Origin: Bermanella sp. WJH001
GTDB taxonomy: Bacteria; Pseudomonadota; Gammaproteobacteria; Pseudomonadales; Oceanobacteraceae
Direction: 5' to 3'
Length of the DNA: 64,000 nucleotides
Assembly (NCBI RefSeq): GCF_030070105.1
Contig: NZ_JASJOO010000005.1
Span: 1 to 64,000 of the forward strand
Shown: piece by piece, positions 1 to 64,000 of the stretch
Layout of the letters: each line of letters opens with the position of its first letter
How positions within the stretch are numbered: position 1 is the first letter of the stretch
Position numbers and translations under genes: made by a program
Notes under the pieces: generated by a model
What the model saw: the letters and a program-made list of their open reading frames with translations, nothing else
Told to the model about the DNA's origin: nothing
Database searches by the model: none

Positions 1-2
1 AC

Positions 3-136
3 CGTGCGTGCGCGTTTTTCCTGCAAGATTTGAAATGGATTTCAAAGAAACCGCTTTCCCTTCAAATACTTATGGCCGAAAAACAGCATTGTCTGACAAT
101 GTCTAAACGCGCACACGCACGATTAAAATGTTATGT
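3..136. repeat. Possible end of an upstream attC site: long inverted repeat plus core R' box
   Basis: An inverted repeat pairs 3-17 (CGTGCGTGCGCGTTT) with 105-121 (AAACGCG...CACGCACG, one 2-base bulge). It is followed by GTTATGT at 130-136, which reads as an attC R' core (recombination after the G at 130). The 5' R'' box of this site would lie outside the window, so this is only a probable attC of a preceding cassette. Support comes from the next attC, whose R'' box at 534-540 (ACATAAC) is the exact complement of GTTATGT, as expected for the two ends of one integrated cassette. Confidence 0.5.
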
Positions 137-147
137 GTAAATAAAAT

Positions 148-531
148 ATGCAAATAAAAACACCTCATATCCCCCTCAACATAGCTCTTGAAGATGCATT
201 AGAAATCTTAAAAGGGGTTTCCGAGACAATACTTAAAGAAGTGGAAGAAGATGCTACTTTCTATAAAGTTTCTGTATCTGATTATGAATGTGGGTTTTAT
301 GAGAAAGGGAATGTAGTTATTGCCACTTGGTATAACGATCCAGAGGGTCGAGATTCTCAAGACGAGTTGAATCTTAAAGTCAGCTTATATCTTAATCGCT
401 ATGGTGAGTTAGATGATTGGGAAGATGGAATTAATAACGGCTGGATTCAATTTTTCAATAACAAAAAAACTGGTGTAGGTCTGTCATATGGCCTGCATAA
501 AGACGTGCTCAGGTTTAATTACTTTGGCTAA
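148..531 (+). CDS. Hypothetical protein carried on an integron-type gene cassette
   Basis: A 127-residue soluble, acidic protein with no signal peptide or membrane segment that I can see. I do not recognise the family. The start ATG lies 17 bp after the recombination point at 130/131, and the stop is 2 bp before the attC R'' box, so the gene fills its cassette (131-589) with almost no spare DNA, as cassette genes usually do. It has no obvious promoter of its own and would depend on an upstream promoter or an integron Pc. Many cassette genes of this size encode immunity proteins, antitoxins or small enzymes, but nothing in the sequence decides between these. The low GC fits acquired DNA. Confidence 0.75.
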   Translation: MQIKTPHIPLNIALEDALEILKGVSETILKEVEEDATFYKVSVSDYECGFYEKGNVVIATWYNDPEGRDSQDELNLKVSLYLNRYGELDDWEDGINNGWIQFFNNKKTGVGLSYGLHKDVLRFNYFG

Positions 532-533
532 AC

Positions 534-595
534 ACATAACAATGCGCTCAAGCTATGGACGCAATAAATTGCGCCGCTTAGCATGAGCGTTAAGT
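534..595 (+). repeat. attC recombination site (integron cassette end)
   Basis: 62-bp site with the full attC layout: R'' ACATAAC (534-540), 5-bp spacer AATGC, L'' GCTCAAGC (546-553), a central stem CGCAAT/ATTGCG (560-565 and 568-573) with an AA loop, L' GCATGAGC (581-588), R' GTTAAGT (589-595). L'' and L' are complementary except for one position. R'' matches the R' at the start of this cassette (130-136) rather than its own R', which is the rule for an integrated cassette. No integrase gene lies in the window. Confidence 0.85.
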
Positions 596-639
596 TTCCT
601 AGCTATGAAGATCGCACTAATTTTAATATCAATTTAAAT

Positions 640-689
640 AATTCAGACACCCATAGTTAAATTTAAAAAATTCTATGAGTTGTCTAATT
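640..689. repeat. RAYT-associated ~50-bp palindromic element, copy 1
   Basis: An imperfect palindrome: the left arm begins AATTCAGACACCCATAG and the right arm ends CTATGAGTTGTCTAATT, with an AT-rich centre. The same unit recurs at 1218-1264, 1271-1320 and 1330-1378 with only a few changes. The arm core AGACACCCAT also recurs in the opposite orientation at the far side of the transposase (2636-2646, 2723-2733). This is the layout expected of REP-like sequences acted on by the adjacent Y1 transposase. Confidence 0.75.
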
Positions 690-830
690 AAAGAAAATAG
701 TTATTTCAAAATATAAATTAGCTAAAATGACGTACTAACTAAATTAAAAGGCTAAAAATTGGAATGATCTATGGAAGACAGGCAGGGGGGAGCCGTTTAA
801 GGTTTAATAATTAGAAAACTACATTCAGCT

Positions 831-1214
831 TTAAGCCAATAATATTTCACAGTTTTTAAAGGCAGGTCGTCGCTTTCGGTTAAGCAACTTGGTCGCTTTA
901 TTAAGAATATTAGGTTCGCCCACCAAATCTTTAAAGCTTTTTTCAAATTCTTTTGTCATGGTTAGCCAATTATTCGTCTCGATACCTAGCCGCATTAAAA
1001 TCTCAGGCTGATGTCGCTCAATATAACCCCGTTTATCTTCACGGATGGCTCGCCCAGTCAAATCTATTAACGCTAAATAATCCGTTAAACGAAAAGGCAA
1101 TCCTTCTGGTATATTGTTTCTGGGGTTGCCGACAAATGGCATAAGTTTATCCGCTTGCTGGTTTGGGTGGTTGGGCTGGTAGGTGGATTTTGCTTTTTCT
1201 GCACGCACTTTGAC
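831..1214 (-). pseudogene. Truncated C-terminal copy of the RAYT transposase
   Basis: Encodes about 127 codons that match the last 125 residues of the complete transposase at 1520-2515 with about five substitutions. These include a short divergent patch where the full copy has MQTG and this copy has IPEG. The whole N-terminal catalytic part, including the His-x-His motif, is absent, so it cannot be an active transposase. The break at 1214 abuts a palindromic element, suggesting that the element or its transposase generated the junction. An ATG-start frame exists at 1208, but I see no ribosome binding site that would justify calling it a gene. Confidence 0.8.
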
Positions 1215-1217
1215 AAT

Positions 1218-1378
1218 AATTCAGACACCCATAGTTAAATTTAAAAAATTCTATGAGTTGTCTAAAGAATAATTCAGACACCCATAGTCAAATTTAAAAA
1301 ATTCTATGAGTTGTCTAATTAAATGAATAAATCAGACACCCATAGTTAAATTTAAAAAATTCTATGAGTTGTCTAATT
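1218..1378. repeat. Three tandem copies of the RAYT-associated palindromic element
   Basis: Copies at 1218-1264, 1271-1320 and 1330-1378, separated by only 6-9 bp (AAGAAT and similar linkers). Each has the AGACACCCATAG arm and the CTATGAGTTGTCT arm around an AT-rich middle. Copy 3 differs by C for T in the CCATAGTC position. Close tandem packing of one REP-like unit next to its transposase points to local amplification. Confidence 0.8.
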
Positions 1379-1519
1379 AAAGAAAATAGTTATTTCAAAA
1401 TATAAATTAGCTAAAATGACGTACTAACTAAATTAAAAGGCTAAAAATTGGAATGATCTATGGAAGACAGGCAGGGGGGAGCCGTTTAAGGTTTAATAAT
1501 TAGAAAACTACATTCAGCT

Positions 1520-2515
1520 TTAAGCCAAAAATATTTCACAGTTTTTAAAGGCCGGTCGTCGCTTTCGGTTAAGCAACTTGGTCGCTTTATTAAGAATATT
1601 AGGTTCGCCCACCAAATCTTTAAAGCTTTTTTCAAATTCTTTTGTCATGGTTAGCCAATTATTTGTCTCGATACCTAACCGCATTAAAATCTCAGGTTGA
1701 TGTCGCTCAATATAACCCCGTTTATCTTCACGGATGGCTCGCCCAGTTAAATCTATTAACGCTAAATAATCCGTTAAACGAAAGGGCACGCCCGTTTGCA
1801 TATTGTTTCTGGGGTTGCCGACAAATGGCATAAGTTTATCCGCTTGCTGGTTTGGGTGGTTGGGCTGGTAGGTGGATTTTGCTTTTTCTGCACGCACTTT
1901 GACGGATGTATGCTCAGATGTTTCAGGGGTTTTTGCCATTTTAGCTCGCACTGGGTTTAAATCCACATAGGCCATACACGCGGCTAATGCTTTTTCATCG
2001 AGAAGCGCTTGCGATTTAAAGCGACCTTCCCAGAATCGCCCTGTACAGCGATCTTCATAATTGGCTTGGCGGGCGATCTTCTCGTTTAAGCGACCAATAA
2101 ACCAACCAATATCCATTAATCGTAAACGCCATATTTCAACAAACTCTTTTAGCTTTTCAAATTCGGCTTTCGAAAAATTTGGGTCATTTAAATAACGTTT
2201 ACTTAGTACATTACCTTTGTAGAGCTTATGCCAGCGATGGATCACCTCATCGAAACTCCAATTTTTTGCTTGGTTTTGATTGATATGCAAAACCACATGA
2301 TAGTGATTGGACATAATGGCGTAAGCTGCAATATCAATAGCAAATACTTGAGCTTGATTTAATAACTCATTTTCTAGCCATGCACGGCGATGTTCGTAGC
2401 TAACATCACTTTGATGATCAAAACCACATAAAAACGCTTTACGCACACAGCGTGAAACGCAGTGATAATATGGGGTAGCTTCGAGACTAACCTGTTCCTT
2501 CCGTGGTTTAGGCAT
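1520..2515 (-). CDS. REP-associated tyrosine transposase (RAYT, Y1/IS200-like HUH family)
   Basis: A 331-residue single-strand DNA transposase of the TnpA-REP type, thought to cleave and move REP palindromes. The N-terminal region has the family signature YYHCVSRC at 16-23 and the HUH motif SNHYHVVL with His71 and His73, which bind the metal. The middle has GRFWEGRFKSQALLD and YVDLNPVRA (about 159-191), also typical of the family. The start is supported by AAGGAG upstream of the ATG. The gene is flanked on both sides by copies of a palindrome containing AGACACCCAT, its likely substrate. The C-terminal third is duplicated at 831-1214. The gene appears intact. Acting in cis on its own repeats is inferred from family knowledge. 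Confidence 0.9.
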   Translation of the reverse strand: MPKPRKEQVSLEATPYYHCVSRCVRKAFLCGFDHQSDVSYEHRRAWLENELLNQAQVFAIDIAAYAIMSNHYHVVLHINQNQAKNWSFDEVIHRWHKLYKGNVLSKRYLNDPNFSKAEFEKLKEFVEIWRLRLMDIGWFIGRLNEKIARQANYEDRCTGRFWEGRFKSQALLDEKALAACMAYVDLNPVRAKMAKTPETSEHTSVKVRAEKAKSTYQPNHPNQQADKLMPFVGNPRNNMQTGVPFRLTDYLALIDLTGRAIREDKRGYIERHQPEILMRLGIETNNWLTMTKEFEKSFKDLVGEPNILNKATKLLNRKRRPAFKNCEIFLA

Positions 2516-2568
2516 GATTTTCTCCTTTTGAAGTTATAAGCCTAAAGCAATGTATAGCGATTAAAATA

Positions 2569-2733
2569 AGGATAAAGAATTAACTTTAATGCTGAATAAA
2601 GATTAGGCTTGCTTGATCTAGGATTATTTTCTTATCATGGGTGTCTCGATTTTTCAGGATAAAGAATTAACTTTAATGCTGAACAAAGATTAGGCTTGCT
2701 TGATCTAGGATTATTTTCTTATCATGGGTGTCT
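2569..2733. repeat. 78-bp tandem direct repeat at the transposase right end
   Basis: Two copies, 2569-2646 and 2656-2733, separated by 9 bp and differing at one visible base (T/C in GCTGAAT/CAAAG). Each ends with ATCATGGGTGTCT, the reverse complement of the arm of the left-hand palindromes. The second copy ends exactly where the BLUF remnant begins at 2734, so the repeat probably marks the terminal end of the RAYT unit. Confidence 0.85.
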
Positions 2734-3000
2734 GGATATTTGCAGCAAGTAATTGAAGGTAAAGAAACTGATATTGACCAGTTATTTGACAATATAATTC
2801 GGGGTAAAACTCACAGCGGAGTGATTCGCCTGCTAAAAGAGCCAATAGAGCAGAGAAACTTTTCAAATTGGTCCATGGGTTTTAAAAATCTTTCATTAGA
2901 ATATATAGACGGTTTTACAAATTTTTTATCGGCTACACCTGAAGATACTCTGTTGCCTGGAAAAGCAAAAGTGATGCTATTGAGCTTTAAGAACATATAA
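2734..3000 (+). pseudogene. 3' remnant of a BLUF-domain blue-light sensor gene
   Basis: The reading frame from 2734 encodes the second half of a BLUF domain: YLQQVIEG, a central RLL(x)EPI segment and FSNWSMGF, the conserved region carrying the Trp and Met near the flavin. The first half of the domain, with the flavin-contacting Tyr, Asn and Gln, is missing. The coding sequence begins directly after the 78-bp repeat of the RAYT unit. A GTG start at 2728 exists only because the repeat end supplies it. I found no matching N-terminal part left of the transposase (596-640), so the gene has been truncated, not merely interrupted. It cannot bind flavin as a full BLUF domain. Confidence 0.75.
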
Positions 3001-3058
3001 TATTTCCCTTTAATTATTTAGCTAACAATGGCATATGTAAGTAAAATTAGGAAAACAC

Positions 3059-3484
3059 ATGAATTTTATTGAACAGTTACAAAACTTAAACTACATCGCG
3101 ATTACAATCGCAACCATTGCGAGTTATGTGCTTGGTTTTGTCTGGTACCATTGGGCCGTTTTTGGTGAAGCATGGGCAGATGCATTAAGTATTAGTAAAG
3201 AAGATGCGGATAATACCGAAGGTCTTGGTGGCGCTTTTGTCATTTCTTTAGTGTCTGGGTTAAGCAAAACCTTTTTTATGGCATTGCTGATGTCACTTAC
3301 CGGTATATCTGGTTTTTTAAGTGGGTTATGTTTTGGGGCGGTTGTTGCAACTGTATTTACGGGTACATCAATAGGTTACTATAATGGGTTTGCTCGTACA
3401 CCCTCAAAGTTAACCTTTATTAATTCGGCGCATAGCGTTGTTGAGCTTTGTTTGATTGGTGCAATTGTTGGTTTATTTTCTTAA
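3059..3484 (+). CDS. DUF1761 family membrane protein
   Basis: 141 residues with four predicted transmembrane helices (about 11-34, 58-78, 80-104 and 119-140). The first helix has the typical DUF1761 pattern NYIAITIATIASYVLGFVWY followed by a W-x-x-x-FG-x-AW segment. The function of the family is unknown. It follows the BLUF remnant by 58 bp and may have belonged to the same accessory segment. An AGGAAAACAC sequence precedes the ATG. The call rests on the characteristic N-terminal pattern and topology. Confidence 0.7.
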   Translation: MNFIEQLQNLNYIAITIATIASYVLGFVWYHWAVFGEAWADALSISKEDADNTEGLGGAFVISLVSGLSKTFFMALLMSLTGISGFLSGLCFGAVVATVFTGTSIGYYNGFARTPSKLTFINSAHSVVELCLIGAIVGLFS

Positions 3485-4007
3485 CAAAATTAGTATAAGG
3501 ACTCATGGCCTTTTTTTTAATGGCTTGGTTTTTCTTATTTATTTGTTTTCGCTTTCTGTTTTGGCGAATGATTCAAATAATGTCATTTTGGGTTCTCATA
3601 ATGATGATGAATTGCACGGCACCACCTTTGCTGATGAAATTTATGGCGGAAAGGGGGATGATATTATTTACGGTGGTTTTGGTGCCGATGTTTTATTTGG
3701 TGGGGCAGGTGCGGATGAATTTGTTGTGCAAGCATCTGAGTTAGGTTCGGTCGATACCATCAAGGATTTTAACCCTGATGAGGGCGACACCATTGTGCTT
3801 CAATTTAACTCTCCTTCTATAAAAAATATGAGGATTCCTAAGGAATTAGGAACCAGTAATATTAAGTTGGATAAAAACGGAAATTTAAAAATTTTAATGG
3901 ACAGTAAAGATTGGATGACATTAATGAACATTGAGCATACCAATATGTATTTTCAGGTAGAAAATGAGTCTAATTTTATACGCTTTGTATTTGATAAGAA
4001 GTTTTGA
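3456..4007 (+). CDS. RTX-type calcium-binding repeat protein, probably secreted; start disturbed by a T8 tract
   Basis: The mature part carries tandem nonapeptide-type repeats (GGKGDDIIYGGFGADVLFGG, about residues 64-83), the glycine/aspartate motif that binds Ca2+ in secreted RTX proteins. It then has a tail of about 95 residues with no known domain. The open frame reaches back to a TTG or GTG at 3456/3459 inside the end of the DUF1761 gene. No ribosome binding site suits those starts. A better start, ATG at 3505 after AAGGA, is in another frame. It would enter the RTX frame if the T8 run at 3511-3518 had one more T. The product would then begin MAFFFNGLVFL and run into a clean signal peptide ending SVLA. 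Either the start is upstream, or the gene is frameshifted or slippage-controlled. Confidence 0.65.
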   Translation: MVQLLVYFLNKISIRTHGLFFNGLVFLIYLFSLSVLANDSNNVILGSHNDDELHGTTFADEIYGGKGDDIIYGGFGADVLFGGAGADEFVVQASELGSVDTIKDFNPDEGDTIVLQFNSPSIKNMRIPKELGTSNIKLDKNGNLKILMDSKDWMTLMNIEHTNMYFQVENESNFIRFVFDKKF

Positions 4008-4235
4008 TCGTTTATACCTAGGCCTCTCACTCTCGCTAGCATAACTGATTTTAGTCTAACCAATAAATCACCGGCTCATTTGATACTATTCATTCTCATA
4101 CCTATCGTTAACTCTCACTAATAACCTCTGTTGTTACTTTCAAATTTTGATACCAACTGGTTTGGAGCCAATGGCGAGTAGGTTGTTATTCCATAGGGTT
4201 TAACAATCCTATTCACTTAATTTGTTTGCAGTTAA

Positions 4236-4409
4236 TTAAGGCTGTGTTTGTAGTTTAGTGATTTGTGCGTTGATGGCCTCAGCTTCGGTGCTTAGTTGGG
4301 AATAAGTTTTAATATCGCCATTTCTTTGAGCCAACATGGCTTGTTCTAGTTTGGCCATATAGGCCTTCTTTAGTTTTTTCACAGGGTCTTTCTTGAATAA
4401 TGACAGCAT
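4236..4409 (-). CDS. Small DUF6435 / Lacal_2735-like protein
   Basis: A 57-codon gene on the minus strand starting MLSLFKKDPVKKLKKAY and continuing through MLAQRNGDIKTYSQLSTEAE. This is the compact, lysine-rich, helical pattern of a family of very small bacterial proteins of unknown role. The charged N-terminus and the AQRNGDI-x-x-Y motif are the recognisable parts. A weak GAGGG lies about 7 bp before the ATG. It stands alone in the 580-bp gap between the RTX gene and the cryptochrome operon. The family assignment is from memory of the pattern. Confidence 0.65.
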   Translation of the reverse strand: MLSLFKKDPVKKLKKAYMAKLEQAMLAQRNGDIKTYSQLSTEAEAINAQITKLQTQP

Positions 4410-4587
4410 GGCATGGCCCTCAATGGTGTTATTCTATCTACGCTTTAAAAGGGTTTTTAGATTCATTCACCGCCCCTAATGAACCAAAACAGCTGTCGAG
4501 GCGTAAAAATGGGTACTGCGCGTTGAACCATGCTTAGACTATAAGAGTGTTAGACGCATAAGCTGTAACTGCCCAGAGTCCACTTTC

Positions 4588-5946
4588 ATGACACGTGCTG
4601 CCTATTGGTTTACACAAGATCTGCGTATTGAGGATAACTCAGCCCTACAGGCGGTGTTAGCCCGCGCCCATGACGTGGCCTTTGTTTATGTACTTAACCC
4701 TGCGGATTTTGAGCCACGTGACTATCAAGTAAAAGCCATGGGTTTAAACCGTTGGCGGTTTTTATGTGAGGCGCTAACTGATCTTAACAGACAGTTGTAC
4801 CGGCGCGGTCATTGTTTGACCTTATTGGTAGGTGAGCCCAATGAAGCAATCTCACAATTTATTCGCCAGTATAATGTGCAAACCCTTGGGGTGGCCCATC
4901 AAGTGGGTTGGTATGAGCAACAAGCCCTTGCCAATATTGAAAAGCAGCATGCAGATCTTGCCATTGTACGTCGATGGAATGCCACTTTATTTACTGCTGA
5001 TGAAATTGAGTCTGGCCCGCTGGGTTCGTTTTCTCGCTTTCGCAATACCATGGAAAAAAAAGGCACGCCGGTATCGTCTATTGTACCGGTCATGCCTCAG
5101 CCTTGGCCTGCTCCTTATACTGGGGATGTTGTTACTGGTAGACATGAAGCGTTTGTCAGTCAATTGCATCAATATGAAAGTGACGTTCAACAGGGGAAAA
5201 TCGACTCAAGTGGTGATTCACAGCTTGAGTTTGTAGGTGGTGAAAGCCACGCTTTAAAGCATCTGCAAACCTATTTTGAGTCTCGTCAAGCCGATACCTA
5301 CAAACAAACCCGCAATGAACTGGACGACTGGCTAAGTTCCACCAAATTCAGCCCTTACCTGGCCCTTGGTAATATTTCCCCTAAACAAATCTGGCAGCGC
5401 CTTAAACAATATGAACATGAACACGGTGCCAACGACTCCACTTACTGGATTGGCTTTGAACTATTATGGCGCGAATATTTTCAATGGTTGTTATTGCAAA
5501 ATGGTAAGCGCAGCTTTGCGTTTCAAGGTTGTGCCAAAGACAAACCCTTAACCAGTTTTTACCCAGAGCGCTTTGCTAAATGGTGCAAAGGGGAAACCCC
5601 CTACCCATTAGTCAATGCGTGTATGCATCAATTAAATATCACCGGCTATATGTCGAATCGCGGTCGTCAAATTGTGGCCAGTTGTTTGGTGAATGAGTTG
5701 GCATTGGATTGGCGTTATGGGGCGGCGTATTTTCAGCAGCAGTTGTTGGATTATGACGTGGCATCTAACTGGGGGAATTGGCAATACATTGCAGGTGTAG
5801 GTGCGGACCCAAGAGGTGGGCGTCACTTTAATTTAGAAAAACAAACACAACTTTATGATCCAAGGGGCCTATTCATTAATAAGTGGAATGGCCAAGGTAC
5901 GCTTATGCCGCTGGATTCTGTGGACGCAGCTGATTGGCCCATTTGA
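4588..5946 (+). CDS. Cryptochrome/photolyase, DASH type
   Basis: A 452-residue FAD-dependent blue-light protein. The N-terminal Rossmann-like photolyase domain (about 1-135) starts with [15 protein letters not shown]. The C-terminal helical FAD domain has [53 protein letters not shown] and the DASH-typical [19 protein letters not shown] ending. DASH proteins repair cyclobutane dimers in single-stranded or looped DNA, and some act as photosensors. It is the first gene of a compact cluster: the DUF2256 gene begins 1 bp after its stop. Length is normal for the family. There is no strong ribosome binding site before the ATG. DASH versus another photolyase class is clear from the C-terminal motifs. 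Confidence 0.92.
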
Positions 5947-5947
5947 T

Positions 5948-6109
5948 ATGAAAAAACAGCATCTACCTTCTAAAATATGTGTGGTGTGCCAGCGGCCATT
6001 TAGCTGGCGTAAAAAGTGGGAGCGGGATTGGCCACAGGTAAAATATTGCTCCAAACGGTGCGCAGGGCAGTCATCTAACAATAAACTTCATCAAGGCGTT
6101 GAATCATGA
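5948..6109 (+). CDS. DUF2256 zinc-ribbon protein
   Basis: A 53-residue protein, [18 protein letters not shown] then WRKKWERDW and [10 protein letters not shown]. The two Cys pairs (CVVC and C-x3-C) look like a small treble-clef or zinc ribbon. This is the DUF2256 pattern, a family often found beside photolyase genes. I chose the ATG at 5948, 1 bp after the cryptochrome stop, over the upstream in-frame start inside the cryptochrome because the conserved domain starts here. Its stop overlaps the next ATG by four bases (ATGA). That spacing strongly suggests translational coupling and a role with the photolyases, which is otherwise unknown. Confidence 0.88.
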
Positions 6110-7692
6110 AATCCAAGTACCACACACTTCGTCTGATTTTAGGTGACCAACTTAACGCACAGCATTCCTGGTTTAAAACCAAGGATGATAAAACTCTTTA
6201 TGTATTAGCCGAGCTGCACCAAGAAGCGCAATACGTGCTCCACCATATTCAAAAAATCAGTGCGTTTTTTTGTGCCATGGAGCAATTTGCCAGCGGCTTA
6301 AAAAAAGCAGGTTACCAAGTGTTGCACTTAAACTTGGATGATACCCAAGAGTTTGCAACCTTGCCTGATTTAATTAATTCGTTAGTTTCTCAATATAAAA
6401 TTCAACGCTTTGAATATCAGTTGGCCGATGAATATCGGTTGCGCGAACAAATCAACCACATTGTGAACCAGTTTAATATTGAAAACCAAGCCTATGAAAC
6501 TGAGCACTTTTATTTAAACCAAGCGGATTGTGAACAAGATTTTAAAAAAGGAAAGCGCCATCGTATGGAAGCGTTTTACCGCAAAATGCGTAAACGCTTT
6601 AATATATTAATGCACGGTGATGAGCCGGTAGGTGGGCAGTGGAATTACGATGGTGAAAACCGCAATAAATTAAAAGCCGCTGATTTCTCCCATGTGCCCA
6701 AACCCTTGGTATTTAATAATGATGTGCGGGATATTTTAACGCGCATTAAGCGCCACAAGATTCCCACCATAGGCGTCGAAACACCGGATTTACTGTGGCC
6801 AGTGAATCGTCAGCAGGCCAACGAGTTGCTGGATTATTTTTGTGAGCATGGTTTGAGTCATTTTGGCCAGTTTCAAGATGCCATGACATCACAACTTGAT
6901 AAAAGTGAACCAGAGCACGCCCATGAAAAACGACAATGGAGTTTGTATCACAGCCGTTTGTCGTTTGCGCTGAATGCAAAAATGATCAGTCCGGTAAAAG
7001 TGGTGTCACAGGCATTAGCCCATTACCAAAAAAATAAAGACACCATCAGCTTGGCGCAAATAGAAGGGTTTGTAAGACAAATTCTAGGCTGGCGAGAATT
7101 TATTCGCGGGATTTATTGGGCCAACATGCCAGAGTATGCCCAACTGAATGCTTTGTCGGCCACGCGGGATTTACCCAGCTGGTTTTGGACAGGTAACACC
7201 CATATGAACTGCCTTAAGCAGGCCATTACTCAATCTTTAGATTATGCCTATGCTCATCATATTCAGCGTTTAATGATTACAGGTAACTTTAGTTTATTGG
7301 CGGGCATTAACCCCGACCAAGTGGATCAATGGTATTTAGGCATTTACATTGACGCCATTGAATGGGTAGAAATGCCCAATACCCGCGGCATGAGCCAATT
7401 TGCCGATGGTGGCATTGTGGGGTCAAAAGCCTATGCGGCCAGTGGCAACTATGTGAAAAAAATGAGTGATTATTGCAGTGACTGTCGTTACAAGGTCACC
7501 GAGCAAACCGGCCATCATGCTTGCCCGTTAAACGCCTTGTATTGGCGGTTTATGGATGAACATCACCAAACCTTTACCACCAACCCCAGAAACAAAATGG
7601 TCTATTCCAACTGGCTTAAAAAGCCCTCTGATCAACGGGATGCCATTTTGCAGCATGCTAATGCCAGCTTGATCAACATTGAGCAATTATGA
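6106..7692 (+). CDS. Cryptochrome/photolyase-related Fe-S protein (FeS-BCP / PhrB-like)
   Basis: 528 residues. The N-terminus [16 protein letters not shown] is the hallmark of the deoxyribodipyrimidine photolyase-related family. The C-terminal FAD domain includes [23 protein letters not shown] and the cysteine set for a 4Fe-4S cluster: Cys in HMNCLK, then YCSDCRYK and [10 protein letters not shown]. Characterised relatives are (6-4) photolyases that bind FAD, a lumazine and the cluster. All four expected cysteines are present, so an active protein is likely. It is the third gene in the light cluster, overlapping DUF2256 by 4 bp. With the DASH protein it would cover both major UV lesion types, though the substrate is inferred from family. 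Confidence 0.9.
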
Positions 7693-7728
7693 TGGTTATG
7701 GCTTCACTTTCTTTTGGGTAGGTATAAG

Positions 7729-9375
7729 TTAAACCACCTTAAGGGCTAACTCTGGTGAACCTAATACATGGTTGTCCGGTACGTAATATTCTTCGCTGCT
7801 GGCGCTGTTCCACCAGTTTTTCCAGGGCTCATCAATTGGCTGGCTGTTGACCAACGCGTTGTCTTTCAATATAGGCACAATCGCACCCATGGATACGCTC
7901 AAAGCATTGGGCGTTCGGCGTTTGATCATATTAGGTGTTAATGCTTTCGGGTCTTCTAACCCCATGCTGCCTACTAATTCATAAAAATTATGCAGTGTGT
8001 TGCGCTGAAAGTTGGCAACCCGCTGGCTTTTAATGTTTACATCGAGTGCGCGCCCACGTGCTGGGTCTTGGGTGGCAATGCCTGTTGGACAATGGTTGGT
8101 ATTGCAACTGCGTGATTGAATGCACCCTAGGGCCATCATCATGGTACGCGCAGCATTGACGGTATCCGCTCCGGCTGCCAGTTTACTTAATAGGTCAAAA
8201 CTGGATGCGGTTTTACCGGATGCAATAATTTTAATTTTATCGCGCAGGCCGCAACCAATTAACGCACTGTTAATTAAGTAAACCGCTTCAAGGCATGTCA
8301 TGCCTAAACGATTACTAAATTCAACGGGCGCTGCTCCTGTGCCTCCTTCGGAACCGTCAATGGTGATGAAGTCGGGCAAGATATTGGTTTCTAACATGGC
8401 TTTGCAGATGCTTAAAAATTCAGCAGGGTTACCCACACATAATTTAAACCCAATGGGTTTGCCTTCACTTAAGGTGCGCAGCTGTTTAATAAAACTTAAT
8501 AATGCTTTTGGTGAATGGGCCATAGGGTGGTTAGCCGGTGAGATGCAATCTTGATCTTGAGGCACACCACGAATGGCTGCAATTTCATCATTTATTTTTG
8601 ATTTAGGTAAAACACCACCATGACCGGGTTTTGCCCCTTGGCTTAATTTAATTTCGATCATTTTTATATTGGGCAGGGTGGCGGTTTGTTTAAATTTAGC
8701 CGCATCAAACTCACCACTGTGTGTGCGACAGCCAAATAACCCCGAACCTATTTGCCAAACCAAGTCGCCGCCGTGTTTTAAATGATAAGGGCTGACGCCA
8801 CCTTCACCTGTGTTGTGATAGAACCCACCGATTTTTGCTCCAAGGTTTAATGCTTCGATGGCGTTAGGGCTTAACGAGCCGTAACTCATGGCGCTGATGT
8901 TTAAGTAAGCCGCACTGTAAGGCTGTGTGCAATCATCACCACCAAATACGATGCGTTTATTTTGCTCGCTGACGGTTTTAACATGAAGGCTTTGCCATAG
9001 GCTTAAATAATTGTCTTCTAATAAATTACGCTGTGTTCCAAAGGCAATGGTGTCGCGCTCGTTTTTGGCGCGCTGATACACCAGTGAACGTTGTTCGCGG
9101 TTAAAGGGTAATTCTTCGGTATTGCTGGCAATAAAGTACTGTTGTATTTCAGCGCGAAAGGATTCTAAAAAATAACGAATATAAGCCACAACTGGGTATA
9201 GACGATTAAGCGTGTGTTTGCTCAACAAGACATCGTGTATACCAATCACGCTGTAGATCACAGTGAAAGCTAAAAAACTGTATGAGAGGGCGCTTGGGTT
9301 TAGCCAAACCCAGAATGCGGTTAATGCATTACCCAAGGTTGCTATGAGTAATAACGTTTTTTGCATGATGGTCAT
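7729..9375 (-). CDS. FMN-binding glutamate synthase family protein
   Basis: 548 residues resembling the FMN/iron-sulfur domain of glutamate synthase large subunit, without the amidotransferase domain. Two hydrophobic N-terminal segments (about 5-47) probably anchor it in the membrane. The barrel contains AYLNISAMSYGSLSPNA, KPGHGGVLPKSKI, TIDGSEGGTGAAPVEF and a cysteine cluster CIQSRSCNTNHCPTGIATQ for a 3Fe-4S centre. Stand-alone members of this family are common, and their true substrate and ammonia source are not settled. It faces the photolyase gene tail to tail and lies 27 bp downstream of the AraC regulator on the same strand, which may control it. Confidence 0.88.
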   Translation of the reverse strand: MTIMQKTLLLIATLGNALTAFWVWLNPSALSYSFLAFTVIYSVIGIHDVLLSKHTLNRLYPVVAYIRYFLESFRAEIQQYFIASNTEELPFNREQRSLVYQRAKNERDTIAFGTQRNLLEDNYLSLWQSLHVKTVSEQNKRIVFGGDDCTQPYSAAYLNISAMSYGSLSPNAIEALNLGAKIGGFYHNTGEGGVSPYHLKHGGDLVWQIGSGLFGCRTHSGEFDAAKFKQTATLPNIKMIEIKLSQGAKPGHGGVLPKSKINDEIAAIRGVPQDQDCISPANHPMAHSPKALLSFIKQLRTLSEGKPIGFKLCVGNPAEFLSICKAMLETNILPDFITIDGSEGGTGAAPVEFSNRLGMTCLEAVYLINSALIGCGLRDKIKIIASGKTASSFDLLSKLAAGADTVNAARTMMMALGCIQSRSCNTNHCPTGIATQDPARGRALDVNIKSQRVANFQRNTLHNFYELVGSMGLEDPKALTPNMIKRRTPNALSVSMGAIVPILKDNALVNSQPIDEPWKNWWNSASSEEYYVPDNHVLGSPELALKVV

Positions 9376-9402
9376 ACGGAGACTCTTTTATTTAGTGCGC
9401 CG

Positions 9403-10425
9403 TTATTTACTGCGCATTAATTTTTGTTGGCGATATTCTTTAGGAGTGTACCCGCTCCATTGTTTAAAGGCACGGGTAAAGGCCCGAGGTTCACTAAAGT
9501 TTAACTGCTTGGATATTTTAGCAATGCTGATGGCACGTTTGCCCAATAACTTATTGGCCAGTTCTTGTCGCAGGCTATCTTTTATTTGTTGGTAGTTACT
9601 GCCTTCAGCATTGAGTTTACGCCTTAAGGTTTGCTCGCTCATGGCAAGGGATTTTGCCAGTTCTTCTGAGGTTGGCAGGTTGAGTATGTCATCCTCTTTA
9701 AAGGGTCGTGGGTCTAACTGTTGTTTGATGAGGGCAGTTAAGCTGGTGTCTTCACCGGGAATGGTGAGCATATCAATAGGGGCGCGACGTAAAAATACTT
9801 GTAAGTCCCCTTGAGATTTTATGAGCGGTTCTTGTAGATACTTTTTATGAAAGACCAAACGGTTGTATTTACTTTTTAAATAAGTAGGGCAGCGAAATAG
9901 TAAATCAAACTCGTCGCGATCCAGTGGCGTGTAATTAATATAAGCACCCAATAGTTTAATGGGTTTACCAATATACCAGCTGGCAAAGCGATGCCAGATG
10001 ACGTGCCAGTACTCCACATAAAAATGTTCAAAATCTAATTCGGGGCGGCGAAATTCACTGGTGAAATACACGTGGTCGTCTTCAATGTCTAATGACATGT
10101 GTACTTCGTCAGTGATTTGGTTGTAAAAGCGAATGCCTTTTTGCAATAGCTCTTCAAGGGTTTGGCTGTGGCTGACCCATTCGGCCATTAACTCAAACGT
10201 GCCTACTTTAATAGGCTTTTCGGTAAACCCCATGAATTCGTCATTAAGTTCAAGGGCGATGCCAGCGTACAGTTTGGCCACAAGGTCCACACCAAAGCGA
10301 GCCTTTGGGTCTTTTAACGGTTTTTCAGGAATGCGGTATTTTTTTAACAGGGCGCGGGTATCTATGCCCTTGGCTTTGGCACCGCCGATTGCAGTGAGAA
10401 TATAATGGGTGCCAATGCTTGCCAT
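9403..10425 (-). CDS. AraC family transcriptional regulator
   Basis: 340 residues. The N-terminal two thirds is an arabinose_bd-type ligand domain (about 20-205) of the OruR/ArgR-like group, containing VEYWHVIWHRFASWYIG. The C-terminal 100 residues form the double helix-turn-helix, with LAKSLAMSEQTLRRKLNAEG and IAKISKQLNFSEPRAFTRAF then WSGYTPKEYR. It is probably a one-component activator in the cytoplasm. The 27-bp gap to the FMN glutamate-synthase-like gene suggests co-transcription or local control. Its effector cannot be read from the sequence. The start ATG is near the 17-bp inverted REP (10434-10490). Confidence 0.88.
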   Translation of the reverse strand: MASIGTHYILTAIGGAKAKGIDTRALLKKYRIPEKPLKDPKARFGVDLVAKLYAGIALELNDEFMGFTEKPIKVGTFELMAEWVSHSQTLEELLQKGIRFYNQITDEVHMSLDIEDDHVYFTSEFRRPELDFEHFYVEYWHVIWHRFASWYIGKPIKLLGAYINYTPLDRDEFDLLFRCPTYLKSKYNRLVFHKKYLQEPLIKSQGDLQVFLRRAPIDMLTIPGEDTSLTALIKQQLDPRPFKEDDILNLPTSEELAKSLAMSEQTLRRKLNAEGSNYQQIKDSLRQELANKLLGKRAISIAKISKQLNFSEPRAFTRAFKQWSGYTPKEYRQQKLMRSK

Positions 10426-10433
10426 GATTTTTT

Positions 10434-10490
10434 CGCGAGCAGGCTCGCTCCTACAGGGTTGATGTCATTGAACGAGCGAGCCTGCTCGCG
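10434..10490. repeat. Inverted pair of REP elements behind rlmE
   Basis: Perfect 17-bp arms: CGCGAGCAGGCTCGCTC at 10434-10450 and its complement at 10474-10490, separated by 23 bp. It begins 4 bp beyond the rlmE stop and ends 9 bp from the AraC start. The GCGAGCAGGCTCGCTCCTAC pattern is a widespread gammaproteobacterial REP. Each arm can fold alone or with the other, so it may stop rlmE transcription or stabilise its message end. Confidence 0.85.
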
Positions 10491-10494
10491 ATCA

Positions 10495-11118
10495 TTATTG
10501 GCCTTTAAAGCCCTTGCCCACGATATACACTTCGCGCGAGCGTGGACGAGAGGCGGCCGGTTTACGAATCAGCACTTTATCAAACGAGCTACGCACGTCT
10601 TTTAAGTATTCTTCATAACCCACACCTTGGAAAACTTTGGCACAAAAATGACCACCAGGTTTGAGCACGCTGCGGGCCATATCAAGGGCAAGTTCAACTA
10701 AGTACATAGATGAGTATTGGTCAGTGGCATTTACACCACTGATGTTAGGGGCCATGTCTGAGATCACCACGTCCACAGGTTCACCGTTAATGCTGGCCAT
10801 AATCTCATCAAATACGGCTTCTTCGGTAAAGTCACCTTGAATAAAAGTAACACCCGCTAGGGCATCCATTGGCAGGATATCGGATGCAATGGTGCGCCCT
10901 TTATCGCCCACCCATGGGGCCACAATTTGAGACCAACCTCCTGGGGCTGAGCCCAAATCCATCACCACATTGCCTGGGCGAATGAGTTTGTCTTTTTCGT
11001 TGATCTCAATGAGTTTGTAACTGGCGCGTGAACGGTAGCCGTCGATTTGAGCGCGTTTAACGTAAGGGTCGTTAACGTGCTCATCTAACCACTTTTTGCT
11101 GGTCTTGGATCTGGCCAT
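10495..11118 (-). CDS. rlmE: 23S rRNA (uridine-2'-O)-methyltransferase RlmE
   Basis: 207 residues from the ATG at 11118 ([20 protein letters not shown]), which I prefer over the longer frame starting at 11187 because the family begins here. Motifs of the FtsJ fold are clear: the SAM-binding [35 protein letters not shown] with the catalytic Asp, and a Lys in the [11 protein letters not shown] segment. The enzyme methylates U2552 in the A loop of 23S rRNA on the 50S subunit. It is usually next to ftsH, but here it stands alone, ending at the REP pair and with a divergent FAD dehydrogenase about 300 bp upstream. Confidence 0.95.
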
Positions 11119-11413
11119 GTATGTATACCGTACTGCAGGTTTGTTCGAATTGGAGCGCATTGTACGCCTGATGTGAGAGTAGGGCAAAACGCAGTGATTC
11201 TGGAGTGTCCTCTACAATGCGGGAGAGTGCTCAGTGTGCCCGCTGAGCAAAGAGAGTGTATTGGGTATGCACGCGGCCAAACGTTATATAAACCCCTAAC
11301 AACACCGCCAGTTATCACCTGACAATACCCCAACCAATCGCTACAATAGCGCCTATTATTTTAGTTACCCCCATTACTTCTTTTGCCGGAGACACCGGCC
11401 AGGAACGCGCCCC

Positions 11414-13060
11414 ATGATTCGTATTACAGAATTAGCACTGCCCCTTGATCATCCACAAGACGCCATTGAAGCCGCGCTTTTAAAACGCCTTGGTATCAAA
11501 AAAGCCGATCTCATCGACTTATTAGTATTCAAACGCAGCTACGATGCCCGTAAAAAGAACACCGAAATTAAGTTTGTTTACATTTTAGATGTCACCTTAA
11601 AAGATGATGTCGAAGCCCAAGTGCTGGCTAAATTTGCCGACGATGCCCACGTGAAACCGGCACCGGATACCAACTACTACCCAGTGCCAGCGGCACCAGC
11701 AGATTTAACCGAGCGCCCTGTGGTCATTGGTTTTGGCCCCTGTGGTTTATACGCAGCGCTGACGTTAGCTCAAGCCGGTTACAAACCCATTGTATTAGAG
11801 CGTGGTAAAGAAGTGCGCGCCCGTACCAAAGACACTTGGGCGCTTTGGCGTAAACACGAATTAAATACCGAATCTAACGTGCAGTACGGTGAAGGTGGCG
11901 CGGGTTTATTTTCTGATGGCAAGCTTTACAGCCAAATCAAAGACCCTAAATTTTATGGCCGTAAAGTCATGCATGAATTTGTGCGTGCAGGTGCCCCAGA
12001 AGAAATCATGTATGTGAGCAAACCTCACATTGGTACCTTCCGTTTAACCGGCGTGGTATCCAAAATGCGCGAAGAGATCAAAGCCCTTGGTGGTGAAGTA
12101 CGCTTTGAAAGCAAAGTCACTGATATTCAAATTGAAGATGGCCGTATTACCCAAGTGGGTTTAGCAAACGGTGAAACCATCAACAGCCGATATGTGGTGT
12201 TAGCTCTTGGCCACAGTGCCCGTGATACCTTCCGTTTGTTGCATAAAAAAGGTGTGTTCATTGAAGCTAAACCATTTGCTATTGGCTTTAGGGTTGAGCA
12301 TCCACAATCATTGATCGACACCGCCCGTTTAGGTAAATACGCTGGCCACCCAGAGCTGGGCGCGGCGGATTATAAAGTGATTCACCACGCTAAAAATGGC
12401 CGCGCGGTTTACAGCTTTTGTATGTGCCCAGGGGGCACAGTGGTAGCGGCCACATCAGAAGAGGGTCGTGTGGTTACCAACGGCATGAGCCAATATTCCC
12501 GTAATGAGCGCAACGCCAACTCAGGTATTGTGGTGGGCATTCACCCAGAGAAAGACTTCCCAGGTGGCCCGTTAGCCGGTGTGGAATTACAAGAAAAACT
12601 TGAAAGCCACGCCTTTGAAATGGGCGGGCGTGATTACAGCGCACCGGGTCAATTAGTGGGGGACTTTGTAAAAGGCAAAGCGTCCACACAACTGGGTGAA
12701 GTGGAGCCGTCTTACAAACCGGGTATTAAATTAACCGACTTGGCGGATGCGTTACCTAGTTATGCCATTGAAGCCATGCGCGAAGCCTTCCCAGCATTTG
12801 GTAAAAAAATCCGCGGCTTTGATCGACCCGACGCCATTTTAACTGGTATAGAAACCCGTACCTCAAGCCCGATTCGCATTACCCGTGATAACGACACCCT
12901 GCAAAGTTTAAATACGCGCGGTTTATATCCAGCCGGTGAGGGTGCTGGTTACGCTGGCGGCATTTTATCGGCAGGCGTGGACGGCATTAAAGTGGCCGAA
13001 GCGTTAGTGCGCGACATGCTGGCGGATTTGAACGGTGAGCAAAAAGGCGACGTAAAATGA
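11414..13060 (+). CDS. FAD-dependent dehydrogenase (COG2509 type)
   Basis: 548 residues. An N-terminal ~90-residue ferredoxin-like lead-in contains a KRSYDARKKNTEIKFVY segment. It precedes the dinucleotide fold VVIGFGPCGLYAALTLAQAG (GxGxxG near 106-111) and an LERGKEVRART segment. Later motifs are GEGGAGLFSDGKLYSQI, VVLALGHSARDTF and, near the C-terminus, GLYPAGEGAGYAGGILSAGVDG, which contacts FAD. The family is conserved but its electron acceptor and substrate are unknown. The stop overlaps the start of the next methyltransferase gene by 4 bp (ATGA), so the two are translationally coupled. Confidence 0.9.
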   Translation: MIRITELALPLDHPQDAIEAALLKRLGIKKADLIDLLVFKRSYDARKKNTEIKFVYILDVTLKDDVEAQVLAKFADDAHVKPAPDTNYYPVPAAPADLTERPVVIGFGPCGLYAALTLAQAGYKPIVLERGKEVRARTKDTWALWRKHELNTESNVQYGEGGAGLFSDGKLYSQIKDPKFYGRKVMHEFVRAGAPEEIMYVSKPHIGTFRLTGVVSKMREEIKALGGEVRFESKVTDIQIEDGRITQVGLANGETINSRYVVLALGHSARDTFRLLHKKGVFIEAKPFAIGFRVEHPQSLIDTARLGKYAGHPELGAADYKVIHHAKNGRAVYSFCMCPGGTVVAATSEEGRVVTNGMSQYSRNERNANSGIVVGIHPEKDFPGGPLAGVELQEKLESHAFEMGGRDYSAPGQLVGDFVKGKASTQLGEVEPSYKPGIKLTDLADALPSYAIEAMREAFPAFGKKIRGFDRPDAILTGIETRTSSPIRITRDNDTLQSLNTRGLYPAGEGAGYAGGILSAGVDGIKVAEALVRDMLADLNGEQKGDVK

Positions 13061-13890
13061 AATTAGACGACGCTAAAAAACTGCATCAAAAAAAATACCG
13101 CACTCAACTAGGGTATTACCTAGTGGAAGGTGAACATTTAATTTTAGAATTACAAAAAGCGGCGAATAATCATCCGCACAACTTTAAAAACACCCAGTTA
13201 TATGTGACTGAAGAATATCAAGACTGGGCAAATAATCTGGATGGTGATTTTAAAATTTTTACCATCAGCAAAAAACACATGGCGCAGCTGAGTGATACCA
13301 AAACCCCACAGGGTATTGTAGCGTGTGTGCCGCTGCCTGATTTGAAACAAGCGCAATTAGATCAACAAGTAACACACCCTTCGACGGACGTTCGCGGGCT
13401 CACTGCTCAGGGCGATCCTTCGACTGACGGTGCTTCGCACCTGCTCAGGATGGGCGGGAAAGAGAAGTGTATTTATCTGCACGAAGCACAAGACCCAGGT
13501 AACCTTGGCACCATCTTAAGAACCCTTGCATGGTTTGGTGGTTTTAAATTATTACTGAGCCCAAATTCGGTAGACCCGTTTAATCCAAAAGTGGTGCGTT
13601 CAAGCATGGGCGCGATTTTCCATGTGCCCATGGAGCTAAACGTAGAACTTGCTGATTTGCAAAATCGTTTTAAAACCTTTGCCTATTTAGATATGCAAGG
13701 CGAAAAAGTAAATAGCCAAAAATTTGCAGAATTTGATTGTTATTTATTTGGCAACGAAGCCCGTGGAGTACCCCGCGATGCGCTGGCGGCTTTTAATGCC
13801 ACTGCGTTTACTATTCCTGGTAGTGGGGTCATTGAGTCACTGAATTTGGCCAGTGCGGTGAATATGTGTGCCTATCAATTATCTTTATAG
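13057..13890 (+). CDS. SpoU/TrmH-family RNA 2'-O-methyltransferase with an in-frame repeat insertion
   Basis: 277 residues. The N-terminal substrate-binding domain (about 1-100) includes YLVEGEHLILE and TPQGIVACV. The C-terminal SPOUT knot carries HEAQDPGNLGTILRTLAWFG, FGNEARGVP and IPGSGVIESLNLASAVNMC, the three conserved SAM/dimer motifs. Between the domains (residues about 106-137) lies a segment, THPSTDVRG...GDPSTDG..., encoded by DNA with two CTTCGAC...CTCAGG units (13377-13455) like those found between genes. The insertion keeps the frame and falls in the linker, so activity may survive. The exact RNA target is not determinable. Confidence 0.88.
   Translation: MKLDDAKKLHQKKYRTQLGYYLVEGEHLILELQKAANNHPHNFKNTQLYVTEEYQDWANNLDGDFKIFTISKKHMAQLSDTKTPQGIVACVPLPDLKQAQLDQQVTHPSTDVRGLTAQGDPSTDGASHLLRMGGKEKCIYLHEAQDPGNLGTILRTLAWFGGFKLLLSPNSVDPFNPKVVRSSMGAIFHVPMELNVELADLQNRFKTFAYLDMQGEKVNSQKFAEFDCYLFGNEARGVPRDALAAFNATAFTIPGSGVIESLNLASAVNMCAYQLSL
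13377..13455 (+). repeat. Intergenic-type repeat inserted inside the methyltransferase gene
   Basis: Two units of the pattern CTTCGAC...GCTCAGG lie in tandem, 13379-13411 and 13417-13450, each with an internal GC-rich hairpin (for example GGTGCTTCGCACC at 13429-13441). The same core occurs as ATCCTGAGCCAGTCGAAGGG at 14139-14158 in the following intergenic region. A repeat normally seen between genes has been captured in coding DNA. Confidence 0.75.
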
Positions 13891-14661
13891 AAGAGTGGTT
13901 GCCTGTGTGAATTAGGCTTCTAATTTACTTTGTAGGAGGCCCCGCGCCCGGTCCGCAGTCTTACCCGCGAATGAACGTCACCCCCGAGTGCTTTTTTGGG
14001 GCGGGTATCCATTTCCGTATGTGTGTTATTTGGATAGTGTGAATTATTTGAATTTTTGCAATCTGGCTAATCAAAGCCCGCACGGTTTTCTTTTCTGGGT
14101 GCCTTTTAAAAAGAAATTGGCCCCAACCCCTCCGTCTATCCTGAGCCAGTCGAAGGGCGAGCCTAATTATCCACGGCAGGCATCTTGTCATCGCTCTAAG
14201 GCATCCATGCCTTCGCGATATTAGTACATCCTAGTACGTCATATTTAATTAGGTATTGGATATTGCCGTGAATAAATGGCGCATTATGTTATCGCTTCGT
14301 GCTTGGTTTGCTGTTGGTTCTGAAACGGTTTGGTTTATTTTGTAGGAACCAGCACCCGCGGGTGTATGGTGGGCTACCCCCTTGATCATTGCCCTTATTG
14401 AGAAGAATGGCAATGAATGACGGTTTACTGAATCTTGCAATTTAGGCAAGTTTATCAGTGCGATGTCTCTGTAGTTAGTGGGATAAAAAAAGAATGGAAG
14501 ATTTGCCAAAAAAGTCATCATCCTTCATTATTAGTGAATTATAAGAATGTTTCGAAAAAATGCTTTATCTAACAGTACAATATATTATTTAATCACGTTA
14601 CATAGAATGGACTGTTAGACATTCATAAATAAGCAATGTCGATATTTAAAAGGATACTGAA
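13891..14661. other. Gene-free region with REP-like debris and the left inverted repeat of an island
   Basis: 771 bp with no convincing gene. It contains TTTGTAGGAGGCCCCGCGCC (13931-13950), the CTTCGAC/CTGAG repeat core (14139-14158), a GCAGGCATC...GCATCCATGCC segment and the left copy of a ~95-bp element (14004-14095). The frames over 60 codons here read repeat DNA and show no protein family. The last 100 bp before 14662 are very AT-rich and include the promoter region and an AAGGATACTGAA ribosome binding site of the DUF262 gene. Confidence 0.7.
14004..14095 (-). repeat. Left copy of a ~95-bp element flanking the DUF262-HEPN island
   Basis: Read on the minus strand it begins GAAAAGAAAACCGTGC, has AAATAATTCACA in the middle and ends ACACACATACGGAAATGGATACC. 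The right copy at 16743-16838 has GAAAAGAAAAACCGTGC, AAATAATTCACA and CGCACATGCGTAAAGATG in the same order on the plus strand. Similarity by eye is about 70 percent over the length. The two copies therefore form a diverged inverted pair around the island. Confidence 0.65.
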
Positions 14662-15714
14662 ATGGCTGACTTAGAATCAGTAATTGCTACAAAACGAAAT
14701 TCGTTAAAAACTGATCGTTTAGATATGTCGTTCGGTGAATTAATGAATATGTATGAAGATGGCGATTTGTTTATTTCTCCTGAGTATCAACGTGTATTTA
14801 GATGGTCTCTTTTTCAGCAAACTAGATTCATTGAGTCTGTTTTATTAGGTATTCCAATTCCACCAATATTTGTTGCTGAAGATGATGAGGGGAAGTGGGA
14901 AGTTGTTGATGGGCTTCAGCGAATATCAACAATATTTGCCTTTTTTGGCTTACTGGAAGATATACCAGATAAAAATAATACTACTCTAACCCAAGGTGAA
15001 TTAGTTGAAGAGTTAGAAAGTTTAACTATTGATGAATTACCAATTAAATTAAAAACTACTATAAAGCGTTCAGTATGTAGAGTTGAGATTGTTAAGTGGG
15101 ATAGCAAAGAAGATATCCGTTATGAATTATTCAATAGGCTGAATACTGGGTCTAGTCCGTTATCAGATCAAGAGATTAGAAATTGTATTTTTAGAAGTTA
15201 TCCTGTAGATCTTAATAAAATCCTTAAGGAAGTTGCTGGAAAACCTGAGTTTGTTGAGTTAATAAGTCCAAGTGATTCAAAAAAAGAGCAGATGTTTTTA
15301 GAAGAGTTGGTGCTTAGGTATTTCGCTTTTAAAAATCTTGATGGTGACTTTAAGACAACAGTTCCTCAGTTTCTAAGTGAATACATGAAATCAGTTTCTA
15401 GTAATGAGGTTCCGTTTGACCTAGAAAAAGAGAAGCTGGAAATATCCAATTTAATAGATTTTCTAGTAGGTAGTTACGGAAAAAAAGTTTTTAGACCTAA
15501 GGGGAATTTTGCGCTACATATATTTGATTCTCTATCCTATGCATTGCCGAAATCATTTTCTGAAATTATTGGTAATGAAGAGAAAATAAAGGAAAAAATT
15601 GACCGGTTGTTAGAAGATGAGGAATACAACAGTATCGGAACAAGCACTTTTTCAACCGGCAGGATTAGAAAACGAATGGATAGGGCTTCGGAGATATTTT
15701 TAGATGTCACATGA
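14662..15714 (+). CDS. DUF262 domain protein (ParB/GmrSD N-terminal-like), first gene of a putative defence pair
   Basis: 350 residues. The N-terminal DUF262 domain has PEYQRVFRW (40-48), VVDGLQRIS (81-89, a variant of the usual DGQQR, with Leu for the first Gln) and FNRLNTGSSPLSDQEIRN (about 157-174). This ParB/sulfiredoxin-like fold occurs in type IV restriction GmrSD and in several NTP-dependent defence proteins, where it binds or hydrolyses nucleotides. The C-terminal HNH domain (DUF1524) of GmrSD is absent, so it probably does not cut DNA on its own. The start has an AAGGATACTGAA site. The gene is much more AT-rich than its neighbours and overlaps the HEPN gene by 11 bp. Confidence 0.88.
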   Translation: MADLESVIATKRNSLKTDRLDMSFGELMNMYEDGDLFISPEYQRVFRWSLFQQTRFIESVLLGIPIPPIFVAEDDEGKWEVVDGLQRISTIFAFFGLLEDIPDKNNTTLTQGELVEELESLTIDELPIKLKTTIKRSVCRVEIVKWDSKEDIRYELFNRLNTGSSPLSDQEIRNCIFRSYPVDLNKILKEVAGKPEFVELISPSDSKKEQMFLEELVLRYFAFKNLDGDFKTTVPQFLSEYMKSVSSNEVPFDLEKEKLEISNLIDFLVGSYGKKVFRPKGNFALHIFDSLSYALPKSFSEIIGNEEKIKEKIDRLLEDEEYNSIGTSTFSTGRIRKRMDRASEIFLDVT

Positions 15715-16324
15715 GGTGGTTGTTGAAATTCAAATGGATAATAATTGGAGAGATGGTGAGCTTGCAAAATTCAAGGTTAATCCACACAAAGTAGATCAGC
15801 AATTATGGGATAGGATGTGTATTCCAATGATATATGCTCATTGGGAAGGGTATGTTGTTAGTTCTTTGAGAGTACTTATTGGACATCTAAATAAATTACA
15901 ACTAAGCCCTAAGGAGGTCGATACTAAGTTAATAGTTATTGGCCTTGGGAATACTTACAATTCTTTAAGTGGTAAACAGAGGTTTGATCAGAAAGTTGAT
16001 TTTACAAATAAATTTATTGGTCTTTTTGAAAATGCCATAAAATTTAAGAAAGAAATAGATACGAAATCAAACTTGAATAGCAAAGTTCTTAAGGAATTAT
16101 GTGATATGTTTGGGTTTAAATTTGATAGTTTCGAAAATGTATCAAGTGATATAAATAGAATTGTAACCTTTCGAAATAAAATAGCACATGGTGAAAATTC
16201 AATTTTACCTGATACGGATAGTATTGAAAAATATATATCATCTGTAGCAATTGCTACTGATATCCTATTGCAGGAAATAGATAATTTTCTATCGAATAAG
16301 ACTTACCTTCAGAAGGTAGCTTGA
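15704..16324 (+). CDS. MAE_28990/MAE_18760-like HEPN putative RNase, partner of the DUF262 protein
   Basis: 206 residues. CIPMIYAHWEGYVVSSL (about 39-55) and the late FRNKIAHGE segment match HEPN-type proteins of the MAE_28990/MAE_18760 group. The latter gives the R-x4-H catalytic motif of HEPN RNases (Arg157, His162). It overlaps the DUF262 gene by 11 bp. GGAG lies about 10 bp before the ATG at 15704; an alternative start is the ATG at 15734. HEPN proteins with this motif typically cut RNA as toxins or abortive-infection effectors. I infer that the DUF262 partner senses or controls it. No methylase or helicase is present nearby, so the unit appears to have two genes only. Confidence 0.82.
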   Translation: MSHEVVVEIQMDNNWRDGELAKFKVNPHKVDQQLWDRMCIPMIYAHWEGYVVSSLRVLIGHLNKLQLSPKEVDTKLIVIGLGNTYNSLSGKQRFDQKVDFTNKFIGLFENAIKFKKEIDTKSNLNSKVLKELCDMFGFKFDSFENVSSDINRIVTFRNKIAHGENSILPDTDSIEKYISSVAIATDILLQEIDNFLSNKTYLQKVA

Positions 16325-16742
16325 ACTAAAGGGGCTGTGATGTAGGTCGGACACTGCCAAACACAGATCCTTTCTGAAAAGCTATAATATTCGACTTACA
16401 ATTGATTCTAACGCAGTAAAAGGTCAGAGCATCTACCCCCTTAACACAAATTCCTAATAAGCCTCTTCAAAGCATTAGCGGTAAACCCATTAGGTTAAAC
16501 AGCCTGAGATGTTGTGGCAGCTGATAACAACCTTTAATACAGGCCAATTCTTTAAGCCCCTTTTTCGTATGTGAAAGGCACTTTCAATCAAGGTGACAGA
16601 GTATTTGAAGTCTTTTGGCAAACCAAACCCGTTTTGATATTAATATGCGGCATCCGAGCGCCACATCACCAGAGCGTTTAGGTAATATACAAGGTTGGTG
16701 GCGTGAGGCTAGCCGCGAAGCGGGGGTACGGGGTGCAACCCC

Positions 16743-16838
16743 GAAAAGAAAAACCGTGCTGGCAAAAGCGAAGACTCTTGAGGCCATTAAAATAATTCAC
16801 ATTATTTATATAACGCACATGCGTAAAGATGTATACCA
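16743..16838 (+). repeat. Right copy of the ~95-bp element flanking the island
   Basis: Counterpart of 14004-14095 in opposite orientation (GAAAAGAAAAACCGTGC ... AAATAATTCACA ... GCACATGCGTAAAG ... GTATACC). Both copies can be read in a similar frame (KTV ... IIH-I-ITH-RK), which reflects shared DNA ancestry and does not mean a gene. Confidence 0.65.
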
Positions 16839-17195
16839 GATAGTTCGTTACTTATTTTTGGCATGCCGGTTTTTTAGCGCGGTGATCTTCAAATAAATAA
16901 GATAAATAGAATTATTTAAGTTAGCTGTTTATAGAAAATCAATAACTATTCGTCTTCCTTGAATACGCTCAGAACAGCTTAATTTACTCGTTAGTTATGA
17001 CGATATATAAAGTTGATAAATGTTGAAGAAGTTTACATTTTATTAATGGCGCACTGCGTAATGTATATCGGGCGCAGGGCACCCTCCTACAAAAAACTTA
17101 CCCCTTAGTCAACTGTAAATCAGTTACTAAATGCAGTGGCTTAAGTATGTGATTATATTTTCATCGTATTCACTGTGTTTAATTGAAAAGCGCTC

Positions 17196-17235
17196 GAATC
17201 TATTTCATTGTAATTAATTTCAATGAAATAGATTC
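17196..17235. terminator. 15-bp perfect inverted repeat, likely terminator of the phosphoesterase gene
   Basis: Arms GAATCTATTTCATTG (17196-17210) and its complement (17221-17235) around a 10-base loop, 31 bp beyond the stop of the minus-strand metallophosphoesterase. The stem is AT-rich and no clear U-run follows, so it could also be a small mobile or regulatory palindrome. Confidence 0.5.
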
Positions 17236-17265
17236 TTGTAAAAAGACTACTTATTAATAGGGATT

Positions 17266-18297
17266 TTACTTTTGTATCACCCGTGTATACGCCAGCTCGT
17301 GTTGACCAGCTTCAACGGTATAGGCCTCTACGGTAAGTTCATTACCTATAAAGTTTAAGCGGAAAAAGCCTTTGGTTTTATCTTGCTGCCAAAAAACGTC
17401 ATTACGATTTGCATCACTAAATGAGCGGGTTTTAGCGCCCGCACCAGAGACAATAAATTCGGTACTGCCACAGTTTTCACGTGGTTTTAAATATTGTAAG
17501 TCATGGTCATGACCGGTAATTAATAAATCGACGTTATCGCATACCGATTGCTCTAAAAAGTTGTGCCATACAATGCCCAATAAGGGAATGTTGTCGTATA
17601 GCCCAGCGTTACCGTGGCGGCCATTGGAGATGTAAGGGTGATGAGCAAAGGCAATACGCCATGGTGTTTGGCTGGTGCTGAGTTGTTCTTCAAACCAGGC
17701 TTGCTGTTTCTTTTTATAGGGGGTTTGATAATACTCGGGATTTAAGTCACTTAATGCAGCCAATGGGTTACTGTCTAGTGCAAAAATATCCACTAACTTA
17801 GCCTCGCTTGCTACTGGTGCTGCAAAGCGATAATAACGGGCTGGCATGTTCCATTTTTCACTGTAGCGGTCGGCTTGATAGTGATATTCCACTTGATGCT
17901 CACCTTTATTGTTATTTAACCCCAAACCGTCAATGGTGGAGTTATCATGATTGCCAAGGGCCATATAAAATGGGAACTCGAGATTGTCATATGGGTATTC
18001 AAATTTTGTCAGCATTTGCTGATCTTGCGCGCTATCAATGCCTACTTCATAAATGTTATCGCCTAGGCCAATAGCAAAGTCACAACTTTTTTCTGCACAA
18101 ACGGCTTCTATTGCGCGGCTGACTTCATACTGGGCTTCTTCACCTGTGCCCATATCACCAATGGCAATAATACTTACCTGTGTATTGGGTGCAGGAATGG
18201 GAGTGGGCAAGGGGGTAGGCTCACTAGACATAGCTAAAGATAAGCCAGGGGCCAATAGGCTAGTGAATGCGAGAGTTGCTAGAGTTTTATTATTCAT
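17266..18297 (-). CDS. Secreted metallophosphoesterase (purple acid phosphatase-like)
   Basis: 343 residues from the ATG at 18297, chosen because GGAGG lies 8 bp upstream and a signal peptide (MNNKTLATLAFTSLLAPGLSLA) begins there. The longer frame from 18324 adds no such feature. After a proline-rich linker, the calcineurin-like domain shows the metal ligands IGDMGTG, LGDNIYE, ALGNHDN, FAHHPYISNG and LITGHDHDLQYL in order. It probably hydrolyses phosphate esters in the periplasm, serving phosphate supply, but the substrate is unknown. It resembles tartrate-resistant acid phosphatase more than nucleotidases. It stands alone, with a palindrome 31 bp after the stop. Confidence 0.9.
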   Translation of the reverse strand: MNNKTLATLAFTSLLAPGLSLAMSSEPTPLPTPIPAPNTQVSIIAIGDMGTGEEAQYEVSRAIEAVCAEKSCDFAIGLGDNIYEVGIDSAQDQQMLTKFEYPYDNLEFPFYMALGNHDNSTIDGLGLNNNKGEHQVEYHYQADRYSEKWNMPARYYRFAAPVASEAKLVDIFALDSNPLAALSDLNPEYYQTPYKKKQQAWFEEQLSTSQTPWRIAFAHHPYISNGRHGNAGLYDNIPLLGIVWHNFLEQSVCDNVDLLITGHDHDLQYLKPRENCGSTEFIVSGAGAKTRSFSDANRNDVFWQQDKTKGFFRLNFIGNELTVEAYTVEAGQHELAYTRVIQK

Positions 18298-18573
18298 ATT
18301 GTATCCTCCATGATCGGAGTGCACACACTAGCGAGAAGTTATTGCAATCAAAATACCTTAATACGACAGATTCATGTCATATGGGGACACATGGTTTAAA
18401 GGTTGAAGTACGTCACGAACACCCGTACTAAAAAGCAGTTATTACCTTACATAATGGGCTTACTCAAATAAGATACTTATTGATGAGCGCAAGTATTAGC
18501 CAGTACGCTGACTCTTGCATAAATGCTATTATCCGCCAATTAAAGATTGAGAAGTGAAAATATAGGGATCAGT

Positions 18574-18750
18574 ATGAAATCATTTATTATTCATGCCATG
18601 AGTGCGGTGATTGTTTTTGATTATCTAGATTTGCTTTCGGATTAAATATTTCTCTCGATTATTTTACCTTTGGTCTTTCTTTATTCTATATTTAGGATGA
18701 TCGCAAAAGTCATTATGGTGTTTTTTAATAAGCCGATGTATACAAAATAA
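18574..18750 (+). pseudogene. Small membrane protein gene interrupted by one in-frame stop
   Basis: An ATG at 18574 with AGGGATC upstream opens a frame of 59 codons. It is broken only by TAA at 18643-18645, after which it continues in the same frame to a second TAA at 18748. The second half (IFLSIILPLVFLYSIF ... IMVFFNKPMYTK) is a typical hydrophobic segment with a basic tail. This looks like a nonsense mutation in a one- or two-helix membrane protein gene. I do not recognise a family, and a chance frame in AT-rich DNA is possible. Confidence 0.35.
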
Positions 18751-18771
18751 AAAGAGGCGAAAAATAATGGA

Positions 18772-18972
18772 TTGAATGGTGAAACAGATTTTTGGCCTAG
18801 CTGGTTTTTATTTGAATATGTTTTCAACTTGTATCAGGAGATATTAGCTTCTCTACCAGTCAATACTCTGGTGCTGATACTCTCTTATTCAGAAGGATAC
18901 TGGTGTGTGATAATGTTTAATTTAACAATTTTAGCATTTCTAGTCCGACAAATAATTAGGAAGTATTTTTAA
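18772..18972 (+). CDS. Doubtful small membrane protein
   Basis: A 66-codon frame from a TTG, with AGAGGCG about 12 bp upstream. The product has two hydrophobic stretches (about residues 24-40 and 45-60) and ends IIRKYF. It follows the interrupted small gene by 22 bp and is just as AT-rich. An ATG at 18767 in another frame meets a stop after two codons. No family is recognised, and coding status is uncertain. Confidence 0.25.
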   Translation: MNGETDFWPSWFLFEYVFNLYQEILASLPVNTLVLILSYSEGYWCVIMFNLTILAFLVRQIIRKYF

Positions 18973-19070
18973 ATTTTGAGTTAATCTAATTAATATAGTT
19001 ATATGGTGTAAATTTTAATCTTTATAGTGATTTTCTGTTTATGGATTAATTGGATTTTTATAGGGATACT

Positions 19071-19322
19071 ATGATTGCAAGAGAGTGGAGGGCGACTTGT
19101 CCTAAAGAATATGAAAAAGGATTTATAGCATACCTTTATGAAACCGGCATAAAAGATACAGCCGCTACTAAAGGTTTTTTAGGAGCTCAAATTTTAAATC
19201 GTGATTTAGCGGATGATGTTGAAATTACTTTACTTACATATTGGGAAAACATGGAGTGTATTAAAGTATTCGCTGGTGAAGATATTAATATTGCTAGATT
19301 GTACCCAGAGGATGATAAGTAA
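19071..19322 (+). CDS. Antibiotic biosynthesis monooxygenase-like (ABM/Dabb fold) small protein
   Basis: 83 residues from the ATG at 19071 (MIAREWRATCPKEYEKGFI). The body TGIKDTAATKGFLGAQIL ... LLTYWENMECIKVFAGEDI ... LYPEDD fits the small ferredoxin-like alpha/beta barrel family that includes ABM monooxygenases and stress-response proteins. The ending FAGEDI-x-x-ARLYPEDD is typical of one uncharacterised subgroup. The upstream TTG at 19050 lacks a family match for its extra residues. It probably acts as a dimer in the cytoplasm. The reaction is unknown. Confidence 0.75.
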   Translation: MIAREWRATCPKEYEKGFIAYLYETGIKDTAATKGFLGAQILNRDLADDVEITLLTYWENMECIKVFAGEDINIARLYPEDDK

Positions 19323-19397
19323 AAATTAAAACCTAATCATTATGTAAATCATTACGAGGTTTGTGAAAACATTTGGTTGTAAAGGTGGATTAGTCAT

Positions 19398-19526
19398 GTA
19401 GGTCGGGCGGTGCCCGACACAACCCCGTTCTGGTGATGCATACATTATACTCAAAATTTATTCTAGCGGCATTCCCTATCAGGTTGTGAGTTCCTCTGCC
19501 ATAGCGTCGGGCGGTGCCCGACCTAC
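19398..19526. repeat. Inverted pair of REP elements (GTCGGGCGGTGCCCGAC)
   Basis: GTAGGTCGGGCGGTGCCCGAC at 19398-19418 and its near mirror GTCGGGCGGTGCCCGACCTAC at 19506-19526. Each unit is itself a GTCGGGC/GCCCGAC hairpin with a GTAGG tail, and the tails point outward, giving a BIME-like pair. A degenerate relative is at 16342-16358. The pair fills the 296-bp gap before the Nudix gene; the rest of the gap shows nothing. Confidence 0.8.
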
Positions 19527-19618
19527 AGTTTAATAAAGTATAACCTGCTACAATTCTCGCCATTAAACGTAAACCGATTTACCTGATTCACCCCAATTAC
19601 CACTAATAGACACTGCCT

Positions 19619-20158
19619 ATGCGACTGCTAAAAACCGCGTTTCACCCTGATATTTCCCCAATCGATACTCTACCAGAAAGTGAGTTTGTCATGATTGAAC
19701 GTCACGCGGCCCGCGGCATCGTCATAAAAGGGGAAGATATATTATTGTTATATACCCAGCGTTATCACGATTACAGCTTACCCGGTGGTGGCATTGACGA
19801 AGGGGAAGATGAAGTGGCTGGTTTAATGCGTGAGTTACAAGAAGAAACGGGTGCCAGGGGTATTCGTAATATAAAACCCTTTGCTCGTTATGATGAGTAT
19901 CGACCTTGGTATAAAAACGATGCAGATATTATTCATATGATCTCCCATTGTTATGTCTGTGAGATTGATGATGAATTAGGGGATACCGCGTTTGAATCAC
20001 ATGAGATCAGCAATGGAATGAAGCCCGTATGGATGAACATTCATCAGGCTATTGCCCATAATGAAGATATTATTGCCAACAGTGATAAAAAGGGGTTGTC
20101 CATTGATCGTGAAACCTTTTTGTTAAAGGTGATCGCGCAAGAATTAATAACGGATTGA
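19619..20158 (+). CDS. Nudix hydrolase
   Basis: 179 residues with a complete Nudix box, GGGIDEGEDEVAGLMRELQE through ETGA (about 56-79), carrying the Glu residues that bind Mg2+. It is preceded by a beta strand region RGIVIKGEDILLLY. Nudix enzymes hydrolyse nucleoside diphosphates linked to other groups. The particular substrate cannot be predicted here. Most family members are cytoplasmic housecleaning enzymes. The gene is monocistronic between two REP-bearing gaps. The ATG at 19619 is used; an internal ATG at 19691 would remove 24 residues without touching the Nudix box. Confidence 0.9.
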   Translation: MRLLKTAFHPDISPIDTLPESEFVMIERHAARGIVIKGEDILLLYTQRYHDYSLPGGGIDEGEDEVAGLMRELQEETGARGIRNIKPFARYDEYRPWYKNDADIIHMISHCYVCEIDDELGDTAFESHEISNGMKPVWMNIHQAIAHNEDIIANSDKKGLSIDRETFLLKVIAQELITD

Positions 20159-20202
20159 CCGCTTGAGCGGATGAAGGCCCGTTTTTGAGGCTAAATATGA
20201 TG

Positions 20203-20239
20203 TGTAGGATGGGTTAGCGAGACCCGAGCGTAACCCATC
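20203..20239. repeat. REP-like element (GATGGGTTAGCG / CGTAACCCATC)
   Basis: GTAGGATGGGTTAGCG at 20204-20219 is complementary in its core to GCGTAACCCATC at 20228-20239, with an 8-base loop. It is the common gammaproteobacterial GTAGGATGGGT...ACCCATC type and may terminate the Nudix transcript. The remainder of the 267-bp gap holds the upstream region of the next gene. Confidence 0.75.
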
Positions 20240-20425
20240 AATGGTTTTAACGTGATAACGGTTTTTTAGCACTTCGTGATATTTACAGCTAACCCTTCTC
20301 ACTAATACCCCTGCCTTTCATATGCTTAGCCTGATTCTTTATTCGCTGCTGAGCATATTTGAAAATCACAGTGTTAATTTACCTAAAAAATACGTATTCT
20401 TAGGCCCTTGTTAAGGAGATGAATT

Positions 20426-21319
20426 TTGAAATCTGCAGCTGTATATTTAATGATTGGGCTAATTCGTTTGGTGTCGTTTTTACCACTGCGTGGCGCACAT
20501 GGTCTTGGTTGGCTGATTGGCATGATTATGTGGCATAGCCGTGGTGGCTCATCAAAAGTGGTTATGCGTAACCTAGAGTTATGTTTTCCGGATCAAACCC
20601 ATGAAGAGCGCCAAAAAATGGCTAAAGACAGCTTGATTGCCTTGGGTAAAACCTATGGCGAAATGGGTATCTCTTGGATGTGGCCGATCCCTAAGGTGAA
20701 TAAACTCATTACTAAAGTAGAAGGTTTAGAATATTTACAAAAAGCTCTCGATGATAAAAACGGCATTATTATTATTGCGCCGCATTTAGGAAATTGGGAA
20801 TTACTGAACCATTTTTTCCGTCAGTATTTATTTATGACGGTGATGTATAAGGCGCCAAAAATCCCAGCCCTTGATAAATTTATTTTCAATACTCGTAAAC
20901 GTGTGGATGTAGGCTTGGTACCTGCGGATAAAGGCGGTGTGTTGTCATTGTTTAAGGTTTTGGATGATAAAGGTGTTATTGCGGTTTTACCTGATCAAGA
21001 ACCCAGCTTAAAAAGCGGTGTGTTTGCACCTTTTTTTGGGCAGCAAGCGTTAACCGGTAAATTGATTGGGGAGCTGGCGAGAAAAACCCCTGCGTATTTA
21101 TTGTGCTGTTATGCTAAACGTTTAGAAGATGGCAACTATGGGGTGGTGCTAAAACCTGCCAATCCAGACATTCGCAGTGACGATTTAGTCGTTTCAGCGA
21201 CGGCCCTTAATCAAAGTATTGAAGAATGTATTTTAGATTGCCCTGAGCAATATCAGTGGGTTTACAAACGCTTCCGCAAGCAACCAGAAGGTAGTCCTAG
21301 CCTTTATCGTAAAAAATAA
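20426..21319 (+). CDS. LpxL/LpxM-type lipid A acyltransferase (HtrB/MsbB family)
   Basis: 297 residues. An N-terminal hydrophobic anchor (about 5-36) precedes the acyltransferase core with the H-x4-E catalytic motif HLGNWE (His120, Glu125), an NTRKRVDVGLVP segment and VLPDQEPSLKSGVFAPFFG. The family adds secondary acyl chains to lipid A at the inner face of the inner membrane, using acyl-ACP. The start is a TTG (20426), chosen because AAGGAG is 8 bp upstream. The ATG at 20420 is out of frame. It is followed by a strong terminator, so it is monocistronic. LpxL versus LpxM cannot be told from the motif alone. Confidence 0.88.
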   Translation: MKSAAVYLMIGLIRLVSFLPLRGAHGLGWLIGMIMWHSRGGSSKVVMRNLELCFPDQTHEERQKMAKDSLIALGKTYGEMGISWMWPIPKVNKLITKVEGLEYLQKALDDKNGIIIIAPHLGNWELLNHFFRQYLFMTVMYKAPKIPALDKFIFNTRKRVDVGLVPADKGGVLSLFKVLDDKGVIAVLPDQEPSLKSGVFAPFFGQQALTGKLIGELARKTPAYLLCCYAKRLEDGNYGVVLKPANPDIRSDDLVVSATALNQSIEECILDCPEQYQWVYKRFRKQPEGSPSLYRKK

Positions 21320-21383
21320 GCTTAAGACGTCAGTCTTTTATTGGATTCGAGACCCCCAATACTCCTAGCATATCAATTATTAT

Positions 21384-21410
21384 AAGGCTTCTTTTTAGAA
21401 GCCTTTTTTA
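21384..21410 (+). terminator. Rho-independent terminator of the acyltransferase gene
   Basis: AAGGCTTCT and AGAAGCCTT form a 9-bp stem around TTTT, followed by a T-run (21405-21409). It lies 65 bp after the stop codon at 21319. Confidence 0.9.
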
Positions 21411-21606
21411 TGCAAACAAACTTTATGATGCGAGTGTGTTTAGGTGGCTTGCCATGAGACTCAATCACATGGGGTGGTCCAATGGTTTAGCTGTTTGATT
21501 TTGAGTGAAATAGAAAGCACTGAGAAATCAATTTTTACATTCAATAGGCATCGATACCTTAATATTCTGCATAAATTCAATACCTACATGCGCAGGTATA
21601 TCTCAA

Positions 21607-22644
21607 TTAATATAAGTTCTTCATATCGTGTTTAACAATTGCATCGACAACTATAGTGGTGGCTTTACCCATTAAGCCGGTGCCTTTCATATGAAAAGCT
21701 AATGCTTTGGAAAATGGGGTTAATGCTTTTTTATCAACATATTCTTTACTATCCCATAGGTGTGATATTGCTAAGCGTTGATCAAGTTGAAAGTGTTTTG
21801 ATATTACTTTAATTACAATGCCTATCTTAGCTTGTTTACCATTTACGTCACTGAGTGCTAATAGGGTCGGATCAGTTGTGACATGAGCTTGGCCACTGAT
21901 ATTTAGTGTGTATGCCGTATTAGGCACCATTAATAATAATTCAATATTTGGGTTGCTAATAATATTGCGCAGGCTAACGGCTACTTTATTGCCAGGACGC
22001 TCTGGCATGAATAACGTGTCGTTGTTAATTGTTTTTATAAAACCCGCTCCATCTCCGCGTGGAGAAATCTCTGTTTTACCTTGAACATTATGTGTTTTTA
22101 ATAGCCCGTAGGGTGATTGATCTATTATGTTGTGTTTTGTAATGTCGGCTTGTGATTGAGCTCCCTGATTTTCCCTAAATAACTCAGATCGTGCGGCAGC
22201 TCTGGCGCAATGAAAATATACGCCTTGTATATTGAATATCCCGTTGTGAGTATTAATAGCGGTTAGCGTGCCATTTATACGCAGGTTATGGCCGATACCA
22301 GGCACCATAAAAAATAAACTGGCATAACAGGTGTGTTCACTAGATTTTAATGGGTAACTTTCGGGTAAGTCTGTGAGTATTAGTTGAGTTTCGTTTTCAA
22401 CCTTTATATTGGTTTTGCATATTAGAGGGATCATTGGATTACCGGGTGAGTTGCCCAATATCACCACGTTGGCATGGTTAATAAACTCTAATGAGTAGAA
22501 ATCTAAGGTGGGTTGTATGCGCTTATCTAATAACGCAGGTGCAGCCGGTATGATTTTACGAAGGGCGGATTCAGACACAATAGCATGTGATAGTGAGTAG
22601 GTTATTTCTTGTTTATTTTGTATAGTTTGGTTTGCGTTAGTCAT
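21607..22644 (-). CDS. Pyridoxamine 5'-phosphate oxidase-family (PPOX class) protein
   Basis: 345 residues from the ATG at 22644 (AAAGG 8 bp upstream). The frame also opens at a TTG at 22662. The protein has two flavin-reductase-like split barrels: one around VVILGNSPGNPMIPLICKTN to GIGHNLRINGT, with a YFHCARAAARSEL segment, and a second from about 200 with GAGFIKTINNDTLFMPERPG and LNISGQAHVT. This double arrangement is known in uncharacterised PPOX-class proteins that bind FMN or heme. It is divergent from an AraC regulator with about 130 bp between the starts, so that gene is a plausible controller. The substrate is unknown. Confidence 0.8.
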   Translation of the reverse strand: MTNANQTIQNKQEITYSLSHAIVSESALRKIIPAAPALLDKRIQPTLDFYSLEFINHANVVILGNSPGNPMIPLICKTNIKVENETQLILTDLPESYPLKSSEHTCYASLFFMVPGIGHNLRINGTLTAINTHNGIFNIQGVYFHCARAAARSELFRENQGAQSQADITKHNIIDQSPYGLLKTHNVQGKTEISPRGDGAGFIKTINNDTLFMPERPGNKVAVSLRNIISNPNIELLLMVPNTAYTLNISGQAHVTTDPTLLALSDVNGKQAKIGIVIKVISKHFQLDQRLAISHLWDSKEYVDKKALTPFSKALAFHMKGTGLMGKATTIVVDAIVKHDMKNLY

Positions 22645-22776
22645 GTTGAAAACCTTTATCAAAGCGTCAATAAACAGTTAATGCATAGCTGAATCATGAG
22701 TGTAAAAGACACAGCAATGGGATGTGAGGTATATGGTTTCAAATGAGTGGAAAATGGATTCAAAATTGAGTCAGTT

Positions 22777-23781
22777 ATGCTGAATGCCTTAGTTAAAACC
22801 GTATCAGCTGTTGCCGTGGTGGATCTGGCCAATGAGTTAATCATGCGTGACGTGTTGAGTGAGCCTGAATTGAAAGCTATGAATAGCGATGTGTTCGATC
22901 AATACAGCTTGTTTAAGCAGGGTGAGTCCATAGTTGAGAACCGCTTAGCAGAAATGCATTTGGTATCATTGTGGAAAAAGGTGAATCCAGTATCTGATGT
23001 GGCATTTGAAGTAGGCAGAGCAGTTAATCACAAAGCCAAAGGCCTATTGGCCAACTGGATTTCATATAGTGACAGCTTAGCTCAAGCATTTGAAATATTT
23101 ACTCATAACGTGGCTTTGTTAAATCATGCTGAACACTGGGCATTAGTGACGTCAGAAGAGTCAGATAATGTTATTTTAGAATTTGAACACCGTTCATCCT
23201 ATACATATCCTCATTTGGCGATTGAGCGCAGCATGGTGGCCATTATTGCGTGGGCTAATTATTTTCTCAGGCATCCTATAGACGTGCAGTGTGCACGGTT
23301 TACCTTTGCTAAACCAAATCATAGTCAAAATTACCAAAGAGTATTTGGTAACAAGTTAGAATTTAACGCTGCCGTAAATCAGATTGTGTTATCTAAACCT
23401 GTATTTTACCAACCTCTAGATAATGCAAACCCATATTTACGTGACGTGTTAAAAGCACGAGCTCAAAACGTTAACTTAACTATTAATGCACTGGAATCAA
23501 CTGTTGCAAGCGTGAAAATGCTGTTACATAGAAATCTTGCTAACTTTAGTAATATTGAAAGTGTAATGGGCTCACTGCACATGAGCCGAGCTACCTTATA
23601 TCGTAAACTCAAGGATGAAGGGACGACGTTCTCTCAGTTAGTAAAACAAGCAAGATTAGATACACTGCTGGATATAAAACAAACATCACTAAGCACTGAG
23701 GCTCGTGCTGAAAAATTAGGGTTTAGTGATGTGAGCTCTTACTATCGATTTATAAAAAAAATCGAACGGCTAATTTTTTAA
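22777..23781 (+). CDS. AraC family regulator with a shortened C-terminus
   Basis: 334 residues from the ATG at 22777; a GTG at 22747 is also in frame, and neither has a good ribosome binding site. The first two thirds resemble the arabinose_bd/OruR-type ligand domain. The C-terminus has the first helix-turn-helix (IESVMGSLHMSRATLYRKLK) and most of the second (RAEKLGFSDVSSYYRFIKK). The usual final F-x-W-x-G-x-TP-x-x-YR tail is missing: after an A8 run (23755-23762) the protein ends with IERLIF. A one-base slip there is possible but leads quickly to another stop. DNA binding may be weakened. It probably controls the divergent PPOX gene. Confidence 0.75.
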   Translation: MLNALVKTVSAVAVVDLANELIMRDVLSEPELKAMNSDVFDQYSLFKQGESIVENRLAEMHLVSLWKKVNPVSDVAFEVGRAVNHKAKGLLANWISYSDSLAQAFEIFTHNVALLNHAEHWALVTSEESDNVILEFEHRSSYTYPHLAIERSMVAIIAWANYFLRHPIDVQCARFTFAKPNHSQNYQRVFGNKLEFNAAVNQIVLSKPVFYQPLDNANPYLRDVLKARAQNVNLTINALESTVASVKMLLHRNLANFSNIESVMGSLHMSRATLYRKLKDEGTTFSQLVKQARLDTLLDIKQTSLSTEARAEKLGFSDVSSYYRFIKKIERLIF

Positions 23782-23833
23782 TCATGAGTTTTTACGGTAA
23801 ATATTAATACTGAGTTGTGGATTGAAGCAGTGA

Positions 23834-24208
23834 CTAATATCGACTATCACTCATAATAATATCCAGAGTGTGTCGTGCTTTTTTCGGGTCTTTTAAATCT
23901 TTGGCTTCAACCATTTCACAACCATCTGCAATCATTTCTTCGAATGTACTTGGATAATAGCGACAATCATCTGGGCGGTTGTAATAGATCGCGCACGTGT
24001 AAACCTTGCTATTGGGGGCGTTTTCTAGGAAGGGGCATAATTCAATTGGTTGCTTGGTATTTGGGTCATACCAGATTTTGCCATTATGCACATAGGCGGC
24101 GATGTCAGGTGCCTCGTCTTGCCAGACGTTGATCTCAGCTTTTGATGCCGATAAACCACCGTTGCTGTATTTGATGCAGCATTTTCCGCATGAATTGCAA
24201 TCTTTCAT
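23834..24208 (-). CDS. YkgJ-family cysteine cluster protein
   Basis: 124 residues. The N-terminus MKDCNSCGKCCIKYSNGGL holds the C-x2-C-x2-CC arrangement of the YkgJ/UPF0153 family. More cysteines follow in ELCPFLEN, YTCAIYYNRPDDCRYYP and GCEM. The family probably binds zinc or an iron-sulfur cluster and has been called a putative Fe-S oxidoreductase, without proven activity. It is cytoplasmic and monocistronic, lying downstream of a diguanylate cyclase gene on the same strand with about 107 bp between them. Confidence 0.85.
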   Translation of the reverse strand: MKDCNSCGKCCIKYSNGGLSASKAEINVWQDEAPDIAAYVHNGKIWYDPNTKQPIELCPFLENAPNSKVYTCAIYYNRPDDCRYYPSTFEEMIADGCEMVEAKDLKDPKKARHTLDIIMSDSRY

Positions 24209-24315
24209 AGCTGGCGTCTGATTCTAGTAAGGGTTAGAAGGTTTATGAGATCAGGGCAGTTTACGCAAACATGGGTAAAAGTCTTTAGTTTTTATCAATA
24301 AGCTGGGTGTTGAGG

Positions 24316-25449
24316 TTAACTACTATAAACACGGCGGTTGAGTAGAAACCGGTTTTTACCATCTGTTTTTGCACGAAGTAATGTTTGGTCGGCGCGCTCT
24401 ATGCAGTCAGTCATGGCGTTTTCATTGCCTGTTGTCAGATAACCACCAATTGAAATACTCATTGGCGGTAAGTTAGGCTGTTTGATTGCGCCAATGGATG
24501 CCACCAATGCATTACCTAATGCTTGAGCTTCTTCTTGGTTGTGATCTTCTAAGATGATCATGAATTCTTCACCGCCATAACGGCTGACAAAACCATTTTT
24601 ACGTTTAGTATGTTGGCTTAAGGTATCGGCAATTAATTTAAGCGCTAGGTCGCCCGCTTTGTGACCATATTGATCATTTAATTTTTTAAAGTTATCGACA
24701 TCGGCCATCATGACAATCATATTTTTGGGAATTAATGTATCGTAGCTTTCAATTTTCTGCATAATTGATAAGCGATTAGGCAGTTCAGTGAGTGCATCTT
24801 TAAAAGCCTGTTCTTTTGAATTACGTTCTTGTTCTTTAAGTTTTTGGGTGGTTAAAAAATAATTCAATAAATACCGTTCACGATGGGCGACGGTGAGCAA
24901 ACCCAAGATAGAAGCTATTAAAAATACAATGGTGTTGTTAAAAATCACGGATAAATCGGTAGTTGAAAATAAACTAATGCCAATCACATAACTGGCCCAG
25001 CAAATGGTGGTGATCGCAGAGGTAAGCAGAAGTGGCGCCTGAAATAAGGTGCAACAATAAATAATGATGATAATGGTGCCTTGCTGATAGGTATCTAACC
25101 CGGCGTTGGCGGCCAATATGCCTATATAAACAATTACGGTGTTGTAGGTAATTAACGCCAAAGCCAGTAATAAATAGGCATTGCGTAACGTCAAGTATTC
25201 AAGAGTAAAGGCGCCAGCGACGCAAGCGAGCACCACTGAGGTCCTTAACCAAGCTAATTCATGGAAATGTTGTTGTAAAAAATGGGCATCTGATACTAAG
25301 AATATCAAGGATAGCAATAGGGTGATGATGGTAAAAAAACGGGAAGAGCGTATCTGCTGTGTGCGAATCTCGTTATTAAATAATGTAAGTTGTGTGCTGC
25401 TTAGCTGGCGACTGACGCTTAACTGATCAAACCCTACCATGCATTGCAC
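24316..25449 (-). CDS. Membrane diguanylate cyclase (GGDEF)
   Basis: 377 residues. Five or six hydrophobic helices lie between about 36 and 190, forming an integral membrane sensor region of no named type. The GGDEF domain follows (about 210-370), with DALTELPNRLSIM, MMADVDNFKKLNDQYGHKAG and the active loop RYGGEEFMIIL. The GGEEF motif is intact, so c-di-GMP synthesis is likely. The upstream inhibitory RxxD motif is absent (RKNG). The start ATG at 25449 could instead be the ATG at 25440. No paired gene lies on either side. Confidence 0.9.
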   Translation of the reverse strand: MQCMVGFDQLSVSRQLSSTQLTLFNNEIRTQQIRSSRFFTIITLLLSLIFLVSDAHFLQQHFHELAWLRTSVVLACVAGAFTLEYLTLRNAYLLLALALITYNTVIVYIGILAANAGLDTYQQGTIIIIIYCCTLFQAPLLLTSAITTICWASYVIGISLFSTTDLSVIFNNTIVFLIASILGLLTVAHRERYLLNYFLTTQKLKEQERNSKEQAFKDALTELPNRLSIMQKIESYDTLIPKNMIVMMADVDNFKKLNDQYGHKAGDLALKLIADTLSQHTKRKNGFVSRYGGEEFMIILEDHNQEEAQALGNALVASIGAIKQPNLPPMSISIGGYLTTGNENAMTDCIERADQTLLRAKTDGKNRFLLNRRVYSS

Positions 25450-25721
25450 CTAGATTATTTAAAGTTGTCTGAAGCGGAACCACCTTTTGAGTATAGGAAA
25501 ATATACTATTCAAACAAGTGATTATTCAGTGTTAGGTCCGGTTACGCCATGGTGCGTGCTATACGCTTAAACGAGCCTGATTTTGCTTTTTATGTGCTTG
25601 CAAGTTATGGGTTGAATAAAAAGTTTGCGCAAAAGTGCATGTTGCAGCCAATGTTTGTTGAATTTTTGGCGTATTTAGTGATCTGATGAGGCTAATTACC
25701 CCTATTACATATAGATGATTA

Positions 25722-26423
25722 ATGGATTTGTTAAAGATGATTGAAGTTGAGCAACTGTGTAAGTCTCTTACCTTGGGTGAGCAGACCTTGGATATCCTAT
25801 CCAACGTGAATCTCTCGGTGGCAGCAGGGGAGACGATTGCCATTGTTGGCAAAAGTGGTTCGGGTAAATCTACCTTGTTAAGTTTGTTAGCTGGGCTGGA
25901 TCAAGCCACAAGCGGCCATGTGCGCATTAAAGGCCAAGACTTGTCACAGATGAGTGAAGATGGGCGAGCCGCGGTGCGCAAAGAGCATGTGGGCTTTGTA
26001 TTTCAAAACTTCCAACTACTCCCACATTTAAGTGCGTTAGATAATGTCATGTTGCCACTGGAATTAACTGGTGATGTCCATGCTAAAACCAAAGCCATGA
26101 GCTGGCTTGAAAAAGTGGGCCTTTGTGAGCGCTTAGATCATCAACCCAATCAATTAAGTGGCGGTGAACAACAGCGTGTGGCTATTGCTCGTGCATTTGC
26201 CTGTGAGCCGGATGTGTTATTTGCGGATGAACCCACGGGTAATTTAGATGAACACACAGGTGAGAAAATTGAAGATCTACTGTTTGATTTAAATGCGCAG
26301 CTCAATACCACACTGGTATTGGTTACTCATGATGAAACCTTAGCGAAGCGCTGCCAGCGTCAAGTGCATTTAATCGACGGCAAATTAATCGAAACCGTAA
26401 CCAGTGATAGCGTGACACTTTAA
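25722..26423 (+). CDS. ybbA: ABC transporter ATP-binding protein (YbbA/LolD type)
   Basis: 233 residues. Walker A is GKSGSGKST, the Q-loop is VFQNFQLLPHLSALDNV, the signature is LSGGEQQRVAIARAF, Walker B is VLFADEPTG, and the H-loop is VTHD, all intact. The size and strong resemblance to LolD/MacB-type exporters fit YbbA. The partner permease YbbP-like gene starts 19 bp after the stop. An internal ATG at 25737 (MIEVEQLCKSL) may be the real start. In E. coli this pair is divergent from tesA; no tesA is present here. The exported substrate is not established. Confidence 0.88.
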   Translation: MDLLKMIEVEQLCKSLTLGEQTLDILSNVNLSVAAGETIAIVGKSGSGKSTLLSLLAGLDQATSGHVRIKGQDLSQMSEDGRAAVRKEHVGFVFQNFQLLPHLSALDNVMLPLELTGDVHAKTKAMSWLEKVGLCERLDHQPNQLSGGEQQRVAIARAFACEPDVLFADEPTGNLDEHTGEKIEDLLFDLNAQLNTTLVLVTHDETLAKRCQRQVHLIDGKLIETVTSDSVTL

Positions 26424-26441
26424 TCGCGAGCAGGAGAGAAT

Positions 26442-28952
26442 ATGAAACACCATCAGGTTTTTCTGCTGGCATGTAAGCATTGGTTAAATGATTTACGCAG
26501 CAGTGAAAAACGTTTATTAATTGCCGCCACGTTGCTTGCGGCATTAAGCATGTCAATGATCTCAAGTTTTAGTGATCGTTTATCTCGTACCATGGAATAC
26601 CGCGCCAGTGAATTAATTGCAGGTGATTTAACTGTATTTAGTACTCGAGCCTTATCGGATGAATACATCCAATATGCACAGTCTCTTGGTTTAAATACCT
26701 CAACGGCTCTTGGTTTTTCAACCATGGCCTATGCAAATGAGCAACTACAACTGATACGGGTGCGTTCAGTTGAAGATAATTACCCTTTAAAAGGTTTTAA
26801 TCAGGTGGCCAATGGTTTTTATGCCCAAGCCAGCACCGAGACCCAGTTAGTTAAATTAGCACCTGCATTGGGTAAGGTGTGGGCAGAAGAGCGTATTTTG
26901 CAAAAGTTAAATGCCAAACTAGGCGATACCATCGAAATTGGTAACGCTGAGTTTGTGGTTGATAAAGTTTTACAACAAGATGCAGACCGCTCTGGTAGTT
27001 TATTTAGCCCTTTTGGACGTTTGTTAATGAACTATGGCGATGTAGCCAAAACCGGAGTGGTTAATGAGGGTAGCCGCATTTGGTATAAACAATATTATAC
27101 CGGCAGTGAAGACGCGCTAGCGCAATTTGTCAGTTGGTTAAAACCGCAATTAAACAAAGCGGATAAACTAGCTGGTGTTGAAGATAGCCAAAATAATGTA
27201 GGCAATGCTCTAAAAAAAGCACAGCAATATTTATCATTAGCCAGTTTAATTAGTGTGTTGTTAGCTGCTGTTGCTATTGCTTTATGTGCAAAGCGTTATA
27301 GTGAGCGGCATTACAATACAGCTGCGTTACTGCGTTGCTTAGGGGCATCCAGTGCTCAAGTGCGTAATATATTTATTTATAAACTATTGTTCACCGCGAT
27401 TTTAGGGGCGGTAATCGGGGCTATTTTAGGCTTTGTATTGCATTTTGCGTTACTTGAAACCGTGGCCGATATTTTACCCAAAGATTTAATGCCAGCGCGT
27501 ATATTACCGGTTTTAATCAGCTTGGTTTGTGCTGCCCTTGTATTGATGCTGGTAGCATTAGCGCCTATTTTAAATTTAAACCAAGTGAGCCCAGTACGAG
27601 TATTACGCCGTGAACTAGCGCCACAATCGGTAAAAGCAAATGTGTTTTTTGTACTGGCTGTTGTGATTATGCTGGCGCTGGCGTTTTTGCTATCGGGCAG
27701 CATTATTTTATCGGTTGTATTTGTCGTGGGGCTGGCCATGTTATTGCTGGTTTACGGTGTTTTATCAAGTGTATTGTTAAAAGGTTTGATGAAAATACAG
27801 GGCTTTTTTCCTAGCTTTATCCAAGTGGGTTTAAGTCAGCTTGATCGGCACCAGTATTATGCTCGCTCGCAGGTGGCTGCTTTTGCGTTTATTTTTACTT
27901 CAGTTGCGTTAATTTGGTTGGTGCGTGGCGATCTATTTGACGATTGGCAAAAACAAGTGCCAGCAGATACGCCTAATCATTTTGCAATTAATATTTTACC
28001 GGATAAAAAAGATGAGTTTGCTCGCTCCCTTTTAGAAAAAGGGTTGGCGGCAAGTGATTTTTATCCAATGGTACGTGGTCGATTAACTCATATTAATAAT
28101 GTGAATGTTGATGATTTATACCCAGAAGATGATGCACCTAATGCTTTGAAGCGTGAGTTGAATTTAACCTGGAGTGCGCAACTAACCAAAGATGAAACAC
28201 TCAGTGAAGGGACATGGTTCGATGAGCAATCTATTACAGAAAATGCCATTTCTATTGAATCAGAATTAGCTCGGCGTTTGAAACTGTCATTGGGGGATAA
28301 CATTACCTTTAATATTGCCGGCAGTGATATTGTGACGAAAGTTAAAAACTTTAGAAATGTGAAGTGGGAAAATTTTCGCCCTAATTTTTATGTGGTATTT
28401 GCCGATGGTGTGATTAATGATTTTCACCATACTTACATCAATAGCTTTTATTTACCGGCCACTGAAAGCCGCTGGTTGATCGATATGAACCAGCAATTTA
28501 AAGCGGTAACGATCATTGAAATTGATCAGATTCTAAAGCAGGTTCGCGAAATTTTAACGCAAACCAGTGTGGCGGTTGAGGCTATATTGGCCTTGGTATT
28601 GATTTGCGCCATGGTGCTCATGTTTGCAACGTTATTAAGTACGCTCAGTTTGCGTAAACATGAAGCGGCTTTGTTCCGTACATTTGGTGCCAGTAAAAAA
28701 ATGATACGGGCACGTATACGCAGTGAATATGTAACGTTAGCTCTGGTGGCCAGTGTGTTAGCCATTGCATCATTTGAGTCTATTAGTTTTGCTTTGTATG
28801 TGTTTATTTTTGATGTGAGCTGGTTACCTCATTGGTCTTTGTGGGTTGGGATTCCAACATTGGCACTGATCAGTATTTTAGTCAGTGGTTTTTGGGCAAA
28901 CCGTGATGTATTAAATGCGTCCCCCCGACAGTTATTACAGGATATCTCTTAG
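26442..28952 (+). CDS. ybbP: FtsX-like ABC permease (YbbP type)
   Basis: 836 residues. One hydrophobic helix near the N-terminus (about 25-45) precedes a large periplasmic loop. A first bundle of FtsX helices (about 260-380) is followed by helices around 400-460, a second large loop, and a final FtsX bundle (about 700-825) including VEAILALVLICAMVLMFATLL. The double FtsX layout is that of YbbP/LolC-like exporter subunits. It directly follows the ATPase gene and is followed by a carboxylesterase 7 bp downstream, so all three are probably one operon. It may export a lipophilic compound, but no substrate can be assigned. Confidence 0.88.
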   Translation: MKHHQVFLLACKHWLNDLRSSEKRLLIAATLLAALSMSMISSFSDRLSRTMEYRASELIAGDLTVFSTRALSDEYIQYAQSLGLNTSTALGFSTMAYANEQLQLIRVRSVEDNYPLKGFNQVANGFYAQASTETQLVKLAPALGKVWAEERILQKLNAKLGDTIEIGNAEFVVDKVLQQDADRSGSLFSPFGRLLMNYGDVAKTGVVNEGSRIWYKQYYTGSEDALAQFVSWLKPQLNKADKLAGVEDSQNNVGNALKKAQQYLSLASLISVLLAAVAIALCAKRYSERHYNTAALLRCLGASSAQVRNIFIYKLLFTAILGAVIGAILGFVLHFALLETVADILPKDLMPARILPVLISLVCAALVLMLVALAPILNLNQVSPVRVLRRELAPQSVKANVFFVLAVVIMLALAFLLSGSIILSVVFVVGLAMLLLVYGVLSSVLLKGLMKIQGFFPSFIQVGLSQLDRHQYYARSQVAAFAFIFTSVALIWLVRGDLFDDWQKQVPADTPNHFAINILPDKKDEFARSLLEKGLAASDFYPMVRGRLTHINNVNVDDLYPEDDAPNALKRELNLTWSAQLTKDETLSEGTWFDEQSITENAISIESELARRLKLSLGDNITFNIAGSDIVTKVKNFRNVKWENFRPNFYVVFADGVINDFHHTYINSFYLPATESRWLIDMNQQFKAVTIIEIDQILKQVREILTQTSVAVEAILALVLICAMVLMFATLLSTLSLRKHEAALFRTFGASKKMIRARIRSEYVTLALVASVLAIASFESISFALYVFIFDVSWLPHWSLWVGIPTLALISILVSGFWANRDVLNASPRQLLQDIS

Positions 28953-28959
28953 GAAAAAT

Positions 28960-29619
28960 ATGAGTTCTTTTGATTGCATTGAAATAAAACCAAAAGCAGG
29001 CCCAGCCAATGCTGCAATTATTTGGCTACATGGCCTAGGTGCCAGCGGAGATGATTTTGCGCCTATGGCAAAACATCTGCATTTAGATAGCAGTATTGCC
29101 ATGCATTATGTATTGCCCCATGCACCACTGCGAAATGTCACTATTAATGGCGGGGCGCGCATGCCTGCTTGGTATGATTTAGAGATTCATGGTGTTGAGC
29201 GTAAAGCAAATTTAGAGGACCTTGCGCAATCACGTGATCAAGTGCTGGCAAAAATTGAAGCGTTAATAGCTGCCGGTATTAATCATAAGCGGATTATCAT
29301 TGCGGGGTTTTCTCAAGGCGGAGCCGTGGCCTATGACACCTTATTTCACTGTCAGCATGCCTTAGGGGGCGTTATGCCCATGAGTACCTATATTGCCGAT
29401 GTAGACGCTGTACAGCATTGCAAATTCAAACAGACACCTGTTTGGTTGAGTCACGGCACATTAGATGATGTTGTACCAAAGGGATTAGGTGATCGTGCAT
29501 TTGAAAATTTGAAAAAGGCAGGGTTTGAGCCAACCATGAGTGAGTATCAAATGGCGCACAATGTATGCCCATCACAATTAAAAGACATACAGGCGTTTAT
29601 TCACAAGGTGCTGGCTTAA
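28960..29619 (+). CDS. Carboxylesterase/phospholipase (Abhydrolase_2 family)
   Basis: 219 residues from the ATG at 28960, with GGA six bases upstream. The longer frame from 28915 overlaps the permease. The alpha/beta-hydrolase core shows IIWLHGLGASGDDF, the nucleophile elbow IAGFSQGGAVAYDT (Ser), the acid in SHGTLDDVVP and a late His in YQMAHNVCPSQL, giving a complete triad. Relatives hydrolyse short-chain carboxylic esters and some acyl-thioesters. It sits 7 bp after the YbbP gene, an arrangement that suggests co-expression. The convergent small membrane gene overlaps its end by 4 bp. Confidence 0.9.
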   Translation: MSSFDCIEIKPKAGPANAAIIWLHGLGASGDDFAPMAKHLHLDSSIAMHYVLPHAPLRNVTINGGARMPAWYDLEIHGVERKANLEDLAQSRDQVLAKIEALIAAGINHKRIIIAGFSQGGAVAYDTLFHCQHALGGVMPMSTYIADVDAVQHCKFKQTPVWLSHGTLDDVVPKGLGDRAFENLKKAGFEPTMSEYQMAHNVCPSQLKDIQAFIHKVLA

Positions 29620-29951
29620 TTAATAATTCCTGACATATCTGCAAGGGAGTAAACAACAAACAGGCTAATGGCGATGAATAAAATATTTTTAAACTCTGTC
29701 ATGAAGTCTGTGTGTCGTGCAATGCAAAGTACAGGGGCAACTAAACAGGCCACAAATACCGGTTGGATCACCGCGAATATTAAGGTGTTGACATTGCTTT
29801 GATGTAATGGGATTTCATTAATGTAGGCGCTAAAGTTGAAGTTGATAACGCATAATAAAACATGAATAAAAAATGCCACACTGGCCAGAGTGGTATTAAT
29901 GAGTGGGGCCTGCTTTGCCCGAGTCCGTGCGTTCATGAGTTGTTTAACCAA
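29616..29951 (-). CDS. Small hypothetical membrane protein
   Basis: 111 residues with three clear hydrophobic segments (about 19-40, 56-77, 87-105) and basic residues at the N-terminus (MVKQLMNARTRAKQ). I do not recognise the family. It is convergent with the carboxylesterase gene, the two stops overlapping by 4 bp, which is often seen with conserved small genes. No ribosome binding site stands out, so the start is uncertain. Confidence 0.55.
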   Translation of the reverse strand: MVKQLMNARTRAKQAPLINTTLASVAFFIHVLLCVINFNFSAYINEIPLHQSNVNTLIFAVIQPVFVACLVAPVLCIARHTDFMTEFKNILFIAISLFVVYSLADMSGIIN

Positions 29952-30105
29952 AGTGAAAGTAGTCGATCTAATTTGGCGTATTAAATCAGTAACGTCTTCG
30001 TTAATGCGTAATAAGTTGTAAACACTTGATTACATTTTGTAGCGCCCACAAAGAATATTAGGCAACTGCCTGAATTACACAAATGAGAATACAAGGGTTT
30101 TAAGG

Positions 30106-30891
30106 CTATTTAGTTTTTACCTGTCTATTTTTAGCATCCAACCACTTATAAAATTTGAAGGCCTCTATGCTTTTGTATATGGGCATAACCAATGGAAATA
30201 TCCAGTTTAAGGCGAGTGTTAACACGCTGAGTTTGCTTGGATATATGCGTTTACAATTGCCCTTGATTCCTTTTATGGCTGCTTTGGCTACGTCTTGGGC
30301 ATGTTGAGTTGGCCAAGGTATTGGGGCAGTGGTATCAAAGAAATGGGTTTTAGTGGCAACTGGGCATAACATCATGATATGCCCGTTATCTTGTTTTTCT
30401 CGACGATAGGCATCAGCCCAAGAGAGCAGGGCGGCTTTGGTTGAGCTGTAAAGGCTATAACCTGGCAGGCTGTAAATCCCCATAAAACTGGCGGTGATTA
30501 ATACCCCGTATTCACGTCCTTGATTAATGCGGGCCATTTTTTGACTGGTGTAGATGGGGCTAAACGTATTGCATTGGTAAATTTTCTCAATATGTTGCCA
30601 ATCTTCTTGTTGGGTTTGCTCGTAATAGGCAAACCCTGCGTTGGCGATGAATAAATCAATTGTGCCCATGTTATCTAAGGCCACGTCAAATAGAGCATCA
30701 ATTCCTTGTTGATTGGCAATGTCATGCTGGGTGAAGTGAACACAGGCGGGTAATGATTCGCTACAAGGGTTAATGTCACTTGCCACGATAGAAACATTAG
30801 GAATTTTACACAGAGCCTTCAGCATGGCTAAGCCGATACCTGATGCAGCTCCGGTGATGACGATATTTTTATTATTAAGGTTCATAGTCAT
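30106..30891 (-). CDS. Short-chain dehydrogenase/reductase
   Basis: 261 residues from the ATG at 30891 (MTMNLNNKNIVITGAASGIG); the frame opens earlier at 30939, without a good signal. The Rossmann motif TGAASGIG (residues 13-20) binds NAD(P), NAGFAY is the next conserved point, the Ser lies in VLITASFMGIYSLP, and the catalytic YSLYSSTKAALL gives Tyr-x3-Lys-type residues. A hydrophobic C-terminal stretch (WIFPLVMPIYKSIE) may attach it to membrane. The substrate is unknown. It stands alone between convergent or opposed genes. Confidence 0.85.
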   Translation of the reverse strand: MTMNLNNKNIVITGAASGIGLAMLKALCKIPNVSIVASDINPCSESLPACVHFTQHDIANQQGIDALFDVALDNMGTIDLFIANAGFAYYEQTQQEDWQHIEKIYQCNTFSPIYTSQKMARINQGREYGVLITASFMGIYSLPGYSLYSSTKAALLSWADAYRREKQDNGHIMMLCPVATKTHFFDTTAPIPWPTQHAQDVAKAAIKGIKGNCKRIYPSKLSVLTLALNWIFPLVMPIYKSIEAFKFYKWLDAKNRQVKTK

Positions 30892-30978
30892 GCCCAGAAG
30901 GTTTCTAGGCATGGTAGAAAAGATCGCTTTTTTAAGCAAGCGCTTGCTTGGTTTCGGGGTGGGTGATTATAGCCAACT

Positions 30979-31305
30979 TTATAGTTTGCAGTTTAACTCG
31001 CCATAGTCAGCGCCACGCATTTCAATTTTACAACGCTGGTTTAACACCCATAACGAACCGCCACAGTTGAGCTTGGCGCTTTCTAATCCTCTGGTAATAT
31101 ATCCACCACAGCCCCGTGAAACGGGTTTTAAGTCGCTGCCTTTACATTCAATCGATAGTGAATCTTGCCCTTCACGCTTGGCGGTGCAGTTTTTTTCGAT
31201 ATCCAGATACCCAAAGTTAAAGCCTGATATGTTCGAGCCTTCCAGTTCAGCGGCCATACTGACATTAATGAACAGGCTAATTAGGAAAAACAGGACATAT
31301 TTCAT
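30979..31305 (-). CDS. Small secreted cysteine-rich protein
   Basis: 108 residues. A signal peptide (MKYVLFFLISLFINVSMA) is followed by a mature part of about 90 residues with six cysteines in NCTAK, IECKG, RGCGG, LNCGG, QRCKI and LNCKL, so up to three disulfides are possible. The repeated C-K-x spacing gives a faint internal repeat. No family is recognised. It would act in the periplasm or outside the cell. It is preceded by an unrelated SDR on the same strand, and the divergent argG begins 165 bp away. Size and conserved cysteines suggest a real gene. Confidence 0.6.
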   Translation of the reverse strand: MKYVLFFLISLFINVSMAAELEGSNISGFNFGYLDIEKNCTAKREGQDSLSIECKGSDLKPVSRGCGGYITRGLESAKLNCGGSLWVLNQRCKIEMRGADYGELNCKL

Positions 31306-31469
31306 TCGCAGACCCCAAAGTAAGTGATTATGGACAAATTAAGCCTAGGCTTTTTATGAACATTAGACCAATACTGGCGCATGGCCAGTAATCTCGGTAG
31401 AATACGCCCCCTGATTTTATCCGTATTGGCCCTATCGTGGTCAATGTTCTATGTCTTTAGGAGCACTTC

Positions 31470-32687
31470 ATGTCCAAGATCAATAAGATTGTTTTGGCCT
31501 ACTCCGGTGGCTTGGATACTTCTGTAATCGCAAAATGGTTACAAGAAGAATACCAAGCTGAAATTGTAACTTTTACCGCTGACTTAGGTCAGGGCGAAGA
31601 GTTAGAGCCTGCGCGCAAAAAAGCCGAGGCCATGGGCATCAAAGAAATCTATATTGAAGACTTGCGCGAAGAGTTCGCCCGTGACTTCGTATTCCCAATG
31701 TTCCGTGCAAACGCCATTTATGAAGGCGAGTACTACTTAGGTACGTCGATCGCGCGTCCTTTAATCGCTAAGCGTTTAATTGAAATTGCTAACGAAACCG
31801 GCGCCGATGCTATTTCTCATGGCGCCACTGGTAAAGGTAACGACCAAGTACGTTTCGAGCTAGGTGCATATGCCCTTAAGCCAGGTGTACAAGTGATTGC
31901 GCCTTGGCGTGAGTGGGACTTGAACAGCCGTGAAAAACTAATGGCTTACTGTGCTGAGCACGGTATTCAAGTTGAAAACAAAGCGGGTAAAAAATCCCCT
32001 TACTCAATGGATGCTAACTTACTTCACATCTCTTATGAAGGTGACCTAATTGAAAATCCTTGGAGTGAGCCAGAAGAAGACATGTGGTTGTGGACTAAGT
32101 CTCCAGAAGCCGCTCCGGATACACCAACATATTTAGATATCACCTTCAAAGGTGGTGACATCGTTGCAATCGACGGCAAAGAAATGAGCCCAGCAACGGT
32201 TATGGAATACCTAAACAAAGTAGCGGGCGAAAACGGTATTGGTCGTACCGACATCGTTGAAAACCGTTATGTGGGTATGAAAGCACGTGGCTGTTACGAA
32301 ACCCCAGCCGGTTTTGTTATGTTAAAAGCTCACCGCGCAATCGAGTCGATCACTCTTGACCGTAACGCAGCTCACTTAAAAGACGAGTTAATGCCTCGTT
32401 ATGCTGAGTTAATTTACAACGGTTACTGGTGGAGCCCTGAGCGTAAGATGCTACAAGCGTCTATCGATGAGACACAAACCTATGTAAACGGTACAGTGCG
32501 CGTTAAACTTTATAAAGGTAACGTGATTGTGGTTGGCCGTAAGTCTGATGACTCTTTATTTGACGAAAGCATTGCAACGTTTGAAGACGATGCCGGTGCA
32601 TACGATCAAAAAGACGCAGCGGGCTTCATTAAATTGAATGCATTACGTTTACGTATTGCTGCGAAAAAAGGCCGTGATTTACTTTAA
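31470..32687 (+). CDS. argG: Argininosuccinate synthase
   Basis: 405 residues, the usual length of the type I enzyme. It ligates citrulline and aspartate with ATP to give argininosuccinate in arginine biosynthesis, in the cytoplasm. Conserved parts are the PP-loop [17 protein letters not shown] (about 8-24), [32 protein letters not shown] and the tail [16 protein letters not shown] lies just before the ATG. It is monocistronic, ending at a strong terminator. Codon use is slightly richer than its neighbours, consistent with a highly expressed gene. Confidence 0.97.
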
Positions 32688-32710
32688 TCTATTAACGTAA
32701 ATTTGTGGTT

Positions 32711-32748
32711 TAAAAAGCCCTGCTTTGGAAACAAAGTAGGGCTTTTTT
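32711..32748 (+). terminator. Rho-independent terminator of argG
   Basis: AAAAAGCCCT pairs with AGGGCTTTTT, with an inner CTTTG/CAAAG stem and a GAAA loop, then a T-run. It begins 24 bp after the argG stop. Confidence 0.92.
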
Positions 32749-32783
32749 TGTGGGTGTGTTTTTTAGTGACTGAAGATGAAAAA

Positions 32784-33338
32784 TTAATGTTTGAAGGTTT
32801 CTTGCTTCACCACAAATACACCGCGTATATCGCCTAATTTAAAGCCCGTTGCTTGATCATTTGGATATAACTCAGCGAGTTTTTCTTTAACCGCTGGCAA
32901 TACCTTTTCGCCGTGACAGGCAAGGCATGGCTCAGTGGTCGCAATGGCTTTTACAAAGTACCAGCCGTCGCTGCGATGTTCGCTGTATTCAAGTTGTGAG
33001 ATGGCTTCGCCATTTTCTTTGCGTTGTTCTAATGACATTAATACTTGTTGTAACCATGCATCCGGGGAGTTGTTTGGGTTTCGTATTTTTAATGAGCTGC
33101 GGCTGATCTGCCAAGGTGTTTGGCTATGTTGTGATGCGATGGCAGGGGCTGAAATGTTGCAGGCAGTAATAGCGGCTACTGGGCCCTGAGCTTTCATTGA
33201 TGAGATCAATGTTTGTTTGAGATCGGAGCCAAAGCCTTGAATGATTTGGCGAGCCGCTTCTTTTTTTTGAGTATCGGCATCATTTGCCAGCGCGGCTTGG
33301 GATATCAATATCGAGATTAGAATCATGAGGTAATGCAT
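32784..33338 (-). CDS. DUF3365 (Tll0287-like) heme-binding periplasmic protein
   Basis: 184 residues. A signal peptide (MHYLMILISILISQAALA) precedes a domain with the pattern of Tll0287-like proteins: ITACNISAPAIA, a DAWLQQVL segment, YFVKAI and the c-type heme motif ATTEPCLACHGE (C-x2-CH). The family is thought to sense or carry heme in the periplasm, and in other bacteria the domain often sits in front of sensor kinases. Here it is a stand-alone protein. It has no obvious partner: the next gene upstream is the M16 protease, on the same strand. Confidence 0.85.
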   Translation of the reverse strand: MHYLMILISILISQAALANDADTQKKEAARQIIQGFGSDLKQTLISSMKAQGPVAAITACNISAPAIASQHSQTPWQISRSSLKIRNPNNSPDAWLQQVLMSLEQRKENGEAISQLEYSEHRSDGWYFVKAIATTEPCLACHGEKVLPAVKEKLAELYPNDQATGFKLGDIRGVFVVKQETFKH

Positions 33339-33420
33339 TGCATACTCCTTATATTAGTCTTATCTAATGTATTTGAAAGCTTGGTGAGATACAAGTTCTT
33401 TAATCTAAGGAATATCAGGC

Positions 33421-33449
33421 AAAAAAAAGCCAGTTCAAATGAACTGGCT
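33421..33449 (-). terminator. Terminator of the M16 protease gene (minus strand)
   Basis: AGCCAGTTC and GAACTGGCT (33429-33437, 33441-33449) form a perfect stem. An A-run on the plus strand (33421-33428) becomes the U-run on the minus strand. It lies 18 bp past the protease stop. Confidence 0.9.
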
Positions 33450-33466
33450 GTTTGTGCAGGAATAAG

Positions 33467-36229
33467 TTATTTCTGCCCATCATAATGTAGCAATAAAGTT
33501 TTACTGGTATCCGCCAGTACATGTTGCTCAAGGTAACTGGCAACGGTTTCTTTATCTAATTCTGCAATAAAGTCAGCTAGCGTTTGCTGGGTATTAAATT
33601 GCGAATTGTTGCGGTCAATCTCGCTCCAGAACTGATTACTTTTCTCTTTTAAGTTCAGAGGTTTTTTAAGTAGATTAGTGATTAACCCTTGCTGATGAGC
33701 GGCAAAATCCTCTTCGCTCATGTTACGAATCTCACTAACGTAACCTTGCAAAAACTGCTGGCTTTCATTGAGTAAGGTTTGAGAGTCAGCCGTTGGTGAT
33801 TGCACAATAAAAGCAAGGCCGCCTTGATCAATCATAGGGTAAGGGGTTGCAAATACGATGTAGCCGTATTTCTTCTCGGTACGCATGTACGTGTAGTAAG
33901 GGGAGCGTACGATTTGGCCAAGTAAACCCATGGTGGCACGTTCTTTCAGTGTGTCTGTTTTTGCTTGTACGTACCATGTCATGGCGTTGTCGTTGTGTTC
34001 GGTATTTATGACTTGCTCGCTCAATCGAGCAGGTAATTGCAGTACATGTTTACGTTCTACCGTGGTTTTGTGGCTATTTTCTAACAGTGCTTTTTTGATG
34101 GTTTTTGAAGCATTCATCAACTGTACTTGATCAATATTGCCATGACCCAATACCACCACTTCAAGTTTGTCAAAAAACTGCATGCTGAATTCGTTAACGT
34201 CATTTAAGTTGGATTGTTTTAGCGCAGTAAGTAGAGCTTGTTCATCAAAACTGGGTTGTATCAACTCTTGATTGAGCTGTGCAATTGAGCGCTCAAATGG
34301 CTTTTGCTGTAACGCGTTTTCATAGGCACGAACTAATTCTTGTTGCGCCTGAAGCCATTGTGCGTCATTGGCTTTGAATTGATTTAATTCATGCACAATT
34401 TTTTCAAGTAACGTGTCTTGTTTGTCGCGGTAACCATACATGCGTATGCCAAGGCCTCGCATATGGCCGTATAAGCTGTATTCTTGCCCCGCCAAAAGTG
34501 CAGGGTAGCTAAAGCTATTTAAGTGATCGTTTAACATTTTAACCCAAGCGTCAAGCATGACTTGGTTGTGGGCACTTTGTTGAATAAGTGGTGACCTTAG
34601 GTTGACTAAAATACTGCTTTGCGGGGCATTAAAACTAGTGTCTTGCATGTGCCACAGTTGCAGATCATTTTCTTGTTTGATGTATTTTGGGTGAGATTGT
34701 TTGGTGTCAGGTAAGATACTAATATCTTGTGGAATAAACGGGTTAGCGGCAGGTAAGTGTAAACCGTCAGCCAGTTCGGCGGTTTTCCAAGCGTCTAATT
34801 TTTCTTGGGAAATGGCTTCAACCGCATAAGGCGCTGCAAACCATGTTTCAACTTGATTGGTTTCTACCCCAGGTGCAATTAATGTACGAATGCTATTTTC
34901 AGGCGTCAGTTTAGCTAGCAGTTGTTGGATACGGTTGGCGTCAAATTCATCCCAAAGATACGGGCCTTGCAGGATGTCTTTGGTTTTGTATTCGTGCATG
35001 TTCATGCTTAACCCTTGCACTAAGTTGGCAGGTTTTTGGCCAGGTGCAAAGGTAAATTGTAAATGGCTCAGTTGTTTTTCTTCTTCAAAAACCCATTGGT
35101 TGATACCTTGGTTTTCAATCAATTTAATGTAAGCAAATAACTGAGCACTGATTTCATCAGTATGATTTAACCCTTTTTCAGTCAGACTAATATTGATTTG
35201 CAGGGTACTGTTATTGTTCATGTTGCTGCCAAGACCGGCACTTAATCCTTCTGCCCATCCTTGTTGTTTTAACCATGCTAATAAACTGCCTTCACCTTCA
35301 TGACCCAGTAAGTGACCAATATATTGCGTTGGTTTTTTCTTGTAATCAGTTACGGCATCGTTCAGTGGAAAAATAAAACTTAAGCTTAACAACTGTTTTA
35401 CAGGTTGAATGCGCACATCTTTTGGTAAGTCTAAATATAACTCACTTGGATAAGAGTCGACGCTTGCTTGCTTGTTTTGAATGGGATCAAATCGTTTTTT
35501 TGACCAGCTTTCTAATTCGTTTAAAGACTGAGGCCCATAAACCACTAGGGTCATTAAGTTAGCGCTGTAGTAGCGCTCATAAAACGTAATTAAGTCATCC
35601 CGCACTTTACTGGTTTCATTATCACTCAAGGTATCAAGGCTGCCGGTGGCAAAGTGGCTAGCAGGGTGTTCTGGGTTCATTAACGCTTTGTTAACGTATT
35701 GCATACGACGATAGTCGTCTTTGTATTTAGACTGGTACTCGCTATGTACCGCATTTTTTTCTCGTTGTACGTATTCTTCTGTGAATAGTGGTTCGTAGAA
35801 GAAGCGGCTAAATCGATCTAAAGCGCCTTCAAGTTGTTTGGCGTCAATTTGGAAAAAATAGTTGGTGTGTTCTGCGGCGGTAAAAGCGTTGTGCATGCCG
35901 CCATGTTGACTGATGAAGCTTTGATATTCACCTGCTGTGGGGTAGGTTTTGGTGCCTAAAAAAAGCATATGTTCTAGAAAGTGAGCAAGACCTGGGCGCG
36001 CTTTAGGGTCTTGTAAACTGCCTACATTCACGTCAAGGCTTGCGGCCCCGTGATCAGCTGTTTTATCGCTGATGAGCAATACTTTCAGTTGGTTATCTAG
36101 TTCTAGATAACGGTATTGCTTGCTGTCTTGGCTACTGGTGACAGGTTGGTCATCAAATGCGCCGCGAAAAAAGCTGAATACAATCGCCAAAAAGATGGCA
36201 AAGAAAAACGTGCGATTGCGTGTAGGCAT
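33467..36229 (-). CDS. Insulinase-family (M16) metalloprotease, protease III-like
   Basis: 920 residues, the full size of the pitrilysin/insulysin group. A hydrophobic N-terminus (FFFAIFLAIVFSFF) is a signal peptide or anchor. The active N-terminal half has the inverted zinc motif HFLEH (His83-x-x-Glu-His87) with the downstream Glu of REKNAVHSEY, and GTKTYPTAGEYQSFI. The C-terminal half carries the R-x-x-x-YGY-type segment MRTEKKYGYIVF that binds substrate. It probably degrades small peptides in the periplasm. A small gene precedes it by 12 bp on the same strand and may be co-transcribed. It is followed by a terminator. Confidence 0.93.
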   Translation of the reverse strand: MPTRNRTFFFAIFLAIVFSFFRGAFDDQPVTSSQDSKQYRYLELDNQLKVLLISDKTADHGAASLDVNVGSLQDPKARPGLAHFLEHMLFLGTKTYPTAGEYQSFISQHGGMHNAFTAAEHTNYFFQIDAKQLEGALDRFSRFFYEPLFTEEYVQREKNAVHSEYQSKYKDDYRRMQYVNKALMNPEHPASHFATGSLDTLSDNETSKVRDDLITFYERYYSANLMTLVVYGPQSLNELESWSKKRFDPIQNKQASVDSYPSELYLDLPKDVRIQPVKQLLSLSFIFPLNDAVTDYKKKPTQYIGHLLGHEGEGSLLAWLKQQGWAEGLSAGLGSNMNNNSTLQINISLTEKGLNHTDEISAQLFAYIKLIENQGINQWVFEEEKQLSHLQFTFAPGQKPANLVQGLSMNMHEYKTKDILQGPYLWDEFDANRIQQLLAKLTPENSIRTLIAPGVETNQVETWFAAPYAVEAISQEKLDAWKTAELADGLHLPAANPFIPQDISILPDTKQSHPKYIKQENDLQLWHMQDTSFNAPQSSILVNLRSPLIQQSAHNQVMLDAWVKMLNDHLNSFSYPALLAGQEYSLYGHMRGLGIRMYGYRDKQDTLLEKIVHELNQFKANDAQWLQAQQELVRAYENALQQKPFERSIAQLNQELIQPSFDEQALLTALKQSNLNDVNEFSMQFFDKLEVVVLGHGNIDQVQLMNASKTIKKALLENSHKTTVERKHVLQLPARLSEQVINTEHNDNAMTWYVQAKTDTLKERATMGLLGQIVRSPYYTYMRTEKKYGYIVFATPYPMIDQGGLAFIVQSPTADSQTLLNESQQFLQGYVSEIRNMSEEDFAAHQQGLITNLLKKPLNLKEKSNQFWSEIDRNNSQFNTQQTLADFIAELDKETVASYLEQHVLADTSKTLLLHYDGQK

Positions 36230-36241
36230 GAAGTCTCCTTA

Positions 36242-36508
36242 TTATTTAGCCAATTTGCTCAAGGTTTGTTGAGCCAGTGCGACGGCTTGTTTTATGTCTA
36301 AGTCTTGTCCTTTGGCAATAAACTCCAGTGCGGTTTTACTGTCGTTTAATTGTTCGAACAATGACATATATTCTTTGTTAAATGCCGCTTCTATGGCTTG
36401 GTAAACCGTATCAGTGGTTTTAGCATTGACCTTGCCCATCTCTGCTTGTTCCTTAAGTGCTTTGATTGTGGCGCTGGCGATACGATTAAAGGCTTGTTCT
36501 TTTTTCAC
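36242..36508 (-). CDS. Small helical hypothetical protein upstream of the M16 protease
   Basis: 88 residues, rich in Ala, Lys, Glu and Gln, predicted mostly helical (MKKEQAFNRIASATIKALKE ... AVALAQQTLSKLAK). No signal peptide and no family recognised. It stops 12 bp before the protease ATG, so the two are likely transcribed together, although no functional link is known. The high lysine and alanine content could be mistaken for a coding artefact, but the good length and tight spacing favour a gene. Confidence 0.55.
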   Translation of the reverse strand: MKKEQAFNRIASATIKALKEQAEMGKVNAKTTDTVYQAIEAAFNKEYMSLFEQLNDSKTALEFIAKGQDLDIKQAVALAQQTLSKLAK

Positions 36509-36592
36509 GGCGGACTCTGGATTAATGTGTTTTGGAAAGTGCTGGGGATTCTACCTTAAATTAGGCTGAGTAACACAGAAAGGGGGGATTGT

Positions 36593-37480
36593 TTAAGCGC
36601 TTTTAGATTGGTTACGGCCTGCTTCTTTGGCTTGGTATAGCGCTTTGTCTGCGCGTTTGAGGATCTCTTCAACGCTGGCGTCTTGGTTATTTTCGGCAAT
36701 CCCTAGGCTAATTGAGATATTAATTGTTTGACCTTCAAGACTGTCTATTTGGAGTGTTAAAACATCTTTACGGATGCGTTCAGCCACTTCCAGTGCCCCT
36801 TGAAGCGGTGTGTCTGGTAAACACAGTACAAACTCTTCGCCACCATAGCGCCCACAAAAGTCCACTTTGCGCAGTTGTTGTTTGAGCAATTCTGCCAGTT
36901 GAATGATTGCTGCGTCTCCTACTAGGTGGCCATAACTATCATTCACCTGTTTAAAGTGGTCGATGTCGAGCATGATAAATGAAAGGGGTCTGGAGGAGCG
37001 GCGGGTTTGTTCGAGTTCTCGTTCGGCCAGTTCAAAAAAGTGACGACGATTCATGAGACCTGTTAATGGGTCTGTGGTTGCCCATTTTTCTAATAGATCT
37101 TGGCGCTCTTTTTCTCTTAGGGCGGTTCTGACCCTAGCCAGTAAAACCACTAGGCTGTAAGGCTTGATGATGTAATCAAACGCACCCATATCCAAACCTT
37201 CTGCGACGTTTTCATCATCAGCATTGGCGGTTATTAGAATAATGGGAATGTTATTGGTTAGGGGGTTTTTCTTAATTTCGGCCAGTACTTCAAGACCACT
37301 CATGACAGGCATCATAACGTCGAGCAGGATTAAGTCGACACCATCCGGGTCTTTATTTAGGACCTCAAGCGCCTCTTTGCCACTTTGGCTTTCAATGACA
37401 TCATAATCCTCATCGCTCAAATGCACGTTTAAAATCTGCAAGTTCGCGGGGATATCGTCAACGATTAAGATATTGGCCAT
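36593..37480 (-). CDS. Response regulator diguanylate cyclase (REC-GGDEF, PleD-like)
   Basis: 295 residues from the ATG at 37480 (MANILIVDDIPANLQIL); a TTG at 37489 is also in frame. The receiver domain (about 1-120) has the acidic pair, the phospho-Asp in DLILLDVMMP and the Lys in DYIIKPYS. The GGDEF domain has TDPLTGLMNRRHFFEL, MLDIDHFKQVNDSYGHLVG and RYGGEEFVLCLPD, with an inhibitory RxxD (RKVD) four residues earlier. The enzyme should make c-di-GMP when phosphorylated and be product-inhibited. It is divergent from a hybrid kinase-like gene (about 190 bp apart), a natural partner for input, though that kinase lacks its His. Confidence 0.93.
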   Translation of the reverse strand: MANILIVDDIPANLQILNVHLSDEDYDVIESQSGKEALEVLNKDPDGVDLILLDVMMPVMSGLEVLAEIKKNPLTNNIPIILITANADDENVAEGLDMGAFDYIIKPYSLVVLLARVRTALREKERQDLLEKWATTDPLTGLMNRRHFFELAERELEQTRRSSRPLSFIMLDIDHFKQVNDSYGHLVGDAAIIQLAELLKQQLRKVDFCGRYGGEEFVLCLPDTPLQGALEVAERIRKDVLTLQIDSLEGQTINISISLGIAENNQDASVEEILKRADKALYQAKEAGRNQSKSA

Positions 37481-37673
37481 ATACTTCAATTTATAGGGGG
37501 TTCTTTAAACTATAGCTCATGCTTGAAAAAATTTTGTAAGGCCACTGTATTTCGTACATATGACATAAATTGGGCTTGTTTAGTCTAATTGGAAGGCAAG
37601 ATATGAGCTCAATAAGCTTAATGATTCTTAGTAGCGATTTTTTTTGCGGTAAACGTTTTAAAGGCGAGCATGC

Positions 37674-39722
37674 GTGATGACATTGCTTGCCTATACTTTA
37701 CTCATGCAGCAAATTCAGGGGCTACAAGTGATTGCTCGGCTAGTAAGTGTGTTGATGATTTTTTGGAGCACACGGGTCTCAGCATTACAGGTTCAAAGTA
37801 TTCAGCTGGAGACTGAAGGCGAACTGATGTCTGCTTGGATCTGGGCGGTTGTCGCTTTGGGCCTGATTGGCGTGGCGTGGCTGATTTTCTTTGTAAGGCG
37901 AACTTATCTTAACTTGATTAAAGATCAAGCTAAGATGCAGGCCATTTGGTCAAATATTCCGGATGTGCTGACTGAGGTGGACAAAGATGGGGTTATTCTG
38001 GCTCTCAACCAGACCTTAAGTGCTGATACCCCTGTTGAGTCCATCGTGGGCACCAGTAGTTTTGCTTATTTAAACGAAGAAGGAAAAGCACTCTTTAGGC
38101 AGCATTTACAGCAGGCTATTAATACAGGCCATCTGTGTCAGTACGAATTAACCGTTCAAGTGAATGGTCAGACTCGGTTTATCCATAATCGTATTACGCC
38201 AATTATTACCGATAATGAAACTAGGGCATTAGTCATATCCAGTGATGTAACCCGTTATAAAGAAGCACAGCGTGTGTTGCAGCAAGACAAACTCCAGACC
38301 GAGCGTGAATTACAAGGTAAGGCTAAGTTTTTATTAAACATTAGCCAAGAAATGCGCGGCCCCATGACCGTGCTTAAAGATACCTTGCTGCAGATCAAAT
38401 CCCAGCAAGCTGAAGTAGGTGAAAATCAAATACATACCATGCAGGCCAGCATAGAGCACCTAGCACAAATCATTGACGATGTTGCTGTGCTGTCGCAAAA
38501 GCCAAGTGGAGACAAAACGGTTGAGTCTGTTAGTACGAGTTTGTGGCACGTTGTGGATGACTTGGAGGCTTTGTACCTTCCGCAAGCGGCTCAAGAGCAG
38601 GTCAAACTAGCGGTCAAACACGATGTGTTGCCCCATTATATTCAAACGGATGCGTTTCGCTTACGTCAAGTTCTGTATAACTTAATGAGCTGTCACTTGG
38701 GCATATGTGAGCAAGGTTTGATTGAATTTAGCATCCATCAAACCGAGTTGGCCAACGAACCTGTGCTTCAGTTTACGCTGAGTAATGACGTTGATGAACA
38801 GTACGCTGGTCAATGGGCTGCCATGTTTAATCATGGTTTGGAAGATGCCAAAGTGGCCTGTTTGGATAGCGCCAGTGTGGATGCATTTCAGATCTGTAAA
38901 AACCTTGCTGCTCATCTACAAGGTTTATTGGGTGCCAAGACCCTAGGAGGCGGAAAAATAGAGCAATGGTTTATTTTACCGCTTAAGTGGCTTAAGCCTA
39001 ATGATTCATTTTCAGTGCTTCGCCATAAGCCGATAGTGTTGGCGATTAATGATGAAGTTGATCGTGTTTGGTTTAGGGTGTTTTTTCAATCTATGCAATT
39101 GCCGTTTCAAGAAGTCACTGGTGATTTGATTCCAAAAGATATTAGTTTATTAGTTAGTGATTATTCACAATCTAAAGATAGTCAGTGGCTTTGGTGGCTA
39201 GGAGAGGACTACGAATTGACAGCCGCTCACGGCACCTGCTTAACGGCCCCTTATCGAAGAGAAACCCTTTATTATCGATTAACGGATTATCAAGCCAGCC
39301 AATCAGGTGAGGTAGGTGATAGCCAACCTGGGCGTATTTTACTGGTTGAAGATAATTTAAATAATCAATTGGTCATCAAGCGTACACTTGAAAAACTTGG
39401 GTATGACGTAGTGGTTGCCAACAATGGCGAAGAGGGCGTGGCGCAATTTTTAGCCACACAGGTTGATTGCGTCATAATGGATATACAAATGCCAATTATG
39501 GATGGCATTGAAGCCACTAGGCAAATTCGCCAACTGGATAGACCGTATGTACCGGTTATTGCGTTAACGGCTAATAGCCAAAAAGAAATGGAAGAGGCGT
39601 GTTTTGCGGTGGGCATGGACAGCTTTTTAACGAAACCTATTTCTCGCCAAGTTATACAGGCCACGCTTGAAGAGTTTTTAGGTAAACATCCCCCAGCGCA
39701 AGACTCACGCCGGGTTAACTAG
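37674..39722 (+). CDS. Degenerate hybrid histidine kinase (PAS, lost HisKA His, REC)
   Basis: 682 residues. Two hydrophobic stretches (about 16-35 and 55-74), a PAS domain (about 85-200) with IPDVLTEVDKDG, and then a HisKA-like helix reading FLLNISQEMRGPM, where the invariant phospho-accepting His is Gln225. The ATPase domain is also eroded: its N-box region reads RQVLYNLMSCHLGICEQG, and no G1 motif is visible. A complete receiver domain closes the protein, with VEDNLNNQ (about 558), phospho-Asp603 in VIMDIQMPIMDG and TKPIS. It cannot phosphorylate itself in the usual way; the receiver may be fed by another kinase. The start is the GTG at 37674 or the ATG at 37677. It is divergent from the PleD-like gene. 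Confidence 0.85.
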   Translation: MMTLLAYTLLMQQIQGLQVIARLVSVLMIFWSTRVSALQVQSIQLETEGELMSAWIWAVVALGLIGVAWLIFFVRRTYLNLIKDQAKMQAIWSNIPDVLTEVDKDGVILALNQTLSADTPVESIVGTSSFAYLNEEGKALFRQHLQQAINTGHLCQYELTVQVNGQTRFIHNRITPIITDNETRALVISSDVTRYKEAQRVLQQDKLQTERELQGKAKFLLNISQEMRGPMTVLKDTLLQIKSQQAEVGENQIHTMQASIEHLAQIIDDVAVLSQKPSGDKTVESVSTSLWHVVDDLEALYLPQAAQEQVKLAVKHDVLPHYIQTDAFRLRQVLYNLMSCHLGICEQGLIEFSIHQTELANEPVLQFTLSNDVDEQYAGQWAAMFNHGLEDAKVACLDSASVDAFQICKNLAAHLQGLLGAKTLGGGKIEQWFILPLKWLKPNDSFSVLRHKPIVLAINDEVDRVWFRVFFQSMQLPFQEVTGDLIPKDISLLVSDYSQSKDSQWLWWLGEDYELTAAHGTCLTAPYRRETLYYRLTDYQASQSGEVGDSQPGRILLVEDNLNNQLVIKRTLEKLGYDVVVANNGEEGVAQFLATQVDCVIMDIQMPIMDGIEATRQIRQLDRPYVPVIALTANSQKEMEEACFAVGMDSFLTKPISRQVIQATLEEFLGKHPPAQDSRRVN

Positions 39723-39733
39723 CAGCATCCATT

Positions 39734-40114
39734 CTATAAAAGTGGGCCAAACGGTAAAAATTTATTATCCGTGTGGGCCTTCACCCATTTCACCAGTTCC
39801 CTATCGACCCCTTTTGCTTTCTTTAATATTTTAAACAGAGGAATGACGGATGACTTTTCACCAAGACTCCAGCTGCCTTGTTGCTCAGCGAGTGTAAAAA
39901 TTTCAATGAGCTGCTGAATTTGATCGAATGTTAACTTTGGGGCCAGCTGCTGCCAAATTTTAGCGTCAACCTGAGCTAATGGCTGAATCCAATCTAAATC
40001 TGAGGTAAGGTCATACTCTTGTGCTTGGCCCTGATTTAGGTTTAATAAACGAGCCAGTTGCTCATCATTAATTTGGTTGGGTGGGGTTATAGGCTGCCAT
40101 GAATCAACGGACAC
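39734..40114 (-). CDS. Hypothetical cytoplasmic protein
   Basis: 126 residues, acidic in the first half, basic near the end, with no membrane segment. It has a FDQIQQLIEIFTLAEQQGSW region and ends KFLPFGPLL. This ending and arrangement recur in conserved hypothetical proteins of Pseudomonas and marine relatives, but no function is known. It is convergent with the kinase-like gene (11 bp between stops) and divergent from the Sel1-repeat gene. An ATG at 40114 with GGAG-like sequence upstream is plausible. Confidence 0.7.
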   Translation of the reverse strand: MSVDSWQPITPPNQINDEQLARLLNLNQGQAQEYDLTSDLDWIQPLAQVDAKIWQQLAPKLTFDQIQQLIEIFTLAEQQGSWSLGEKSSVIPLFKILKKAKGVDRELVKWVKAHTDNKFLPFGPLL

Positions 40115-40201
40115 AGACTTCTCCTGAAATCAAGTAAGGCAAAGGCTTATTGTCCCACAAGCTTAGCGCAAGAAAAACCTATCCTTTTGTAAGGTAATTG
40201 C

Positions 40202-40708
40202 ATGACATTATTCAGAACTCTGAAAACAAAGGCCTTGGCAGCACTGCAATATAGTGTTGGTTATGGGTTATTTGTTTCAGGGGTGGCAGGTTGGCACAAA
40301 ACGCTTCATGTATTTGCGATGAAGCAGCTACAACGGGCAAGCCATAAACAGCACCCTCGCGCTCAAGCATTAATGGCCAAACTGCTTACTTATCGTGGTG
40401 AGACCGTGATCGATAAAAGAGCCGGTTTAGCATTGCTGCAAACCCAAGCACATCAGGGCGATCCTCAATCCCAGTTTTTATTAGCAGAAACGCTGATGAA
40501 CTCTGAATTGTTAGTGGCTGATAACCATCAACAAACGGCTTTATCTTGGTATATGAAGGCCGCAGAACAGAATCATGCCATGGCGGCGTTACGTTTAAGT
40601 AAAGCCTACGCAGCAGGTGATTTAGGTTTAGAAAAAGATGAGCAAAAGGCTCAATATTGGTCGAATCAGTTTATGCAACACAGTCAAAATATGAGTACCC
40701 CATCATGA
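40202..40708 (+). CDS. Sel1-like repeat protein
   Basis: 168 residues. After a short hydrophobic stretch (about 14-32) there are two or three Sel1/TPR-type helical repeats: PRAQALMAKLLTYRG, DPQSQFLLAETLMNSEL and HQQTALSWYMKAAEQNHAMA then ALRLSKAYAAGDLG. These scaffold repeats mediate protein contacts. It is the first gene of a pair: its TGA overlaps the next ATG by 4 bp, so it is coupled to a phospholipid-type acyltransferase. The N-terminal hydrophobic region could anchor it to the membrane near its partner, which is inference. Confidence 0.8.
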   Translation: MTLFRTLKTKALAALQYSVGYGLFVSGVAGWHKTLHVFAMKQLQRASHKQHPRAQALMAKLLTYRGETVIDKRAGLALLQTQAHQGDPQSQFLLAETLMNSELLVADNHQQTALSWYMKAAEQNHAMAALRLSKAYAAGDLGLEKDEQKAQYWSNQFMQHSQNMSTPS

Positions 40709-41844
40709 ATTCTCCGTCTTTTGATGATATTCGTGCCTATCATGATCATGAAGTGAATGCGGTGCTGGCATCGTTACTTGAAGATAGTGAGTTTTTACAA
40801 TTTGTGGCTCAGCATCAGTTTCCGTATTTACATCGATTTTTACCTCGCTGGACCCAGCAGCGCATTCAAGCGGGATTACAAAAACACTTTAAGCATATTG
40901 ATAGCATTCAAACATGGCAAAGTCAGCTGGCCCCTCACGTTGAAAAGCTTATGGCTAAAACCATTGACGAGTTTGAAGTAAGAGGACTTGAACACTTAGA
41001 AAAAGACAAAACCTATGTGTTTATTAGCAATCATCGTGATATTGCAATGGATCCTCTATTGGTGAATTTTGCTTTGCTGAAGGCCGGTTTAACAACCAGT
41101 AAAGTGGCGATTGGTGATAATTTATTAGGGCGTCAGTTTGTTGCAAAATTAATGCGCTTGAATAAAAGTTTTGTCGTGAAGCGTTCTGTGTCTGGGCGCC
41201 GAGAGAAACTGCAAGCGGTGCAGGATTTATCGGAATATATACATCAGTGCATTCGCTCTAATCAGCATGTGTGGATCGCGCAAAAAGAAGGTCGTGCTAA
41301 AGATGGGCTAGATTATACCGATACTGCTGTTTTAAAAATGATGCATATGGCGGGGCGAAAGTTAGGTTGGGAATTTAATCAAAGCATGGACTTTTTAAAT
41401 ATCATCCCCGTGACAATTAGTTATGAATGGGACCCATGCGATCTTGATAAAGCAAAAGAGCGTTTGACGGTTGCACAAGTGGGTCGTTATGAAAAATCTC
41501 ACGATGAAGATTTTAAAAGCATCTTAAAAGGATTGCAGGGCCACAAAGGAAAAGTGGTGCTGCACTTTAGCCCAGTATTGAAGCTTAATAGTAATATTGC
41601 AGAGCACTGGAGTGATGCGATTGATGATAATATCCATCAAAATTATCACGTATTTGAGAATAACAAGTTGGCTATGAGTTTATTGGGCGACGCTAAAAAT
41701 AGCCCAGACCCTCAGCATAAAATGTTAACCCTTTGGAATAAACGATTTAAGTCATTGGATGATGATGTGATGGCGAATATCAAACAATATTATGCTCAGC
41801 CGATCATGTTAAAGAATAAGGCAAGATTAAATGTTAAAGACTAA
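40705..41844 (+). CDS. 1-acyl-sn-glycerol-3-phosphate acyltransferase-like protein
   Basis: 379 residues from the ATG at 40705, which overlaps the Sel1 gene by 4 bp. The upstream start at 40657 lies inside that gene. The PlsC-type domain has SNHRDIAMDP (H-x4-D), FVVKRSVSGRREK and IAQKEGRAKDG, equivalent to the usual motifs II and III. A long N-terminal region (about 1-95) and C-terminal part are unlike E. coli PlsC and match large acyltransferase-like proteins of gammaproteobacteria. It probably transfers acyl chains to a lysophospholipid or related lipid at the inner membrane. A small gene overlaps its 3' end by 14 bp. Confidence 0.85.
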   Translation: MNSPSFDDIRAYHDHEVNAVLASLLEDSEFLQFVAQHQFPYLHRFLPRWTQQRIQAGLQKHFKHIDSIQTWQSQLAPHVEKLMAKTIDEFEVRGLEHLEKDKTYVFISNHRDIAMDPLLVNFALLKAGLTTSKVAIGDNLLGRQFVAKLMRLNKSFVVKRSVSGRREKLQAVQDLSEYIHQCIRSNQHVWIAQKEGRAKDGLDYTDTAVLKMMHMAGRKLGWEFNQSMDFLNIIPVTISYEWDPCDLDKAKERLTVAQVGRYEKSHDEDFKSILKGLQGHKGKVVLHFSPVLKLNSNIAEHWSDAIDDNIHQNYHVFENNKLAMSLLGDAKNSPDPQHKMLTLWNKRFKSLDDDVMANIKQYYAQPIMLKNKARLNVKD

Positions 41845-42085
41845 GTCTATCGTGCCCTTTGGCGCGGTTACCATTGCACTATTTTTGGCGACGTTATTGT
41901 TTAGCTGGTGGCATGATGATAGTTGTGAAACCCTACAAGCTTCAGTTGATCAAGGTTATTTTTTACGTTGGGCGCAGCCGCAGTTATTGCTGATTACGGC
42001 CAAAAAAGAAACCTTTATGGTGGAGGCAAGTTCCAAGAGCAAGGCATGTCATGCCATGTTAAATAATTTAAATAACTCTAAGTAG
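41831..42085 (+). CDS. Small hypothetical single-pass membrane protein
   Basis: 84 residues with one hydrophobic helix (IVPFGAVTIALFLATLLFSW, about 7-26) and a short periplasmic tail with two cysteines. No family recognised. It overlaps the end of the acyltransferase gene by 14 bp, so it is probably the third member of the operon begun by the Sel1 protein. It could be a signal-anchored accessory protein. The overlap and clean stop favour a real gene. Confidence 0.6.
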   Translation: MLKTKSIVPFGAVTIALFLATLLFSWWHDDSCETLQASVDQGYFLRWAQPQLLLITAKKETFMVEASSKSKACHAMLNNLNNSK

Positions 42086-42094
42086 CCGTATTTT

Positions 42095-42886
42095 TTAACT
42101 ACTTAAGGCTGCTCGCAATGCATCTTTTAACGATGCAGGCACAATGGTTTTATCAAACAATGCACAAACACCAGCTTGACGCACGGCACTGAGACGGCTG
42201 GAGTCTTGCTCACTGGTGACCATTAAAATGGGCAGATATGAGTACTCAGATTGTCGCAAGTAGTTGGCTAACTCTTCACCATTCATGTGCGGCATATTGT
42301 AGTCACTGATAATAAAATCTACGGGTTCATTTTGCAGTATTTCTATGGCTTCAAGGCCATTTTCAGCTTGTACGGTTTGTTCTATGCCACATGCATTAAG
42401 AAGCCGAATAATGTGTTTTCTTGCTGTTAAAGAATCATCTACGATCAAAGCTTTTAAGGATTCAATCTCTATGTCGTCAAGCTCGATTGTGTCTACCTCA
42501 ATGGTATCTTTTGCGGCATTGAGGGCAGTTAAAAAATCACGCTGATCAAACGGTTTAGGCAGCAATGCAAGTACACCTGCTTGCTTGATATCATCGAGCA
42601 TTTTTTTGTCGGATTCGCTGGAAACCAGCATGAAATTTAAGTCTTGAGTGTTAGGGTTGCTGCGCAGCTTAGTCACTAACTCAATGGCATTCATGTCATC
42701 ATAATACATGGCACTGATAATGAGATCCGGCTGGTGCACTTCGGCATATTTTAAAGCCTCAGCACCGGTGACACAGACATCTACTTTTTCTATGGCATGA
42801 TGTGCCATTGCATTTTTAAGAAATTTACTTTGTGTGCTCGAAGGCTCAATTAAAAGTACCGTGAGATCTTTGACATCTAATGCCAT
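42095..42886 (-). CDS. Tandem receiver protein with an inactive first REC domain
   Basis: 263 residues in two receiver domains without an output domain. The second (about 145-263) is complete: LIVDDSLTAR, phospho-Asp195 in DFIISDYNMPHMNGEEL, MVTSEQD and a late FDKT. In the first (about 8-125) the acidic pair is replaced (LLIEPSS) and the phospho-Asp position reads DLIISAMYYDD, with Ala59, so it cannot be phosphorylated normally. The first domain probably serves for dimer or partner contacts. The family resembles CheY-like and chemotaxis-associated tandem receivers. It is convergent with the small membrane gene and has no kinase adjacent. Confidence 0.87.
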   Translation of the reverse strand: MALDVKDLTVLLIEPSSTQSKFLKNAMAHHAIEKVDVCVTGAEALKYAEVHQPDLIISAMYYDDMNAIELVTKLRSNPNTQDLNFMLVSSESDKKMLDDIKQAGVLALLPKPFDQRDFLTALNAAKDTIEVDTIELDDIEIESLKALIVDDSLTARKHIIRLLNACGIEQTVQAENGLEAIEILQNEPVDFIISDYNMPHMNGEELANYLRQSEYSYLPILMVTSEQDSSRLSAVRQAGVCALFDKTIVPASLKDALRAALSS

Positions 42887-43012
42887 AATGCCCCCAAATA
42901 TCGTGACTTTTATGAGTATAGATGAACCTATTGAGAATGCGTTGCAAATAGGTGGGTTTAGGCGCTCTGGGTTAATATTGTGCTAGGGTAAAATTAGGCG
43001 TAAGGAAAAATC

Positions 43013-43882
43013 ATGTCAGACTATGCTCATTTGAGCCGACAAGCCACTATCGCAAGTGTGGCAGTCGCATTAATACTTATTATTGCTAAAACGTGGGCAT
43101 ATTGGTCAACAGGCTCCGTTAGCTTATTAGGTTCGTTATTGGACTCCATGTTAGATGGGGTTACCTCGATTATTAATTTCATCGCATTACGTTTTGCCTT
43201 GGTGCCGGCCGATGAGGATCACAAATTTGGTCATGGTAAACTCGAATCCATTGCGGCTCTTGCCCAGTCTGCTTTTATGGTGGGTTCTGCGGTTGTGTTG
43301 GTTTTGAATAGTTTTGATGTGATGCTTGATAACCGTCAAATGGTCAATAGTGAAATAGGCATCGCTGTGAGTGTGTTAGCCATTGTGCTTACCCTTGGGC
43401 TGGTGGCTTTTCAAAAATATGTCATTAGTAAATCCAAGTCATTAATTGTAGAGGCCGATTCTTTGCATTACCAAGGGGACCTACTTATGAATGGTGCCGT
43501 GTTAATCGCAATGGCATTGGTGGGCTTTGGTTGGTATTGGATTGATGCGATTATGGCCATTGGTATTGGTGTGTTCTTGTGTGTTAATGCTTGGCAGGTT
43601 GGTATCAAAGCCTTTAAAGAATTAATGGATGAGCAGTTACCAGAGGTTGAGGCGATCATTGAAAAGTTGGTAAGAAAAGAGCCCGGCCCAGAGGGCTGTC
43701 ATGATGTGCGCTGTCGCCAGTCTGGACCGGATTTGTTTATTCAGTTTCACTTAGAGCTTGATAAAAACCTTCCACTTTGGAGCGCCCATGAAATTGGCGA
43801 TCGGGTTGAGAAAAAAATCAAACAGGCTTATCCGAATGCTGATGTCATTGTTCATCACGACCCTGTAAGCGTAGAGAGATAA
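43013..43882 (+). CDS. fieF: Cation diffusion facilitator (FieF-like)
   Basis: 289 residues. Six membrane helices fill the first ~205 residues, followed by a cytoplasmic metal-binding domain. Transport-site Asp residues lie in LLGSLLDSMLDGV (Asp44, Asp48), and the His/Asp pair in ADSLHYQGDLLMNG. DEDHKFGHGKLES is the FieF-type loop. Proton-coupled zinc and iron export from the cytoplasm is the family's function. The C-terminus has the usual cytoplasmic ferredoxin-like fold with VIVHHDP. It precedes a hypothetical gene by 2 bp. FieF versus another Zn transporter is a judgement from the motif set. Confidence 0.88.
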   Translation: MSDYAHLSRQATIASVAVALILIIAKTWAYWSTGSVSLLGSLLDSMLDGVTSIINFIALRFALVPADEDHKFGHGKLESIAALAQSAFMVGSAVVLVLNSFDVMLDNRQMVNSEIGIAVSVLAIVLTLGLVAFQKYVISKSKSLIVEADSLHYQGDLLMNGAVLIAMALVGFGWYWIDAIMAIGIGVFLCVNAWQVGIKAFKELMDEQLPEVEAIIEKLVRKEPGPEGCHDVRCRQSGPDLFIQFHLELDKNLPLWSAHEIGDRVEKKIKQAYPNADVIVHHDPVSVER

Positions 43883-43884
43883 AT

Positions 43885-44898
43885 TTGTTTTATAGGTTAA
43901 CAACCATCATTTTGTTGGGTTGGTGCTCATGGGTTTTGAGTGCACCCAATGAAGCTCAATTTTTCGATGTTGAATCCAGTGCGCCTGATCATCACTACGT
44001 GGTGACTGATCAGCATGACGAAGTTGAGGATTACACCAGCATAGCGTTTCTTGATTGGACTCAAAATGTCGCATCTGACTATGTTGAAAGTTTAAATGAT
44101 GGGGTGGATTCTTTTTTTATGGGCGCTTTCTTTGACGATGAAGTGCTTGAAGATGAATCATCTGGAAGCAACGGTCGGGTTTATTTTATTAGTCGTCGTG
44201 AAAACCGCTTAGAGCCAAATTATCAGGCCGGTTTGAATTTACGTTTGGTATTACCTAATACACGAGATCGCTTTAAATTATTGGTTGAAACCGATGAAAA
44301 TGAAGATGAAGTGAATGAAACCAATGTACTGGGTACCACTGAGAATGTGACTTACTCCACCGCCATTCGTGTTGACTTTAAAGAAAGGCGACACTGGAAA
44401 ACCAGTTTTGATAATGGAGTACGCTGGGCTGGTGAGCCGGTGTTTTTCTCAAGGGTAAGAGCAAGGCGTATTGACTACTTCCAAACTTGGCGCACTCGGG
44501 TTCTGCAAACGATTTCTTGGCGAACCGACGAAGAGTGGGGCGCGCGTTTTAGTGCCAGCGCAATTCGACCGTTAGATTTAACTCGTCATTTTCGAATGGG
44601 ATTTAATGCGGACTATTTATTAAATAATGACTTTGCTGAACTGGATAGTAGCTTCTCTATTTTTGATGAATTAAGCCCCCGTTCAGCCATGTTATATCAG
44701 ATTGGTTTTTTTGGTGACACTGAAGATGTTTCTAAATTAACGGATACGGTGTTATCGGTCAGTTATAGGCGTAAAATTTATAAACATTATATGTTTGCTG
44801 AGCTGGTCCCTGAACTGGCGTGGCCAATAAAAAATGATTATGAAATGACACCAGCAATCACATTGTTAATTGAAATGATATTAGGGGCTGATGAATAA
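43885..44898 (+). CDS. Hypothetical exported protein, possibly outer-membrane
   Basis: 337 residues. A cleavable signal peptide (MFYRLTTIILLGWCSWVLSA) is followed by an acidic region, then a series of alternating polar/aromatic strands (YQAGLNLRLVLP, RWAGEPVFFSRVRARRIDYF, WGARFSASAIRPLDL, MLYQIGFFGD, VSYRRKIYKHYMFAELVPEL), consistent with a beta-barrel or lipid-bound exported protein. No family recognised. Translation starts at a TTG 2 bp after the fieF stop, so the pair is probably one operon; no strong ribosome binding site is seen, suggesting coupling. The link to metal export is inferred only from position. Confidence 0.65.
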   Translation: MFYRLTTIILLGWCSWVLSAPNEAQFFDVESSAPDHHYVVTDQHDEVEDYTSIAFLDWTQNVASDYVESLNDGVDSFFMGAFFDDEVLEDESSGSNGRVYFISRRENRLEPNYQAGLNLRLVLPNTRDRFKLLVETDENEDEVNETNVLGTTENVTYSTAIRVDFKERRHWKTSFDNGVRWAGEPVFFSRVRARRIDYFQTWRTRVLQTISWRTDEEWGARFSASAIRPLDLTRHFRMGFNADYLLNNDFAELDSSFSIFDELSPRSAMLYQIGFFGDTEDVSKLTDTVLSVSYRRKIYKHYMFAELVPELAWPIKNDYEMTPAITLLIEMILGADE

Positions 44899-44918
44899 GT
44901 CGATGTAAGCTAGAAGGT

Positions 44919-44945
44919 CATTACGCCGATCACGTCGGCGTAATG
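44919..44945. terminator. Shared terminator between the fieF operon and cysK
   Basis: CATTACGCCGA and TCGGCGTAATG form an 11-bp perfect stem with a 5-base loop between convergent genes. T-runs are weak on both sides, so it may also act as a stabilising hairpin. Confidence 0.7.
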
Positions 44946-44954
44946 TTATGAAGT

Positions 44955-45917
44955 TTAAGCGCCTTCGTTTGCGCTAAACATGCCATCAAATAATATCGTT
45001 GATAAATAACGTTCACCGCTATCCGGTAAAATAACAACAATAGTTTTATCTTTGAATTGTGCTTGTTCCGATATACGTAACGCTGCCGCCACGGCCGCGC
45101 CACCTGAAATACCCGCAAGAATGCCTTCTTCTGCCATAAGTTTACGGGCGGTTTCAATGGCGAGTTCATTACTAATGGCTTCAACTTGGTCAATCATTGA
45201 TAGATCAAGATTACCAGGAATGAAGTTAGCGCCTATGCCTTGAATTTTATGCGGTGCAGGAGTGATATCTTCGCCTTTCATGGCTTGAGCAATGATTTGA
45301 GAAGCTTCAGGCTCAACGGCAATAGACGTGATAGCCTTACCCTTTGTATTTTTAAGATAACGGCTTATACCGCTAATGGTGCCGCCGGTGCCCACACCTG
45401 CAACAACTACATCCACAGTACCATCTGTATCTTCCCAGATTTCTGGGCCTGTGGTTTGTTCATGAATGGCTGGGTTTGCAGGGTTACTAAATTGTTGTGG
45501 CATAAAGCGAGTAGACGGTGACTCTTCTACCAGTGCCTGAGCTTTTTCTACTGCACCGCGCATGCCTTTAGGGCCTTCGGTTAGCACAATGTTAGCTCCT
45601 AAGGCTTTCATGACTTTACGACGCTCAATACTCATGGTTTCAGGCATGGTCAGTGTTACTTTGTAACCGCGAGCTGCACCCACAAAGGCAAGGGCAATGC
45701 CAGTGTTGCCACTGGTTGGCTCAACAATTTCCATCCCAGGTTTTAATGTTCCGTCTTTTTCGGCTTGCCAAATCATATTTGCGCCAATTCGACATTTAAC
45801 CGATTGGGCTGGGTTACGACTTTCGATTTTTAATAAAATATTAGCCTGCGTTAATTTTTTCAAACGCACCAATGGCGTGTTGCCAATAGACAGTGATATA
45901 TCGTCATAAACCTTCAT
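44955..45917 (-). CDS. cysK: Cysteine synthase A
   Basis: 320 residues. A PLP enzyme making cysteine from O-acetylserine and sulfide in the cytoplasm. The PLP Lys is in QSVKCRIG (Lys41), the substrate loop is TSGNTG (68-73), the phosphate-binding loop is [11 protein letters not shown], and a late segment is [10 protein letters not shown]. Length and motifs match the type A enzyme; the single unusual feature is Cys after the PLP lysine (KCRIG, also seen in other CysK). Its first 14 bp overlap the end of the upstream acyltransferase gene on the same strand, suggesting co-transcription. Confidence 0.95.
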
Positions 45918-46860
45918 GCTGGTGTTCCTGTATTAATTTATCTTGTTTATGTAAGGGTTGATGAGGTTTGTCATCTAATAGCTGGTGAATAAGCTCGTCT
46001 TTTTCTAGCCAAAGCTGATGCGTCCATTGTTGAAACTCTTGACGAAACTCAGGGTCGTTATTGTAATCTTTGCTGGAAAAATCAGCGGGAATTGGCTCTT
46101 CTTGCACGCGTACAATGACATGCTTTACCTTTCCAGATAAAAAGTCACTAAATGACGGGATGCCATCAGGGTAGACAATGGTGATGTTTAACAAGCTATT
46201 AAATTTATCGCCCATTGCGTTAATTGCAAAAGCAATTCCACCGGCTTTGGGTTTTAACAAATACCGATAAGGGGGTTTCTGTTTATCGTATTTTGCTTGT
46301 GTAAAACGAGTACCTTCTAAAAAATTCATCACACTGGTTGGAATGGCAGAGAATTTTTCGCAAGCTTTACGAGTGGTATCTAGATCTTTGCCTTTCATTT
46401 CTGGGTGTTTTTCTAGGTACTCTTTGCTGAAGCGTTTCATGAACGGGAAATCGAGCGCCCACCAGCATAATCCCAGTAAGGGGACTTTGATGAGCTCTTG
46501 TTTTAAGAAAAACTTTAATAGTGGAATTTTGCCATTAAACACATGTTGTAGAACTAAAATATCTACCCATGATTGGTGATTGGCGTTGACCAAGTACCAG
46601 CCTTTGTATTTTAAATCGCCCAGTCCCTGCACATCCCACTTGGTATTCTGAGTCAGTTTCATCCAGCCTGAGTTACACAAGATCCAGCCTTCAGCAATCT
46701 TAATTAATAACGGATCAATCATGACGCGAAGGGCTTTAATTGGAATCAGTACTTTAATAAACGCGAACACCAATAGAATAGGGCACCAGAAAAGCACATT
46801 AATTAACAGTAGCAAGGTGGCTATTGTCGTGACGATGGGGGTGGGTAAGAAATTTAACAT
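45904..46860 (-). CDS. Acyltransferase (YihG-like, PlsC family)
   Basis: 318 residues. One or two hydrophobic helices near the N-terminus, then the acyltransferase motif NHQSWVDIL (H-x4-D), a second FPFMKRFS segment, [15 protein letters not shown] (motif III) and a proline-bearing [10 protein letters not shown]. The family adds acyl chains to lysophosphatidic acid at the inner membrane. YihG is one branch with this layout. The 14-bp overlap with cysK suggests transcription together, though no shared pathway is evident. It lies upstream of cysK and downstream of pta, all on the minus strand. Confidence 0.85.
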
Positions 46861-46930
46861 GAAAACGCTCTATTTTTATTTTCTATCTATCATACTTCAA
46901 AATGCGATGGGAAGAATGACGAAATTCTAC

Positions 46931-46961
46931 CGTCAAGCTGACCATTTCGGCCAGCTTGACG
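46931..46961 (-). terminator. Hairpin behind pta
   Basis: CGTCAAGCTG and CAGCTTGACG form a 10-bp perfect stem around an 11-base loop, a few bases beyond the pta stop at 46968. No clear U-run follows on the minus strand, so this may be a stabilising hairpin more than a terminator. Confidence 0.6.
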
Positions 46962-46967
46962 TTAAGG

Positions 46968-49091
46968 TTAAACCTGAGTGGCTTGAATCGCGGTTAAGGC
47001 AATGGTGTACACAATATCTTCAACCAAAGCGCCTCGAGAGAGGTCGTTCACGGGTTTAGCTAGACCTTGTAGCATTGGGCCAATACTCACCACGTTTGCG
47101 CTGCGCTGAACCGCTTTATAAGTGGTATTACCTGTATTTAAGTCTGGGAAGATAAGTACGTTGGCTTGACCGGCTACTTTACTATTTGGGGCTTTAGAAG
47201 CTGCAACATTTGCTGTGGTGGCGGCATCGTATTGCAGCGGGCCATCTAAAATAAGCTCGGGTTGTTTTTGTTGTGCAATAGCCGTTGCACTGCGAACTTT
47301 TTCTACGTCACTACCGGTACCTGATGAACCCGTTGAGTAGCTGATCATGGCCACTTTTGGCTCAATGCCAAATGCTTTTGCACTGTGGGCACTTTGCAGC
47401 GCAATATCGGCAAGTTCTTCGTCGGTTGGGTCAGGGTTAACCGCGCAATCACCGTAAACCATCACTTGTTCAGGTAGCAGCATAAAGAAAATGGATGAAA
47501 CCAGTTTGGCTCCTGGTGCGGTTTTAATGAGTTGTAACGCCGGTCGAATGGTATTGGCAGTGGTGTGGATCGCCCCACTAACTAGGCCGTCTACTTCATC
47601 TAAGGCCAACATCATTGTGCCTAATACCACGGTATCTTCAAGCTGAGCTTCTGCCATAGGCGGTGATAATTGTTTGTGCTTACGCAGCTCAACCATTGGT
47701 GCAACATAATTGGCGCGAATATCATCAGGGTTCATGATGATTAAGCCCTCAGGCAATTCAATGCCCAGACTCGTTGCTTGCTGTTCGATGACCTCTTTGC
47801 GGCCAAGCAGGATGCATTGAGCGATGCCGCGTTGTTGGCAAATCGCCGCTGCTTGTATGGTGCGAGGTTCTTCCCCTTCGGGTAAGACCACACGTTTTTT
47901 TGCTGCTTGCGCTAATTGCACCAATTGATAGCGGAAAGCAGCAGGGCTTAAACGCGCTTGTAAGTTTACTTGAAGCCGTTCTTTTAAAAACGCCCCGTCA
48001 ATATGTGCAGCCATATGATTCATAATGGATTCAACACGTTCAGTGTCATCCGCTTTCACGCCCTCAGACATATGGGATAGTTGGGACGCGGTTTGGAATG
48101 TGTCGGTGCTCACGGACATAATTGGCAAATGACTAAGGGCGGGCTTGACGAGGCCCATGACTCGCTCATCTGGTGAAATATCACTGGTGAGCAAAATGCC
48201 CGCTAACGGCACGCCATTGTTGGCGGCCATGGCGCTGGCTAATAAAATATCATCACGATCACCTGGGGTGACAACAAGGGTGCCTGGCTGTAAATCGTTA
48301 ACCATATTTTGAACGGTACGTGCACACAAACTAATGCGCTTAACTCGCGCGCTTGCTAGGCCTTCATCATTAATAATTTTTGCTTGTAAGTATTGGGCTA
48401 TGTCTAATGTGCGCGGTGCAATTAGGCTGGCATCCCAAGGAATCAGTCCCAATATTTTAAAATGTTCACTTTCTAAGCTTTGATAAGGGCTACTTTCTAA
48501 AATGCTATGAACCACATCATCTGTGATGGGCATATTAGCTTTTAATGGGGAGCTGGTTTTTTCAGGGGCGTTTACTTTGTTGATAATGCAACCAAGCAAA
48601 TTGCGGTTTTTATCGCCACCAAATAAACCTTTAGCAATATTTAGATGGTCTGTTAATGCTTTTAAATTTCGCGATTGAGGGGCGGTGACTAAGATAATTT
48701 CTGCGTCTAATGTTTTTGCCATTTCAACATTTAATTTTGCCGTAAATGGCTCAGTACGATCTGGCTCAAGGCCTTCAAAGATTACCACATCAACGGCTTC
48801 GCGTACTTTGCGATGCATGGCGATGACTTCTTCCATTAAGCGGTCTTGTTGTCCTGCGCTCACCATTTTTTGAGCATGTTGTAAGCTGATGGCTTTTGGT
48901 GGTTCTATGCCACTTGCCAGTGTAATAAGGTCAATGGCTCTGTGTTGTTTATCTTCTGCTGCGCTTGCAATGGGCTTACACACGCCCACTTTTAAACCAA
49001 GTTGATCAAGTGCTCGAATTAATCCCAATGTGATTGAGGTTAGGCCTGTGCCCATCTCTGTTGGTGCAATAAAAAAAGTATGTTGATGCAT
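46968..49091 (-). CDS. pta: Phosphate acetyltransferase
   Basis: 707 residues, the long type found in E. coli. The N-terminal dethiobiotin-synthetase-like domain begins TFFIAPTEMGTGLTSI with a P-loop-like GTGLTS. A DRTGG domain (about 210-340) leads into the catalytic PTA_PTB domain, which has VVLPEGEEPRTIQAA, LGTMMLALDEVDGLVSGA, SSIFFMLLPEQVMVYGDCAV and SYSTGSSGTGSDVEKVR. It interconverts acetyl-CoA and acetyl phosphate. It follows ackA by 20 bp on the same strand and forms the acetate node with it. A hairpin lies after the stop. Confidence 0.95.
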   Translation of the reverse strand: MHQHTFFIAPTEMGTGLTSITLGLIRALDQLGLKVGVCKPIASAAEDKQHRAIDLITLASGIEPPKAISLQHAQKMVSAGQQDRLMEEVIAMHRKVREAVDVVIFEGLEPDRTEPFTAKLNVEMAKTLDAEIILVTAPQSRNLKALTDHLNIAKGLFGGDKNRNLLGCIINKVNAPEKTSSPLKANMPITDDVVHSILESSPYQSLESEHFKILGLIPWDASLIAPRTLDIAQYLQAKIINDEGLASARVKRISLCARTVQNMVNDLQPGTLVVTPGDRDDILLASAMAANNGVPLAGILLTSDISPDERVMGLVKPALSHLPIMSVSTDTFQTASQLSHMSEGVKADDTERVESIMNHMAAHIDGAFLKERLQVNLQARLSPAAFRYQLVQLAQAAKKRVVLPEGEEPRTIQAAAICQQRGIAQCILLGRKEVIEQQATSLGIELPEGLIIMNPDDIRANYVAPMVELRKHKQLSPPMAEAQLEDTVVLGTMMLALDEVDGLVSGAIHTTANTIRPALQLIKTAPGAKLVSSIFFMLLPEQVMVYGDCAVNPDPTDEELADIALQSAHSAKAFGIEPKVAMISYSTGSSGTGSDVEKVRSATAIAQQKQPELILDGPLQYDAATTANVAASKAPNSKVAGQANVLIFPDLNTGNTTYKAVQRSANVVSIGPMLQGLAKPVNDLSRGALVEDIVYTIALTAIQATQV

Positions 49092-49111
49092 GCTGAATCC
49101 TGATACCGATA

Positions 49112-50299
49112 TTAAGCTTGTGTAAGCATGAAGGTGTCTTTTGCAATCATGAGTTCTTCGTTGGTTGCCACGACCATTGCAATAGGACTGCTTTGTGTGC
49201 TGATTCGACCGTGTTCATCGCCGTTGGTTTTATTCAATTGTCCGTCAATTTCAAAACCTAAGATAGCAAGGTGCTCTAAGATTAGGGCTCGTGTGAATCG
49301 ATCGTTTTCGCCAATGCCACCGGTAAAAATAAGCGCATCAATTCTTGGAAGAGAAACCGCCAGTGCACCTAAATAGCGGGCGATTTTAAAGGCAAATACT
49401 TCGATGGCTAAATTAGCGCGCACATCTCCTTGCTCGGCAGCTTGTTGAAGTTCTCGCATATCGTTACTGATGCCGGAGATACCTAGGAGTCCGCTTTTCT
49501 TATTTAAAATATCCATGACGTCGCTGGTGGATATATTTAAACGCTCACATAAAAAAGGCATTAAACCTGGATCTACGTCACCACTACGAGTGCCCATGGC
49601 AAGACCTTCTAAAGGGGTTAATCCCATAGAGGTATCCACACTTACACCGTTACGAATTGCACAAGCGCTACAGCCGTTGCCTAGGTGTGCAATCAAAAAA
49701 TGACTTTCATTAAGGGGTTTATTTAAGATGCTGGCGCTTTTTTCGCTGACATAGCGATAACTGGTGCCATGAAAGCCATAACGGCGAACATCGTGTTTTT
49801 CGTAGTATTCATAAGGAAGTGCATATAAATATGCGGCTTCTGGCAGTGTTTGATGAAAAGCGGTATCAAACACAGCGACTTGTGGTAACTCTGGCAATAG
49901 GGTGTTAATGGCTTCAATGCCTAAAAGATTAACTGGATTATGTAATGGGGCGAGGTGACTTAATGTTTTAAGCTGTTTTAGATTATCCGCATTGATCAGT
50001 AATGATTCGCTAAACGCTTCACCACCATGAACCACACGATGGCCAACACCTTTAATGGACTGAAGAAGAGCTTGTTCTTTAAGAAGTTCAATAACCGCGC
50101 TAATCGCACCTTGGTGATCACCCTGGGTGAGAAGAATTTTATGTTTGGTTTCGTTTACTTGATAACTAATGCTTGCCTGGTCACTGCCTAAACGTTCGGC
50201 TAATCCTTGAATGGCACAGTCACCAGTGAGGGGTTGAAGGACAGCAAATTTTAATGATGAGCTGCCACAGTTTAAAACTAACGTGTATTCATGTGTCAT
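49112..50299 (-). CDS. ackA: Acetate kinase
   Basis: 395 residues from the ATG at 50299; a TTG at 50308 is also in frame. The ASKHA-fold motifs are all present: LVLNCGSSSLKFAVL, VVHGGEAF, VFDTAFHQTLPE, RYGFHGTSYRY, HLGNGCSACAI with SMGLTPLEGLAMGTRSGDVDPG, and IFTGGIGEND. It phosphorylates acetate to acetyl phosphate, partner of the neighbouring pta, in the cytoplasm. The order ackA-pta with 20 bp between is the classical operon. A PilZ-like gene precedes it by 27 bp on the same strand and may share its transcript. Confidence 0.95.
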   Translation of the reverse strand: MTHEYTLVLNCGSSSLKFAVLQPLTGDCAIQGLAERLGSDQASISYQVNETKHKILLTQGDHQGAISAVIELLKEQALLQSIKGVGHRVVHGGEAFSESLLINADNLKQLKTLSHLAPLHNPVNLLGIEAINTLLPELPQVAVFDTAFHQTLPEAAYLYALPYEYYEKHDVRRYGFHGTSYRYVSEKSASILNKPLNESHFLIAHLGNGCSACAIRNGVSVDTSMGLTPLEGLAMGTRSGDVDPGLMPFLCERLNISTSDVMDILNKKSGLLGISGISNDMRELQQAAEQGDVRANLAIEVFAFKIARYLGALAVSLPRIDALIFTGGIGENDRFTRALILEHLAILGFEIDGQLNKTNGDEHGRISTQSSPIAMVVATNEELMIAKDTFMLTQA

Positions 50300-50326
50300 A
50301 GAAAACAATTAAACCTTAAATATGTG

Positions 50327-50674
50327 TTATAGCGCTTGCATATGCAGTGGTGCTCGTAAAGAAGCTGGCACGGTTTGTTCAATGGCTTTTAGAATGGTAA
50401 TTGCTTCGCGGTAAGGTTGTTTATCTGGTCGTTCAAGTACAAAGCGTACTTGAGCTTGGTAGTGAGGGCCGCATCGCTCGCAGCTTTCAACACGAGCGCT
50501 CACCTCACGTAAACTGTGAATGCCCATGGCAATATTCAACAGAATAAGTTGCCCTGGTTTTAGCTTACAACGGCTATTAAAAGTCAGATTGAAACGATTG
50601 AATTTGATCGTTTGTGCCGTTACTGCTTTTTTGGGTTGCCCTAGCCAGCTAAGAACATTAACACTGAGCTCCAT
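50327..50674 (-). CDS. PilZ-like small protein
   Basis: 115 residues, of which about 25-95 form a beta-rich unit (KFNRFNLTF, LKPGQLILLNIAMG, VSARVESCERCGPHYQAQVRFV) like PilZ domains. The canonical RxxxR/DxSxxG c-di-GMP motifs are not clear, so ligand binding is uncertain. It lies 27 bp upstream of ackA and would be co-transcribed. Given several diguanylate cyclases in the window, a link to c-di-GMP is plausible but inferred. It could also be an unrelated beta-barrel protein. Confidence 0.5.
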   Translation of the reverse strand: MELSVNVLSWLGQPKKAVTAQTIKFNRFNLTFNSRCKLKPGQLILLNIAMGIHSLREVSARVESCERCGPHYQAQVRFVLERPDKQPYREAITILKAIEQTVPASLRAPLHMQAL

Positions 50675-50744
50675 GTTACCGCTCCCTTACTTTTGCATCC
50701 ATTGATAGGTAGATTTTAGCCTAGTTTGCGGTGTAAGCGTTTGT

Positions 50745-51083
50745 TTAGCCACCACTTTGTTTCGCTTTGAAGCCTAATTCTTGTAAATACTTCACACTTT
50801 GTTCGGCTAGGTCACCTTGCAGTTCAATGGTCCAGTTTTTAACGGCACCACCTGAGCCAAATCGCTTTTTAAGCTTTTTACATAAATCGCTTAGTACTTT
50901 TTTGTCCCCTTCAATGCCACTGAGGATGGTCACAGTTTTGCCACCGCGACCTTTTTTCTCTCTTTGTACTCTTACTGTGCCGTCACCTTCCGGTGCAGAA
51001 GCGGGTTTACAGCAGCACTGATCAATGGGTTGTTCGCAGCCGTCACATAATCGGCCTGTTTCTGTGGAATACACCAGTGCCAT
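50745..51083 (-). CDS. yciH: Translation factor SUI1-like protein YciH
   Basis: 112 residues. The SUI1 core is KGRGGKTVTILSGIEGD, a helix (VLSDLCKKLKKRFGSGGAVK) and IELQGDLAEQSVKYLQELGF, preceded by a variable region with cysteines (LCDGCEQPIDQCCCK) that could bind a metal. Bacterial YciH/SUI1 proteins affect initiation fidelity, related to eukaryotic eIF1. It is monocistronic and divergent from a diguanylate cyclase gene. Confidence 0.93.
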   Translation of the reverse strand: MALVYSTETGRLCDGCEQPIDQCCCKPASAPEGDGTVRVQREKKGRGGKTVTILSGIEGDKKVLSDLCKKLKKRFGSGGAVKNWTIELQGDLAEQSVKYLQELGFKAKQSGG

Positions 51084-51204
51084 TGTGGCTCCTTGACTAA
51101 ATTGTGTTCAATGTTTGACGTATATTGTAACGGCTTCGTATAAATGAGGTAAGTCTCTCATTTTCTTAGATTTTTTTATTATTAGATGGACTGCGTCATA
51201 TCCA

Positions 51205-52191
51205 ATGAATGCATTTTTGGGTACAGTTCCCACCAACATTTATAGCAGTTTTTCTAGTTGGGTTTCCATACCCATTACGTATAGGTTGTGCATGGATTCG
51301 CTAAGAAACCAAATAGACACAGGGTTTAATGTGTACATTGAGATGAGTGATGCTGAGTTAGCTTCGCCTATCAAGCAATGGCTATTAGATTGTGCCGACC
51401 TTTCTCAAACGAATAATCCTGATGTGGCTAATTTGCACATATGGGATTGGCCTGCCTTTGAATACCACAAACAATTAGGGGATGTATTACCCCGCGACCT
51501 AGTTGTACTTGGGGCAGGTCTGAGACCTGACATTGAACAACAAGTCTTAATTCAGGGCGCAGAATATGTCAGTTACCCTGAGAACGTGGACACATTATTG
51601 TTGCGTTTGTCGCAATTTATTCAGCGTATTCGCTATGTGCAAACACTTGAAAGCTTGACGGTTTCAGACCCTTTAACTGGTGTGTTCAATCGTCGTAAGT
51701 TTGATCAAGAATTAGATAAAAGCTGGCGTCAGGGATCTCGTCAAAATACAACGTGTAGCCTGTTGTTATTGGATGTTGATTACTTTAAACGCTTTAATGA
51801 TCGTTATGGTCATCTGGCAGGGGATCAATGCTTAAGGGAACTCGCTTTGATCTTTAAACAAGCGGCTGTGCGTCCCCATGATGTGGTGGCACGTATTGGT
51901 GGTGAAGAATTTGCGATTATCTTGCCTGACACCCCTCAATCTGGTGCCATTTACGTGGCGCAGCAGGTGATTCATAACGTTGCTAGACGGGATATTCTGA
52001 ACGAAGACACACCGCTTGGACGTGTATCGGTCAGTATTGGTGTGGCCTGTGTTCAACCGACCGGCAAACAAAAGCTAAAAGCCTGGCAACAGCAAGCAGA
52101 TGATGCCCTGTATAGTGCAAAGGCTGCTGGGCGCAACCAAGTTAAAGCAGATGTTTGTGCGCCAGTAGGGCAAGAGTCCGAAATCTTTTGA
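51205..52191 (+). CDS. Diguanylate cyclase (GGDEF) with an unclassified N-terminus
   Basis: 328 residues. The first ~150 residues resemble a receiver in size but lack recognised REC motifs (a VLGAGLRPDIEQQVLIQGAEYVSYP region), so the input is unknown. The GGDEF domain has SDPLTGVFNRRKFDQEL, LLLDVDYFKRFNDRYGHLAG and RIGGEEFAIILPD, with RPHD as an RxxD inhibitory site just upstream, so c-di-GMP synthesis with feedback is likely. No membrane segment was found; it acts in the cytoplasm. The ATG at 51205 is used. The 3' end is convergent with a small hypothetical gene 2 bp away. Confidence 0.88.
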   Translation: MNAFLGTVPTNIYSSFSSWVSIPITYRLCMDSLRNQIDTGFNVYIEMSDAELASPIKQWLLDCADLSQTNNPDVANLHIWDWPAFEYHKQLGDVLPRDLVVLGAGLRPDIEQQVLIQGAEYVSYPENVDTLLLRLSQFIQRIRYVQTLESLTVSDPLTGVFNRRKFDQELDKSWRQGSRQNTTCSLLLLDVDYFKRFNDRYGHLAGDQCLRELALIFKQAAVRPHDVVARIGGEEFAIILPDTPQSGAIYVAQQVIHNVARRDILNEDTPLGRVSVSIGVACVQPTGKQKLKAWQQQADDALYSAKAAGRNQVKADVCAPVGQESEIF

Positions 52192-52193
52192 GC

Positions 52194-52523
52194 TTAAGGT
52201 CTAGAGAATACATCCATGGCCTGCTGCATCAGTGGCTTTAAGTGGTTTTGAGTTTGTGTACGCAAAACCGCATCTCTTAGCATGTGGTCAAGCTGACTGA
52301 GTGTGTCAATGACGGTATTATCTTGATAGGCAATGATTTCATATTCGTAATGATGATCTTGAACAGAAATCTTAGTCAGTTCGGTTAACTCTGTTTGTAA
52401 TAGGCGAACAGTATTAAAGCACAGGTTTTTGGTATCAAGAGCGGTGCACTCCCAGTAAACATCCTCAATGACACCTAATAGCTCTTCAATGAAGCCCGAT
52501 GCTTGTGCGATGCTGATGCTCAT
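52194..52523 (-). CDS. Small acidic hypothetical protein
   Basis: 109 residues, strongly acidic and predicted helical (FIEELLGVIEDVYWECTAL ... LTKISVQDHHYEYEIIAYQD). It has no signal peptide and no recognised family. It is convergent with the cyclase gene, ending 2 bp from its stop. The compact, regular coding pattern supports a real gene, but no function can be given. Confidence 0.6.
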   Translation of the reverse strand: MSISIAQASGFIEELLGVIEDVYWECTALDTKNLCFNTVRLLQTELTELTKISVQDHHYEYEIIAYQDNTVIDTLSQLDHMLRDAVLRTQTQNHLKPLMQQAMDVFSRP

Positions 52524-52637
52524 ATTACCTACCTATTGTTGTGTTCATATAGGCTTTAAGTTTAGTCGGGATTGCTTATCTTGGTAGGAAGAATTCACGC
52601 TCAATGATCCATTCATTGAGCGCTTTTGATTATGGTA

Positions 52638-53117
52638 TTAACGAGACTTTTTGCGGATATAAAGGGTTTTGATTGCTTTTGCGACCAGTTTGCCATCTTC
52701 ACCCACGACTTCCACTTCAAATTCAGGCAGGTATTTATTGCCATCAGCGGTTTTGCGTTTGATATCCTCGATTTGAGCGGTCGTGACCTCAAAATGTGCG
52801 GTAACAGTGCCCGTTCCAGGGCTGATAAACTCGATATGGGCCGCTTTATCCCAAACAATGTAGTCTTTGCCCAGCTGATTCATGATCAATAACATATGAA
52901 ATGGGTCGACCATGGAATAAAGGCTGCCGCCAAAATGTGTTCCAACATAATTGCGGTTATACCAACGCAGCGGCATAACAACGGTTGCGCTAGTGAAGTC
53001 ATCAGCGAGGTGTTTGATTTTGACACCCGCACCACGATAAGGGCCATACCAGTTCATGACGTGGCGTAATACTGGGGGGCGATTAAAGAATTGAGTCAAT
53101 CGGTTTTTCATGGCCAT
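52638..53117 (-). CDS. DUF4442 (PaaI-thioesterase-like hot-dog) protein
   Basis: 159 residues from the ATG at 53117; the longer frame from 53234 lies mostly inside the next gene. The hot-dog fold signature is present: YRGAGVKIKHLADDF, NYVGTHFGGSLYSMVDPFHM with a central helix, and IEFISPGTGTVTAHFEVT. DUF4442 proteins are likely acyl-thioesterases or acyl-binding proteins. It lies 55 bp downstream of olsA on the same strand and could belong to the ornithine lipid operon, though this is inferred from position only. Confidence 0.85.
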   Translation of the reverse strand: MAMKNRLTQFFNRPPVLRHVMNWYGPYRGAGVKIKHLADDFTSATVVMPLRWYNRNYVGTHFGGSLYSMVDPFHMLLIMNQLGKDYIVWDKAAHIEFISPGTGTVTAHFEVTTAQIEDIKRKTADGNKYLPEFEVEVVGEDGKLVAKAIKTLYIRKKSR

Positions 53118-53172
53118 CTTCTTATTGTAGACGCAAAAGATGGCGCATTCTAACCACTGACTAGGCCTGACG

Positions 53173-53985
53173 CTAGGATTGAATCTGTTGGTGCCCGCAA
53201 GTAACGCCTTCGCGCGCATTATTTTGCGGTGCATAAGGTTGCTTTAATGCTTGAGCGATCGATTGCTGGCTGACATTTGCCATTTGTTTTCGATCTAACT
53301 CAGTGGGGTCTAATGCGGGTAAAAAATGAACATGAGCGTAGGTTTTACGCTCAAATAGCAACTTCATTATGCTCATGAAAATACCATCATCCCCAATAAA
53401 TGGCGTGGCTGCACTGATGGTTTTGTGGTGATTCCAATAACGAACGGCCACCGGTTGCACTAAGCATTTTTCACGTATTGCCACCTCAAACATCATTGGG
53501 CGAAAGGGCAAAACGCCTTCACCTGTGGTGGTGGTGCCTTCTGGAAAAATCACTAAATTATCCCCTTCGCGGATATGGCGCTGCGCATTAGGAAGTGAGC
53601 GATATACCTGAAATTTATTTTCACGGCGAATAAATACTGTGCCTAATAGTTGTGCCAGCAAGCCAATGATTGGCCAGTTTTTTACTTCTGATTTGGCGAT
53701 AAATCGCAGCTTAGGCGCTGGCATAAAAAGTAAGGCATCAAGCCATGAAATGTGGTTAGCCATGAGCATTTTGGCATCAGGATTAGGCGCACCAACATAA
53801 TGAATTTCGACGTTAAAACAGCGCAGTAAAATCGAACACAATCGGCGCTGGCAAACCTCAATAAGTGCTTTGCGTTTACTTTCGTTGTTGATGACCAAGT
53901 ACAAAAGTATGGCACTGATGATCATGGTAACTAATGTGATAAAACCTATCAGTGCCCTGATGGGGGCGGTTAAAATGGTCAACAT
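53173..53985 (-). CDS. olsA: Lyso-ornithine lipid O-acyltransferase OlsA (PlsC family)
   Basis: 270 residues from the ATG at 53985 (AAGGA seven bases upstream); the frame opens at 54003. Two hydrophobic helices lie near the N-terminus. Motif I is ANHISWLDALL (H-x4-D), motif II VFIRRENKFQVY, motif III IFPEGTTTTGEGVLPFRPM and motif IV VQPVAVRYW. By itself it reads as a PlsC-type lysophosphatidate acyltransferase. Its position 28 bp after olsB makes OlsA, the second step of ornithine lipid synthesis, the likely role; glycerophospholipid activity remains possible. Confidence 0.85.
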   Translation of the reverse strand: MLTILTAPIRALIGFITLVTMIISAILLYLVINNESKRKALIEVCQRRLCSILLRCFNVEIHYVGAPNPDAKMLMANHISWLDALLFMPAPKLRFIAKSEVKNWPIIGLLAQLLGTVFIRRENKFQVYRSLPNAQRHIREGDNLVIFPEGTTTTGEGVLPFRPMMFEVAIREKCLVQPVAVRYWNHHKTISAATPFIGDDGIFMSIMKLLFERKTYAHVHFLPALDPTELDRKQMANVSQQSIAQALKQPYAPQNNAREGVTCGHQQIQS

Positions 53986-54013
53986 ACGAAGTCCTTTTGA
54001 CAATAAATGGTTG

Positions 54014-54769
54014 CTACGCCGCGCGTAAAAAATGTTTCATGTAGCGCATATTGATGTTGTCTTTTGTTAGTAATACCACCACATCAGCCACATTAAATTC
54101 TTTGTCCCAGTGTGCTTCGCCACATACCTTACAGCCCATGCGCAAATATGCCTTAAGCAAAGGTGGTACTAACGATTTGCCATCAATATTGCTTTGCAAA
54201 TGTGGAAGAGGGTGTTTGGGGCTGACCCGTAAATTCTCAGTTGTGAAATGCTTGGTTCTTAGATAATCAATAACGGCTAGGGTTTGACGACTGCCGTTCG
54301 CAAATGGAATGCTGGCGCAGCCAATCAGACAGTCAATATTGTTGTTTATCATAAACTGACCAATCTGCCCCCAAAGCAACGCAATGGCTGATCCACTTCG
54401 GTGATCATCACTGACACACGTCCGGCCAATTTCCATGTAACGCTTTTTGTGATCAATGACATTCGTTAAATCAAACTCACCTGCTGTATAAAAACCGTGG
54501 TGCTTTTTGGCGATATCACAGGTAATGATCCGGCTGTAGGCCACTATGCGCTGACTATTGGATTCTTTAACAATCAGGTGGTGGCAAGCATCGTCAAACT
54601 TATCGCGGTCAATGCCATGTGTTTGAGCGTTAAGCTGGGTATTGAATTCGCTGGTAAATACTTGATGGCGCAATTTAAACGCTTGCTGTATTTCAGTGCT
54701 GTCTTGTGTGATGTAGGCGACTAAATTTGAGGCTTGTGGTTGATGTTGTAATTGAGCGGCTTGATTCAT
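54014..54769 (-). CDS. olsB: Ornithine N-acyltransferase OlsB (GNAT-like)
   Basis: 251 residues of the acyl-ACP-dependent N-acyltransferase group: KLRHQVFTSEFN, DACHHLIVKE, RIVAYSRIITCD, YMEIGRTCVSDDHRSGSAI (the acyl-binding region) and IGCASIPFANGS, ending with LLKAYLRMGCKVCGEAHWD. OlsB adds a 3-hydroxyacyl chain to ornithine, giving lyso-ornithine lipid at the inner membrane. The neighbouring olsA completes it. Ornithine lipids replace phospholipids under phosphate limitation, but no clear Pho box was seen upstream. The GNAT assignment is firm; the substrate is inferred from the pair. Confidence 0.88.
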   Translation of the reverse strand: MNQAAQLQHQPQASNLVAYITQDSTEIQQAFKLRHQVFTSEFNTQLNAQTHGIDRDKFDDACHHLIVKESNSQRIVAYSRIITCDIAKKHHGFYTAGEFDLTNVIDHKKRYMEIGRTCVSDDHRSGSAIALLWGQIGQFMINNNIDCLIGCASIPFANGSRQTLAVIDYLRTKHFTTENLRVSPKHPLPHLQSNIDGKSLVPPLLKAYLRMGCKVCGEAHWDKEFNVADVVVLLTKDNINMRYMKHFLRAA

Positions 54770-54913
54770 GGGGCTCTCCTTACGTGTTTAGTGAACGTTA
54801 AGGGGATCAAATGACAATTAAGTGACAGCGATTTTACGGTTTGATGACGACCATATTGATAGATTTGAACTAGGCTTTGTATGTGAGTTGCTTGAACAAG
54901 ATAAGGTGGGAAG

Positions 54914-55564
54914 ATGGTTAGTCGAGCAAGGCAGTCTAGGGTTGTGATATTGGTTATGGCGCTTTGTTTTATGCAAAGTTCTGCTGGATTTAATCTTGTG
55001 CCGACTCAGCCCAGCAATACCGATATTGTGAAGATTTTTGATACCCAGCTTGGGCAAAAGTTATTGTTTCATAAGCCTTTCGATTTACCCATTGAGGTTG
55101 AGCGAACTCATAAATCTTTGATTAATCAAATAGAGCCTTGGGTAAAGCTGGGTTTAATTACCAAAGAAAAAACCCGTTTTTTAGCTGAAAAAATTATGTA
55201 CGGCGAACTTAGAGAAGTGAGTGTCGGTGGCTTTAAATACCGTTATAACCAAGATAGTCCGCTGGTGGGTGAAAAAGGAATTTTTTATGGCCGCCCTAGT
55301 GTGCAAGAGGTTTTTTCTGTGAGCCAAGTCAACGATATAGCGGGTGAGTTTTTTTGTGAGGTCTACCTATCATGGCATGTGAACGATGTGCCAGACTGGG
55401 TGGCCAAAGTGGATATTAAACAGCGTGAAAATCGTCTATTACGCAGAGCATTGGAAAGCCATAAGCGACCTTTTGAAAAGCGGCTGCAGTTAATATTGAT
55501 ATCGGATGAGTGGCAGCTTTGGCAAGGTAGAGAGGGGCAAAAATCCCCTCAATCCTTGTTTTAA
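54914..55564 (+). CDS. Hypothetical exported protein
   Basis: 216 residues. A basic start and hydrophobic segment (VSRARQSRVVILVMALCFMQ) form a signal peptide or anchor. The mature part is mixed alpha/beta, with a SVGGFKYRYNQDSPLVGEKG region, no cysteine pattern beyond one pair, and no known family. GTG- and ATG-starting forms both occur near 54914; AAGGTGGGAAG lies before the ATG used. It is divergent from olsB and convergent with the FabG-like gene (4 bp between ends), so it is probably monocistronic. The location suggests the periplasm. Confidence 0.6.
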   Translation: MVSRARQSRVVILVMALCFMQSSAGFNLVPTQPSNTDIVKIFDTQLGQKLLFHKPFDLPIEVERTHKSLINQIEPWVKLGLITKEKTRFLAEKIMYGELREVSVGGFKYRYNQDSPLVGEKGIFYGRPSVQEVFSVSQVNDIAGEFFCEVYLSWHVNDVPDWVAKVDIKQRENRLLRRALESHKRPFEKRLQLILISDEWQLWQGREGQKSPQSLF

Positions 55565-55567
55565 GTA

Positions 55568-56893
55568 TTAAGCACCAATTAAAGATTGGCCACACACTCG
55601 CAGTATTTGCCCGTTCAATCCGCCACTGCCAGGTTGTGCAAATAAAGCCACACCTTGAGCCACATCTTGAGGTTGACCCCCTTGGGAGAGTGAATTCATA
55701 CGGCGTCCTAACTCACGGGTCATGAATGGAATTTGCTCGGTCATTTGGGTTTCGATAAAACCAGGGGCTATGGCATTAATGGTTTTATGGGTATTCGCCC
55801 ATAATTTTGCTTGCTGGCGAACATAACCAACCACACCAGATTTAGAGGCACTGTAGTTAGTTTGCCCCACATTGCCTGCAATGCCGCTGATTGAGCTGAT
55901 GCAGATAACACGGGCATCATCACTCAGTTGATTTTGTTCATCTAAAGCTGATGTGATCGACATGGGAGCGGCCAGATTAATATTGATGGCCATGTCCCAA
56001 AAATGATCGGGCATACGTGCCAGTGTTTTATCTCGGGTGACACCGGCATTGTGCACAACAATATCCAGTGTTTTGCCAGCCAGTGCCTTAATAATACTTT
56101 CAATTGCTTCTGGGGAGGTGATGTCTGTTGCGACTGCAATACCGTTCAGAGGCGCTAACGTCGCTTCAAGAGCATCTTTGGCGGGTGGGATATCCAAACC
56201 AATTACCGTGGCACCTTCTTGAGATAAGGCCTGGGCGATGGATGCTCCAATACCCTGAGCCGCTCCTGTGACAAGTGCTAATTTGCCTTCAAGGGCTTTT
56301 TCCCATTTGAGGCTATTAGGGGCCGTTGTCGCATTATTAACATACAGAGGCTGGCCACTGATATAAGCGCCGCGATGGCTTAATAAAAAGTTCACAGGGG
56401 TGGCAATTGACTGGTTAACAGCTTGGCAATAAATAACATTAACCATAATGGCTTTTCGGCCAAACTCTTTACCCAATGAGCGAGTAAAACCATTTAATGC
56501 TTCCATGACACTGGCTTGTTCAATCCCGTCGCAATTTGCAGGGTTAAGACCAAGAATGACCATGTGGCATGATGGATTAAGTTGTTTGCTGATCTTTGAA
56601 AAAAAGACTTTGAGTTGGCTTAAGTCAGCGGTTTTGCTAAACGCCGTTGCATCAAATAAAACTGAGTGATAGCGACTATCTTGGTCTTCTTTGAAAACGT
56701 CAAATGGTGTATTAGTTTGCTCTAAAACCACTGATAACTCAGTGCTTGGATTATCTGCTAGTAAAACCTTACCCACTACCCAAGGGCTGCCACCTTGGTA
56801 ACGTTGCAATTTAATCGGTGGCTTAACGCCCATTGCGCCCAGAAGGCTCTGACCGACTTTAGAATAAAACAAACTTTCAAAAATTTTGCTCAT
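55568..56893 (-). CDS. 3-oxoacyl-ACP reductase-like SDR, high-molecular-weight FabG type
   Basis: 441 residues. A variable N-terminal half (about 1-205) of lesser similarity precedes a standard SDR domain with TGAAQGIGASIAQAL, NAGVTRDKTLARM and the active YSASKSGVVGYV (Tyr-x3-Lys). The C-terminus has APGFIETQMTEQIP and GQILRVCGQSLIGA. This double-domain layout matches the FabG4-like reductases, which use NAD(P)H to reduce 3-oxoacyl chains. The N-terminal part resembles a degenerate Rossmann unit without a recognised GxxxGxG. The role could be in fatty-acid or polyhydroxyalkanoate metabolism, not specified by neighbours. Confidence 0.88.
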   Translation of the reverse strand: MSKIFESLFYSKVGQSLLGAMGVKPPIKLQRYQGGSPWVVGKVLLADNPSTELSVVLEQTNTPFDVFKEDQDSRYHSVLFDATAFSKTADLSQLKVFFSKISKQLNPSCHMVILGLNPANCDGIEQASVMEALNGFTRSLGKEFGRKAIMVNVIYCQAVNQSIATPVNFLLSHRGAYISGQPLYVNNATTAPNSLKWEKALEGKLALVTGAAQGIGASIAQALSQEGATVIGLDIPPAKDALEATLAPLNGIAVATDITSPEAIESIIKALAGKTLDIVVHNAGVTRDKTLARMPDHFWDMAININLAAPMSITSALDEQNQLSDDARVICISSISGIAGNVGQTNYSASKSGVVGYVRQQAKLWANTHKTINAIAPGFIETQMTEQIPFMTRELGRRMNSLSQGGQPQDVAQGVALFAQPGSGGLNGQILRVCGQSLIGA

Positions 56894-56970
56894 GGATACT
56901 TAACTTATACTTATTGTGAGGCGCACATTGTAAAGCAAATACCCATTAAAAAAAGCGTCATACCGGCTAG

Positions 56971-57369
56971 CTAGATATATGCCCAACTCAAGGTCAGATT
57001 CGTTAGCGCTAATACGAGAATACACATAAAGGTGATAACCATTCCCCAGTAACGCCCAAAGTGGGTTGCACCTTTACTTTTTTTGAATCCCCAAGCGTGC
57101 ATTAGACGAGCCATAATAAAAGTAAATCCTATCCCGTGCAGTAGCATATTTGGGGCCCCATTAAGCTCAGCAAGCCCTAGCAGTATCAGTGTAATAGGGA
57201 TGTATTCGGTGGCGTTTGCGTGGATTCGACCTGAAATAAGGATATCGGGATGGGCATGGCCCAAACCGGATTTATGGTGTTGACGTTGTTGAATGACACC
57301 ATAAGCAAGGTAAAGCAATAAAAAGCCCAGCAATGCGCCATATGTGGCTGTAATTGGCAGTAAAGGCAT
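56971..57369 (-). CDS. MAPEG family membrane protein
   Basis: 132 residues with four membrane helices, beginning LPITATYGALLGFLLLYLAYG, then HPDILISGRIHANATEYIPI with the family's conserved R-x-x-x-N-x-x-E region, and HGIGFTFIMARLMHAWGF. MAPEG proteins are membrane glutathione-related enzymes in eukaryotes; bacterial members like this one have unknown, possibly glutathione-linked, activity. It lies upstream of the FabG-like gene on the same strand, 77 bp apart, and may be co-transcribed. Confidence 0.9.
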   Translation of the reverse strand: MPLLPITATYGALLGFLLLYLAYGVIQQRQHHKSGLGHAHPDILISGRIHANATEYIPITLILLGLAELNGAPNMLLHGIGFTFIMARLMHAWGFKKSKGATHFGRYWGMVITFMCILVLALTNLTLSWAYI

Positions 57370-57493
57370 AACGGTCTCACATGGATTTTAAGTCACACAC
57401 TAGGGCTATCAAGTGGCACTGTCAATGGTTCAAAAATGGCTAGGAGCAAGACTATTAGCTATACCTAAAGGATAGGGTTTTTAGGTGTGAATC

Positions 57494-60259
57494 GTGTCTT
57501 GGTTTGAGTATTTATTGGTTTTTAGGTTGATTTTGTTGGGGTTCTTAGCCTTGGGTATCACTCTTAGCTGCCGCAAAATGGTGGCATCATTGGGTGTGCC
57601 AGTGGTGGGGCTGATATTTGTGGTGCTCGCTTTGCTATGTGTGATTCAAGGGGTTCAAATATTTGGTCACTTTAACCGTGTTAATTTATTTTTAGAAATC
57701 GCCGAATATGCATTTTCTGTGGTTTGGTTGTTAATTTTTTGTGCCATTGGTTGGGGCCTTTGGCAGATGATCCGGAGGGAACAAACCTATCAAAAAACAG
57801 ATCAGCGAGAGCAATGGCTTAAGCAAGTTTATAATAATATGTCTGCTGCGATTTATGTGGTGCAGGATGGTCAGTTAATTTATTGCAACCAAGCCTTCAA
57901 GTCCATACAAACTAAATTCCATAGTGAAAATCCTTTTGAGCATGTTGATAAGGGCCAACAAGATGTTTGGCTGCAAAGCGACAGTGGTGAACGGTTTGTG
58001 TATTGGGTTGATAAGTGCTCCCTTGAAAACACACAAGGTCAGGCATTTATTGTTACCGACATTACATCAGTAAGGTTTCAAGGAAGCTTCATTCAAAAAG
58101 TTGCGAAAGACCTTAATTCTCAAAATAAATCCACAATGAAAAGTATCTTAGAATTGATACATGAACTACTGCCTTCATCAATTTTATATGTGGGTGAATA
58201 CAATGCAGATTCTGACAGTTATCGATACATCACCCATCAAGGCGAAAACGATGGATTCATTTACACAGACTTAAAATTGCATGAGGAAAAATTTCATGTA
58301 AATGAATGGAGCTGGTTTGATGTTAATAACATTAACCAAGAACGAGTTCCCAATTTTGTACTCAATTCTGCGTCGCGTTATTACGGCGGAATTGTATTAA
58401 GAGATGATTTGAATGCCCCCTTAGGGGTGATATTGGTACTTAAGATTTGTGAAGATAGAGTGAGTGATCTGTTACTGGATTTCCTATCCATATTTAGTAT
58501 CCGAGTGCGATCTGAATTATCCCATAGGCAGGATAAACGCCGCATTGAACAAAGCAGTAATCGATATAGAGCCTTTATTGAAAGTAGCAATGAAGCGATT
58601 GCCGATATTATTATTCAACCCTCTATTCATGTGGATGATAGCGTGAAAGAGCAGTGGTCGAATATTAAAAAAAATGCAAAATTAAAAGAAGTAAATCCTG
58701 CATTTATGTCTTTGTTTGGTTTTAATTCAGAGCCAACTACATCAGACTTTCTTGCTATCAAAAGCCTAAAGCATTTGATTCATTATGTGATTGAAAGTGG
58801 TTATAGCAGCGAAGTGATAGAGGTTGCCCACGAAGGCTCAAGTGCAGATATTCGCTGGCTGAGTTGCACGGTAATGGCGGACGTAGAGGAAAGGCGATTA
58901 CATCGAGTTTGGATTATCTTGCGAGATATTACCGATAGCAAGCATCACATACAGCGTCTTGAGCATCAAAATAGACATGACACTTTAACGGGCTTAGCCA
59001 ATCGAATTGCTCTGCGAGAATACCTTGATGAAAAAATAGAACAGGCGAATCAGTTTGGTTTTAAAGCGGCCCTTATGCTAATTGATTTAGATCGATTTAA
59101 AGAAATAAATGATGCATTAGGTCACCACTATGGAGACGTATTACTTAAAAAAATTGAACCAAGATTGCGAGGAATTATTAGCGAAAAACGAGCATTCTTT
59201 GCTCGCTTAGGTGGGGATGAATTTGCGGTAGTGATCCCCTCAATCGAAAGTTATGAAGAAATCAATGATACCGCTTTTAATATTGTTAATAAGTTACGTG
59301 AGCCTTTTGACCTTGGACAGTTAAACGTTGAAATAGGATGCAGTATCGGATTGGCTTTTTACCCCGATGATGGAAAAGAAGCAAGTACGTTAATGCGTTG
59401 TGCGGATGTGGCCATGTATAAGGCAAAAAAAGAGCCGTCGCGCGTACTCAATTATCGTAGCGAAATGGATGAGAGCAGCCCGAGGCGTTTAGCGTTAATG
59501 GCGGATATGAATAAAGGGCTTCGTGAAAATGAATTCTTCCTAGTGTATCAACCAAAATTAAATTTAGATAATAATGAGATTCATGCTGCTGAGGCGTTAT
59601 TGCGCTGGCAGCATAGAGAATTGGGTTTAATTAGCCCGAGTGAATTTATTCCTTTAGCTGAAATGAGTGAAGTGATCATTGATATGACCCATTGGGTTGT
59701 TGAACAAGCTTTAATTCAAATAAAGTCATGGATCGAAAAAGGGTTATACATTAAGACGTCTGTGAATGTATCAACTCGTAACTTACTGAATGATGATTTA
59801 CCTGGGTTTATTCAGAAAAAATTAGATGAATATCAAGTACCGTCACACTTACTAGAAATTGAAATAACTGAAAGCGCATTAATGGTCGACCCCGAACGAG
59901 CACTAAATACCTTGAAAATCATCAGTGATATGGGGGTGGGGATATCGGTTGATGATTTTGGTACTGGGTATTCATCGTTTATATATTTACGGCAATTACC
60001 CATCAATACGTTAAAAATTGATATTATGTTTGTGCGAAATATGTGTGCGAATTCACAGGATGAAATTATCGTTCATTCAATTATTAATCTTGCACATAAT
60101 CTGTCTTTAACGGTTGTTGCAGAAGGCGCTGAAGATTTAGACACTATTGAGCGCTTAACATTGATGCAATGTAATATGGCTCAAGGTTATTTTGTGAGTA
60201 AGCCGACTTTGCCCGAGGAGTTTGAGCAATTATTAGCAACGTGGGGTAAAAGCGAATAG
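57494..60259 (+). CDS. Membrane GGDEF-EAL protein with PAS-like input
   Basis: 921 residues. An N-terminal membrane region of three helices (about 5-100) is followed by one or two PAS-like domains (a YIVVQ-type segment near 120, another near 360-480). The GGDEF domain has DTLTGLANRIALREYL, LIDLDRFKEINDALGHHYG and ARLGGDEFAVVIPS, with no RxxD site. The EAL domain has AAEALLRWQHRELGLISPSEFIP, EITESALMVD, SVDDFGTGYSS and VAEGAEDLD, all with conserved residues. Both catalytic motifs look intact, so it could make or degrade c-di-GMP, the EAL likely dominant. The start is a GTG. Confidence 0.92.
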   Translation: MSWFEYLLVFRLILLGFLALGITLSCRKMVASLGVPVVGLIFVVLALLCVIQGVQIFGHFNRVNLFLEIAEYAFSVVWLLIFCAIGWGLWQMIRREQTYQKTDQREQWLKQVYNNMSAAIYVVQDGQLIYCNQAFKSIQTKFHSENPFEHVDKGQQDVWLQSDSGERFVYWVDKCSLENTQGQAFIVTDITSVRFQGSFIQKVAKDLNSQNKSTMKSILELIHELLPSSILYVGEYNADSDSYRYITHQGENDGFIYTDLKLHEEKFHVNEWSWFDVNNINQERVPNFVLNSASRYYGGIVLRDDLNAPLGVILVLKICEDRVSDLLLDFLSIFSIRVRSELSHRQDKRRIEQSSNRYRAFIESSNEAIADIIIQPSIHVDDSVKEQWSNIKKNAKLKEVNPAFMSLFGFNSEPTTSDFLAIKSLKHLIHYVIESGYSSEVIEVAHEGSSADIRWLSCTVMADVEERRLHRVWIILRDITDSKHHIQRLEHQNRHDTLTGLANRIALREYLDEKIEQANQFGFKAALMLIDLDRFKEINDALGHHYGDVLLKKIEPRLRGIISEKRAFFARLGGDEFAVVIPSIESYEEINDTAFNIVNKLREPFDLGQLNVEIGCSIGLAFYPDDGKEASTLMRCADVAMYKAKKEPSRVLNYRSEMDESSPRRLALMADMNKGLRENEFFLVYQPKLNLDNNEIHAAEALLRWQHRELGLISPSEFIPLAEMSEVIIDMTHWVVEQALIQIKSWIEKGLYIKTSVNVSTRNLLNDDLPGFIQKKLDEYQVPSHLLEIEITESALMVDPERALNTLKIISDMGVGISVDDFGTGYSSFIYLRQLPINTLKIDIMFVRNMCANSQDEIIVHSIINLAHNLSLTVVAEGAEDLDTIERLTLMQCNMAQGYFVSKPTLPEEFEQLLATWGKSE

Positions 60260-60281
60260 TTTTATTTGCTGCTAATCATAC

Positions 60282-60317
60282 AAAAGCCCTTTATGCGCAA
60301 AGTATAGAGGGCTTTTT
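60282..60317. terminator. Bidirectional terminator between GGDEF-EAL and SirB2 genes
   Basis: AAAAGCCCT and AGGGCTTTT form a stem with extra pairs (TTTAT/ATAGA region), with A- and T-runs on the two sides. It lies 22 bp past the GGDEF-EAL stop and 20 bp past the SirB2 stop. Confidence 0.85.
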
Positions 60318-60337
60318 ATTGCGTATTGCAATGCAGC

Positions 60338-60736
60338 TTACATCAAGCTGAATAGACCAAGCGGATGGTGAGTGCGAGCGATGGTAACCATCAATAAAAC
60401 ACAGGCAATAGCCGCTGCAATATAGCCACTTTGCATAACTTGTGTGGTGCTTCTCATTGCTTTTATACCAAACCAAATATAACCCACAAGCACAATCAGT
60501 TTAACCGTAAGCCATGATTGGGCGATAGGGTATTGTGAGGTGGCAAACATTAAACAGACACCAGTGATCAGTAGAAAAGAATCTATGGTATAGGCACTGA
60601 TTCTAACCCCAAGCTTGTCCTGCCATTGCTTTTTTAGCAGTTTAGAGATTGCTCTGATTGTGAAGTACAGAATACTGATACTCACCAGTAAAAGGTGTGT
60701 GTGCTTTAAAGGGACATAAAGAGATTCTAAAGCCAT
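60338..60736 (-). CDS. SirB2-family membrane protein
   Basis: 132 residues from the ATG at 60736 (MALESLYVPLKHTHLLLVS), with four helices and the family's LKHTHL and GVCLMFATSQYPI regions; TTAGGA precedes the ATG. A TTG at 60778 in the same frame would add 14 residues and sits next to a GGAGGG in the large palindrome, so a second start is conceivable. SirB2 proteins are integral membrane proteins of unknown function. It is divergent from the TPR-like gene; the two starts are separated by a Fur-box palindrome. This suggests iron control, though only one direction may be affected. Confidence 0.85.
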   Translation of the reverse strand: MALESLYVPLKHTHLLLVSISILYFTIRAISKLLKKQWQDKLGVRISAYTIDSFLLITGVCLMFATSQYPIAQSWLTVKLIVLVGYIWFGIKAMRSTTQVMQSGYIAAAIACVLLMVTIARTHHPLGLFSLM

Positions 60737-60782
60737 GTTGCATCCTAATTTAATATTAATGTTCTTAGCGCTTGACAAATAA

Positions 60783-60831
60783 CCCTCCAGATACTTAAAT
60801 GATAATCATTATCATTTAAGTATCTGGAGGG
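60783..60831. promoter_or_regulatory. 49-bp perfect palindrome containing a Fur box
   Basis: Two 24-bp arms flank a single central C at 60807. The left arm starts CCCTCCAGATACTTAAATG and the right arm mirrors it exactly, ending AAGTATCTGGAGGG. The centre contains GATAATCATTATC (60801-60813), very close to the Fur consensus, in a longer AAATGATAATCATT... palindrome. Each arm carries GGAGGG outward: on the plus strand it is the ribosome binding site for the ATG at 60838, on the minus strand it precedes a TTG at 60778. The whole unit can fold into a 24-bp hairpin in DNA or in RNA. Confidence 0.9.
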
Positions 60832-60837
60832 TGTCAT

Positions 60838-61317
60838 ATGAAAGTCCCGCAAAATATACAGGATGTGATGAAAAATTGGGAATCTTATACGCTCTTAGCG
60901 GATAGTTTCTATCATCAGCAGCAGTATAAACAAGCGAGTAAGGTTTTTTCGAAAAGTGTCGAGATTATTGAGCCTTGGCTAGATAAAGATGAAAAAGAAT
61001 TGAATAAAGTCATGCATTTATTTGTCTTGTCTTGTCACAACACAGCTCATGCGCTGAACCAATTAGGTAAGAACAAAGAAGCGGAATATTATTATAGTCA
61101 CGCTCACTTTAGGTTATTAAGCTTAATTAGCCGACCTAAGCGTTCATCTCGTATTATGGAAAATGCCGTTTATGAGCTTAAGACCACGTTAAAACAACTG
61201 AAATACTTTTTGTTATCCATGAATAAAGATCAGCTTGCGGGCAATATACATGAGGAAAGTGTGCGTGTGCTACGCAAAAGTTATGTTGACTATGTAGAAG
61301 ATGTTTTCACGGTATAG
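60838..61317 (+). CDS. Small TPR-like, putatively iron-regulated protein (possibly DUF2753-like)
   Basis: 159 residues. TPR-like helices are visible (ESYTLLADSFYHQQQYKQAS ... VLSCHNTAHALNQLGKNKEA). The opening resembles the Vibrio DUF2753 proteins (a W-x-x-x-TLLAD start), but I hold this as tentative. There is no signal peptide, so it is cytoplasmic. GGAGGG seven bases before the ATG lies within the right arm of the 49-bp palindrome, and the Fur box centre is 30 bp upstream of the ATG, so strong iron-dependent repression is likely. A hairpin follows the stop. No enzyme motif is visible. Confidence 0.7.
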   Translation: MKVPQNIQDVMKNWESYTLLADSFYHQQQYKQASKVFSKSVEIIEPWLDKDEKELNKVMHLFVLSCHNTAHALNQLGKNKEAEYYYSHAHFRLLSLISRPKRSSRIMENAVYELKTTLKQLKYFLLSMNKDQLAGNIHEESVRVLRKSYVDYVEDVFTV

Positions 61318-61339
61318 GCAAAGGCGTACCTTTGCCTAT
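61314..61339 (+). terminator. Hairpin at the end of the Fur-box gene
   Basis: ATAGGCAAAGG and CCTTTGCCTAT form an 11-bp perfect stem with a CGTA loop that overlaps the last codons of the gene. No strong U-run follows, so it may serve as a terminator or stabiliser, possibly for the convergent gene too. Confidence 0.7.
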
Positions 61340-61350
61340 GTTGAAAGGTG

Positions 61351-61638
61351 CTAGTAGGAAACAGATCCCATTTGGAATTGATCACCTTCAAGATTAACGT
61401 GATATTGCAGCTTTTGTTTTTTGGCTTCTTCAAGTAGCTCATCACTGCTTAATTGGCTTAAACGCTGGGTGAGTAAAGCGTGGTGAATGAGAGATATTTC
61501 ACGTTCAGATAAATCTCGAGCTTCTTGAACGTTAAAAATATGGTTGCGAATCAGTTCTCTTCGCCAAGCGGCTACATCATTCTCAGAGACCATGATTTGC
61601 TGAACAATCGTACTGACCATCGGGTTGATATTTTGCAT
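61351..61638 (-). CDS. Hypothetical protein, small helical
   Basis: 95 residues, mostly helical and hydrophilic (VQEARDLSEREISLIHHALL ... SSDELLEEAKKQKLQY), with no signal peptide, no membrane helix and no recognised family. It is convergent with the Fur-box gene. The ATG at 61638 has a GGGGATACGC-like sequence upstream. A conserved, uncharacterised protein is likely from the clean reading frame. Confidence 0.6.
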   Translation of the reverse strand: MQNINPMVSTIVQQIMVSENDVAAWRRELIRNHIFNVQEARDLSEREISLIHHALLTQRLSQLSSDELLEEAKKQKLQYHVNLEGDQFQMGSVSY

Positions 61639-61945
61639 CGCGTATCCCCTGTATTGACCACGAGATTTTAATGTAGAAGTTAAGTGATGAGCTCACCAGT
61701 GATATTTAACTCTCATAATCTATCAGTCTAAGGAGGGTGTTTTTTAGGTGATGCAGTTTATAATATAGGCAAAAGTGTGTACCCAAGAACCAAGTTATCG
61801 AAAAATGCATCGTAAAGATGAATATTTCTATGAAAATCAAAGGGATTCACTTGTGTGTCCTTGCGTTGTAGTTGTATTTTTCGTTATAAATAAGCCCCTT
61901 TTAGCATAAGGCTAAAGGGAAACAATAATAAAAAGTGAGCAAACA
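61639..61945. other. 307-bp gap before the chalcone-isomerase-like gene
   Basis: No gene is seen. A weak hairpin (CCTTTTAGC/GCTAAAGG, 61892-61918) lies in the presumed 5' leader of the next gene, 30 bp before its ATG. The rest is AT-rich, with no recognised repeat. Confidence 0.5.
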
Positions 61946-62506
61946 ATGAGAACTCTTCTAAGTATATTTTTAATGACCATTTTTAGCATGTCCTCTTATG
62001 CTAAAGAAGTGGCAGGTGTAAACCTACCTGATAGCTTCACCGCCAAAGATCAATCATTAGCGCTTAATGGCGTTGGTATTCGATCAAAATTCTTTATGGA
62101 TATTTATGCGGCTGGTCTGTATCTGACTGAAGCAACCACAGAAGCGAAGTCAGTGATTGATCAAGATAAGCCAATGGCTTTGAGATTACACATTACCTCA
62201 GGATTGTTGACGTCTGAAAAAATGGAGTCTGCAACCCGTGAAGGCTTTGAGAAATCAACGGGAGGAAACACGGCTCCTATTCAAGCCACAATAGATTCAT
62301 TTATTGCAACGTTTAGTGATGCAATTGTTGAAAATGATGTTTTTGATTTTGTTTATGAGCCAGCAGTTGGCGTTAAAGTGTTCAAAAACGACACACTTAA
62401 AGCAACTGTTGAAGGTTTGGAATTTAAGAAAGCATTATTTGGTATTTGGTTGTCTGAAGACGCTGTTCAAGATGACCTAAAAGAAGGCTTATTAGGTAGC
62501 ATTTAA
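61946..62506 (+). CDS. Chalcone isomerase-like exported protein
   Basis: 186 residues. A signal peptide (MRTLLSIFLMTIFSMSSYA) is followed by the chalcone-isomerase-like fold: VAGVNLPDSFTAKDQSL, LNGVGIRSKFFMDIYAAGLYL, and a late VEGLEFKKALFGIWLSEDAVQ segment. Bacterial relatives of this fold are fatty-acid-binding or unknown; the plant flavonoid activity is not expected, since no flavonoid pathway is visible. It is probably periplasmic. It is monocistronic with a bidirectional terminator after the stop. Confidence 0.88.
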   Translation: MRTLLSIFLMTIFSMSSYAKEVAGVNLPDSFTAKDQSLALNGVGIRSKFFMDIYAAGLYLTEATTEAKSVIDQDKPMALRLHITSGLLTSEKMESATREGFEKSTGGNTAPIQATIDSFIATFSDAIVENDVFDFVYEPAVGVKVFKNDTLKATVEGLEFKKALFGIWLSEDAVQDDLKEGLLGSI

Positions 62507-62540
62507 TTGCGCCGAAGCGTTTTTGATAAAGCCGTTTTTA

Positions 62541-62567
62541 AAAAGCCAGTCTGAGACTGGCTTTTTT
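62541..62567. terminator. Shared terminator between the chalcone-isomerase-like gene and the hybrid kinase
   Basis: AAAAGCCAGTC and GACTGGCTTTT form a perfect stem with a TGA loop, followed by T-runs. It is 35 bp past one stop and just before the convergent stop at 62567. Confidence 0.9.
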
Positions 62568-64000
62568 TATGCCCATTTCAAAAGTGTATCTTTCAATAAA
62601 CCAAGTTTAATGGGCTTGCTTAAAAAATCGTTCATGCCTGCATCAAAGCATTGTTGTTTTTCTTTATCGGTTGCACCTGCCGTTAATGCAATGATCGGGG
62701 TATCAGCAATGGATGCTTGCTTGCGAATGCTTCGAGTCGCTTCAAAACCATCAAGCACTGGCATTTGGCAGTCCATAAGCACTAGGCTGTATGATGAATT
62801 CATTAATGTTTTGATGGCTTCTTCGCCGTTGTTACAAATATCAAACTCGTAACCAAGACGTTTTAACATGGCAGAAATCACCATTTGGTTTGTTCGGTTA
62901 TCTTCAGCAACCAGTATTTTTTTATCAACATTGGTAGAAGGTACGGTATTGAGGTCAGTTGAGGTTATGTTGGTATCAGTACCGTGTTTTAAAACAATAT
63001 TGAAAATAAATGTTGAGCCTTCATTGAGCTCACTTTCGACATGAATACGGCCACCCATTAACTCAATTAGGCGTTTTGTAATTTGCAGCCCTAACCCTGT
63101 GCCGCCATATTTTCGCGTGGTTGATGAATCGACCTGGGTAAAGGCTTCAAACAGGGAATTAAGCTTGTCTTTGGGGATGCCGATGCCGGTATCAATGATT
63201 CTAAACTCGAGCTGAATATTACCGTTACTATTGAGGCAATGCACATCAATGTGAATCCCACCTTGAGTGGTGAACTTAAGACTGTTGCTCACAAGGTTTA
63301 ATAAAATTTGTTTGATGCGAAGAGGGTCGCCATTTAAAAAAGCAGGAATATTTGGGTCTATTTTAAATGTGTAGTTGAGCTTTTTCTCTTTTAATTGAGC
63401 AATGAAAATATTGCCCAGTGATTCGCATATTTCATTCAGTGAAAAGTCAATATTCTCAAGTTCTAGTTTGCCCGCTTCAATTTTAGAAAAGTCTAAAATA
63501 TCGTTAATAATGCTCAGTAATGCCTCACCTGATTTTTCAATGGTCATCACATATTTGGCTTGTTCACTGGTGAGTTCTGTTTGCGAGAGTATATCGGCAA
63601 TACCAATGATGCCGTTAAGTGGGGTGCGTATTTCATGGCTCATGTGTGCTAAAAATTGTGATTTAGCTTCAGATGCGGCTGCGGCTGTTCGAGTTTCTTG
63701 TTCGGCCATCATGATCTGTTTTTGTAAATCAGCAGCATGGCGAATATCACGGTATGAACGCAATGCGTTAAGTAGCGCCATACGTAATTTATGTGCAGTA
63801 ATATCAGTTTTGCTTAGATAATCGTTGATGTCGTAATCTTGAAATACCGATTCCTCAGGTGCCGCGCCTGGTTGACCTGTGCGAATAAGCAAACGAATTT
63901 CATTATTGCTATAGACATTACGGATATGGTTGACCAGCTGCAAACCTGCGTCATCGGTTTCCATGACCACATCCACTAATGCAACAGCGACGTTGTCATT
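62567..64000 (-). CDS. Hybrid sensor histidine kinase (REC-HisKA-HATPase-REC), 5' end outside the window
   Basis: The frame is open to the window edge and the visible 477 codons start inside an N-terminal receiver ([18 protein letters not shown] ... [18 protein letters not shown]), whose phospho-Asp is in VDVVMET. HisKA has [18 protein letters not shown] with the His intact. The ATPase domain has [25 protein letters not shown] and GTGLGLQI. A last receiver has [11 protein letters not shown], phospho-Asp in [13 protein letters not shown] and LSKPI. All phospho-relay residues are present. The N-terminal receiver with RTGQPG is the type seen with DUF3369-related regulators. The signal is unknown. 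A terminator lies at its 3' end. Confidence 0.93.

Follow-up and report, generated by a model that had tools for sequence, protein, structure and literature searches.

The window, by which we mean the whole 64,000-nt stretch of Bermanella sp. WJH001 DNA that was analysed, carries between two divergent genes a perfect palindrome of 51 bp (60782–60832), for which the inverted-repeat analysis of the locus gave two 25-nt arms that are 100% complementary. The first-pass annotation had described a 49-bp perfect palindrome with 24-bp arms; the palindrome is real, and one extra pair is to be added at each end. The genes and signals at the locus are as follows.

60338 to 60736, minus strand: SirB2-like protein, the divergent neighbour (PF04247, 101 bits; ATG at 60736)
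60772 to 60777, plus strand: −35 element TTGACA of the TPR-like gene
60782 to 60806: left arm of the palindrome
60783 to 60788, minus strand: mirrored GGAGGG (CCCTCC on the plus strand)
60795 to 60800, plus strand: −10 element TTAAAT, after a 17-nt spacer
60797 to 60817: Fur box core AAATGATAATCATTATCATTT, 21 bp and perfect, overlapping the −10 element and the predicted start, kept in the genus
60807: single centre nucleotide of the palindrome, C
60808 to 60832: right arm of the palindrome
60826 to 60831, plus strand: GGAGGG, Shine-Dalgarno sequence of the TPR-like gene
60838 to 61317, plus strand: small TPR/DUF2753-like protein of 159 aa with TPR matches

Against PF10952 (DUF2753, a little-studied protein family), the TPR-like protein of the window scored 28.5 bits, 0.2 under the cut-off of 28.7, and its orthologue in genome G008 (68% identical) scored 40.3 bits, above the cut-off. 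The window protein resembles the DUF2753/TPR proteins in its TPR matches and differs from them in standing slightly below the PF10952 cut-off; its matches among solved structures are designed TPR proteins, kinesin light chain and designed or fusion chains.

A scan for inverted repeats with perfect arms of at least 11 nt and loops of at most 10 nt, run over the window and 19 other stretches that make up about 10% of the genome, yielded 57 repeats in 425,566 bases. The 25-nt arms proved the longest, followed by a terminator-like repeat of 19 nt; perfection of such length is rare in this DNA, as had been claimed, and the arm length is unmatched elsewhere in the sample. By eye, 19 of the 24 other longest repeats listed are bounded by A and T runs in the fashion of intrinsic terminators, and such runs are absent at the 51-bp palindrome. 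Two other findings of the scan are recorded here in their own right. At 17196–17235 of the window, a perfect inverted repeat, with arms of 15 nt around an AT-rich loop of 10 nt and without flanking A/T runs of the terminator kind, stands 30 nt past the 3′ end of a minus-strand gene (17266–18324) that we take, from reading its sequence, to be phosphatase-like. Another stretch of the same genome (L088) holds three 13-nt terminator-like hairpins (5843–5872, 5981–6010 and 6116–6145) at a spacing of 135–138 bases, the first and third identical and the middle one with different stem letters.

Operators of the iron regulator Fur have a palindromic consensus core of 19–21 bp. The exact 21-bp core is present in the palindrome, in agreement with the Fur box claimed in the first-pass annotation, and a Fur box with 0–2 mismatches stands upstream of the TPR-like gene in all nine genus genomes examined, each of which has this gene. 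The AAATGATAATCATTATCATTT site ranks best among the six distinct sites of the genome with at most three mismatches to the Fur 19-mer, and the genome encodes one Fur protein (PF01475, 152 bits). Similar Fur sites from the same searches lie near genes that, from reading their sequences, are presumably exbB-like, FbpA-like and FeoA-like. Among 11 more distant homologue loci (L012–L022), seven have a Fur-like site with at most four mismatches, as has L030, and none was found within this limit at L017, L019, L020 and L021. Like known Fur boxes, the site has a palindromic core of 19–21 bp overlapping the −10 element and the predicted start; unlike them, it has 25-nt perfect arms that greatly exceed the operator.

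TTGACA is present in all nine orthologous promoters (five aligned), and in the orthologous promoters of the genus TTAAAT or a close variant stands before GATAAT. Since the promoter TTGACA-17-TTAAAT is kept in the genus, transcription of the TPR-like gene should start at about 60807, near the centre of the palindrome. A consensus promoter scan missed this promoter, as its rule demands A at the second −10 position. We infer that what functions here is a Fur operator positioned across the −10 element and the start, through which Fur together with iron would block the TPR-like gene. The further proposal that Fur controls two divergent promoters traces to a single minus-strand match, ATGACA-18-GATAAT (60837–60808, 10 of 12 bases), and promoter-like matches in the region occur at chance level (3 found against 2.4 expected). 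A mirrored −35 element outside the arm (TGAC after a gap of 4–5 nt), spotted by eye, is probably due to chance and was set aside.

The GGAGGG of the right arm, 6 nt upstream of the ATG at 60838, is suitably spaced to serve the TPR-like gene, as had been annotated. The companion idea of two mirrored ribosome binding sites fares differently: as the left copy lies between the −35 and −10 elements of the right-hand promoter and 47 nt from the sirB2 ATG, its position does not suit a ribosome binding site and it is probably not one; the likelier reading is that one of the two copies is the mirror image of the other. An N-terminally extended sirB2 starting at TTG 60778 and using the left GGAGGG was considered and rejected, the corresponding TTG of genome G002 being out of frame by eye.

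Comparison of the orthologous sites in the nine genus genomes revealed that the innermost perfect run is 25 nt in our species, 23 nt in G008 and 6–8 nt in the remaining seven. The G008 site is a perfect 47-bp palindrome with arm letters unlike those of the window: 8 of 23 arm positions differ between the two, and all eight differences are compensated, leaving both palindromes perfect. G002 is the nearest to our species (81% protein identity), yet 13 of its 25 arm positions are unpaired. A protein tree of the genus sets our species, G002 and G008 apart from the other six (99/98) and leaves the order of these three unsettled, with L012 and G005 as long branches. The comparison of arms for compensatory changes, suggested in the first-pass annotation and run here between species, thus came out in two ways, with compensation throughout between our species and G008 and non-compensated change in G002. 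Its reading of arm perfection as a product of selection finds no support where seven of nine species, among them the nearest relative, are without the perfect extension. Judged from these sequences, the long arms are species-specific and the link of the core operator to the TPR-like gene is conserved.

Exact matches to the 21-bp core pattern were searched in partly overlapping sets of 390 genomes of the order, 369 of the class, 24 of one other order and 44 of the family, and 30 distinct sites were collected. Perfect arms of at least 19 nt were found in four of them, namely our own site (25 nt), G008 (23 nt), G027 (20 nt) and G129 (19 nt), with differing outer letters, and the other 26 have perfect arms of 10–15 nt. 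In all four long cases full perfection ends abruptly. When our own site was left out, 3 of 29 sites had at least nine extra pairs beyond the core, which gives p = 0.002 at a match rate of 0.59, a generous value fitted to the 26 short sites, and p = 2e-13 at a match rate of 0.25. None of 18 other Fur-like sites with 1–3 mismatches and a retrieved locus (the orthologous site excluded) has a run longer than 7, a weak control in that a core mismatch often breaks the run.

Three of the four long palindromes stand at TPR-like genes (our own site, G008 and G027) and the fourth at a pntA-like gene (G129), which amounts to 3 of 13 TPR-linked sites versus 1 of 17 sites elsewhere (Fisher p = 0.29, with small numbers). 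The G027 case (same family; L112:1491–1531) is a 41-bp perfect palindrome on a Fur core before a TPR-like ORF of 119 aa, and a protein search gave no match for G027. The G129 case (L055:1492–1530) is a 39-bp perfect palindrome on a Fur core before a gene that we take, from reading its sequence, to be pntA; some 70 bases upstream of the palindrome there is another Fur-like stretch. A 301-base query from G129 against six genomes of its family matched G129 itself (in full, with the palindrome also on the other strand) and two others, where the match was confined to 27 bases of the palindrome region, so that these relatives offered no site for comparison.

A profile of the TPR-like family detected a relative adjoining 13 of the 30 exact cores (E ≤ 0.01), our own site, G008 and G027 included, and 8 of the 13 matches are weak (E between 8e-8 and 1.4e-4, with 1089 frames searched). 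The TPR/DUF2753-like loci matched near Fur cores are L058, L061, L062, L065–L071 and L111–L113, and they come from several families of the order. By eye L060 resembles them, and it has no profile match. These data point to a Fur-linked family of small TPR/DUF2753-like proteins.

The direction of copying was read from arm positions 11–17. The right arm of our species agrees with the left arms of the other species at 6, 4, 6, 5, 5, 5, 6 and 4 of 7 positions (mean 5.1) and with their right arms at 2, 4, 3, 3, 4, 3, 2 and 2 of 7 (mean 2.9); in a left-versus-right score matrix the column mean is 5.12 for our right arm and 0.12–3.0 for the right arms of other species. Because our right arm resembles the left arms of other species, its inner part looks as if the promoter (left) side had been copied over it. 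The arm comparison gave no signal of direction for positions 18–25 of our site or for the G008 site.

Traces of older palindromes are no more than hinted at in the seven short-run species. G007, G001 and G004 have 10 pairs across positions 11–30 despite their short perfect run, 10 of 20 being the best value among the seven, reached by these three, and ungapped matches of at least 10 of 20 occur in 3 of 18 other Fur-like sites as well. Left–right permutation over the seven species without our own and G008 gave 33 of 5040 under one scoring scheme and 260 of 5040 under a second; with all nine species the values are 10 and 92 of 100000, carried by our own and G008. Such putative decayed palindromes would be expected if the arms are neutral.

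We consider it likely that the long arms, lying over a functional Fur operator, are a product of template switching during replication (quasipalindrome correction), for which the Fur palindrome was the seed. The Fur half-sites would fold back during replication, or the nascent strand would switch template at the quasi-palindrome, and one arm would be copied onto the other, giving a perfect palindrome in one or a few events; a Fur operator covering the start site would be a natural seed for such switching. In our species the left arm, on the promoter side, would have been the source of the inner copy and the right arm, on the 5′ leader side, its recipient, and the outer arms would have no function, the long perfect arms being a by-product. 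We favour this explanation because the patchy occurrence, the differing arms, the abruptly ending perfection and the left-like right arm all fit it. Against it count the lack of a direction signal in the outer arm, the faintness of the hints of decayed palindromes, and the position of three of the four long cases at one gene family, which gene-specific selection would fit as well.

Template switching that turns quasipalindromes into palindromes is established in E. coli, where it makes imperfect inverted repeats perfect (PMC7202029); it has also been proposed as a source of perfect stems and as a means of keeping them perfect, multibase compensatory changes included (PMC8794818), and in yeast such events are reported to have been seen only under high transcription (PMC3820800). 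The present case is like those of PMC7202029 and PMC8794818 in that a repeat is perfected, probably by copying of arm onto arm, and the ends are abrupt; it is unlike in being known as an evolutionary footprint only and in lying at a transcription-factor operator. Among the listed literature matches on template switching with palindromes, hairpins or operators, and on the Fur box with palindrome or TPR, as far as their available text goes, there was no report of Fur boxes extended in this way, and a search for Bermanella together with Fur gave no match. The site is most likely a new example of known things, a Fur operator and a template-switched palindrome.

Selection for the long palindrome as a DNA structure, the arms helping Fur oligomers or a promoter cruciform tuning the TPR-like gene, is a weaker rival and appears doubtful. 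As DNA, the 51-nt strand forms a very stable fold (−24.1 kcal/mol, z −12.9), TPR/DUF2753-like genes follow three of the four long palindromes, and the arms of our species and G008 are compensated at every differing position; but template switching explains this compensation equally well. Seven of nine genus orthologues are without the long arms, as are 10 of the 13 exact cores linked to TPR-like genes; the gene family shows no significant association, and the fourth long case lies at the unrelated pntA-like gene. A combined scheme, with Fur cores as recurrent seeds stretched in separate lineages and the stretched state kept at small-TPR genes for cruciform or Fur-oligomer control, likewise seems unlikely.

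An mRNA hairpin of 24–25 bp hiding the ribosome binding site of the TPR-like gene, which the first-pass annotation had coupled with Fur control of two divergent promoters, we hold to be improbable. The right arm does contain GGAGGG, and the minus-strand promoter-like match could be cited for the divergent part; however, the −35 element at 60772 and the −10 element at 60795 put the left arm upstream of the predicted start. As the left arm would then be promoter spacer and −10 element, the mRNA should carry the right arm only, one arm per transcript, and the predicted 5′ leader folds no better than shuffled sequences (z 0.24). Perfect pairing beyond 6–8 nt is missing in seven of nine species. 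Both outcomes that the first-pass annotation named as refuting its design are seen, non-compensated arm changes in the comparison between species and a start that leaves no RNA hairpin as a prediction. By eye, the RBS-like GGTGAG of G008 lies just partly within the arm and the RBS-like AGGGA of G027, before a second ATG, lies outside it, so that the whole RBS-like stretch is inside the arm in one of the three TPR-gene palindromes, our own. A known RNA at the palindrome was also considered and rejected, since each of the eight Rfam matches (E ≤ 1) was to a microRNA family and fell short of its gathering score.

A mobile palindromic element, a transcription terminator or an assembly artefact is very improbable. 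On the minus strand a scan for terminators reports the stem in three entries, with a broken T run, GTTATTTGTC, after it, and the scan finds four terminator-like sites in the region against 0.5 expected, but the stem belongs to a promoter that the genus retains and that in its G002 version is without such a stem. A dispersed repeat or MITE was rejected, as a DNA search of the own genome on both strands matched the own locus alone and found no second copy. Against an artefact stand the separate assemblies of other species with like structure and other letters, and an assembly fold-back is not expected to end at 25 nt. Chance extension of the Fur box can be practically dismissed: the Fur cores are already 21-bp palindromes themselves, but the 15 extra pairs of our site have a probability of about 1e-9 and nine extra pairs one of 4e-6 at the composition-based match rate of 0.25, and 4 of 30 exact-core sites are extended.

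If template switching is the cause, long perfect palindromes can grow from a short operator, and at such sites perfection and ‘compensated’ arms would say little in favour of selection. With the 30 exact Fur cores collected, it becomes testable how often, and in which direction, template switching occurs at operators.
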